NCBI GenBank assembly: GCA_017427715.1
Contig: JAFRSF010000023.1
Span: forward strand, 1 to 37,614
Direction of reading: 5' to 3'
Length of the DNA stretch: 37,614 nucleotides
Source: Alphaproteobacteria bacterium
Lineage (GTDB): Bacteria > Pseudomonadota > Alphaproteobacteria > Rs-D84
In this document: one piece after another, positions 1 to 37,614 of the stretch
Position numbering within the stretch: the stretch's first letter is position 1
How the letters are laid out: the number at the start of each line of letters is the position of its first letter
Translations under genes and position numbers: made by a program
The notes under the pieces: generated by a model
What the model was told of the DNA's origin: nothing
What the model saw: the letters and a program-made list of their open reading frames with translations, nothing else
Databases searched by the model: none

Positions 1-1451
1 ACACACAACTAAGGCGTTGCCTAGCATTTTTGTTTTCTGCATTCTCGTTCATATCATCCGCATTTAGCGCTACATTACCAAGTGGGTATACACGATTGGA
101 GTATATTGAAAGTAGTGGAACTCAATATATTGATACGGGGATTTATGCTGATAAAAATACAGAAATAGAATTGGTTGTCAAAACAAACGGTCCCGGACCG
201 CAATATATGTTTGGAATATCAGGAACAAATGCTATGTTGTATCGGGTTAGTCAAGTATATCTTAACAATAATTTATCGTTTAATTTTGGCCCAGATGTTA
301 TAAACAGTTCTGTTGTTGGTTATGATGATTTTCATAAAATAGTGGTTAAAGACCAGTCATTTTATGTTGATGATGAACTGATAGGGAGTTTTGAAACAGT
401 AAATAATTTTACGCAAACGAATACAGCATATTTATTTGATGCACAGGATGCTGCTTGGTCTGATACTGGTTCGAAAATAAAATATCTAAAAATATGGCAA
501 TCAGGAACATTGGTACGTGATTATATACCCACAATAAATCCAAATGGGGTGGTTGGTATGTATGATGTTGTGTCTGGTAATTTTTTTGCAAATGCGGACA
601 CCCGTTATACCCAGTTGGAGTATTTAAAATCAACTGGCACCCAATACATAGAAGATACAAGTTTTCAAACAATTAATACTGGTGCGATTGAAATAAAAAC
701 TAAAGATTTACAAACACATGCTCGATTTGCGGGTTGGGGTAGTGATAATTATCTTTATACAGCAGTTGCACTGGCAACACCAAATGATGTAATTAATTAT
801 TTCCCTTTCAATTATGCTAATAGTTGGGATGATAATAATCCTAATCCTGTTAATATTGTTAACGAAAATAAAATAAGGTTTGAGTTTAAACCAGGATTGC
901 AAAAATTGTATGTGAATGATGTGTTTAATCGTCAGGCCCAAAAAACAGGTACCATTTCATCGTATCCATTCAGAATGTTTAAAGTATCACTTAATACATC
1001 GGTTTTAAATGGTTCAAGTACTATTTATTACTGCAAGGTTTTTAATGGCGTTGAGGCATTGACCAGACATTATATACCTGTTCGTCGTGATTCTGATGGT
1101 TCATTGGGTATGTATGAAACAACAACCCGAGCGTTTTTACAAAATATTGGTACAGGAAATTTTATTGCAGGTTCAGATATGGATACTTTCCTCAATGATT
1201 TTATCGCTGGTCCTGTGTTTGATACATGTACATACACAATGATGTTGGGCACGTCGGTGTGTTTATCAGAAACCAAACCGACAGGTTCATATTTGCCAAT
1301 CAGATATAATAACAATAAATATTATCTAAATCTGTCTGTGGAAAGTGATGAAACAAATCCGAAACCAATAACAAGTGAATCGAATAATGCATTAAGAATA
1401 ATTACAAATACTGCTACATATAATGCCCACGATGCATCCGTATCGGAATAG
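1..1451 (+). CDS. Secreted protein with two LamG/ConA-like modules (5' end outside window)
   Basis: The reading frame is open back to the window edge (first in-frame codon at 3). The residues before the first possible start, a TTG at 30, look like the middle of a signal peptide: two arginines, then a Phe/Ala/Ser-rich hydrophobic stretch ending in SAFSA at about nt 69. The true start is therefore upstream and the gene is 5'-partial. The mature part has two related modules. Each opens with YTxLEYxxSxGTQYI (nt 87 and nt 606) and closes with a YIP...GMY segment (about nt 520-560 and 1070-1110), as in LamG/concanavalin-like domains of secreted gut-bacterial and phage proteins. A third C-terminal part (about nt 1170-1451) holds two Cys and ends in an Asn/Thr-rich tail. 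An export and surface or carbohydrate-binding role is inference. It converges on dnaJ with 14 nt between stops and no clear terminator. Confidence 0.75.
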   Translation, partial: TQLRRCLAFLFSAFSFISSAFSATLPSGYTRLEYIESSGTQYIDTGIYADKNTEIELVVKTNGPGPQYMFGISGTNAMLYRVSQVYLNNNLSFNFGPDVINSSVVGYDDFHKIVVKDQSFYVDDELIGSFETVNNFTQTNTAYLFDAQDAAWSDTGSKIKYLKIWQSGTLVRDYIPTINPNGVVGMYDVVSGNFFANADTRYTQLEYLKSTGTQYIEDTSFQTINTGAIEIKTKDLQTHARFAGWGSDNYLYTAVALATPNDVINYFPFNYANSWDDNNPNPVNIVNENKIRFEFKPGLQKLYVNDVFNRQAQKTGTISSYPFRMFKVSLNTSVLNGSSTIYYCKVFNGVEALTRHYIPVRRDSDGSLGMYETTTRAFLQNIGTGNFIAGSDMDTFLNDFIAGPVFDTCTYTMMLGTSVCLSETKPTGSYLPIRYNNNKYYLNLSVESDETNPKPITSESNNALRIITNTATYNAHDASVSE

Positions 1452-1465
1452 GTGGTAACAGGTTA

Positions 1466-2605
1466 TTAAAACCAACCTTTCTTTTCAGATTTTTTGCCAG
1501 CAAATTCGCTTAACGCTTTTTTCTGTTTTTCGGTCAATTTCTTTGGAATTGTAATTCCAATTTCTATGTATAAATCACCAAAGCCACCACGTCCATTTGG
1601 CATACCATGTGAACGGATTCTTAAACGTTCGCCAACCTGGGTTCCAGATGGTATTTTTACAGATAATTGTTTATCGTCTATGGTTTTGATTTCTATTTCA
1701 TCTCCCATTGCCAATGTTACAAAATCTAAATCTAAACGCATTAATAAATCATCACCAAAACGTTCAAATGTTTTGTTTGGTTTAATTCTTATATCTAGGT
1801 AAAAGTCACCAGCACGACCACCATTTGGACCCGCTTCGCCCATGCCAGCTAATCTTAAACGTGCACCGTCTTGAACCCCAGCAGGTATTTTTACATCCAA
1901 TGTGCGCTGTTTGTTTACTGTGCCGGTACCACCACATTCAGAACATTTTTTAGATATTTTACGTCCCAATCCGTTACAATCTGGACATGGGGTTTCCATT
2001 GCAAAAAATCCCTGACGTGTGTGAACATATCCAGAACCACCACATGTAGAACAGGTCGGAGCAGGTTTGCCATCTGCTGTTCCGTTGCCGTTACACTTAT
2101 CGCATTTTACTGCGCTGGAAAATTTGATTGTGTGTGTTGTGCCAAAAAAAGCATCTTTTAAATCAATCACAACTTCGTCTAATAAATCACGTCCGGTCTG
2201 TTGTTGTTGACGTCCGTTACGTCCCGATTCGCCAAATCCGCCGCCAAATCCAAAACCACGCATTGCTTCGCGTAAAATATCTTCCATACCACCCATGCCT
2301 TCGCCACCCATATTAAAGTGGAAAGCACCGTTACCAAACGGATTACCACCAAAGCCAGCGCCAGCGCTGGCACCATTACCGCCTGCAAATGCAGCGTCAC
2401 CGAAACGGTCATATGCCGCACGTTTTTGTGGGTCTTTTAAAATATCAAAAGCATTATTGACTTCTTTAAACTTTTCTTCGGCGGTTTTGTCGCCTGGGTT
2501 TTTATCCGGGTGATATTTCATGACCAGTTTATGATATGCTTTCTTTATATCAGCATCACTAGCATCTTTTGCAATACCCAATATTTCATACGGATTTTTG
2601 TTCAT
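1466..2605 (-). CDS. dnaJ: Chaperone protein DnaJ (Hsp40)
   Basis: This is the co-chaperone that stimulates DnaK ATPase and delivers unfolded clients in the cytoplasm. All type I DnaJ domains are visible in 379 residues. The J-domain spans residues 1-70 with HPD at 32-34. A Gly/Phe-rich linker follows at about 74-130. The zinc-binding domain at 168-228 has four CxxCxGxG repeats (CDKCNGNG, CSTCGGSG, CPDCNGLG, CSECGGTG). C-terminal substrate-binding domains follow from about 230. Length matches the family (about 375). The start is supported by an AGGTAC sequence about 7 nt upstream. The usual partner dnaK is not next to it; the gene stands alone, divergent from parE. I see no convincing RpoH-type heat-shock promoter in the 2606-2720 spacer. 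Confidence 0.97.
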   Translation of the reverse strand: MNKNPYEILGIAKDASDADIKKAYHKLVMKYHPDKNPGDKTAEEKFKEVNNAFDILKDPQKRAAYDRFGDAAFAGGNGASAGAGFGGNPFGNGAFHFNMGGEGMGGMEDILREAMRGFGFGGGFGESGRNGRQQQQTGRDLLDEVVIDLKDAFFGTTHTIKFSSAVKCDKCNGNGTADGKPAPTCSTCGGSGYVHTRQGFFAMETPCPDCNGLGRKISKKCSECGGTGTVNKQRTLDVKIPAGVQDGARLRLAGMGEAGPNGGRAGDFYLDIRIKPNKTFERFGDDLLMRLDLDFVTLAMGDEIEIKTIDDKQLSVKIPSGTQVGERLRIRSHGMPNGRGGFGDLYIEIGITIPKKLTEKQKKALSEFAGKKSEKKGWF

Positions 2606-2720
2606 TTTTGTACCTGTTTAAATCTTGTGTATAAGATATATAAGTCAATTATAGTAAAAATCAAGTAGATAAAAACACTATTTTTTTTGCCGATTATAGT
2701 GTAAATAAAAATACTTTTGC

Positions 2721-2749
2721 TTGCACAAAACTGTAAAATGTTCTAATAA
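2721..2749 (+). promoter_or_regulatory. Predicted sigma-70 promoter of parE
   Basis: TTGCAC at 2721-2726 and TAATAA at 2744-2749 are separated by 17 nt. Transcription would begin near 2756, downstream of the ATG at 2754. This favours the ATG at 2775 as the real parE start. Confidence 0.5.
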
Positions 2750-2774
2750 TGTTATGACAAAAACGGGAAAAATA

Positions 2775-4739
2775 ATGAACAAATATGATGCGTCTGATAT
2801 CCAAGTACTAGAAGGATTAGAACCTGTACGGTTGCGTCCGGGTATGTACATTGGTGGAACTGATGAAAAAGCGTGGCACCATTTGCCTGTAGAAATCATG
2901 GATAATTCCATTGATGAAGCAGTGGCTGGATTTGCAAAAAAAATAATTGTTAATTTAATCGATTCCAAGACGATTGAAATTACAGATGACGGACGTGGGA
3001 TACCTGTGGATGAACACCCAAAATATCCTGGAAAATCCGCATTGGAAGTTATTTTGACAACGTTGCATTCGGGCGGTAAGTTTAACAATAATGTTTATAA
3101 AACCAGTGGTGGTTTGCATGGTGTGGGCAGCGCGGTTGTTAATGCTTTGTCATCCGAAATGATTGTGACCATTTACAGGGATGGTTATGAATGGCATCAG
3201 ACGTTTTCACGTGGAAAAACGACTTCGCCAATTCAACGTGGTAATGAAACAAAATCACATGGAACAAAAATCAGATTTACTTTGGATGATGAAATATTTG
3301 GGGAAAATGCTGTATTTAAACCGGTCAAGATTTATCGTATGGCACGTGCAAAATCTTTCTTGTCGCGTGGGGTTAAAATAGAATGGCATTGTAATCCTGC
3401 TTTGTTGACAGAAGATATGAATATTCCTGCTGACCAGGTTTTATATTATCCAAACGGTGTGGCAGATTTTGTTGCAGAAAAAACAGATTCTAAACCACGT
3501 GTTTTACCAAAAATATTCAGTGGTTCCGTAGATTTTCCTGATGACAGTGGTCGTGTAGAATGGGCTTTGACTGTGTTGACAGATGAAAATGGTGCTGCGT
3601 CTGATGATGGATTTTTTGCATCGTATTGTAATACGATTGCAACGATTGATGGTGGTACACACGAAGCAGGATTTAAAGCGGCTATTACCAAAGGATTAAA
3701 GGCATATGGTGAAAAAGTAAATAATAAATCTGCTGCGACTATTATTAGTGAAGATGTGTTCGATTCGGTTGCTGCGATTGTTTCTGTATTTTATAAAACA
3801 CCACAGTTTTTGGGACAGACAAAAGAGAAATTATCTAATCCAGAAATTGCAAGGTATACAGAAAATGCGTTGCGTGATCCGTGGGAAATGTTTTTGGCAT
3901 CTGATCCGAAAACAGCAAATGCATTACTGGATTTTGTTGTAAATCTGGCTAATGCGCGTATTAAAACGAAACAAGTCAAAGAAATTGCACGTAAGACACC
4001 GACAAAAAGAATTCGTATGCCGGCAAAATTGGCTGATTGTTCCAAGCATGGTGTAGAAGGAACAGAGTTGTTCATTGTTGAGGGCGAATCTGCTGGTGGA
4101 ACAGCAAAGCAGGCGCGCGACAGGGCGACCCAGGCAATTATGCCGTTGCGTGGTAAAGTATTAAATGTATTGTCTAATTCTGATGAAAGATTCAGTGCAA
4201 ATAAAGAATTAAATGATTTAATAGATATTATTGGTGCTGGAACTGCCAAAGATTGGGATGATTCAAAATTAAGATACGAAAAAATTATTATTATGACCGA
4301 TGCGGATGTGGACGGCAGCCATATCGCATCACTGTTGATGGCGTTCTTTTATCAATATATGCCACAGTTGATTTATGGTGGACATTTGTATTTGTCGTGT
4401 CCACCTTTGTATAAATTGACTTGCGGAACAGAATCGATTTATGTAGATACTGATGAAGAATTGGAAGAATTGAAAAACGGTAAATATAAAAATAAACGTA
4501 TTGAAATATCGCGATTCAAAGGGCTTGGTGAAATGATGCCAAATCAATTAAAAGAAACAACTATGTCACCAAAAACACGTCGTTTAATTCGTGTTGATTT
4601 ACCCCCAAAAACCGAAGATGGTTTGGAAGATACGGAAAAAACAAAAACTTTGGTTTATGATTTGATGGGTAAAAAACCAGAGTTTAGATTCAAGTTTATT
4701 ACCGAACACGCACAGTTTGTTAAAGATTTGTTTGTGTAA
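2775..4739 (+). CDS. parE: DNA topoisomerase IV subunit B (ParE)
   Basis: This is the ATPase subunit of topoisomerase IV, which decatenates chromosomes with ParC. From the ATG at 2775 it is 654 residues, the size of alphaproteobacterial ParE and shorter than GyrB (about 800). The N-terminal GHKL ATPase shows the GLEPVRLRPGMYIGG opening, the Asn-bearing EIMDNSIDEA motif, DGRGIPV, and the SGGLHGVGSAVVNALS ATP lid. The C-terminal TOPRIM domain has VEGESAGG, MTDADVDGSHI and the RFKGLGEM motif. The protein ends with FVKDLF, as ParE does. Frame-compatible starts at 2721 (TTG) and 2754 (ATG) lie on or before the predicted promoter and lack homologous sequence. parC is not in the window. Confidence 0.95.
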   Translation: MNKYDASDIQVLEGLEPVRLRPGMYIGGTDEKAWHHLPVEIMDNSIDEAVAGFAKKIIVNLIDSKTIEITDDGRGIPVDEHPKYPGKSALEVILTTLHSGGKFNNNVYKTSGGLHGVGSAVVNALSSEMIVTIYRDGYEWHQTFSRGKTTSPIQRGNETKSHGTKIRFTLDDEIFGENAVFKPVKIYRMARAKSFLSRGVKIEWHCNPALLTEDMNIPADQVLYYPNGVADFVAEKTDSKPRVLPKIFSGSVDFPDDSGRVEWALTVLTDENGAASDDGFFASYCNTIATIDGGTHEAGFKAAITKGLKAYGEKVNNKSAATIISEDVFDSVAAIVSVFYKTPQFLGQTKEKLSNPEIARYTENALRDPWEMFLASDPKTANALLDFVVNLANARIKTKQVKEIARKTPTKRIRMPAKLADCSKHGVEGTELFIVEGESAGGTAKQARDRATQAIMPLRGKVLNVLSNSDERFSANKELNDLIDIIGAGTAKDWDDSKLRYEKIIIMTDADVDGSHIASLLMAFFYQYMPQLIYGGHLYLSCPPLYKLTCGTESIYVDTDEELEELKNGKYKNKRIEISRFKGLGEMMPNQLKETTMSPKTRRLIRVDLPPKTEDGLEDTEKTKTLVYDLMGKKPEFRFKFITEHAQFVKDLFV

Positions 4740-4760
4740 TAAGATTTTATGAACGAAAGA

Positions 4761-4787
4761 AAATCCGCTACATAGCGGATTTTTTTT
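4761..4787. terminator. Bidirectional intrinsic terminator, parE / 63-aa gene
   Basis: The hairpin has 8-bp arms, AATCCGCT (4762-4769) and AGCGGATT (4774-4781), around a 4-nt loop. A T run follows on the + strand to 4787, and T-rich sequence lies beyond the opposite arm on the - strand. It sits between convergent parE and the 63-codon gene. It is nearly identical to the hairpin at 5102-5127. Confidence 0.85.
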
Positions 4788-4812
4788 AATTATTATTGCG
4801 GTTATTTTGTTT

Positions 4813-5004
4813 TTAAATATAATGTCCGTCATTCCAATTATCATGCCACATCAAGGACAATTTATTTTTCTCTTTCATGATTTCTTCAAGAGCCTTTTCG
4901 CCATTAGTAGAAGTTTCGGTTGTTTGGTATTCTTTTGGCTTGCTTTGGACTGCGCTATTTAGTTTGTATTGATACTGTAATTTATACTGTGACTGTAGTT
5001 GCAT
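4813..5004 (-). CDS. Small orphan protein, 63 aa, unknown
   Basis: I do not recognise this protein. Three things support it as a real gene. A well-placed AAGGAT ribosome-binding site lies 8 nt before the ATG. A TATAAT-like -10 element lies on the - strand at 5054-5059, with a short palindrome between it and the start. A hairpin terminator follows directly after the stop. The N-terminus is Gln/Tyr/Lys-rich with a repeated QYKL motif. The middle is acidic and Lys-rich and predicted helical (EKALEEIMKEKNKL). The tail is Trp/His-rich (MWHDNWNDGHYI). There is no signal peptide or membrane segment, so it is likely a soluble cytoplasmic protein. Confidence 0.5.
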   Translation of the reverse strand: MQLQSQYKLQYQYKLNSAVQSKPKEYQTTETSTNGEKALEEIMKEKNKLSLMWHDNWNDGHYI

Positions 5005-5023
5005 TTTGTTATCCTTTTCGGTT

Positions 5024-5036
5024 GTGCAAGTTGCAC
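5024..5036. promoter_or_regulatory. 13-bp palindrome in leader of the 63-aa gene
   Basis: GTGCAAGTTGCAC has perfect 5-bp arms around a 3-nt centre. It lies between the TATAAT-like -10 (5054-5059, - strand) and the ribosome-binding site of the 63-codon gene. It could be an operator or a small leader hairpin. Function is unknown. Confidence 0.3.
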
Positions 5037-5101
5037 TTGGTTGTTCTGATTTTATTATAGGCTAAAATAAATATCAAGTTTTTTTGGGTATAAACAACAA
5101 A

Positions 5102-5127
5102 AAATCCGCTATGTAGCGGATTTTTTA
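5102..5127 (-). terminator. Intrinsic terminator of uvrC-pgsA
   Basis: AATCCGCT (5103-5110) and AGCGGATT (5115-5122) form an 8-bp stem with a 4-nt loop. On the - strand, downstream of pgsA, the stem is followed by six T. About 20 nt on the pgsA side, including its stop codon, are also shared with the terminator copy at 4761-4808. Confidence 0.85.
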
Positions 5128-5140
5128 ATTATTATTGCGG

Positions 5141-5740
5141 TTATTTTATTTTCTTTAATTTTTGTGCAAATGTAAATGTATATTGTGTCGCACTCCATAA
5201 AGACGCAACCAACGCAAACCATAAACAGAACACAAATACATCTGGTAAATTGCTAATTAAATAAAATACTAACCTGCTGTTTGTTGTTGGTGTAATAGAT
5301 GTAAATATTGCAAAAAACAGTAAAAATACAGTTGAAGCAATCATTTGAACAGTTGTTTTTATTTTACCTATGGAAAAACGTGCCTTTGGTACAGGCATTT
5401 CGATTTTTTGGGTTCCCAAAAATTCACGTAAACCACTGATGTATAATTCACGTGCAATCATCAATATCACAGGAATTACAACCGCCCATGTTGGTGCCAT
5501 CAAAGCCATCATAATAAATGTGTTGCATACCAGTAATTTGTCACCGATGTGATCTAATACGCCACCCAGTTTAGAACAACATTTATATTTACGTGCCAGA
5601 AATCCATCAAACCAATCAGATATTGCGCCCAGTAAATATAAAACAAAAGCTAACCAGTACATTTTCAACATAATTGTCGGAATAATTAAAAATGCAACAG
5701 CAATGCGGAATGCTGATAAAAAATTAACAAACGTTTTCAT
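5141..5740 (-). CDS. pgsA: CDP-diacylglycerol-glycerol-3-phosphate 3-phosphatidyltransferase
   Basis: This inner-membrane enzyme makes phosphatidylglycerol phosphate from CDP-diacylglycerol and glycerol-3-phosphate, the committed step to phosphatidylglycerol and cardiolipin. The 199-residue protein has several membrane helices. It carries the full CDP-alcohol phosphotransferase signature DxxDGxxAR(x8)GxxxDxxxD: it begins DWFDGFLAR and ends GGVLDHIGD, with all four Asp present. An AAAGGAG ribosome-binding site precedes the ATG. It lies 27 nt after uvrC on the same strand, a pairing widespread in proteobacteria, and ends in a hairpin terminator. The specific assignment to PgsA over other CDP-alcohol transferases rests on size and on the uvrC neighbour. 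Confidence 0.9.
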   Translation of the reverse strand: MKTFVNFLSAFRIAVAFLIIPTIMLKMYWLAFVLYLLGAISDWFDGFLARKYKCCSKLGGVLDHIGDKLLVCNTFIMMALMAPTWAVVIPVILMIARELYISGLREFLGTQKIEMPVPKARFSIGKIKTTVQMIASTVFLLFFAIFTSITPTTNSRLVFYLISNLPDVFVFCLWFALVASLWSATQYTFTFAQKLKKIK

Positions 5741-5767
5741 GTGTTTTCTCCTTTGATAATATTGACA

Positions 5768-7195
5768 TTATAACATTTCTGAATGAAAATGGGCATAGAT
5801 TTTTTTTGCGGCAGATTTTCCAAGTTCTGGAACTCGTAATAAAGATTTTAAATCTGCATCCATAATTGCATGTACAGAACCAAAATGTTGTAATAATTGT
5901 TTTTTTCTGACTGGACCAATGCCGTCTATTTCATCAAGACACGAAGCGGTCAATTGTTTCGCACGTACAGAGCGATGATATGTTATAACAAATCTGTGTG
6001 CTTCATCACGTACTGTACGTAAAAACAAAAACAAAGGTGAATCTTTTGGTAAAGTTCTGTTTTCAGAACCGTCTATCATAATGAAATGTTCGTCTCCGTC
6101 ACGCACTTCGCCTTTGGTTACACCCAACACAGGTATTTTACCGTTTGCAACTTTGTTTGCAATATGCCATTGGGCAGGTCCACCATCAACAATTATCAAA
6201 TCAAGTTTGGGACCATCTTTGATAGCACGTGTGACGAATTCTTCCATCATTGCTATATCGTTTCCTGCACGTTTCATGTCGCGTAATTTAAAGTGTCTGT
6301 ATGCAGATTTTATAAAACCATCATGCCCAAAAGCAATCATTGCACCAACTGGATTTTTACCAAACAGATGTGAATTATCAAACACACCGACACAGTTTAA
6401 TTTAAGCCCCAACCAATTTTCCAATTCTGTGACATTTTTATCCCATTGTATATTTGATGTATACGACTGATTTTGTCGTATACCGCAATTTGTTGTCGTT
6501 GTTAATGCTGTAATTTTATCACGTATAATTGCGGCATTTTCATAGTCCTGTTTATCAGATAAATCTTTCATTAATTTTGTTAAATCCGCAATTATTGGTT
6601 CGCTGTCCCCAGTTAATATCTTGCGTGCTAATTGAACATTTTTATCATAATTTGTTTGTTGAATACAACATGGTGCGCTGCAACGTCCAATTTGATGTAA
6701 TAAGCAGGGACGTGAACGGTTTTTCATAAATGTGTCAGTGCAAGTTCTTAATTGACATACGCGTTGAATAGTTTTTATTGTGTCGTTCAGTGCGTATACG
6801 GATGGATATGGGCCGTATACGTCTTTGCGTTGAGAAATTTTTCCACGAAATTTCAACAAGCGTGGAAATTCATGTTTTGTCAAAGCTAACATAGGATACA
6901 TTTTCCCATCAGTCAGCATAATGTTGTATTTTGGTTTTAATGTTTTAATTAGATTTTGTTCTAAAATTAATGCATCCGATTCGGTTCTGGTTATTTCCCA
7001 TTCTATACGCCGAACCAATGTTCGCATAATTTGTTTGTGTATTTCCAATTTAGAAACGTCAACGTATTGGCGCAAACGATGTAAAATATTTTTTGCTTTG
7101 CCGACATACAAAAGATTATCATCCCCGTCATACATTTTATATATGCCAGGTGCTAAAGGAGCGTTTTCAATTAAATCTCTGAATTGAATCTTCAT
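5768..7195 (-). CDS. uvrC: Excinuclease ABC subunit C, compact form
   Basis: This is the dual-incision nuclease of nucleotide excision repair, acting with UvrA and UvrB. The start chosen is the ATG at 7195 (475 aa), because homology begins there with a GIY-YIG domain (GIY 17-19, YVG 30-32). An upstream ATG at 7270 would add 25 unrelated residues overlapping the divergent pilin gene. Four Cys at 152, 164, 172 and 176 match the spacing of the UvrC iron-sulfur site. A UVR (UvrB-binding) segment lies at about 200-235. The RNase H-like nuclease keeps the expected acidic and His residues (D273, D313, D337, H407). Helix-hairpin-helix motifs lie at about 424-475. The oddity is length: typical UvrC is about 600 residues, and here only about 38 residues separate the UVR segment from the first nuclease Asp, against roughly 160 in E. 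coli. Confidence 0.93.
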   Translation of the reverse strand: MKIQFRDLIENAPLAPGIYKMYDGDDNLLYVGKAKNILHRLRQYVDVSKLEIHKQIMRTLVRRIEWEITRTESDALILEQNLIKTLKPKYNIMLTDGKMYPMLALTKHEFPRLLKFRGKISQRKDVYGPYPSVYALNDTIKTIQRVCQLRTCTDTFMKNRSRPCLLHQIGRCSAPCCIQQTNYDKNVQLARKILTGDSEPIIADLTKLMKDLSDKQDYENAAIIRDKITALTTTTNCGIRQNQSYTSNIQWDKNVTELENWLGLKLNCVGVFDNSHLFGKNPVGAMIAFGHDGFIKSAYRHFKLRDMKRAGNDIAMMEEFVTRAIKDGPKLDLIIVDGGPAQWHIANKVANGKIPVLGVTKGEVRDGDEHFIMIDGSENRTLPKDSPLFLFLRTVRDEAHRFVITYHRSVRAKQLTASCLDEIDGIGPVRKKQLLQHFGSVHAIMDADLKSLLRVPELGKSAAKKIYAHFHSEML

Positions 7196-7245
7196 AATAA
7201 ATATGATATTATATAATTGAAAAAAAGCAAATAAAGAGGTACAGC

Positions 7246-7707
7246 ATGAAACAAGAATCTGGGCGTTCAATGATTGAAATGATAGGTGTATTGGCTATTA
7301 TGGCCATTATAACTGCGGCTGCCTTTGCACTTATTTCCACGGCTTTTCATACGCAAAAACGTGGTCGTGTTACCGATGATGTTGCAAACATAGTGTCTGG
7401 TGTACGCAGTTTATTGGGCGAATATGATGATTTTTCTAATATAGATAATACAACTATTTTTGGTGCAATAGGGGTCAGCAATAAAAACCCATATGGTGGT
7501 GTTTATGAATTGGCTGTGAACCCTGCTAATACCAGACAATTCGTAGTTAGTATCACTGGGTTATCCAAAAGCGAGTGTGACGGTTTGGTTACCAAAGCAT
7601 GGACAGATTCTGCGGGCTATATTGAATCTGGTCACAAAGAAGGTGGCGCAAATGGTAGTTGCAAAGAAGGTGAAAAAAATACTGTATCTATCATTTATGG
7701 CGAATAA
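7246..7707 (+). CDS. Type IV pilin-like (PilS-type) protein
   Basis: The protein is 153 residues with a short leader (MKQESG), then a class III prepilin cleavage context: Gly before RSMIEM, with Glu at mature position 5, followed by a hydrophobic helix. The C-terminal half holds two Cys (KSECDGL and NGSCKEG) in the positions of a pilin D-region disulfide. The end (TVSIIYGE) resembles PilS-type type IVb pilins. It would be processed by a prepilin peptidase and sit in the inner membrane or a pilus or pseudopilus. No peptidase, assembly ATPase or secretin is in the window. An AGAGG ribosome-binding site precedes the ATG. Its stop lies 3 nt before the pseudouridine synthase start, so the two are probably cotranscribed. 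Confidence 0.75.
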   Translation: MKQESGRSMIEMIGVLAIMAIITAAAFALISTAFHTQKRGRVTDDVANIVSGVRSLLGEYDDFSNIDNTTIFGAIGVSNKNPYGGVYELAVNPANTRQFVVSITGLSKSECDGLVTKAWTDSAGYIESGHKEGGANGSCKEGEKNTVSIIYGE

Positions 7708-7710
7708 TTT

Positions 7711-8673
7711 ATGGCTGAATTTGTAAAGATTTCACAAGTTGAAGATGGAACGCGTTTGTTACGCTGGTTTTTGCGACATTATCCAGGTATGTTGCAACGG
7801 GATTTTTATAAACTTTGTCGGGGTGGTCAAATAAGAATTAATTCTTCACGATGCAAAGGCATGGAAGTTTTAACCGCAGGTGATGTAGTTCGTATTCCGC
7901 CAACATTACAATCATACCAAAAATCAGTCAAAGTTGAAACAGGCGAAAAATATTCGTTATCTGATTTGGAAAAGTTAAGAAAATGTATTGTTCATAATGA
8001 TAACGACATCGTTGTGTTTAATAAACCGGCTGGATTGGCAGTACAGGGCGGAACAGGTATAAAAAAATCGCTAGATAAAATGGTTGTTGCGTTGTTTCCA
8101 TACGACAAAATGTCTTTGGTTCATCGTTTGGACAAAGAAACCAGCGGATTATTAGTTGTGGCAAAAAATCAAAAGGCCGCCCAAGATTTATCAAGACAGT
8201 TTCAAAACAAAACAGCACACAAAGAATATCTTGCACTGTTGAATGGGACTGTGTCTGAAAAATCTGGTACCATAGATAATTATGTTATCAAAGGATGTGT
8301 ATTTGAAAACATAAATAAAATACCAAAAGATATTCATCCACAACGTGCGGTTACTGATTATAAAGTATTGGGTGAAGCATCAGGTTTGTTAACTTGGGTT
8401 TTGTTTTCACCGAAAACAGGTCGCACGCATCAGTTGAGATTACATAGTGCGTATTCTTTGCATGCTCCGATTGTTGGTGATGATTTATATGGTATTACAC
8501 GTGGACATTTGGACGGTGCGTTGGGGGCATTATTGAAAAGTCAAAAGTTATTTTTGTTTGCGTATAAAATTACTTTTCGACATCCTGCCACAGGTAAAAC
8601 GATAACTCTGCGCGCACAATTACCAGATTTTATGCAATCTGTTGTAAAGTTTTTGGAATTTAATTTACCATAG
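7711..8673 (+). CDS. RluC/RluD-family 23S rRNA pseudouridine synthase
   Basis: The protein converts uridines to pseudouridine in large-subunit rRNA. The 320 residues comprise an N-terminal S4-like RNA-binding domain (about 12-75, with RGGQIRINSSRCK) and a pseudouridine synthase domain. The catalytic motif is HRLDKETSG with Asp at 141. Further family motifs are NKPAGLAVQGG at about 104 and GRTHQLRLHS near 240. RluC is the most likely identity by length and motif set, but RluD cannot be excluded from sequence alone. It sits between the pilin-like gene (3 nt upstream) and the AsmA gene (9 nt downstream) in an apparent operon. Confidence 0.9.
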   Translation: MAEFVKISQVEDGTRLLRWFLRHYPGMLQRDFYKLCRGGQIRINSSRCKGMEVLTAGDVVRIPPTLQSYQKSVKVETGEKYSLSDLEKLRKCIVHNDNDIVVFNKPAGLAVQGGTGIKKSLDKMVVALFPYDKMSLVHRLDKETSGLLVVAKNQKAAQDLSRQFQNKTAHKEYLALLNGTVSEKSGTIDNYVIKGCVFENINKIPKDIHPQRAVTDYKVLGEASGLLTWVLFSPKTGRTHQLRLHSAYSLHAPIVGDDLYGITRGHLDGALGALLKSQKLFLFAYKITFRHPATGKTITLRAQLPDFMQSVVKFLEFNLP

Positions 8674-8682
8674 GTGGGAAAA

Positions 8683-10767
8683 ATGTTTTTGTATGCTTTT
8701 TATAGACGTTACCTTTGGTTATTAAGAATTATAGCAGTATTTTTTATGGGGTTGGTTGTGGCTTTTATTATTGCGTTGCACCAAATAAATCTAGAAACGT
8801 TGCGTGGAAATGTTTTATCTATGTTGCGTGATGCAACAAATATGCCAGTTGAAATAGATGGACAAATATCATGGAAATTTTCTTTGCATCCGCAAATTGA
8901 ATTAAATGATGTTCGTATTCCAAATGCTGATTGGGCAAAACACAAAAGTTTATTTTCTGCTAAAAAAATCGGGGTACGTTTGGATTTGTTATCTTTGTTA
9001 AAATCTAAACCTGTAATCAGATATATTGTTGTACGTGATGCAAAAATATATATTGAAAAGAACAGTGAAGGTAAAACATCTGTTGTTTATAATGATGTAC
9101 AAACATCAGAAAATACCGCGGATACATCAAACACAGAACCGAAAAAATATCCAGTAGAAAGATTGCCTTTTGGTGGGTTAACTATACATGACATATCTGC
9201 AAATATATATGATAAAAAATATCATTTAACCAGTGTTGATATTCATAATTATGTACAAGGTTCTGATATAGAATACAGTGGTTGGGTACGACCATATAAT
9301 ACTAATGTGCCATTCGTAATTAAATTTTCAGAATATAACAACGAAAGAAAAATATATCCTGTCCAAATTGCAATGGCTACTGGTGCAGATGCGTTAATAG
9401 CAGACATTGCATTAGAAGGGACCAGTAAACTGCCGATAGATTTTATTGTGCGTGGCGATATACCAAATATTCAACAATCTGGCAAATGGTTTAACATAGA
9501 TGTAATGCAACTCCCAAAAGTAAAAATAAATGTTGCTGGCGGTTTTGATAGAAAAAAATTATCGTTTAGAAAATCTTCCATAGCAATTGGTAATTCTAAT
9601 ATTGATTTTTCTGGGGTGTATGATTGGTCAAAGAAAGTTCCTTTGATTGATGCAAAGATTTCATCTAATGATATTGATTTGTATAAATCTTTTCCACAAT
9701 GGTTTGGGGCAGGGCAAGATTTGATACATCCAAATCGTGAATTGAATGTGTTTCATGATATGCCATTGTTTGGTAAAGAATTATATAATGTAAATGCAAA
9801 TGTTGAAATTAATTTGAAGAAATTTATTGTATACCGTTCTTTAAATCTTGGTGATTTAAATATCAAAGCAAATGTCAAAGACCATGTGTTAACAATAGAT
9901 GCAACAACAAATATGGCGGGTGGTAAATTGCAAACTGCATTAATCGCAGATATATCTTCGGACGGTGTGTATACGGCAAAATGGGCCGCACATGCAGAGT
10001 ATTTATACATTGGTGATTTGTTAAAAGAAGTGCATGTTTATAATATTATTTCTGGATTACCCGTGAATATAGATTTATATACAGAAGCAAGGGGTTCAAA
10101 TATGTCTGAAATTATGCAGACAATAACAGGTCCCGTATTGGTACATTCAGAAGACAAGGGCTTTGCTCACGCAGATTTGGTTGAATATATGTATGGTGGT
10201 GATTTCCTGACATCTTTGCGTCAAAATGTTGCTGATTTATTTAGTGGTGACAAAAAACATGATATGATAGAAATAGGCGGTGCAATTGCAAATGTTAAAT
10301 TGCGTAATGGTTTAATAGAAACACACAATGGGGTCGCAGTTGAAACCAAAGCAATAAATGTTCGTTTGGCGGGAACTTTGGATTTAGGCAAAGAAACAAT
10401 TCAAATGTCTGTGGCAACTGTTCCCGTGCGTGGGTTGAAATTATCTTTGTCTGGTAATTTGGTTAATGCATTGCAAATAACAGGTAATTTAGCGGAACCT
10501 GATTTTAAAATCAGTGGTGGTGCACTGGTTGGCAAAGTGGGTTCTGCTGTTGGTTTGGGATTATTGTTGGCGCCATTGACGGGTGGTCTAAGTTTGGCTG
10601 GTGGTTTTGTAGCGGGTTTATTGGCTGGCGATTTATTAGAGGGCTGGTTATCAGACGATCATCCATACAAGACCGCTATGAAGAAAGGTGCGCCATTAAA
10701 ACATGGTGACCCAGAATGGTTCAGGGTGTCTATGTTTGATTTAATAAATAATATGTTACACAGGTAA
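8683..10767 (+). CDS. AsmA-family envelope protein
   Basis: The protein is 694 residues with one N-terminal membrane helix (about 12-32), then a long beta-rich periplasmic region and a conserved AsmA C-terminal segment around KAINVRLAGTLDLGKETIQM. A Gly/Leu-rich hydrophobic patch (about 610-655) and an Asp/His-rich tail follow. AsmA-like proteins are bridge-type proteins linked to phospholipid transport and outer-membrane homeostasis; the exact role here is inference. I prefer the ATG at 8683 over the GTG at 8674, because an AGGTGGG ribosome-binding site (8672-8678) lies just before it and overlaps the GTG. The gene follows the pseudouridine synthase by 9 nt and ends at a hairpin terminator. 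Confidence 0.85.
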   Translation: MFLYAFYRRYLWLLRIIAVFFMGLVVAFIIALHQINLETLRGNVLSMLRDATNMPVEIDGQISWKFSLHPQIELNDVRIPNADWAKHKSLFSAKKIGVRLDLLSLLKSKPVIRYIVVRDAKIYIEKNSEGKTSVVYNDVQTSENTADTSNTEPKKYPVERLPFGGLTIHDISANIYDKKYHLTSVDIHNYVQGSDIEYSGWVRPYNTNVPFVIKFSEYNNERKIYPVQIAMATGADALIADIALEGTSKLPIDFIVRGDIPNIQQSGKWFNIDVMQLPKVKINVAGGFDRKKLSFRKSSIAIGNSNIDFSGVYDWSKKVPLIDAKISSNDIDLYKSFPQWFGAGQDLIHPNRELNVFHDMPLFGKELYNVNANVEINLKKFIVYRSLNLGDLNIKANVKDHVLTIDATTNMAGGKLQTALIADISSDGVYTAKWAAHAEYLYIGDLLKEVHVYNIISGLPVNIDLYTEARGSNMSEIMQTITGPVLVHSEDKGFAHADLVEYMYGGDFLTSLRQNVADLFSGDKKHDMIEIGGAIANVKLRNGLIETHNGVAVETKAINVRLAGTLDLGKETIQMSVATVPVRGLKLSLSGNLVNALQITGNLAEPDFKISGGALVGKVGSAVGLGLLLAPLTGGLSLAGGFVAGLLAGDLLEGWLSDDHPYKTAMKKGAPLKHGDPEWFRVSMFDLINNMLHR

Positions 10768-10795
10768 AAAACACCGCCCAAATGGGCGACGTTTT
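10768..10795 (+). terminator. Intrinsic terminator after the asmA-like gene
   Basis: CGCCC (10775-10779) and GGGCG (10784-10788) pair around an AAAT loop. AAAAC and GTTTT extend the stem past a small internal loop. It ends in a T-rich tail. Confidence 0.7.
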
Positions 10796-11008
10796 GTTAT
10801 TATTACTGTTAGCGTCCTTGATTTTGTTTAAGTTTTTCTATTGTTGTGTTATTAAATGTAATACAACACAAAAAATAAAATTGTCGAGTTGTCTACAACA
10901 AGTTAGGTAAATGATTATAAATGTGATTTGCTCTTGCACCGAATCGGTGTTTTTTGGTAAACTGCCATTAAATAATAAGAAAAATAAAAAAAGAACAGGA
11001 GAAATATT
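10796..11008 (+). other. Intergenic region before dnaN with an extra hairpin-plus-T-tract
   Basis: No open frame with a ribosome-binding site is visible. An AT-rich interrupted inverted repeat lies at about 10841-10870 (TTGTGTT ... AACACAA). A second intrinsic-terminator structure lies at 10937-10955: CACCG, AAT, CGGTG, then six T. That terminator has no gene directly upstream. The region may therefore encode a short RNA or a leader attenuator for dnaN. The dnaN ribosome-binding site (AGGAG) lies 7 nt before its ATG. Confidence 0.4.
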
Positions 11009-12121
11009 ATGGAATTTTCAGTGTTTCGTCAGGATTTAATTCGTGCGCTGGGGCATATGCAATCTATTGTTGAAAAACGTGCAGCATTGCCGATTTTAAT
11101 GAATGTAAAAATAGAAGTTGCTGACGATTTGATTTTGTCTGCGACAAATGTGGATTTGGAATTGGTTGAGCATGTCAAAGCAGATATTACCTTGGCTGGT
11201 AAAACAACTGTTCCGGTGCAGATGTTGTATGATATTGTTCGCAAATTGCCGGACGATGCGGAAATTGGTTTTAAACAATCTGGTGATCAATTGGTTGTAT
11301 CCAGTGGTCGTGCTGTGTTTCATTTGCCAACTTTGCCAGCAGAAAACTTTCCTGCGATGGCTGGTGGAAATCTTAGCACAAAATTCCAGATGACAACAGG
11401 GGATTTAGCGCATTTGATAAACCAAACAAAATTTGCGATTCCAACAGACGATGTTCGTTATCATTTGGGTGGAATCTTTTTCCATATATCCGAAGATACT
11501 GGCAAATTAACAGCGGTTGCAACTGATGCACAGCGTATGGCTTTGTGTGCAATGACTGCCCCAAATGGCAGTAATGGTATGCCATCTGTAATTTTGCCAA
11601 GACGTGTTATTGGCGAATTGTCTAAATTGTTGGAAGATGCCAATGTTGATGATGTTTTGGTTGAATTGTCTGATACCAAAGCGCGTTTTACGATAGGTGT
11701 CGCAATTTTAACCAGCAAATTGGTTGATGCACAGTATCCAAACTATCGTGTTGTTATTCCAAAGGGTAATGATAAAATTGCAATTTTGGACAGAAAACAA
11801 TTTGTGAATGCTGTGGATTTGGTTTCTGTAGCCAGTGTTGATAAAACAAAATCTGTTCAGTTATCATTTTCTATGAATAAATTGGTTGTAAATGCGTCCA
11901 GTCCAGATGCTGGAACTGCAACCCAAGAATTAGATATAGAATATAATGGTGATGCAACATTTACTATAAATTTCAATGTAAAGTTTTTATTAGATGTTGC
12001 TGGTCAAGTAGAAGGTGACAAATTCCAAATGGAAATGCAGGAATCTTTGTCCCCAACAATTATTAAATCTACTGACAAAGATACAGATGCTTTGTTTGTT
12101 TTGATGCCAATGCGTATGTAG
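11009..12121 (+). CDS. dnaN: DNA polymerase III beta sliding clamp
   Basis: This is the ring-shaped processivity clamp that tethers polymerase III and many repair factors to DNA. At 370 residues it matches the family (E. coli 366) and aligns throughout as three clamp folds. Recognisable pieces are the N-terminal KRAALPILMNVKIE, the domain-2 segment YHLGGIFFHIS...TAVATDAQRMAL, and the C-terminal FVLMPMRM, part of the client-binding pocket. An AGGAG ribosome-binding site precedes the ATG. The usual neighbours dnaA, recF and gyrB are absent. The gene is transcribed alone between two terminators. Confidence 0.97.
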   Translation: MEFSVFRQDLIRALGHMQSIVEKRAALPILMNVKIEVADDLILSATNVDLELVEHVKADITLAGKTTVPVQMLYDIVRKLPDDAEIGFKQSGDQLVVSSGRAVFHLPTLPAENFPAMAGGNLSTKFQMTTGDLAHLINQTKFAIPTDDVRYHLGGIFFHISEDTGKLTAVATDAQRMALCAMTAPNGSNGMPSVILPRRVIGELSKLLEDANVDDVLVELSDTKARFTIGVAILTSKLVDAQYPNYRVVIPKGNDKIAILDRKQFVNAVDLVSVASVDKTKSVQLSFSMNKLVVNASSPDAGTATQELDIEYNGDATFTINFNVKFLLDVAGQVEGDKFQMEMQESLSPTIIKSTDKDTDALFVLMPMRM

Positions 12122-12137
12122 AATGAAATTGACAATA

Positions 12138-12163
12138 AAATCCGCTAATTTAGCGGATTTTTT
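12138..12163 (+). terminator. Intrinsic terminator of dnaN
   Basis: AAATCCGCTA (12138-12147) and TAGCGGATTT (12151-12160) form a 10-bp stem with a 3-nt loop, followed by T. The stem is the same AATCCGCTA sequence as the two terminators flanking the 63-codon gene near 4.8-5.1 kb. Confidence 0.9.
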
Positions 12164-12184
12164 ACCGAGTTTAAAGGGATTACA

Positions 12185-12712
12185 ATGGAATTTAGAAATA
12201 TTACTTCTGGCAAAGAACCTCCAAAAATAATGAATGCTGTCATAGAAATTCCGGAAAATAGTATTGTTAAATATGAATTTTGTGAAAATACGGGTGTCAT
12301 GGAAGTATCGCGTATAATGCAAACACCTGTAAAATATCCTGCAAATTATGGTTTTTTTCCAGGAACTCTTGGTGAAGATGGTGACCCTTTGGATTGTATG
12401 GTTTTATGTAGTGCGCCTTTGATGTCAGGTGTCTTGATTCAGGTGCGACCAATTGGAGTTTTATCTGTGGAAGATCAATCTGGGGGTGATAAAAAAGTGA
12501 TTTGTGTTCCGTTGGAAAAAATAGATGCGTATTACCAAAATGTAAAATCTTTGTCTGATTTGTCAGATGTTGTAAAGGCGCAAATAGAATACTTTTTTCA
12601 ACATTATAAAGAATTACAACCCGAATCTTGGTCCAAGGTCATAGGTTGGTTTGATGCCAGGGAAGCTGAGAAATGTATAATCGAAGCAATCGATAGATAT
12701 CAAAAACATTGA
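12185..12712 (+). CDS. ppa: Inorganic pyrophosphatase (family I)
   Basis: This soluble enzyme hydrolyses pyrophosphate released by DNA, RNA, aminoacyl-tRNA and lipid synthesis, driving those reactions forward. The 175-residue length equals the bacterial family I norm. The metal-binding signature EDGDPLD carries Asp at 65, 67 and 70, the positions known for E. coli. Substrate-site residues in VKYPANYGFFPGT and KVIGWFD are also present. An AGGGAT ribosome-binding site lies just before the ATG. It follows the dnaN terminator directly and ends in TGA, supporting UGA as a stop in this genome. Confidence 0.97.
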   Translation: MEFRNITSGKEPPKIMNAVIEIPENSIVKYEFCENTGVMEVSRIMQTPVKYPANYGFFPGTLGEDGDPLDCMVLCSAPLMSGVLIQVRPIGVLSVEDQSGGDKKVICVPLEKIDAYYQNVKSLSDLSDVVKAQIEYFFQHYKELQPESWSKVIGWFDAREAEKCIIEAIDRYQKH

Positions 12713-12785
12713 TATTAAAAATTGTTGCGAATGTAAAAACTTTATTATATCCTATGTGCGGTAATTTTTAATAAGAGGTAAAAAA

Positions 12786-13355
12786 ATGGCATCTTATATT
12801 GCAAATGATATGCGTGTTGGTTGGGTAATTTCCCACAACGGCAAACGTTATTCTGTCACTTCTATTACAAAGGTAAAACCTGGCAAAGGTGGTGCGTTCG
12901 TTCAGGCAGATTTGCGGGATATTGATTCTGGAAACAAAGGTGGTGACCGTTGGCGTGCAGAAGACAAGGTTGAAAAATTATTGGTAGAAGATATGGATTG
13001 TCAATATTTGTATTCTGATGGTACAGATGCATTTTTCATGAATTTGTCTGATTATGAACAATTCACAATGCCAAACGAAAGTTTAGGCGAACAAATGAAA
13101 TTCCTGGCACCCGAAATGGTTGTCAAAGCCAATTTTATCGAAGGTCATCCAGTATCAATAACATTACCAAAGACAGTTATTGCCACAGTTGAAGAAACTG
13201 AACCTGCATTAAAAGGACAAACTGCAACTGGCAGTGGCGGAAAACCAGCAATTTTAGATAACGGTGTTCGTGTTCAAGTTCCAGTGTTTATCGAACAAGG
13301 TGAAAAGATTGTTGTTAATACTGAAACGCTTGAATACGTAGAACGTGCAAAATAA
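12786..13355 (+). CDS. efp: Elongation factor P
   Basis: EF-P binds between the P and E sites and rescues ribosomes stalled at proline runs. The 189-residue protein has the expected three beta-barrel domains. The KOW-like N-terminal domain carries the exposed loop PGKGGAF with Lys34, the residue modified in other bacteria (beta-lysyl-lysine in E. coli). The S1-like C-terminal domain shows GVRVQVPVFIEQGEKIVVNTETLEY. No epmA or epmB modification gene is in the window, so the modification state is unknown. A possible promoter lies near 12724-12752, and AAGAGG precedes the start. Confidence 0.95.
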   Translation: MASYIANDMRVGWVISHNGKRYSVTSITKVKPGKGGAFVQADLRDIDSGNKGGDRWRAEDKVEKLLVEDMDCQYLYSDGTDAFFMNLSDYEQFTMPNESLGEQMKFLAPEMVVKANFIEGHPVSITLPKTVIATVEETEPALKGQTATGSGGKPAILDNGVRVQVPVFIEQGEKIVVNTETLEYVERAK

Positions 13356-13368
13356 ATTATAATAATAA

Positions 13369-13549
13369 ATCTGCTTGCCGTTGGTTCGTTCATGTAGGTT
13401 TACTACACTTCACTTACCAACGGCTTCGCATCTTCATCATTCTAATTTATTTTTTAATTGGTTATATCTGCTTGCCGTTGGTTCGCTCATGTATGTTTGC
13501 TACACTTCGCTCACCAACGGCTTCGCATCTTCATCATTCTAATTTATTT
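13369..13549. repeat. Two tandem 84-bp intergenic repeats with internal stem
   Basis: Copy 1 is 13369-13452 and copy 2 is 13466-13549, separated by 13 nt. By eye they differ at 5 of 84 positions. Each can fold by pairing GCCGTTGGT with ACCAACGGC, extended by TGC/GCA past a small internal loop. The motif TTCGCTCA occurs twice inside copy 2; the mutated positions in copy 1 fall mostly in those two motifs. The array fills the space between efp and the aldolase terminator. It contains no plausible gene. Confidence 0.9.
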
Positions 13550-13556
13550 AACGTAA

Positions 13557-13583
13557 GAAAAACACCCAATTGGGTGTTTTTTA
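13557..13583. terminator. Bidirectional terminator between efp and fba
   Basis: The perfect inverted repeat ACACCC-AATT-GGGTGT (13562-13577) is flanked by A and T runs on both sides. It touches the fba stop codon at 13581-13583 and can serve both convergent genes. Confidence 0.85.
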
Positions 13584-14522
13584 TACTTTATTACAAGAAC
13601 CCATAATATTTAGTATTTCATCAGTACAGTTCTGTGCGATGCTGTCTACGGCTTTTGCTAAATATTCACGTGGGTTAATTACGTCTGGATGTTTTGCCAA
13701 TGTTTCGCGAATGCTGGCAGTAAAAGCCAAGCGCGAATCGGTGTCTATATTTATTTTTGTTATATGCAAAGAAATTGCTTGACGTAATTGAATTGGTTTA
13801 ATCCCGCGTGCAAATGTTATTTTTCCACCAAATGTATTTATTTTATTTACGAATTTTTGTGGAACAACAGATGCCCCATGTAGAACTAATGGAATTGTTG
13901 GAATGTTCGCAGCAATTTGTTTCAATATATCCAATCTTAATTTTTCGTCTTCGCTTTTTCTTTTGTATAAACCATGTGATGTGCCGATTGCAACAGCCAA
14001 AGAATCTGTTTTGGTTTGTTTGACAAAATCTGCCACAATATCTGGATTTGTATAAGAACATGTTTTACCAAAAGTTTTTTCGTCTTCTATGCCAGCTAAC
14101 ACCCCAAGTTCCGTTTCAACAGATACGTCATATTTGTGTGCATAATCAGCAACCTTTTTTGATATTTCTATGTTTTTTTCCAATGTCAAATTACTGCCGT
14201 CAAACATAACAGACGAAAATCCAATGTTTATTGCGCGTTTACAAGATTCGAAACTGTGACCGTGGTCAAGATGAAGTGCAACCTGATTTTTTTTGAATTG
14301 TGCGCCATGAATCATACCCATTAACATATTCGGGGTCATGTAATCCAATGCTGATTCTGATACTGCTAGAATAACAGGGCTGTGTGTTGGCAGTACGGCA
14401 TTTAATATTGCCTGCAAAGTTTCCATGTTATAAAAATTAAATGCTGGAACTGCATAACCACCATGCAGTGCGCGTATCAGCAGTTTTTTTGTGTTTATTA
14501 AACCGAAATCAGAATAGTGCAT
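13581..14522 (-). CDS. fba: Class II fructose-bisphosphate aldolase
   Basis: This zinc-dependent aldolase splits fructose-1,6-bisphosphate into dihydroxyacetone phosphate and glyceraldehyde-3-phosphate in glycolysis, or the reverse in gluconeogenesis. The 313-residue protein shows the class II landmarks in order: LHLDHGHSFE (catalytic Asp and zinc His), SVMFDGSNL, VETELGVLAG (zinc-region Glu), AIGTSHGLYK (zinc His), LVLHGAS, and the phosphate-binding NIDTDSRLAFTASIRE. An extended -10 element (TGC then TATAAT) lies on the - strand about 25 nt upstream, with AGGAC before the ATG. A related aldolase such as tagatose-bisphosphate aldolase cannot be fully excluded, but FBP aldolase is by far the likeliest. 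Confidence 0.9.
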   Translation of the reverse strand: MHYSDFGLINTKKLLIRALHGGYAVPAFNFYNMETLQAILNAVLPTHSPVILAVSESALDYMTPNMLMGMIHGAQFKKNQVALHLDHGHSFESCKRAINIGFSSVMFDGSNLTLEKNIEISKKVADYAHKYDVSVETELGVLAGIEDEKTFGKTCSYTNPDIVADFVKQTKTDSLAVAIGTSHGLYKRKSEDEKLRLDILKQIAANIPTIPLVLHGASVVPQKFVNKINTFGGKITFARGIKPIQLRQAISLHITKINIDTDSRLAFTASIRETLAKHPDVINPREYLAKAVDSIAQNCTDEILNIMGSCNKV

Positions 14523-14544
14523 TTTACGTCCTTTTGTTGTTTTT

Positions 14545-14553
14545 ATTATAGCA
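14545..14553 (-). promoter_or_regulatory. Extended -10 promoter of fba
   Basis: On the - strand, TGC immediately precedes TATAAT (plus-strand ATTATA at 14545-14550), fitting the extended -10 pattern TGnTATAAT. No good -35 is seen, which is normal for this promoter type. Confidence 0.4.
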
Positions 14554-14669
14554 CAAAAATCGGTATTTTGGTGTGTTTTTTTGTATAATACCTTGACAAT
14601 TGACGCAATTATGCAACAATTATTTTGACGAATCGGGGGCAGTTGAGAGACGCAACAAAGGAAACAAAA

Positions 14670-15032
14670 ATGAAAAAAACATTGTTGGCTGTATTAGGTT
14701 TGGGCTTGTTGGCTGCTTGTACAGGTTATGATTATTACAAAACAGATGTTCGTTATTATCAAGATGACGAAGATTGTATTTATTATTCTAATGAACGTGG
14801 CAAAAGATTTGACAGCGAAGTCCGTGCATTAAGAGATGGAAATCGTGTTGTATACCGTAATACACGCTGTGCTGATCTGTTCAAGAAAGACGCAATGGGC
14901 TATTCTGAACGCAACGACAGACGTGCAATTGTGCCGGCACCAGTCGAAGAAAAATCTGCGCCAAGTTGTGGTTGTTCAAAATGTGGTAAAAAAACATTTT
15001 TGAAAAATAAATATATAATTATTCCTGCATAA
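14670..15032 (+). CDS. Small lipoprotein with Cys-rich tail
   Basis: I do not recognise the family. From the ATG at 14670, preceded by AAAGGA, it is 120 residues. A lipoprotein signal (MKKTLLAVLGLGLLAAC) has its lipobox Cys at 17, so it should be lipidated and anchored in the envelope. The in-frame upstream ATG at 14625 would bury the signal peptide and is rejected. The mature N-terminus is Tyr/Asp-rich (GYDYYKTDVRYYQDDEDCIYY). A basic middle follows, then a Pro-rich linker and a CGCSKCGKK cluster that could bind metal or form disulfides. It is monocistronic, with a strong terminator at 15052-15083. The upstream spacer contains TATAAT at 14584-14589. Confidence 0.7.
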   Translation: MKKTLLAVLGLGLLAACTGYDYYKTDVRYYQDDEDCIYYSNERGKRFDSEVRALRDGNRVVYRNTRCADLFKKDAMGYSERNDRRAIVPAPVEEKSAPSCGCSKCGKKTFLKNKYIIIPA

Positions 15033-15051
15033 TGTTATGCGATTTTGAATT

Positions 15052-15083
15052 AAAAGCACCGTTTGATTAAATGGTGCTTTTTT
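15052..15083 (+). terminator. Intrinsic terminator of the lipoprotein gene
   Basis: AAAAGCACCGTTT pairs with AAATGGTGCTTTT (one G-T wobble) around a GATT loop, followed by T. It is a long stem and a very strong terminator candidate. Confidence 0.9.
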
Positions 15084-15138
15084 ATTTGTTAATTTGCTTT
15101 TTTTATGATAAGATATTAAGGAAAGAAAGGAGTTTTAT

Positions 15139-15513
15139 ATGAAAAAAATTATGAACAAAATCAATTTTGCAATTATTGCAATGATGGTATCAGGGTCTGC
15201 GTTTGCAGTGACTGTTAATTCAAACAGCAGTGGTATGTGTGAATTGATTGATAAATTATACGATGTTTTTAAACTGTTGCGGTCATTGGCATTTGTTGGT
15301 GCGGCATTTATTATTGCTGGTTGGGCATGGGGATATATAAGTAAGGCAGGTGAAAAAGAAGGTTCTTATTCATTGGAAGATATAAAGAAAAAAGGAACCA
15401 GTTTGTTGGTTGGTTTTGGTTTGTTCTTTACGATTGGTGTGCTTTTGACCTTTGTGACATCTACGTTCGGATTGGATACATTGGGTTGTGCAGATAAATT
15501 GATGAAGTGGTAA
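15139..15513 (+). CDS. VirB2/TrbC-like two-TM protein (orphan)
   Basis: The protein is 124 residues. It has a cleavable signal peptide ending SAFA, a short polar segment with one Cys (about 35), and a first membrane helix (about 50-68). A charged cytoplasmic-type loop follows (KAGEKEGSYSLEDIKKKG), then a second helix (about 86-110) and a tail with one Cys. This is the layout of VirB2/TrbC pilin subunits of type IV secretion systems, and the size fits. No other virB or tra genes are in the window, so the link to a secretion system is inference from topology only. AAAGGAG precedes the ATG. It is monocistronic between two terminators. Confidence 0.6.
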   Translation: MKKIMNKINFAIIAMMVSGSAFAVTVNSNSSGMCELIDKLYDVFKLLRSLAFVGAAFIIAGWAWGYISKAGEKEGSYSLEDIKKKGTSLLVGFGLFFTIGVLLTFVTSTFGLDTLGCADKLMKW

Positions 15514-15526
15514 ACAGTTGTTAATA

Positions 15527-15566
15527 AAACAAAAGACCGTCCAGTTTTTGGACGGTCTTTGTTTTT
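15527..15566. terminator. Bidirectional terminator, VirB2-like gene / 299-aa gene
   Basis: AAAGACCGTCC and GGACGGTCTTT form an 11-bp stem around a T-rich loop (15532-15560), with A and T runs outside. It separates two convergent genes. Confidence 0.9.
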
Positions 15567-16464
15567 ACCATTGTTTCAAAGATTTTGGGTAATAACATAA
15601 CCATAAATCTTTACGAGCTTCTTCAATTTTTTTAACGGTTTCTTTGAAATCGGTTGTGGTTAATAAATCTTCTGGTTTTTGTTCTGTGTGTTTTTCAATC
15701 ATATGGCGCTGAATTTGTGCGCTTTCACGACATTGTTCTATGACTTCTTCAGAAGTTAACATTTCGTGTGTATCTATGTAGTTTTTGCAATCTTGTAACA
15801 TATAACGAACATACATCCAATAATTTGGTATCAGGTGTGTTGTTGGTGAATTTTTAATACTGTATTTATTCTTTAATTGTTCAATATCTGTTGTACCAAA
15901 TAATTCCGTCCACAAAGTATTCCAGATTTTAGCAAATGTTTGTTTTTTGTCAAAATCAATCGTTTTGTATGCAACGACAGCAACCAGGATTTTGGTTATA
16001 TTTTGAATTTTCTTTGCTTCGTGATAAATGCTGACTTCATCTGACAAATGACTTAATTCTTTAACAGATTTTTCTGGAAACAAAAAGTATGTCTGGGACA
16101 GAGGAGAGTTATCAAATTTTTGAAAGAAAAATTCACAACCCACACGTGTCATTTGGTGATCCAGATTTTTTTCCATATCTGGTGAATCTGTTTCGTTTAA
16201 TTTTTGATTGCTGACAGATTTTACATGAACTGGTTTTGGAAACATGTCGTGGTATTCTGGTAATACTTCAAATACAGCGTGTTGCAAGTTTTTATGAAAA
16301 TAATCAGTTGCAATCAGGTTGTCCTTGTTTAAAAAACTGCTATGTATTTGTGCTATGTCTGACCATAACCAAAATTCAGTTTTGTTTTGGTCAATGTGTT
16401 TTGCTTGATTCAAAGCATATTGTGTTTCTTGTGCTTCCTTTAAATCTATATCGTTCATAGTCAT
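15565..16464 (-). CDS. Unknown 299-aa protein coupled to an RHH protein
   Basis: I do not recognise this protein with confidence. The start is taken at the ATG at 16464: the RHH stop lies 4 nt upstream, and AAAAGG within the RHH end serves as ribosome-binding site. Upstream ATGs at 16494 and 16488 would overlap the RHH gene. It is soluble-looking, Lys/Glu/Asp-rich, with no signal or TM. Visible landmarks are an early FWLWSDIAQ segment, MTRVGCEFFFQKF...SQTYF in the middle, LWTELFGTTDIEQLK in the C-terminal half, and a helical end (KKIEEARKDLWLCYYPKSL). The order loosely recalls BRO/DinD-type damage or phage-antirepressor proteins (xxRxxC ... QTYF ... LFGxTxxxLK), a weak and untested resemblance. 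Confidence 0.75.
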   Translation of the reverse strand: MTMNDIDLKEAQETQYALNQAKHIDQNKTEFWLWSDIAQIHSSFLNKDNLIATDYFHKNLQHAVFEVLPEYHDMFPKPVHVKSVSNQKLNETDSPDMEKNLDHQMTRVGCEFFFQKFDNSPLSQTYFLFPEKSVKELSHLSDEVSIYHEAKKIQNITKILVAVVAYKTIDFDKKQTFAKIWNTLWTELFGTTDIEQLKNKYSIKNSPTTHLIPNYWMYVRYMLQDCKNYIDTHEMLTSEEVIEQCRESAQIQRHMIEKHTEQKPEDLLTTTDFKETVKKIEEARKDLWLCYYPKSLKQW

Positions 16465-16468
16465 GATT

Positions 16469-16699
16469 TTAACCTTTTTTTGATTCATCGACATTTGCCA
16501 ATGAAAATAATACGGAAGATATTAATGATTGATAGGGAACATGTTGTGCTTCGGCCAGTTCTTTGATTTTATCAAGAACCGGTTTTGGAATACGCATGTT
16601 TATAACGCAATCTGATTTATTAAAGGCGCGATATGCAGCATATTCTCGTAACAAAGATTCTATATTCATAACGAATAATTGTTGCATTACGTTCGGCAT
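16469..16699 (-). CDS. Ribbon-helix-helix (CopG/BrnA-like) DNA-binding protein
   Basis: The protein is 76 residues. Its C-terminal half (about 32-70) fits a ribbon-helix-helix fold: a short strand INMRIPKPVLD, helix KIKELAEAQH, a turn VPYQ, and helix SLISSVLFSLA. The xRIPxxLLxxxKxxAxxxxVPYQSLI pattern is typical of CopG/BrnA-type antitoxins and small repressors. AGGAG lies 5 nt before the ATG. It is the first gene of a two-gene unit with the 299-residue protein (4-nt spacing). Its promoter overlaps three iterated ACATT(T)GT repeats, as expected for an autoregulating RHH repressor. Whether the downstream protein is a toxin is not shown by the sequence. Confidence 0.75.
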   Translation of the reverse strand: MPNVMQQLFVMNIESLLREYAAYRAFNKSDCVINMRIPKPVLDKIKELAEAQHVPYQSLISSVLFSLANVDESKKG

Positions 16700-16732
16700 A
16701 TACTATCTCCTATACAACGGTCTTTACAATTG

Positions 16733-16760
16733 ACTATAACATTGTATTTACATTTGTCAA
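16733..16760 (-). promoter_or_regulatory. Sigma-70 promoter of the RHH/299-aa unit
   Basis: On the - strand, TTGACA (plus-strand TGTCAA, 16755-16760) and TATAGT (plus-strand ACTATA, 16733-16738) are 16 nt apart. Transcription would start about 30 nt before the RHH ATG. Confidence 0.7.
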
Positions 16761-16769
16761 TACATTTGT
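16739..16769. promoter_or_regulatory. Iterated operator-like repeats over the RHH promoter
   Basis: ACATTGT (16739-16745), ACATTTGT (16750-16757) and ACATTTGT (16762-16769) recur at 11-12 bp, about one helical turn. They cover the promoter spacer and the -35 box. Binding by the RHH protein would block transcription. The repeats are seen directly; the operator role is inference. Confidence 0.55.
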
Positions 16770-16906
16770 GTATATAGGTGTAATGGCGGAAATATAGGCA
16801 TTTGTGTTGTTGGTTGTGTTGATAGGATTTTTGTATTTTTGTTTTTTTATAGTTGCGTGAAAAAATTGTTGCATTATTATATTGGGGTAAAGGAAAGGAT
16901 TTATAT

Positions 16907-18223
16907 ATGCGAAATTTGTTTTATGCCATTGTATTTTCATTTGTTGGAATGTTTTCTGCACAGGCAGAATTGCATGTTGATATTGTTGCTGGTGGAACAG
17001 AGCCAATCGCAATTGCTGTTCAAAAATTTGAAACAATTGGAAAAGTGTCAAGTTCTGATGCTAAAATGTTACGTGAAGTTGTTGAAAATGATTTGAAAAA
17101 AACCGGATTATTTCGAATTGTTAATCATGATGCGTTTCCACAATTTGTTAAAATGAATGATATGCCTAATTTTAAAAGTTGGGCCGCTATTAAAACTCAG
17201 GCGCTGGTTCAGGCTAGTATAAAACCAGATGGTAAGGATAATTATAAACTTGAATTTTATTTGTGGGATGTACACGGCAAAGAACAAATAGAAGCACAAA
17301 GTTTGATTGCTTCAAAAAAGTCAATCAGACGGTTGGCGCATATTATGGCTGATGCAATTTATGAACGTTTAACGGGTGAAACTGGTTATTTTGACACCCA
17401 AATTGTGTTTATTGCTGAAACAGGGCCAGTTGATAATCGTGTAAAACGTATGGCGATTATGGACCAAGATGGGTTCGGTATGCGCTATTTGTCTGACAAG
17501 AACACTTTTGTAATGTCTCCACATTTTTCACCCAATATGGCAACAATAGTATTTTTATCGTATCGCAATAATGATCCGATGGTATGGGCTTTGGATTTAG
17601 ATAGCGGTGACCAAACTAAATTGGGTAACTTTGGTGGTATGAATTTTGCACCGCGTTTTTCGCCTGATGGAAATAGGGTGGCTTTGTCTTTGGTCAAAGA
17701 TGGTATAACGAATATATATGAATATAACATGTTGGATAAAACCCTGCGTCAATTAACGTTTGGTAATCATATTGACACCAGTCCATCTTATTCCCCGGAT
17801 GGTAAATACATGGCTTTTAATTCAGACAGATCTGGTTCGCAGCAAATTCATGTTTTGGATTTGAAAAATGGGGTGCAAAAACGTATTACATTTGGGGCAG
17901 GGCGATATGCAACACCTGCGTGGTCGCCTGATGGTCAATTTATTGCATTTACCAAAATGGCAGATGATACTTTCTATATTGGTATCATGAATCAGCAGGG
18001 GCGACATGAAAAAATCTTGGCTGGCGGATGGTATATGGAAGCACCATCTTGGGCCCCTGGTTCTAGACGTTTGGTATATTATGAAACAGAACGCGCAGAT
18101 AATGATAAAGACAGAATCAGTCATATTCGCAGTGTTGATATTACTGGGCGCAATGTATATGATATTGATTTACAAGACGAAATAAATGGAACAGAACCAA
18201 CCTGGTCACCGAAGTTACCATAA
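16907..18223 (+). CDS. tolB: Tol-Pal system protein TolB
   Basis: TolB is the periplasmic beta-propeller component of the Tol-Pal complex, which keeps the outer membrane tethered and constricted at division. From the ATG at 16907 (AGGAAAGGAT upstream) it is 438 residues. It has a signal peptide ending AQAE, an N-terminal TolB domain (about 20-150), then propeller blades marked by FSPDG-type repeats: FSPNM, FSPDG, YSPDG, WSPDG and WAPGS. The frame-compatible start at 16853 would add 18 residues ahead of the signal peptide and is not credible. The other tol genes and pal are not adjacent, unlike the common tolQRAB-pal order. The next gene is a nuclease 7 nt downstream. Confidence 0.95.
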   Translation: MRNLFYAIVFSFVGMFSAQAELHVDIVAGGTEPIAIAVQKFETIGKVSSSDAKMLREVVENDLKKTGLFRIVNHDAFPQFVKMNDMPNFKSWAAIKTQALVQASIKPDGKDNYKLEFYLWDVHGKEQIEAQSLIASKKSIRRLAHIMADAIYERLTGETGYFDTQIVFIAETGPVDNRVKRMAIMDQDGFGMRYLSDKNTFVMSPHFSPNMATIVFLSYRNNDPMVWALDLDSGDQTKLGNFGGMNFAPRFSPDGNRVALSLVKDGITNIYEYNMLDKTLRQLTFGNHIDTSPSYSPDGKYMAFNSDRSGSQQIHVLDLKNGVQKRITFGAGRYATPAWSPDGQFIAFTKMADDTFYIGIMNQQGRHEKILAGGWYMEAPSWAPGSRRLVYYETERADNDKDRISHIRSVDITGRNVYDIDLQDEINGTEPTWSPKLP

Positions 18224-18230
18224 TAATAAA

Positions 18231-18644
18231 ATGAAAAGGTTTACATTTTGTATTTTATTTGGTTTGATGTGTCGTGTTGCGGTTGCTACACCTGTGATGG
18301 TAACACGAATTATTGATGGTGATACTTTCAAAGCCACCGTTTTGTTGGCGGACGGTATAGAAGTTATGTCGGTCAGTGTTCGTTTACGCAATGTTGATAC
18401 ACCTGAATTACACGGAGATTGTGAGTATGAAATTATGCGTGCAAATCAGGCAAAGCAAAGGTTATCAGAATTAATTCCTGTTGGGTCTGTAATTGAAATA
18501 TCAAACGTAAAAAACGACAAATATCCAGGACGTATAGATGCAAACGTTTTTGATGAAAACAATCGTGATGTTGGTTTGATTTTAATCAAAGAAAATCTAG
18601 GGCGCATATATTCTGGTGGCAAAAGACAATCTTGGTGTGATTAA
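18231..18644 (+). CDS. Secreted staphylococcal-nuclease-like (SNase) protein
   Basis: The protein is 137 residues with an N-terminal signal peptide ending about VAVA-T (residues 1-20), so it should act outside the cytoplasm on DNA or RNA. The TNase fold is recognisable and the catalytic set appears complete. IIDGDTF supplies D29 and D31, VRLRNVDTPE supplies R51 and E59, and DKYPGR supplies R101. These match calcium-binding Asp19/Asp21, Arg35, Glu43 and Arg87 of the S. aureus enzyme. Two to three Cys in the mature part could form a disulfide. The start at 18231 is chosen for the signal peptide; the upstream ATG at 18186 lies inside tolB. It follows tolB by 7 nt and is probably cotranscribed. 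Confidence 0.88.
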   Translation: MKRFTFCILFGLMCRVAVATPVMVTRIIDGDTFKATVLLADGIEVMSVSVRLRNVDTPELHGDCEYEIMRANQAKQRLSELIPVGSVIEISNVKNDKYPGRIDANVFDENNRDVGLILIKENLGRIYSGGKRQSWCD

Positions 18645-18658
18645 AATCATATGCACGA

Positions 18659-19366
18659 TTAACAACTGTGACGATTTATTGCTTCTCTGATTTCTTCCAG
18701 CGTTGCGGAAGATGGCAGTTCCGGTTCAAAATACAAATTTGTTGTACCCGGTTTTATTTTACCATGTTTTGGCCAATACAGACCTGTATCTGTTCCCACA
18801 GGCATGATTGGTAATTTTAAGTGTTCAGCTAAAAACAATAATCCACGTTTCAAAGGTACTTTTTGATTGGGTAATACGCGGGTGCCTTCTGGGAATATAA
18901 TCAATGTCATTCCATCCATTATTTTTTTTGTTACTTGGTTTGCTAAATCTTTCATATTTGTAGCCCCACGTTTTCTGTTTACACCAATCAAGCCAATCCT
19001 AGCAAAAGCCCACCCATATATTGGAATCCATAATAATTCCCGTTTAATAATAAAAAATGAATTTGGTACATGTGTGACAAGAATCGCGACTTCCATTACA
19101 GACATGTGTTTGGCTGCGATTATTGTGCGTCCGTCCAAGCGTGTATTAATATTATGTTGAAATGGTATCCCGTTTTCTGTGATGGGTGGATAATTAATTT
19201 TATATTTTATACCACCGATAACCCGTGCCAATAATAATACACCCCATGCATCTGCCAATATAAAGGTACGTTCCAATCGTGCAGATATTAAACCTAATAT
19301 TAACAGGGGTATCCAAAGTATAAACCAAATCAATAATATAATTTTGAATAAAATTGTTCTGAACAT
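18659..19366 (-). CDS. plsC: 1-acyl-sn-glycerol-3-phosphate acyltransferase
   Basis: This membrane enzyme acylates lysophosphatidic acid to phosphatidic acid in phospholipid synthesis. The 235 residues start with a membrane helix (about 5-27). The catalytic block is AAKHMSVMEV, an HX4E version (H87, E92) of the usual HX4D, as in many alphaproteobacterial homologues. FPEGTR at 158-163 is the substrate phosphate-binding motif. Block II residues (GVNRKRG, about 128-134) are also present. The gene is the last of a tight ftsE-ftsX-DUF218-plsC unit, 3 nt after the DUF218 gene. It converges on the nuclease gene with 14 nt between. Confidence 0.93.
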   Translation of the reverse strand: MFRTILFKIILLIWFILWIPLLILGLISARLERTFILADAWGVLLLARVIGGIKYKINYPPITENGIPFQHNINTRLDGRTIIAAKHMSVMEVAILVTHVPNSFFIIKRELLWIPIYGWAFARIGLIGVNRKRGATNMKDLANQVTKKIMDGMTLIIFPEGTRVLPNQKVPLKRGLLFLAEHLKLPIMPVGTDTGLYWPKHGKIKPGTTNLYFEPELPSSATLEEIREAINRHSC

Positions 19367-19369
19367 ATT

Positions 19370-19882
19370 TTAACCTTCCTTTATACCAAACAGGGTGACT
19401 ATGTATTTTAAATATTCTATTGTCCAACGTTTGACACGACCAGGTGTCGGCATACCAGACAATGAAGCTGGACATGCAATTATATCTGTGGTTGGTAATT
19501 CATCCCGTAATAAATACAAAGAACGATTCATGTGGTCTTCTGTTGTGACAATCACAATTCGGTTTAATTTTCGTTTTTGTACAATCTGTTTTATTGCTAA
19601 AGCGTTTTGATATGTCGATTTAGATAAAGATTCTACTTTGACGTGTGGCATATCAAGAACATTGGTTGTAGTGCCTGCACCAATAATGTACAATTGTCCG
19701 TATTTTAATGTTTCAAGTTTTTTTATCGCATATGGAATCCTGCGTACATCGCCAGTTAAAACAAAAATGTTGTCGTTTTCTAGCAAAGAATCACATCTGG
19801 GTGGGGTAACTGATTTAAACACCATGCCACCCAGGATAAAACAAAACAGTATTACCAAAGATAAAGGAATATATTTCATCAT
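19370..19882 (-). CDS. DUF218 (YdcF/SanA/ElyC-like) membrane protein
   Basis: The protein is 170 residues with an N-terminal membrane anchor (about 5-23). The DUF218 domain follows: a VLTGDxxR start (about 41-48), an IIGAGTT strand-turn, the STYQNAxAI block (equivalent to the family's S.NT.EN), and VIVTTEDHMNRSLYLL near 113. Relatives SanA and ElyC affect envelope integrity and peptidoglycan precursor metabolism, but no biochemical activity can be assigned here. It overlaps the ftsX stop by ATGA (translational coupling) and leads into plsC. The same gene order occurs in other alphaproteobacteria. Confidence 0.85.
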   Translation of the reverse strand: MMKYIPLSLVILFCFILGGMVFKSVTPPRCDSLLENDNIFVLTGDVRRIPYAIKKLETLKYGQLYIIGAGTTTNVLDMPHVKVESLSKSTYQNALAIKQIVQKRKLNRIVIVTTEDHMNRSLYLLRDELPTTDIIACPASLSGMPTPGRVKRWTIEYLKYIVTLFGIKEG

Positions 19883-20718
19883 TTGCCAGATAATATTTTA
19901 ATAGTAGTTTTTTTTGTGATGTAAATCGAGAAGATTATTATTGTCACAGATAACAAGAACAAAGCCAGCCATGCCCCCCCCGATAAAGTCAATGTTGCCA
20001 ATAATCCGATACGTGCCGAATGTGCGGTTGTTAATATTAACAATAAAACAGGCGCCGCTGTAATAAAACCAGTAAAACATGCGACCATGCTGATTTTTGC
20101 AACAATAATTTGCATTTGTTTTGCAATAAATGAATCTGTGGCACCAACCTGATTCAATATTTCCAATTCATGCTTGTGTAACATGGCTATGTTTCTTGAT
20201 ATATATGATATGCATACACCGATAGATACCAGCATCAAAAACAGGACAAATATGGTTATACTAACCAATTTCCAGCCCGCTGATACAGACGGTTTTAATG
20301 CTGTGCTGTGTGTTAGAATCTTTGCTTTGGTTGCAATTTGCCCCTTGATGTATTCGATGTCAGATGCATTTTTAACGCGAATTTCAAACATTTTAGGTAA
20401 ATAATTAGTTAAACTTGCACCACCTGAAACCCAAGGTTGCATCATTTTTTCCATTTCTGATTTTGATATTTCGTTAATTGAGACAATTTTATCATTATTG
20501 TTGTTGAATATTTTTTTTACTGAATCAGTATTATCAAGATTTGTTATCTGGACGGTTGCATATCTATCCCACTGATTATTCCAACGTACAACACCACCAC
20601 CAATGGCCAAAGCAATTCCAAAGGCCAATACAGACAAAAACGTTAAAATAGACACAACAATTGTCATAAATGTTGACTGTTCGCGAACCAGAGAAAATAC
20701 AAGTGGTGTTTTTTTCAT
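19879..20718 (-). CDS. ftsX: Cell division protein FtsX (ABC permease-like)
   Basis: FtsX is the membrane partner of FtsE; the pair links ATP hydrolysis to activation of septal peptidoglycan hydrolases. The 279 residues show the FtsX topology. There is one N-terminal TM (about 18-44) and a periplasmic domain (about 45-155, opening WNNQWDRYATVQI). Three C-terminal TMs follow (about 162-190, 212-235, 250-270), with the conserved amphipathic HELEILNQVGATDSFI segment between the first two. Its ATG overlaps the ftsE stop (TAATG) and its TGA overlaps the next ATG, so all are translationally coupled. Confidence 0.93.
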   Translation of the reverse strand: MKKTPLVFSLVREQSTFMTIVVSILTFLSVLAFGIALAIGGGVVRWNNQWDRYATVQITNLDNTDSVKKIFNNNNDKIVSINEISKSEMEKMMQPWVSGGASLTNYLPKMFEIRVKNASDIEYIKGQIATKAKILTHSTALKPSVSAGWKLVSITIFVLFLMLVSIGVCISYISRNIAMLHKHELEILNQVGATDSFIAKQMQIIVAKISMVACFTGFITAAPVLLLILTTAHSARIGLLATLTLSGGAWLALFLLSVTIIIFSIYITKKTTIKILSGK

Positions 20719-21497
20719 TATGCGTTCCCAATATCTTCAAATTGTTTTGAAAGTTGTGAAAAATAATTTTGTGATTGTGGTCTGGGTCCTTTCCATTTTC
20801 TGGTTTCAGAATCATTATTTATACCAGAAAAGGCAACATGGTGATTTTCAACCATAATAATTGGAAAATGGTATGTTTCCATTAATTTCTGGTTATGTGT
20901 TGCCAAAATAACAGTTGTACCAAAAACTTTATTCATTTGAATAAATAATTCCATCAATCTTGATGCGTTTTCATCATCCAGATTACCAGTTGGTTCGTCT
21001 GCTAATAAAATTGCGGGTTGAATAATAATCGCGCGCGCCACAGATACACGTTGTTGTTGTCCGCCGCTTAATTCCAAAGGATATGCGTTTGCATATTTTC
21101 CCAATCCCACCCATTCAAGTGTCTTGGTAACCAATTTTTTTATTTTATCGTTCGGAAAACCGCGTACACGCAAAGGCAGGGCGACATTTTCAAAAACACT
21201 CATATGTGAAATCAAAGAATATTCTTGGAATACAATTGCCATTTTGTGTCGCAACGCAGAAATATCATTTCTTGATAATGTATCACATTCTTGACCGAAC
21301 AGTTTAATTTGCCCATTGGCGGGTTTGTGTAATTGATAAATCAGGCGCAACAAAGTTGTTTTTCCTGCGCCAGACGCACCAGTTAAAAAATAAAATGCGC
21401 CACTGCTGATATTAAAAGACACATCGGACAATACATCGTGTCCATTTTCATAGTTTGCAGATACATTTGCAAAAGATATTATTGTTTTACCTTCCAT
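20718..21497 (-). CDS. ftsE: Cell division ATP-binding protein FtsE
   Basis: This is the cytoplasmic ATPase of the FtsEX complex at the division site. Walker A is GASGAGKTT (40-48), the Q-loop lies at VFQEYSL, the ABC signature LSGGQQQR at 143-150, Walker B ILLADE at 163-168, and the H-loop His at about 201. It is adjacent to and overlaps ftsX, which fixes the identity. The protein is 259 residues, whereas FtsE is usually about 220-230. The extra C-terminal part after about 220 (SETRKWKGPRPQSQNYFSQLSKQFED) is polar and probably exposed. No clear promoter was identified in 21498-21588. Confidence 0.95.
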   Translation of the reverse strand: MEGKTIISFANVSANYENGHDVLSDVSFNISSGAFYFLTGASGAGKTTLLRLIYQLHKPANGQIKLFGQECDTLSRNDISALRHKMAIVFQEYSLISHMSVFENVALPLRVRGFPNDKIKKLVTKTLEWVGLGKYANAYPLELSGGQQQRVSVARAIIIQPAILLADEPTGNLDDENASRLMELFIQMNKVFGTTVILATHNQKLMETYHFPIIMVENHHVAFSGINNDSETRKWKGPRPQSQNYFSQLSKQFEDIGNA

Positions 21498-21588
21498 AGC
21501 ATGTGTATCATAGTAAAAAAAAATTATCTGGGCAAGGTCTTTGTTTGTTCAATTTGTTCAAAGCATTTAATAAATAAAAAATAATTTT

Positions 21589-21617
21589 TTGAAACTGTGG
21601 CATTTATATGATATAAT
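21589..21617 (+). promoter_or_regulatory. Sigma-70 promoter of the 21657 outer-membrane gene
   Basis: TTGAAA (21589-21594) and TATAAT (21612-21617) are 17 nt apart. Predicted start near 21624 gives a leader of about 33 nt with an AGGAG ribosome-binding site. Confidence 0.75.
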
Positions 21618-21656
21618 GTACGCAGTAAGTAGTGACACGAACAGGAGAAATATATA

Positions 21657-22355
21657 ATGCGAAATGTAATATTACTGGTATTGATGATGGTGTTGCCTTG
21701 TGTTGCTGGTGCGGCTGGAAGTGGGCATTATTCAATCATCAAAAAATATGATGGTGTTACCAGTATTAATTATGATAAAGAAGTAAAGCCAAAACAGTGG
21801 TATTTGAATGCGCATGCTGATTTATCTTTGTTGAATTGGAAAAATGAATACACATATGGCGCAGAAACAGGTACTGACAAGTTTAATTTTAAACCTGTGT
21901 ACGGATTGGATTTGGCTTTGGGATGCAAGTTTAATAAAACGTGGCGTGGTGATGTTGAATTTGATTATGTCGGTCGTTACTCAGAAACAGAAACAGAATA
22001 TTACAGCGACTATTACACGGAAAAGACAGATTTTAATTTAAGCATTATGGCATTGACAGTTAACGGATATTATGATTTTAAATCGGGTGTTTATATGGGC
22101 TTAGGCGCAGGTGCCGCAGTTATAAAAGCATCTTTGAATCATTCTGCATTAAAAGATGTATCAAAAACAAATGCTTCTCCGATGGGTGCTGTAATGTTGG
22201 GTTGGTCGCGTCCGGTAAATGACAAACTGAGTTTTGATATGCGCTATCGTTTTGCTACGTTTACTGGGTCAAAGTTTGATGATTTAGACGTACAAATAAA
22301 GATCGGTTTGATTATGGATAATTCTTTGTCTGTTGGGTTGCGGTATGCGTTTTAG
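21657..22355 (+). CDS. Outer-membrane beta-barrel protein (OmpA/Omp_b-brl-like)
   Basis: The protein is 232 residues with a signal peptide ending VAGA, then alternating amphipathic strands and a C-terminal aromatic residue (GLRYAF), the usual barrel-assembly signal. Visible strands include WYLNAHADLSLLNW, YGLDLALGCKF, YMGLGAGAAVIKA, GAVMLGWS and SFDMRYRFATF. This suggests about eight strands, as in OmpA/Omp_b-brl small barrels and rickettsial surface antigens. It may act as a structural or surface-exposed porin-like protein. The promoter at 21589-21617 and AGGAG support the start. It is followed after 27 nt by a secreted coiled-coil protein gene. Confidence 0.82.
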   Translation: MRNVILLVLMMVLPCVAGAAGSGHYSIIKKYDGVTSINYDKEVKPKQWYLNAHADLSLLNWKNEYTYGAETGTDKFNFKPVYGLDLALGCKFNKTWRGDVEFDYVGRYSETETEYYSDYYTEKTDFNLSIMALTVNGYYDFKSGVYMGLGAGAAVIKASLNHSALKDVSKTNASPMGAVMLGWSRPVNDKLSFDMRYRFATFTGSKFDDLDVQIKIGLIMDNSLSVGLRYAF

Positions 22356-22382
22356 CAGACAAAGACATAAAAGAGAAAGGCG

Positions 22383-22946
22383 ATGAAAACATATTTGAAC
22401 AATGTACTGTTTTTTGTGATTTGTTGCATGGCAATAATATTTAATGGGTATGCTGCGCCAACTGTTAAAAAATTGGGAATTGCAAGTATCAACAGTAATG
22501 TAAATAATAACGTCAAGAACGTATCGATAAACAGAACTGGTTCGGTGCATAGTGTTAAAAATATTGGTGTTGTGAAACCAATTCAAACTGCGGGAACAGA
22601 CAACAAAGCAGGGATAACGCGTTTGTCTGTTGGTAAATACCTTCATGGCGCTGGTGTTGCAAGCGGTAATATAAAACCTGTAAGTACAAATACGCACATT
22701 ATAAATGCTTCCGTAGATGAAAGAATAGCAAATCTGACAAATAAGATAGAAATGTTGGAAGCAAAAATTGAAAATATGCAACCAAAAATATCTGTCCAGG
22801 ATAATGTTGTGTCAGATGTTCAAGTTGTCAAAGGTTTGAACATAAACGATGAAAATGTCATAGAATTAAACAAAGGCAACATAAGAATACCTGTGGGTGG
22901 TGAAGATTCAGATGTTGCTGCTTCAATTTGGGTTGAACAAGATTGA
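22383..22946 (+). CDS. Secreted protein with short coiled coil, unknown
   Basis: I do not recognise this protein. It is 187 residues with a signal peptide ending GYA, then a long Asn/Val/Ser-rich, low-complexity stretch (about 27-110). A heptad-like coiled coil follows (DERIANLTNKIEMLEAKIENM, about 112-132), as in trimeric or dimeric periplasmic proteins. The acidic C-terminus ends WVEQD. It lies 27 nt downstream of the outer-membrane barrel with AGAAAGGCG as ribosome-binding site, so the two are probably made together; a periplasmic or surface partner role is inference. It ends in TGA and converges on the YqaA-type gene with only 3 nt between stops and no terminator. Confidence 0.7.
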   Translation: MKTYLNNVLFFVICCMAIIFNGYAAPTVKKLGIASINSNVNNNVKNVSINRTGSVHSVKNIGVVKPIQTAGTDNKAGITRLSVGKYLHGAGVASGNIKPVSTNTHIINASVDERIANLTNKIEMLEAKIENMQPKISVQDNVVSDVQVVKGLNINDENVIELNKGNIRIPVGGEDSDVAASIWVEQD

Positions 22947-22949
22947 ATC

Positions 22950-23522
22950 TCAGATTACTGTAATTATTAACAATCCTAACAAAGCGAATATGATTGCGGC
23001 AATGGTTATCTGCCATGAATATTTTTTTACAATTTCGTTCGCCTGTTTTTGAAAACACCATAATAAAAAACCAACGATTGCGAATCGGCCTGTCCTGAAT
23101 ATTGCTGACACACCCAAAAATATAGCAATCGGATAATGCAAAAAACCCGCGCATAATGCCAATAATTTATAAGGAACCGGGGTAACAGCCGTCAAAATGA
23201 TAATCATGATTCCGTATTTGTTAAACAGTATTTTTGTTAATTCAAACTTGTCCATAGTAGCAAAATGTTCAATCAGCCATATGCCAACTGTGTCAAATAG
23301 CCATAAACCAATCATATAAGTGATTAAACCGCCGATAATTGAACCTATTGCAGCCGCCATAGTAATGGGAATCACGCGTTTTTTATTCGCCACAATGGCA
23401 GGAGTCATAAAAACTTCTGGTGGAATAAACAAGAATATAGATTCAAAAATTGTCATTATGAACACAATGGCAGTATACCACGGTTGTTCAGATTTTTCTA
23501 ATATACGGTCTACAAGTTTCAT
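22950..23522 (-). CDS. YqaA/DedA-type VTT-domain membrane protein
   Basis: The protein is 190 residues from the ATG at 23522 (homology begins MKLVDRIL), with about five or six membrane segments. The VTT/DedA pattern is visible: FESIFLFIPPEVFMTP (E and PP of the first re-entrant motif), GSIIGGLITYMIG, and TPVPYKLLALCAGF followed by IFRTGRF (the conserved Pro and the Arg-Gly-Arg motif). YqaA/DedA relatives take part in lipid scrambling or undecaprenyl-phosphate recycling; which substrate applies here is unknown. The upstream ATG at 23558 would add 12 residues without homology. Confidence 0.82.
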   Translation of the reverse strand: MKLVDRILEKSEQPWYTAIVFIMTIFESIFLFIPPEVFMTPAIVANKKRVIPITMAAAIGSIIGGLITYMIGLWLFDTVGIWLIEHFATMDKFELTKILFNKYGIMIIILTAVTPVPYKLLALCAGFLHYPIAIFLGVSAIFRTGRFAIVGFLLWCFQKQANEIVKKYSWQITIAAIIFALLGLLIITVI

Positions 23523-23576
23523 GATGTGAATAATAAAATATTTGGTTAAATGGTTCAAGTATTATAAATAATTTAC

Positions 23577-23604
23577 TTGTTTTTTTTATATACCGGTGTA
23601 TTAT
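23577..23604 (+). promoter_or_regulatory. Possible promoter of rbfA-lepA
   Basis: TTGTTT (23577-23582) and TATTAT (23599-23604) are 16 nt apart. A weak but plausible sigma-70 match upstream of rbfA. Confidence 0.35.
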
Positions 23605-23642
23605 TGCCGCATACAGAATCAACAAAAAGGACTTTGCAAGTT

Positions 23643-23990
23643 ATGAAAAAACAAAATAATTCAAACAGAAGTGAAAAAATCGCAAGCAAAGTTCAAATAT
23701 TGGTTGCGGAAATATTACAGCACGATTTTTCAGAAGATGATTTAATAAACAAAGTGTCTTTGGTTGGTTCACAATCACGTGGTGGTATGCAATTTGTAAA
23801 ATTATTTTTTTATACGCGCAATGATGCAGATGCAACGCAAAAACGTTTAGACGAAATAACGAAAATGGTTCGTTTTGCGTTGGCGCAGAAAATAAATCAA
23901 AAATATGTTCCCGAAATTAAATTTATTTATGATGATACTTTGGAACGTGCAGACAGAATTGAAAGTATTTTAAGTAATCTTGATAAATAG
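23643..23990 (+). CDS. rbfA: Ribosome-binding factor A
   Basis: RbfA is a KH-fold protein that binds the 30S subunit and helps mature the 5' end of 16S rRNA. From the ATG at 23643 the product is 115 residues, close to the family size. The pattern SEKIASKVQILVAEILQ at the N-terminus, KVSLVGSQSRGGMQFVKLFF in the middle strand, and YVPEIKFIYDDTLERADRIESIL at the end is characteristic. The frame-compatible start at 23577 adds an unrelated hydrophobic stretch that overlaps the predicted promoter. It lies 16 nt before lepA, another ribosome-associated factor; the usual infB and truB neighbours are absent. Confidence 0.9.
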   Translation: MKKQNNSNRSEKIASKVQILVAEILQHDFSEDDLINKVSLVGSQSRGGMQFVKLFFYTRNDADATQKRLDEITKMVRFALAQKINQKYVPEIKFIYDDTLERADRIESILSNLDK

Positions 23991-24006
23991 TTAAAGTGAA
24001 AGGAAA

Positions 24007-25800
24007 ATGAAACAAAGTCATATCAGAAATTTTTCTATTGTTGCGCATATTGATCACGGTAAATCAACCCTGTCAGATAGATTGATAGAATATACAGGGG
24101 GGCTTGAATCACGTGAAATGAAAGCACAAGTGTTGGATTCTATGGATATAGAACGCGAACGTGGTATTACAATCAAAGCACAAACTGTGCGATTAAATTA
24201 CAAAGCCAAAAATGGTGAAATGTATCAATTAAATTTAATGGACACACCTGGACATGTCGATTTTTCTTATGAAGTTTCACGCAGTTTGGCTGCCTGTGAA
24301 GGTGCGATAGTGTTGGTTGATGCAACCCAAGGTGTTCAAGCACAAACGTTGGCAAATGCTTATTTGGCACTGGATAATGATTTAGAAATGTTACCAGTAT
24401 TGAACAAAATAGATTTACCGTCCAGCGATGTTGCCGCAACGCGTGAACAAATCGCAGATGTTATTGGAATGGATGCGTCAAATGCATTGTGTGTATCTGG
24501 TAAAACAGGGGCAGGTGTTCCTGAATTATTGGAAGAAATTGTAAATAAATTACCAGCACCTAACGGTGACGTAAATGCACCAACACGTGCTTTGTTGGTT
24601 GATTCTTGGTACGATTCATATCTTGGGGTTGTAGTTTTGGTTCGTGTTGTTGATGGTGAATTAAAACGTGGGCAGAAAATAAAATTTATTTCTACTGGTG
24701 CAGAATATTTTATTGAAAAAGTTGGATACTTTACACCAAAAATGGAAAATGTAGATTCTTTAACGACTGGTGAAATTGGTTTTATTATTACTGGTATGAA
24801 AACAATTCACGATTGCAAAGTTGGGGATACAATTTGTGATGTCAAAAGTGATGTTGAACCATTGCCTGGCTTTAAACCATCTGTGCCAGTTGTGTTTTCG
24901 AGTTTCTTTCCTGTTGAAGCAAATGATTATCCAGATTTACGTGAAGGTGCTGAAAAATTGGCATTAAATGATGCATCATTTGTGTTTACAACCGAAAAAT
25001 CATCGGCGCTGGGGTTTGGTTTAAGATGTGGTTTTTTAGGTCTGTTGCATATGGAAATAATCAGCGAAAGATTGAACCGCGAATTTAATTTAAGTTTAAT
25101 AAATACAGTCCCCAGTGTGTTGTATAAAATTCATTTGCGTGATGGGTCTGTTATGGATTTAGAAAATCCTGCTGATATGCCGGATATCACAAGAATTGAA
25201 TCCATAGAAGAACCATGGGTGCGCGCAACAATAATGATGCCTGATAAATATATGGGCGCAATTATTGAATTGTGTTCTGCACGTCGTGGTGTTCAAGAAA
25301 ACATTTCTTATGTTGGTAATCGTGCAGTTCTGGTTTATCAATTACCTTTGTCTGAAATAGTATTTGATTTTTATGACAGGGTTAAATCTTTATCGTCTGG
25401 GTATGCATCTTTTGATTATGTTTTGTATGAATACAAAACATCAGATTTAGTGAAAGTTTCTATATTGGTAAACGATGAAAATGTAGAACCGTTATCGTTT
25501 TTATGTCACAGATTATGGGCAGAAAAACGTGGTCGTCAAATCGTTGAAAAATTGAAAGATTTGATACCAAGACATCAATTCAAGATTCCTTTGCAGGCCG
25601 CCATCGGGGGTAAAATTATCGCACGTGAAACAATCGCTGCATATCGCAAAGATGTGACTGCTAAATGTTATGGTGGTGATATTACTCGCAAAAGAAAATT
25701 ACTTGAAAAACAAAAAGAAGGAAAGAAACGTTTGCGGACTTTTGGTAACGTAGAAATACCGCAGACGGCATTTATTAACGCTTTAAAAGTTGGAGAATAA
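24007..25800 (+). CDS. lepA: Elongation factor 4 (LepA)
   Basis: LepA is a translational GTPase, about 597 residues here as in the family, acting on ribosomes during stress and initiation or back-translocation. GTPase motifs are AHIDHGKST (P-loop), RERGIT (switch I), DTPGHVDF and NKIDLP. The LepA-specific C-terminal domain is visible as [22 protein letters not shown] and the Lys/Arg-rich [36 protein letters not shown] precedes the ATG. It is likely cotranscribed with rbfA upstream, and the Cys-rich gene starts 3 nt after its stop. Confidence 0.97.
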
Positions 25801-25803
25801 AAA

Positions 25804-26256
25804 ATGAATCTTAAAGAAGATATTAGCAGTTGGGTTAAAAATTATCTTAAATCTAAAATTATCAAAAACAACATTAACCAATTTAGTAAAAATAATGCAG
25901 AAATATGTTCTGAAAGAGAATATTGGGATAATTATATAAAGACATTATATTTTGAAAAAAAAGCAGAAGAAGCGAAAAAGTCCGATTTTGGTGATTTGAA
26001 TAAACAGGCCTTTGAAAATCGGTCTACATCTTGTTTTTATTGCGATCCAAACGGACGTTATTCTTTACAAAAATGTGTAAATGTTCAAAATGACGGTTTT
26101 ATTATAAGGGATTGTTGTTCGCATTGTTCACATTTTTCGACAATACAAGATTATTCATTATTAGCAAAAGAATTAGTTAATATAAACAAAAAGAAACAAC
26201 AATCAGCGGACAATCTGCTTTCTGGTTTAATGTTCTGGAAACACAAAAATAGATAG
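25804..26256 (+). CDS. Small Cys-rich (zinc-ribbon-like) protein, unknown
   Basis: I do not recognise the family. The 150-residue protein starts 3 nt after lepA, suggesting cotranscription. The N-terminal two-thirds is charged and probably helical (Lys/Asn/Glu-rich). A Cys/His cluster follows: TSCFYC (about 75-80), KCVNV (about 92), and DCCSHCSH (about 104-111). This CxxC...C...CCxxCxH arrangement looks like a zinc ribbon. The C-terminus is helical and basic, ending FWKHKNR. No signal peptide or TM is seen. It could bind nucleic acid or act as a partner of the neighbouring recombinase-like protein 8 nt downstream, but the sequence alone does not prove either. Confidence 0.65.
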   Translation: MNLKEDISSWVKNYLKSKIIKNNINQFSKNNAEICSEREYWDNYIKTLYFEKKAEEAKKSDFGDLNKQAFENRSTSCFYCDPNGRYSLQKCVNVQNDGFIIRDCCSHCSHFSTIQDYSLLAKELVNINKKKQQSADNLLSGLMFWKHKNR

Positions 26257-26264
26257 GTATTAAA

Positions 26265-27263
26265 ATGGCGCATCAATTCTTTTTTAACACGTACATTCTT
26301 GACAATTTACCGTTGCCTGAAAAAGGTTTTGATGTCGTTCAAGATTTATCTGAACCGCGTTTGCGTATGTATATCACTCAACGCGGTGTTAAAAGTTTTT
26401 TTGTGCGTAAACGCGTAAATGGTATTGATAAAAGAATCTTAATTGGAAAATATCCAGATATAGATATAGAAGATGCACGCGCCAAAGTAAATGAAGTGTT
26501 AGACGAAGTTTGTAAAAAAATGCCTGTACGCAGAAAAAAAATTATATTCAAAGATTTTATAGATTTATATCTGAATAACAAAGTTAGACGTGGTGAAGAT
26601 TCTTTGATGAAATTAAAACGTGCTGTAAAATTACATTTTAAAGATTTGTACGATTTTAATATTCAAGATTTAACAGTTTCTAATTTGCAAAATGTTTTGA
26701 ATAATATTCAGGGGCGGGCAATGGCTGCCAGGATGCAGGAATTATTGCAAAGTGTATTTAATTATGCGCTGTCTATGGGGTATATTAAGAATAATCCGAT
26801 GAATGATATGCCAAAAATTACAGTTGTTCGTCGTATCAGAACATTAAGAAAATCAGGATTGCAAAAATTGATTTCCGTAATAGACAAAGAAAAAAATCTC
26901 AATTTACGTGCCGCATTTTTGATGTTGGTTTATGGTTTTGCACCAAAAAATAAAATATTTAAAATGCGCTGGGAAGATTTAGATTTTAACCATGATATGT
27001 GGAGTGATATGCCTTTGTCAAACAAAGCAGTATTATTATTGCAAAATATTCCACAAAATTGTGAATGGGTATTTACAGGGATTGGTCGTTCACATTTGAC
27101 TGATCCGCGGGTTGCCTGGAAACGTGTTGTTACTGTGGCTGGGTTGCCTGATGTGACAATGGATGATGTTCACAAGTTTTTGATGCATGCGTTGGTTTGG
27201 GATTCAGACAAAGACAAATTGCGTGAAAATATGAACGAAGTTTTGTCTGATTTATTGTTGTAA
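26265..27263 (+). CDS. Tyrosine-recombinase-like protein lacking catalytic residues
   Basis: The protein is 332 residues with the architecture of a phage-type integrase. An N-terminal arm domain (about 26-82; RLRMYITQRGVKSFFVRKRVNG, IGKYPDIDIEDARAKVNEV) resembles the DUF4102/AP2-like arm. A SAM-like core-binding domain follows at about 93-180 and a catalytic-fold region from about 195. Motif I should hold a catalytic Arg, but reads VYGFAPKNKIFKMRWEDLD. The HxxR motif reads HKFL (303-306). There is no Tyr at all after Y223, so the nucleophile is missing. The frame is intact, so it is probably a domesticated DNA-binding protein or an expressed relic. Neighbours are core genes (lepA, acpP), with no tRNA or att site next to it. 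Confidence 0.8.
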   Translation: MAHQFFFNTYILDNLPLPEKGFDVVQDLSEPRLRMYITQRGVKSFFVRKRVNGIDKRILIGKYPDIDIEDARAKVNEVLDEVCKKMPVRRKKIIFKDFIDLYLNNKVRRGEDSLMKLKRAVKLHFKDLYDFNIQDLTVSNLQNVLNNIQGRAMAARMQELLQSVFNYALSMGYIKNNPMNDMPKITVVRRIRTLRKSGLQKLISVIDKEKNLNLRAAFLMLVYGFAPKNKIFKMRWEDLDFNHDMWSDMPLSNKAVLLLQNIPQNCEWVFTGIGRSHLTDPRVAWKRVVTVAGLPDVTMDDVHKFLMHALVWDSDKDKLRENMNEVLSDLLL

Positions 27264-27295
27264 TATATTATGAATGAAAGTCAAGCATTTGTTAT

Positions 27296-27371
27296 CGTTT
27301 GTTATAATTTCTTGACAGGTCGTATTAAAAATGATACCTTATAGGGCAAGTTGCCTGTGTAATAACAAACG
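27296..27371. promoter_or_regulatory. Inverted repeats and TTGACA in the acpP leader
   Basis: CGTTTGTTAT (27296-27305) and ATAACAAACG (27362-27371) are perfect 10-bp inverted copies. Between them lie TTGACA (27312-27317), a possible -10 around 27335-27343, and the palindrome GGCAAGTTGCC (27345-27355). The layout suggests promoter control of acpP, but no regulator is identified. Confidence 0.35.
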
Positions 27372-27401
27372 GCACAAATTAACTTAAACAAAGGATAAAA
27401 A

Positions 27402-27668
27402 ATGACAACTTTTGAAAAAGTGAAAAAAATTGTGTGTGAAAAATTGGGTGTAGATGAATCCAAAGTGACAGAAAAAGCGTCTTTCGTTAATGATTTGGGT
27501 GCAGATTCTTTGGATGTTGTTGAATTTGTTATGGAAGTTGAAAAAGAATTCAACATCACAATTCCTGATGAAGAAGCAACAAAATTGGCAACTGTGGGTG
27601 ATGCAGTTAAATATATTGATGCACACACAAATACAGGTAAAGTAGTTGCAGACAAAAAAGCTGCCTAG
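27402..27668 (+). CDS. acpP: Acyl carrier protein
   Basis: ACP carries growing acyl chains on a phosphopantetheine arm for fatty-acid and lipid synthesis. The 88-residue acidic protein has the four-helix ACP pattern with the attachment motif GADSLDVVE, Ser at 36. It is slightly longer than the usual 78 owing to a short Lys/Ala tail ([10 protein letters not shown]). AAAGGAT precedes the ATG. It is followed by a strong terminator and then fabF, so the two are adjacent, but fabF probably relies partly on its own promoter. Confidence 0.97.
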
Positions 27669-27698
27669 TAGATACTTTCGATTGTTGTGTAAACATTT

Positions 27699-27727
27699 AA
27701 TACCACCAAATATGGTGGTATTGTTTT
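27699..27727 (+). terminator. Intrinsic terminator of acpP
   Basis: AATACCACCA pairs with TGGTGGTATT around an AATA loop, followed by GTTTTT. It lies between acpP and fabF, which in many bacteria are cotranscribed. Confidence 0.88.
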
Positions 27728-27793
27728 TATGTAATTGATTTTAAAAATGCTTTATAGTATGCTTAAAGTAATCATAAAAAGGATAAGCGCTAT

Positions 27794-29044
27794 ATGAAAA
27801 AAATAGTTATTACAGGTATGGGGATTGTTTGCCCTGTGGGTACAGGAATTGATTTTGCGTGGAAAAATATATTGAACGGAAAAAGTGGTATTCGTAAAAT
27901 TACTGAATTCGATACAACTGATATTGCGTCCAAAATTGCGGGCATTCCACAACGTGGAACCGAACCAGGTGATTTTAATCCTGATGCGGTTATTGAACCC
28001 AAAGAACAACGTAAAATGGACAAAAGTATAATGTATGGTTTGGTTGCTGCTAATGAAGCGGTTATTGATGCAGGTTTGTTGGAATATGATGGTGATAAAA
28101 ACCGCATAGGTGTATCAGTGGGCAGCGGTGTTGGTGGTTTATCAACTATTGCGGATACTTACAAAGATATTTTGGAAAATGGAACAAGGTTTGTTAGTCC
28201 TTTCTTTGTGCCTAAATCTGTTGTGAATATGACTGCTGGGTATATTTCTATTAAGTACGGTTTTGGTGGTCCGAATCTTGCGATGGCAACTGCGTGTGCA
28301 ACTGGATCACACGCCATTGCAGAAGGTGCTGCGATTATTGAACGCGGGGATGCTGATGTTATGATTTGTGGTGGAACAGAAGCGGCAATTTGTCCATTAG
28401 GAATGATAGGTTTTGGTGCTTTGCGCGCATTAAGTACCAGAAATGATGACCCAGAACACGCTTCGCGTCCGTGGGATAAAGACAGAGATGGTTTTGTTAT
28501 GGGTGAAGGAGCGGGTATTCTTGTTTTAGAAGAATATGAACATGCAAAGGCACGTGGTGCCAAGATTTATGCAGAAGTTGCTGGTTTTGGTATGACTGCA
28601 GACGCGTATCATATTACAGCCCCAGCACCAAATGGCGAAGGTGGCAAACGTGCAATGCAGATTGCTTTGGACAAAGCAGGGTTAAAACCGTCTGATATAG
28701 ATTATATCAATGCACATGGAACATCTACTGGATTGGGTGATGTTGGTGAATTAATTGCGGTCAAAGATTTATTTAAGGGTACAAATGTATGCATGTCTTC
28801 AACCAAATCAATGACTGGACATTTATTGGGGGCGGCCGGTGCTATAGAGGCAATTTTTTGTATCTTAGCGATTCGTGATAATATTGTGCCGCCAACAATA
28901 AATCTTGAAAACCCAATAGAAGAAGTTGGTGATTTCAATTTAGTTCCGAACAAAGCACAACAAAGAAATGTGGATGCTGTGTTAAGTAATTCGTTTGGTT
29001 TCGGTGGCACAAATGCCAGTTTGATTTTAAAAAATGTCAAATAA
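27794..29044 (+). CDS. fabF: 3-oxoacyl-ACP synthase II
   Basis: This condensing enzyme extends acyl-ACP with malonyl-ACP in fatty-acid synthesis. The 416-residue length fits FabF. The Cys-His-His catalytic triad is visible: ATACATGSH (C168), INAHGTST (H308) and TGHLLGAAG (H343). A glycine-rich end (NSFGFGGTNASLI) matches thiolase-fold KAS enzymes. AAAGGATAAG lies upstream of the ATG. It directly follows acpP, supporting FabF over FabB. The rest of a fab cluster (fabD, fabG) is not in the window. Confidence 0.95.
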   Translation: MKKIVITGMGIVCPVGTGIDFAWKNILNGKSGIRKITEFDTTDIASKIAGIPQRGTEPGDFNPDAVIEPKEQRKMDKSIMYGLVAANEAVIDAGLLEYDGDKNRIGVSVGSGVGGLSTIADTYKDILENGTRFVSPFFVPKSVVNMTAGYISIKYGFGGPNLAMATACATGSHAIAEGAAIIERGDADVMICGGTEAAICPLGMIGFGALRALSTRNDDPEHASRPWDKDRDGFVMGEGAGILVLEEYEHAKARGAKIYAEVAGFGMTADAYHITAPAPNGEGGKRAMQIALDKAGLKPSDIDYINAHGTSTGLGDVGELIAVKDLFKGTNVCMSSTKSMTGHLLGAAGAIEAIFCILAIRDNIVPPTINLENPIEEVGDFNLVPNKAQQRNVDAVLSNSFGFGGTNASLILKNVK

Positions 29045-29106
29045 AATATTTTGACAATGGTTAAATCTTAGTGCAAAATCAGGTTACGCAAACAAGGATA
29101 GTGTTT

Positions 29107-29424
29107 ATGGATTATGAACAATTGTTGATAGAGATTCAAAACCCAGAAAATAAGGTGTTTAAAAAAGTGTTACGTATGATGGGTGGGCTGGAAAATGTCA
29201 AGTATTCACTACGTGACAGCAGAAAGGTTTTGTTTTATGCCCTGGGTTCAGATGTGGGGATATTTGCACCAGAATGGGTTATGAAAGCTGTGTTTGTTGG
29301 TGGACAAAAACAATCTTATTCATCAGAGCAAATTGTTGCTGTATTTGATGCGTTACATAACAGGTATAAAGAAGACCAAAAACAAGCTATGGTTTTACAC
29401 CATAGTCAAAGATTAAGAGAATAG
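29107..29424 (+). CDS. Unknown 105-aa soluble protein
   Basis: I do not recognise it. The ATG at 29107 is chosen because AAGGAT lies 10 nt upstream; frame-compatible GTGs at 29071 and 29101 would also be possible. The protein has mixed helix and strand character with a central RDSRKVLFYALGSDVGIFAPEWVMKAV segment, and a charged, Gln/His-rich C-terminus (KEDQKQAMVLHHSQRLRE). There is no signal peptide or TM. It lies between fabF (62 nt) and the tRNA-Pro gene and may be cotranscribed with either; no terminator separates it from fabF. Confidence 0.6.
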   Translation: MDYEQLLIEIQNPENKVFKKVLRMMGGLENVKYSLRDSRKVLFYALGSDVGIFAPEWVMKAVFVGGQKQSYSSEQIVAVFDALHNRYKEDQKQAMVLHHSQRLRE

Positions 29425-29433
29425 TTTTGTTTT

Positions 29434-29510
<77 letters not shown>

Positions 29511-29562
29511 TAAAATTTAAATCAGATATTCATTGATTTTTGTTGAGTAAAGGGAGAGATTT

Positions 29563-30198
29563 ATGAAACGTGATTTTTATTTCTTTAGACACGGGCAAAC
29601 TGATTATAATATAGAAAAACGATCACAAGGATGGTTAGATACCAAGTTGAACGAAAAAGGTATTGCGCAAGCACACGAACTGGCAAAAAAATTATCTGAT
29701 ATAAAATTTGATTGTATTTATTCTTCACCTTTGTCTAGGGCATTAACAACAGCCAAAATCGTTTCCGAAAATACCAATGTTAGAATTATAACTGATGATG
29801 GGTTAAAAGAACGTAACATGGGGATAATAGGCGGACATCTTATTCGTCTTACTGATGCGTCAGTCGATACACCAATTTATTTTGAAGCTGATACTATAGT
29901 TATTCCTTCTGTGTTGTTTTTTGATGAAGATTATATACCTGAAAATGGTGAAAGTTATAATATGTATGCAAAGCGCGTTTTGGATACAATAATGAAAATT
30001 GCAACAAACACAGATGCACAAACAGTTGGTGTTGCAGTGCATAGTGGGGTTATAAGAGTTTTATTAGGTTCAATTATGAATATAAAATTTCCACCTGGAT
30101 CTATACCAAATGCAGAGTATATAAGAATGCAGTGGGACGGTCAGAAGTTTATATTACCAGAAACACCAGATTGGTTATTGGCATATCAGCAATCGTAA
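29563..30198 (+). CDS. Histidine phosphatase (phosphoglycerate-mutase-like) family protein
   Basis: The protein is 211 residues of the histidine phosphatase superfamily. The RHG motif FFRHGQTDYN gives the phospho-accepting His at about 10. IYSSPLSRALTTAKI is the second conserved block, LKERNMGIIGG has the conserved Glu, and VAVHSGVIRVLLG the second catalytic His. A 20-30-residue insertion (SVDTPIYFEADTIVIPSVLFF) lies where substrate-specificity loops vary. Substrate cannot be named: phosphoglycerate mutase, CobC-like phosphatase and broad phosphatase are all possible. GGGAGAG precedes the ATG. It stands between tRNA-Pro and a flavodoxin gene with its own promoter. Confidence 0.85.
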   Translation: MKRDFYFFRHGQTDYNIEKRSQGWLDTKLNEKGIAQAHELAKKLSDIKFDCIYSSPLSRALTTAKIVSENTNVRIITDDGLKERNMGIIGGHLIRLTDASVDTPIYFEADTIVIPSVLFFDEDYIPENGESYNMYAKRVLDTIMKIATNTDAQTVGVAVHSGVIRVLLGSIMNIKFPPGSIPNAEYIRMQWDGQKFILPETPDWLLAYQQS

Positions 30199-30235
30199 CC
30201 TAGGATTTCATACTTTTATTATATGTATGTTTTTC

Positions 30236-30244
30236 TGTTATAAT
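30236..30244 (+). promoter_or_regulatory. Extended -10 promoter of the flavodoxin gene
   Basis: TGT directly before TATAAT (30239-30244) gives the extended -10 pattern TGnTATAAT. No strong -35 is seen. The predicted leader is short and holds GGGAG. Confidence 0.55.
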
Positions 30245-30271
30245 GTTTTTGTTTAACCAAGGGAGAAAATA

Positions 30272-30751
30272 ATGAAGAAAGCATTGGTGGCTTATTTTTC
30301 TGCAACTGGGGTTACAAAAAGAATTGCAGAAATGTTGGGCGAAGCGATTGACGCAAAAGTTTTTGAAATTGTTCCGAAACAAATGTATACCAAAGCGGAC
30401 TTGGACTGGACAAACGAAGACAGTCGTTCTTCGCAAGAAATGAAAGATAAAGATTGTCGTCCAGAAATTGAATCGCGTGTTCATGATATGGAAAAATACG
30501 ATGTGGTATTTTTAGGGTTTCCGATATGGTGGTATCGTGAGCCATCAATAATTGATACTTTCATAGAACAACATAATTTTGATGGAAAAATAATTGTTCC
30601 GTTTGCTACATCAGGTGGCAGTGAAATAGGCGACACTTATAAAAATATTCAAAAATTGGCACCGAAAGCAAAAGTTGAAAAAGGCAAATTATTTGAAGCT
30701 GGATGTTCAATGGAAAAGTTAAAACAGTGTGCTGAAAAATATTTGAAATAA
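30272..30751 (+). CDS. Flavodoxin-like protein
   Basis: The protein is 159 residues with a flavodoxin fold (Flavodoxin_4-like). An FMN phosphate-binding loop at the start, YFSATGVTKRIAE, has the T/S-rich pattern. A loop GFPIWWYREP contributes the isoalloxazine-side Trp and Tyr, and ATSGGSEIG is a third cofactor loop. It is probably a cytoplasmic electron carrier or FMN-dependent reductase partner. AAGGGAG precedes the ATG. It is monocistronic: extended -10 promoter before it and a hairpin terminator at 30772-30799 after it. Confidence 0.87.
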   Translation: MKKALVAYFSATGVTKRIAEMLGEAIDAKVFEIVPKQMYTKADLDWTNEDSRSSQEMKDKDCRPEIESRVHDMEKYDVVFLGFPIWWYREPSIIDTFIEQHNFDGKIIVPFATSGGSEIGDTYKNIQKLAPKAKVEKGKLFEAGCSMEKLKQCAEKYLK

Positions 30752-30771
30752 TATTGCCACAATTATAACAC

Positions 30772-30799
30772 AAACCGCCCATTTGGACGGTTTGTTTTT
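30772..30799 (+). terminator. Intrinsic terminator of the flavodoxin gene
   Basis: AAACCGCCC and GGACGGTTT pair (one mismatch) around an ATTT loop, followed by a T-rich run. Confidence 0.8.
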
Positions 30800-30807
30800 T
30801 TGTTTTC

Positions 30808-30836
30808 TTGCAAGTATTTTTTCACTGTGTTATAGT
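30808..30836 (+). promoter_or_regulatory. Sigma-70 promoter of galE-mltG
   Basis: TTGCAA (30808-30813) and TATAGT (30831-30836) are separated by exactly 17 nt. Transcription would begin near 30843, just upstream of the AAGGAG ribosome-binding site. Confidence 0.7.
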
Positions 30837-30859
30837 TTGTGCATAGCAAGGAGATGTTT

Positions 30860-31876
30860 ATGAAAATCTTGGTTACAGGTGGAGCAGGGTATATCGGTTC
30901 GCATACCGTGGTTGAATTGCAAAATACAGGTCATAATGTTGTTGTGATAGATAATTTGTCTAATTCAAAAGAAATTGCTTTGCAACGCGTTTCACAGATT
31001 ACTAATAAACCAATAGATTTTTATAACATAGATATTCGTGATTTTAATGCGCTGGATAAATTATTAGATAAATATTCTTTTGATTGCTGTATTCATTTTG
31101 CTGGATTAAAAGCAGTTGGGGAATCAGTTCAAAAACCACTGGATTATTATGATAATAATGTCGGCGGAACTGTAACCTTGTTGCGTGCATTGAACAAGCA
31201 TAATTGCAAGAATATTATTTTTTCGTCTTCTGCGTGTGTTTATGGAAACCCAAAAATTATTCCAATTACAGAAGAATGTCCAAAAGGATTGTGTACAAAT
31301 CCATACGGTCAGACAAAGCACATAATAGAAGAAATAATGAAAGATTTACAAAAATGTGATTCGGATTGGAATATTGTGTTGTTGCGCTATTTTAATCCAA
31401 TCGGCGCACACAAAAGCGGAACAATCGGCGAAGACCCAAATGGTATACCAAATAATTTAATGCCCTTTATTACACAAGTGGCCGTTGGCAAAAGACCTGA
31501 ATTAAATGTGTTTGGGGATGATTATGATACGCATGATGGCACGGGTGTTCGTGACTATATTCATGTTGTTGATTTGGCGCGCGGACATGTTTCTGCATTA
31601 AAGGCGATTGAAAATAAATGCGGTTTGGAAATATTTAATTTAGGAACAGGTAATGGATATTCTGTGCTGGATGTTGTGCATACGTTTGAAAAAGTAAACA
31701 ATTTAAAAATACCTTATGTGATTAAACCAAGACGCGCGGGCGATGTGCCAACTTGTTATTCTAATGCTGACAAAGCAAAAAAAGTTTTGGGTTGGTCTGC
31801 ACAGTTTAATCTAGAAGATATGTGTCGTGATTCTTGGAATTGGCAAAAAAATAATCCAAACGGATATGATGAATAA
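30860..31876 (+). CDS. galE: UDP-glucose 4-epimerase
   Basis: This NAD-dependent enzyme interconverts UDP-glucose and UDP-galactose, and in some bacteria the N-acetyl forms, feeding polysaccharide or LPS synthesis. From the ATG at 30860 it is 338 residues, the same as E. coli GalE. Motifs keep the E. coli numbering: GGAGYIGSH (NAD-binding) near 7-15, S124 in SSSACVYG, and Y149/K153 in YGQTKH. Earlier starts at 30839 and 30854 are rejected because AAGGAG at 30848-30853 fits 30860. mltG begins 8 nt after its stop, so the two are probably cotranscribed. Confidence 0.95.
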   Translation: MKILVTGGAGYIGSHTVVELQNTGHNVVVIDNLSNSKEIALQRVSQITNKPIDFYNIDIRDFNALDKLLDKYSFDCCIHFAGLKAVGESVQKPLDYYDNNVGGTVTLLRALNKHNCKNIIFSSSACVYGNPKIIPITEECPKGLCTNPYGQTKHIIEEIMKDLQKCDSDWNIVLLRYFNPIGAHKSGTIGEDPNGIPNNLMPFITQVAVGKRPELNVFGDDYDTHDGTGVRDYIHVVDLARGHVSALKAIENKCGLEIFNLGTGNGYSVLDVVHTFEKVNNLKIPYVIKPRRAGDVPTCYSNADKAKKVLGWSAQFNLEDMCRDSWNWQKNNPNGYDE

Positions 31877-31884
31877 TAATCATT

Positions 31885-32904
31885 ATGTTAAAAAAACAAT
31901 GGAAAAATATTAAATCATGGGTTAAGTTTGCACTGGCAATTTGCGCTGTGGTCGTTTTTGTTGTGTTTTACATTTTTAATATATGGTCGCCATTAAGAAA
32001 ACCTGTAACTGTGGTTGTAACCAAAGGAACATCTGTAACCAGTATCACAAATTATATGGTTAAAAACAGAATTATCAAATCATCAGATTTATTTTATTTT
32101 TCTGTACGGTTAAATGGTGGAAAAATCATGGCTGGGGAATATGATATACCGCGTGGAGCAGGTGTTTGGACAATTGCAGATATGTTGACACATGGCAAAG
32201 TTGCAACGACTACAATCACTATTCCCGAAGGATATACATTAAAACAAATTAAAAAAATGTTGATGAATATGCCATATTTATCTGGTGATGTTGATTGTAG
32301 TTCGTCTGCAGCCGTGTGTAATCTGGGCGAAGGTGATATATTTCCAGATACTTACAGAATTGCACGTGGTACAGCCCGACTGGCTGTGTTGGATTTAGCG
32401 CGAAAAAAAATGGTATCAATCAAAGATTCTATGTCTGGTTTTGTTTATCCGCAACCACTGACAAATTGGAACGAAGTTCTGGTGTTGGCTTCAATTGTTC
32501 AGAAAGAAACCCCGAAAACAAAAGAAATGCCTATTGTGGCCAGTGTATATCTGAACAGGTTAAGAAAGAATATGCGCTTACAGGCAGACCCGACAGTCGT
32601 TTATGCTTTGACAGATGGTTTTGGTGACATGCAAGGTACACCACTTTTGCGTGGGCATTTGAAAATAGATAGTCCATATAACACATACCGCAATAATGGA
32701 TTACCACCAAAGCCAATATCTAATGTTGGACGTGCAGCGATTCGTTCTGTGTTAAAACCTGCACAAACCAAATACTTGTTTTTTGTTGCCGATGGTCGAG
32801 GTGGTCATAATTTTTCCAAAGAATATTCTGAGCACCAAAAAAAGCACGGTATTTGGCGTGGAATAAAGAAAGAAATAAATGGAATTGTTGACTATAATCA
32901 ATAA
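31885..32904 (+). CDS. mltG: Endolytic murein transglycosylase MltG (YceG-like)
   Basis: MltG is an inner-membrane lytic transglycosylase that cuts new glycan strands near the synthesis site. The 339 residues have one N-terminal TM (about 14-34), then a LysM-like segment with TVVVTKGTSVTSI, and the YceG domain. The catalytic motif reads ASIVQKETP, with Glu at 208 in the position of the known E. coli catalytic Glu; the preceding Glu commonly found there is Gln. QADPTVVYAL, SPYNTY and GLPPKPI and FFVADGRGGHNF are family hallmarks. It follows galE by 8 nt rather than sitting next to fabF, as is common in proteobacteria. Confidence 0.93.
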   Translation: MLKKQWKNIKSWVKFALAICAVVVFVVFYIFNIWSPLRKPVTVVVTKGTSVTSITNYMVKNRIIKSSDLFYFSVRLNGGKIMAGEYDIPRGAGVWTIADMLTHGKVATTTITIPEGYTLKQIKKMLMNMPYLSGDVDCSSSAAVCNLGEGDIFPDTYRIARGTARLAVLDLARKKMVSIKDSMSGFVYPQPLTNWNEVLVLASIVQKETPKTKEMPIVASVYLNRLRKNMRLQADPTVVYALTDGFGDMQGTPLLRGHLKIDSPYNTYRNNGLPPKPISNVGRAAIRSVLKPAQTKYLFFVADGRGGHNFSKEYSEHQKKHGIWRGIKKEINGIVDYNQ

Positions 32905-32969
32905 ACCAAACGAATCGTTGTGGACACAATTATAACATTTTTTTAGCATTGTTGCAAAAATCTTTTTTC

Positions 32970-32998
32970 TTGCAGGTTGCCTTTGTTTATGTGATAAT
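32970..32998 (+). promoter_or_regulatory. Sigma-70 promoter of the 33051 outer-membrane gene
   Basis: TTGCAG (32970-32975) and GATAAT (32993-32998) are 17 nt apart. The predicted start is near 33005, at the foot of the leader hairpin 33006-33022. Confidence 0.65.
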
Positions 32999-33005
32999 AT
33001 TCTTA

Positions 33006-33022
33006 ACAGGAAGTGTTCCTGT
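33006..33022 (+). promoter_or_regulatory. 5' leader hairpin of the outer-membrane gene
   Basis: ACAGGAA (33006-33012) and TTCCTGT (33016-33022) make a 7-bp stem with a 3-nt loop at the predicted 5' end of the transcript. A hairpin there can protect an mRNA from decay, as known for ompA; that role is inferred here. Confidence 0.5.
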
Positions 33023-33050
33023 GAAGTTTAACTTATGGAAAGGATATAAT

Positions 33051-33872
33051 ATGAAAAAAATCGCTTTAACATCTTTGTTGGCAGTATTCGCTGTCTCTGG
33101 AGCATATGCTGCAAACGTAATTGATGGCAATCCATTGTATATGCCAAAGGCAGGTCATGCATACAGTGTGACAACATTGGGTTCTCATTCTGGTTCTGAA
33201 GATATCAAAACTTGGGGCTTGAACGAAGAATTCGGTTATGGAATTACAGATAAATTGGCTGTTGGTGTTTCTACAACTGTTTATGATTTGCGTTCTTTTG
33301 ACCAATGGGCATGGGGTGATATGACATTTGGTGCAGCATTCCGCGCGTTGAATAATGGTGCATGGAAATTGGATGTATTGGGTTCTTATGCTGTTGAACC
33401 AGTTTGGGGTAATCATATATCCTTCTTGGACAAAGATTTTACAGAATATACATGGACAGTTGGTGTTCGTGGTGGATACACAACATCTAATTTCACAATC
33501 GCTGGTAAAGCATTGTTTGAATACTGGAACACAAAATCATTTAATTGGAATGCAGACAAAGGCGAACAAGGTATGCATTCTTTGGTGTTGGGATTGGATG
33601 CTCAATACGTAATCAACAATCAATTCAATGTTGTTGCTGGTGTTGAATACACAGGTATCATGGATGATGAATATCGTGGTGTACCAGGTTGGGAAATCAA
33701 AAATGCTGGTACATGGCATGGTGAATTCGGTGTGAATTATAACATCGATGCTACTAAGTTTGTTGGCGCATACATCTCTGGTGATATGCATCATCATGGT
33801 GGTACAAAAGGTGATGAATGGAAAGCAGAAAAAGGATTTGGCTTTGGTGCTAAATTCGGTATTGATTTCTAA
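33051..33872 (+). CDS. Outer-membrane beta-barrel protein, 273 aa
   Basis: The protein starts at the ATG at 33051 (GGAAAGGATA upstream). It has a signal peptide ending GAYA, followed by about ten to twelve amphipathic strands rich in Gly, Tyr and Trp (YGITDKLAVGVSTTVYDL, WAWGDMTFGAAFRAL, WKLDVLGSYAVEP, YTWTVGVRGGYTT, FNVVAGVEYTG, WHGEFGVNYNI). The C-terminal GFGFGAKFGIDF ends in Phe, the barrel-assembly signal. Codons are smoother than in neighbours, suggesting high expression, which also fits its strong promoter and leader hairpin. Substrate or ligand is unknown. The upstream start at 32949 overlaps the promoter and is rejected. It is monocistronic with a terminator at 33889. Confidence 0.85.
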   Translation: MKKIALTSLLAVFAVSGAYAANVIDGNPLYMPKAGHAYSVTTLGSHSGSEDIKTWGLNEEFGYGITDKLAVGVSTTVYDLRSFDQWAWGDMTFGAAFRALNNGAWKLDVLGSYAVEPVWGNHISFLDKDFTEYTWTVGVRGGYTTSNFTIAGKALFEYWNTKSFNWNADKGEQGMHSLVLGLDAQYVINNQFNVVAGVEYTGIMDDEYRGVPGWEIKNAGTWHGEFGVNYNIDATKFVGAYISGDMHHHGGTKGDEWKAEKGFGFGAKFGIDF

Positions 33873-33888
33873 TCTAACCAAACAAGAT

Positions 33889-33917
33889 AAAAATCCGGCC
33901 AATTGGTCGGATTTTTT
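33889..33917 (+). terminator. Intrinsic terminator of the outer-membrane gene
   Basis: AAATCCGGCC and GGTCGGATTT pair (one G-T wobble) around AATT, followed by a T run. Confidence 0.88.
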
Positions 33918-34210
33918 TGTTGTTTGTTATATGTTTGTTTTGATATTTTGTCATATTTTTTCTTTGTCTATTAACTGTGCTTTCAGAGTATGGATTTTTA
34001 GCGGTTTTTTGCATATAGAATACGATATTTTGCTTGACAATCTGTGGACTCAGGGTTATAGTATAGGTGCTTTCCGTGTAATCAAGGAAAGTGAAAAACA
34101 CAGAAATCTGCGATGTTTGACAGATTTATAATCGCGCTGTTGCGTTGAAATAAATCTGATGGCGGGTTTCGCATAGTCAAAAAAAGAGAATAAAAACAAA
34201 GAGATTTTGA
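33918..34210 (+). other. AT-rich spacer and str operon leader
   Basis: No credible gene is seen. The first part, to 34033, is AT-rich with no recognisable element. From 34034 it holds the str promoter and then a leader of about 140 nt. The leader contains CTTTCC (34071-34076) and GGAAAG (34085-34090), which can form a 6-bp hairpin near the transcript start, but no riboswitch is recognisable. The rpsL ribosome-binding region is weak (AAAGAG). Confidence 0.5.
34034..34062 (+). promoter_or_regulatory. Strong sigma-70 promoter of the str operon
   Basis: TTGACA (34034-34039), a 17-nt spacer and TATAGT (34057-34062) make one of the best consensus matches in the window. The predicted start is near 34069, leaving a leader of about 140 nt before rpsL. 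Confidence 0.8.
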
Positions 34211-34582
34211 ATGCCAACAGTAAATCAACTGATTCGGAAACCACGTAAAAAGGTAGTAGTAAAATCTACTGCGCCTGATATGATGGAAAATCCTCAAAAA
34301 CGCGGTGTTTGTACACGTGTTTATACAACAACTCCAAAGAAACCTAATTCTGCTCAACGTAAGGTTGCGCGTGTTAAATTGGCTAATGGTCACGAAGTAA
34401 CGGCTTATATTCCTGGTGAAGGTCACAATTTACAGGAACACAGTGTGGTTATGATTCGTGGTGGTCGTGTAAAGGATTTGCCGGGTGTAAAATATCACAT
34501 TATTCGTGGTGTTCTAGATACAAAGGGTGTCGAAAGCAGAAAACAAGGACGTTCTCTGTACGGCGCAAAAACAAAGAAATAA
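34211..34582 (+). CDS. rpsL: 30S ribosomal protein S12
   Basis: S12 sits at the decoding centre of the 30S subunit. The 123-residue sequence matches throughout: [11 protein letters not shown] at the start, [45 protein letters not shown], and a [13 protein letters not shown] end. The lysines in PKKPNSA and RVKDLPG, whose change confers streptomycin resistance in other bacteria, are wild type. The Asp after the second Lys, methylthiolated in E. coli, is present. It is the first gene of the classical str order rpsL-rpsG-fusA-tuf. Confidence 0.99.
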
Positions 34583-34610
34583 TACACATCTGAAATCGGG
34601 TGTGAGTAAT

Positions 34611-34631
34611 TTGGGAAAACGAAAAACCCAA
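34611..34631 (+). promoter_or_regulatory. Hairpin in the rpsL-rpsG intercistronic gap
   Basis: The 75-nt gap between rpsL and rpsG contains TTGGG (34611-34615) and CCCAA (34627-34631) around an A-rich loop. In E. coli, S7 represses its operon by binding the S12-S7 intercistronic region; a similar site here is possible but not shown. Confidence 0.3.
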
Positions 34632-34657
34632 GTGAAGAAACAAAAAGGAAAATAAAT

Positions 34658-35131
34658 ATGTCAAGACGTAAGGCCGCAACAAAACGCGAAATCTTGCCGG
34701 ATTCAAAATATCACAATCTGGTTGTTGCAAAATGTATTAATGTTGTTATGTGGGATGGTAAAAAAGAAGTTGCTGAAAACATTGTGTATGGTGCAATGGA
34801 AAAATTGAAAACTGTCGCAAAAGACAAAGATGAATTGACTTTGTTCTTAGAAGCGGTGGATGCGTTAAAGCCATCTATTGAAGTCAAGGGTCGTCGTGTT
34901 GGTGGTGCAACTTACCAGGTTCCAGTAGAAGTTCGCAAAGATCGTCAACAAACTTTGGCATTGCGTTGGTTGATTATGTTTGCAAGAAAACGTGGCGAAC
35001 GTTCTATGGAAGATAGATTGTTTGCTGAAATGCGTGATGCTTTGAATGGTCAAGGTGGTGCATTTAAAAAGAAATTAGATACACACAGAATGGCAGAAGC
35101 GAACAAAGCGTTTGCTCATTTCCGTTGGTAA
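34658..35131 (+). CDS. rpsG: 30S ribosomal protein S7
   Basis: S7 nucleates assembly of the 30S head and contacts the E site. The 157-residue sequence has the family pattern: [19 protein letters not shown], the [29 protein letters not shown] block, [26 protein letters not shown], and an [12 protein letters not shown] end. AAAGGAAA lies 5-12 nt upstream of the ATG. It stands between rpsL (75 nt) and fusA (27 nt) in the str operon. Confidence 0.99.
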
Positions 35132-35158
35132 TAAATATAAAGAAATAAGGAAAGACAC

Positions 35159-37240
35159 ATGTCAGTTGGAAAAACCGCAACTTTGGATATGTACCGCAAC
35201 ATTGGGATTATGGCCCATATTGATGCGGGTAAAACAACCACTTCGGAACGTATTTTGTTCTATACCGGTAAAACATACAAAATTGGTGAAGTGCATGATG
35301 GTGCTGCAACAATGGACTGGATGGTTCAAGAACAAGAACGTGGTATTACAATTACTTCTGCTGCAACAACATGTTTTTGGCGTGATCATCGTATTAATTT
35401 GATTGATACACCGGGACACGTGGACTTTACAATGGAAGTGGAACGTTCTTTGCGTGTGTTGGACGGTGCGGTTGCTGTGTTTGAATCTGTGAACGGTGTT
35501 CAACCACAATCAGAAACAGTGTGGCGTCAGGCGGATCGTTATAATGTACCACGTATTTGTTTTATTAATAAGATGGACAGAACTGGTGCTAATTTCTTCC
35601 GTTGTGTTGAAATGATTCGCGAAAGATTGGGCGCTAATCCGTTGGTTATTAATTTCCCAATTGGTGAAGAACAAGATTTCAAGGGTGTTGTTGACGTTGT
35701 TGAAATGAAGGGAATTATTTGGGAAGATGAAAATGGTTCTCATCCAAAAATTGAAGAAATACCAGAAGATTTGAAAGCGAAAGCAGAAGAATTGCACAAT
35801 AAATTGATTGAAGAAGTTGTGACTTTGGATGAATCTGTGATGGAATCTTATATGGAAGGTAACATCCCAGATATTGCAACTATTAAAAAACTGTTACGCA
35901 AAGGTACAATCGCGCAAAACTTTGTTCCTGTGTTATGTGGTACCGCTTTTAAAAACAAAGGTGTTCAGCCATTGTTGGATGCAATCGTAGATTATTTGCC
36001 ATCACCATTGGATATTCCTGCTATTAAGGGAACAAAAATGGACGGTGAAACAGTTGCGGAACGTCATCCAAGTGCTAATGAACCATTTAGTGCTTTGGCG
36101 TTTAAAATTGCAAATGATCCGTTTGTAGGAAACTTGATGTTTATCCGTATTTATTCAGGTAAATTGACATCAGGTTCTTATATTTACAATTCTAATCGTG
36201 ATAAACGTGAACGTGTTGGTCGTATGTTGTTGATGCATGCAAATGCACGTGAAGAAATCAAAGAAGCATCTGCTGGTGATATTATCACTTTGGTTGGTAT
36301 GAAAGAAACGATTACTGGAGATACACTTTGCGATGAAGCAAATCCGATTATTTTGGAATCAATTCACGTTCCAGAACCAGTTATCAGTATCGCGGTTGAA
36401 CCAAAAACAAAAGCTGATATTGAAAAGATGGCTTTGGGTTTACAGGCATTGGCCAAAGAAGATCCTTCGTTCCGTGTATCGGTGGATCAAGAATCTGGTC
36501 AGACGATTTTGTCTGGGGTTGGTGAATTGCATTTGGATATTTTGATTGACCGCTTGTTGCGTGAATTCAAAGTGGATGTTAATGTCGGTGAACCGCGTAT
36601 CGCATACCGTGAAACATTCCGTAAACCAATTTTGGAAGAATATACACATAAAAAACAATCTGGTGGTTCCGGTCAATATGCCCAGGTTAAAATACAATTT
36701 GAACCATTGGAACCAGGCGCAGGATATGAATTTGAAAACAAGATTGTTGGTGGGGCTATTCCAAAAGAATATATCCCTGGTGTAGAAAAAGGTTTAAAGA
36801 TAGCACAACAAACAGGTGTTTTGATTGGCTATCCAACAGTAGATTTCAAGGCCACATTGGTAGATGGTAAGTATCACGAAGTTGACTCTAATGTGTTGTG
36901 CTTTGAAATTGCGGCGCGTGCTTGCTTCCGCGAAGCGATGAAGAAAGCATCACCGAAATTATTGGAACCGATTATGAAACTTGCGGTAAATACACCGGAA
37001 GAATACGTCGGTGACATTATTGGCGACCTGAACAGTCGTCGCGGACAAATCAATGGTATCGAAACCAGATTCGGCAGCCAGTTAATTACTGCGTATGTCC
37101 CACTGGCTAATTTGTTCGGCTATGTCAAAACATTGCGTTCATTATCTCAGGGTCGTGCAAATCCGTATATGGAATTGTCGCACTATGATGATGTCCCACA
37201 AAATGTTGCTGACGAAGTAATCAAAAAGATGACAAAATAA
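35159..37240 (+). CDS. fusA: Elongation factor G
   Basis: EF-G is the GTPase that drives ribosomal translocation and, with RRF, recycling. At 693 residues it is standard length. Motifs are [19 protein letters not shown] (P-loop), QEQERGITI (switch I), [19 protein letters not shown], and [15 protein letters not shown] in the domain III region. The [16 protein letters not shown] and [14 protein letters not shown] blocks of domain IV and the C-terminal [25 protein letters not shown] of domain V are present. AAGGAAAG precedes the ATG. tuf follows after 40 nt. Confidence 0.99.
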
Positions 37241-37280
37241 CAATTACAAACTTAATAACTAACAGCCCAAGGAGAAAACC

Positions 37281-37614
37281 ATGGCAAAAGAAAAGTATGT
37301 AAGAACAAAACCACATGTCAATATTGGTACTATTGGTCACGTTGACCACGGTAAAACAACTTTGACAGCTGCTATTGTTCACTATTATGGTGTTGGTATT
37401 GACGCACAAAAAGGTGTTGATCAAATCGATAACGCGCCAGAAGAAAAAGCTCGCGGTATAACGATTAATACTGCACACGTAGAATATGAAACAGCAAATC
37501 GTCACTATGCTCACGTTGACTGCCCAGGCCACGCTGACTATGTTAAAAACATGATTACAGGTGCGGCACAAATGGACGGCGCAATTCTCGTAGTTTCAGC
37601 GGCAGACGGTCCTA
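37281..37614 (+). CDS. tuf: Elongation factor Tu (3' end outside window)
   Basis: EF-Tu delivers aminoacyl-tRNA to the ribosome. The window holds the first 111 codons, from the ATG at 37281 preceded by AAGGAG. The start [20 protein letters not shown] leads into the P-loop GHVDHGKTT, then ARGITIN (switch I) and [13 protein letters not shown]. These are diagnostic and unlike EF-G. The frame runs off the window edge, so the gene is 3'-partial for lack of sequence. It completes the rpsL-rpsG-fusA-tuf operon. Confidence 0.98.

Follow-up and report, generated by a model that had tools for sequence, protein, structure and literature searches.

The window, by which we mean the whole stretch of 37,614 nucleotides analysed here, comes from Candidatus Enterousia, an alphaproteobacterial genus of the order Rs-D84 with small genomes (PMC12306168). 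Between lepA and acpP it carries an uninterrupted open reading frame of 332 codons for a homologue of tyrosine recombinases, hereafter the dead integrase, followed by a short tandem repeat and the fatty-acid genes acpP and fabF.

26265-27263, + strand: gene for the dead tyrosine-recombinase homologue (intact frame, orthologues, alignment, dN/dS)
26265-26528, + strand: arm-type DNA-binding domain, residues 1-88, the most conserved part (PF13356, 3.4e-07; 3jtz, Z 10.7; 3rmp, Z 10.5)
26538-26819, + strand: core-binding (SAM-like) domain, residues ~92-185 (PF22022, 1e-05; 2kj9, Z 13.9; 2kd1, Z 13.3)
26832-27260, + strand: catalytic-fold domain without an active site, residues ~190-332 (alignment; 1z19, Z 13.4; 1ae9, Z 9.3)
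27289-27295, + strand: repeat 1 of the putative operator, TTGTTAT (motif conservation)
27299-27305, + strand: repeat 2 of the putative operator, likewise TTGTTAT, offset by 10 bp from repeat 1 (motif conservation)
27312-27340, + strand: predicted acpP promoter (read from the sequence; at a fixed distance in relatives)
27402-27668, + strand: acpP, acyl carrier protein, putative target (conserved neighbour)
27794-29044, + strand: fabF, 3-oxoacyl-ACP synthase II, 3' of acpP, putative co-target (conserved neighbour)

A 150-residue Cys-rich reading frame (CFYC...CCSHC; 25804-26256) stands between lepA and the dead integrase in the window. It matches no Pfam family above cut-off and is recognisable in only four other loci, and is thus lineage-specific.

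The protein shows the arm-type, core-binding and catalytic-fold domains in this order, without an active site. In a Pfam search the arm domain scored 30.8 bits with PF13356 (cut-off 27) and the core-binding and integrase domains gave weak matches; among PHROGs the protein matched the integrase family phrog_1 (E 4.7e-27). We built an AlphaFold model from 26 orthologues, with a mean pLDDT of 84, a pTM of 0.50 and an uncertain arrangement of the domains. Pfam and structure comparison together identify the core-binding plus catalytic fold of tyrosine recombinases; lambda integrase matched the model over all three domains (Z 13.4), and 3jtz superposed on the arm domain with an rmsd of 2.2 over 77 residues (Z 10.7). 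Mean column identity among orthologues is highest in the arm domain (0.82, versus 0.66 in the core-binding domain and 0.74 in the catalytic fold). Family-wide, residues Y36, R48, R50 and R57 of the arm domain reach at least 97% conservation; the first three are variable in active relatives and are candidate DNA contacts.

Active integrases from this order (L114, L115, L116, L118 and L121) served as references in an alignment of the orthologues. The catalytic residues R-K-H-R-H-Y are absent from the 113 aligned loci of the genus and from the other family genera, save for R or K at the motif-I position in 4 of 121 sequences. This position is residue 227 in the window protein, the P of GFAPK, just as a preliminary description of this DNA had it, and across the clade it is mostly P and otherwise T, S, N, Q or G. 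A 10-residue deletion after residue 246-249 has removed the beta-hairpin with the catalytic Lys. The HxxR box of active relatives aligns with D300-D-V-H303, its His changed to Asp or Asn and its Arg to His, Tyr, Asn or Thr; the HKFL that the preliminary description took for an HxxR with Leu in place of Arg begins where that Arg sits and is not itself the box. A second deletion, of ~24 residues after ~312, takes the third histidine (LGH) together with the Tyr region, so that the catalytic Tyr is indeed lost, as the reported lack of any Tyr after residue 223 had implied, but through removal of the LGH-Tyr segment and not through plain substitution. W312, close to the former Tyr region, is invariant (116 of 121 sequences). 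Both deletions and the lost residues are common to all orthologues aligned, and the alignment shows the catalytic residues to be lost or deleted, not displaced. The intact frame, integrase-like layout and lost catalysis first described are thus borne out, and on this alignment the 332-residue protein is a tyrosine-recombinase homologue that would be unable to cut DNA.

A near-invariant tandem with a 10-bp period, TTGTTAT-nnT-TTGTTAT, is located about 28 bp 3' of the gene and borders on the -35 box of acpP-fabF. The predicted acpP promoter consists of a -35 TTGACA (27312-27317), a 17-bp spacer ending in TGA and a -10 TACCTT (27335-27340); a generic promoter scan did not return it, because of the weak -10. 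The consensus of the intergenic region between the gene and acpP reads TTGTTATnnTTTGTTATAATTyCTTGACA, followed 17 bp on by an extended -10 (TGATAgTTT), and the remaining stretch is variable. Over 15 positions the motif had 0-2 mismatches in 94 of 97 distinct loci, compared with 3-7 in shuffled controls, and the repeat stands 6 bp upstream of TTGAC in 92 of these 97 loci and 5 bp upstream of it in 4. One of the three genus loci with a poor match is an artefact of annotated gene length. Autoregulation through the gene's own upstream region was considered and rejected, as the 200 bp that precede the gene contain no repeat site. TTGTTAT-like repeats were not found beside the closest active integrases (L286-L288).

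The pattern TTGTTATnnTTnGTTATA had 65 matches in 35 Enterousia genomes and none in 24 outgroup genomes, and its reversed control pattern had 3 matches over all genomes. Thirty of the 65 sites lie before acpP, 28 before lpxA and 7 in the intergenic region between mltG and an outer-membrane-protein gene, with none elsewhere. The lpxA sites are about 82-101 bp upstream on the same strand, the identity of LpxA being confirmed by TIGR01852 and NF003657; the window's own genome has two sites, at acpP and at lpxA. Most other genera of the family also carry the tandem at acpP. In one genome of the deep genus g26 (G195), CTTGTTATAACCTGTTATAAACTTGACA is retained before acpP with the gene on a different contig, which fits action in trans. 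In G191 (genus g23) and G206 (g29) the gene adjoins acpP and there is no clear tandem repeat.

Our profile search of the sister families sampled detected no orthologue. A diverged dead integrase in these families was also considered and rejected: none was found by profile, and the integrases at L276 and L277 retain the catalytic tyrosine region. Tandems of related build do occur there. In f6 and in one f2 genome, all with no orthologue detected, a tandem of similar build (TTGTAATATTTTGTAATA) precedes lpxA or acpP: the f6 genomes G039, G042 and G044 have TTGTAATATTTTGTAATA before lpxA, and G040 has TTGTAATAATTTGTAATA before acpP. The f4 genomes show a degenerate tandem before lpxA. These TTGTAAT-type loci are L278:1488 (minus strand), L226 and L228 (f6, lpxA), L208 (G040, acpP) and L212-L214 (f4, lpxA).

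We propose, with a probability of about 0.55, that the protein derives from a P4-type integrase by domestication, no longer recombines DNA and serves as a sequence-specific transcription factor for acpP-fabF and lpxA. Its arm domains would bind the pair of direct TTGTTAT repeats, which are spaced by one turn of the helix and lie immediately 5' of the -35 of acpP-fabF and of a weak lpxA promoter, and the bound protein would touch RNA polymerase, with activation more likely than repression. Fatty-acid supply (AcpP, FabF) would in this way be coupled to lipid A synthesis (LpxA, a user of acyl-ACP). Binding of the repeats by the dead integrase, the use of its arm domains and the sign of regulation are what we infer from three features: direct repeats like arm-type sites, an arm domain that is the best conserved part of the protein, and sites at an activator position, which together point to a transcription factor and more likely to an activator. 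A site that lies upstream of the -35 without overlapping it, at a fixed spacing, is typical of activators. Lambda integrase uses its arm domains to bind the arm-type sites P'1-P'2-P'3, which are short direct repeats spaced by ~10 bp; the putative operator has a similar repeat build but a different sequence, and lies at a promoter instead of an attachment site.

There is a smaller but appreciable chance that the repeats are instead the operator of another, older and order-wide transcription factor, and that the dead integrase binds elsewhere or is unrelated, standing beside acpP by conserved gene order. The TTGTAAT tandems have the same 10-bp period and precede lpxA or acpP in genomes with no detected orthologue, and the operator build may therefore predate the protein and be bound by something else; these tandems, and the two family genomes that have the gene and no tandem, hold our confidence in the transcription-factor reading near the value given. 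On the other side, the TTGTTAT form occurs only in the family possessing the gene, and the gene keeps a near-constant distance of about 130-140 bp from acpP, whereas its distance from lepA differs by over 2 kb. Moreover G194 (g26), the sole family genome with acpP assembled and the gene undetected, shows only a displaced half-site, although this genome is just 86% complete. The TTGTAAT-type tandems of the sister families possibly mark an older regulator of the same genes. That regulator would either have worked through the same operator until it was replaced, or still be active, leaving the dead integrase a bystander.

An architectural role, as a nucleoid-associated or cell-cycle protein with many low-specificity binding places, would suit a DNA-binding fold with conserved basic surface residues that is universal in a small-genome lineage. 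We regard it as improbable, given that the associated motif occurs at only one to three sites per genome, all at the promoters of a few envelope genes, and that no link to replication or division genes was found.

Orthologues are present in ~148 of 156 Enterousia genomes (151 had some match, three of these being weak matches to other integrases) and in 25 of the 27 genomes of other family genera, one as a fragment at a contig end. The eight Enterousia genomes without an orthologue are also without an assembled fabF locus; G145, G115 and others were accordingly rejected as natural knockouts, since a missing locus is uninformative. At all loci compared the gene is a single-gene insertion between lepA and acpP with no mobile-element carriage, and neither gene nor operator had a match in the viral contigs searched. 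The dead sequences form a single clade (n=121, support 0.97) that is sister to active integrases and in which two g26 sequences branch first, and their protein distances track those of LepA (r = 0.85; best of 500 permutations, 0.09) and FabF (r = 0.71). One clade with such distances indicates a single capture and inactivation followed by vertical inheritance. We would give roughly even odds to the fuller history: a single capture of a mobile-element integrase at the base of the family, loss of its active site, and its recruitment as a core transcription factor that acts on tandem operators through the arm-type domain and so keeps fatty-acid synthesis (acpP-fabF) in step with lipid A synthesis (lpxA). 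In this history it may also have taken over from an older regulator, whose operator would still be seen in the TTGTAAT tandems of the sister families.

Mobile-looking islands in this order, and in the genus itself, encode active integrases of the same subfamily that are 23-31% identical to the dead one. The dead protein might act on such enzymes as a dominant-negative inhibitor, pairing with them or occupying attachment sites and so shielding the genome from mobile elements. Such a role seems very improbable: the active relatives are patchy whereas the dead gene is universal and descends vertically, and the DNA element conserved with the gene belongs to a promoter instead of an attachment site. 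The dN/dS ratio in 14 close pairs was 0.05-0.11, in most pairs somewhat above those of fabF and lepA; the arm domain usually had the lowest dN and the core-binding domain the highest. With these values and with no stops or frameshifts in orthologues from over 100 species, pseudogene decay is ruled out, and the idea that the gene is what remains of a mobile element in decay, for which the loss of all catalytic residues might speak, can be dismissed.

The preliminary description correctly placed the gene between lepA and acpP, a position found in nearly all relatives within the genus. These, like the other genera of the family, share the same losses at this locus under purifying selection. The view given there that the gene is kept for another role agrees with the intact frame and the selection on it, and DNA binding is likely; the nucleoid or cell-cycle role that it offered is unsupported, the evidence pointing to local, promoter-specific regulation of acpP-fabF and lpxA.

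P4-like (DUF4102/PF13356) genomic-island integrases, such as the HPI integrase (3jtz/3rmp) and PHROG 1, have an identical domain order. Unlike them, the dead integrase lacks the catalytic residues, has two deletions, belongs to no island, is inherited vertically and is fixed beside acpP. MrpR and YopR of the Bacillus prophage SPbeta and SroF of phi3T also have a tyrosine-recombinase fold without recombinase function (Z 8.4, 8.1 and 8.8 with our model, respectively). MrpR has lost recombination and acts as the DNA-binding master repressor of its prophage via repeated elements (PMC10516654), a precedent for a dead tyrosine recombinase that turns into a DNA-binding regulator. These phage-borne proteins repress lytic genes and have only the core-binding and catalytic folds, with the Lys and Tyr positions retained in MrpR, whereas the dead integrase includes an arm domain and is encoded by a chromosomal core gene located at lipid genes. 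MrpR and YopR were not among the PDB sequence matches of our profile at E 1; the match is structural only, and the change of role therefore looks independent. The domesticated Crypton tyrosine recombinases are reported to be recombinase-derived proteins kept by their eukaryotic hosts (PMC3212892); they belong to a different recombinase group. MrpR and the eukaryotic Cryptons were the only cases we found in the openly accessible literature on inactive tyrosine recombinases as chromosomal regulators, and no family-wide chromosomal case was among them.

What this analysis adds is the TTGTTAT tandem at acpP-fabF and lpxA, which in its sequence is built like integrase arm-type sites. An entire family of gut bacteria with small genomes has retained a dead former mobile-element integrase next to membrane-lipid genes, of which it is probably the switch. 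If this is right, it would be a clear bacterial case of an integrase turned housekeeping regulator, with binding site, capture point and outgroups in hand, and it would suggest that an uncultured order with reduced genomes has a regulator for its supply of membrane lipids. It would also be a caution for annotation, as a gene called an integrase at a fixed core locus can in fact encode a transcription factor.

Several minor observations concern the sites and their surroundings. The motif site between mltG and the outer-membrane-protein gene lies ~200 bp from the start of the latter in the opposite orientation (loci L297, L298, L299, L154, L155, L157, L160 and L171). A variant, TTGTTATnnTTTGTGATAA, is found in two genomes (L161:5323 and L163:4455), where an acyl-CoA synthetase-like gene precedes it and a gene for a small lipoprotein follows; it is a possible extra site. 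Directly before lpxA, at L152:3963-4958, is a membrane-protein-like gene that is conserved in the genus, evolves fast (33-67% identity) and has no Pfam or NCBIfam match. One active integrase of the same subfamily (L286:4135-8314) adjoins what by eye looks like a nucleotidyltransferase-based (CBASS-like) defence set. In G192 the TTGTAATAATTTGTAATA repeat occurs twice, 579 bp apart (L279:2246 and 2825), in near-identical surroundings that look like a duplicated non-coding element.
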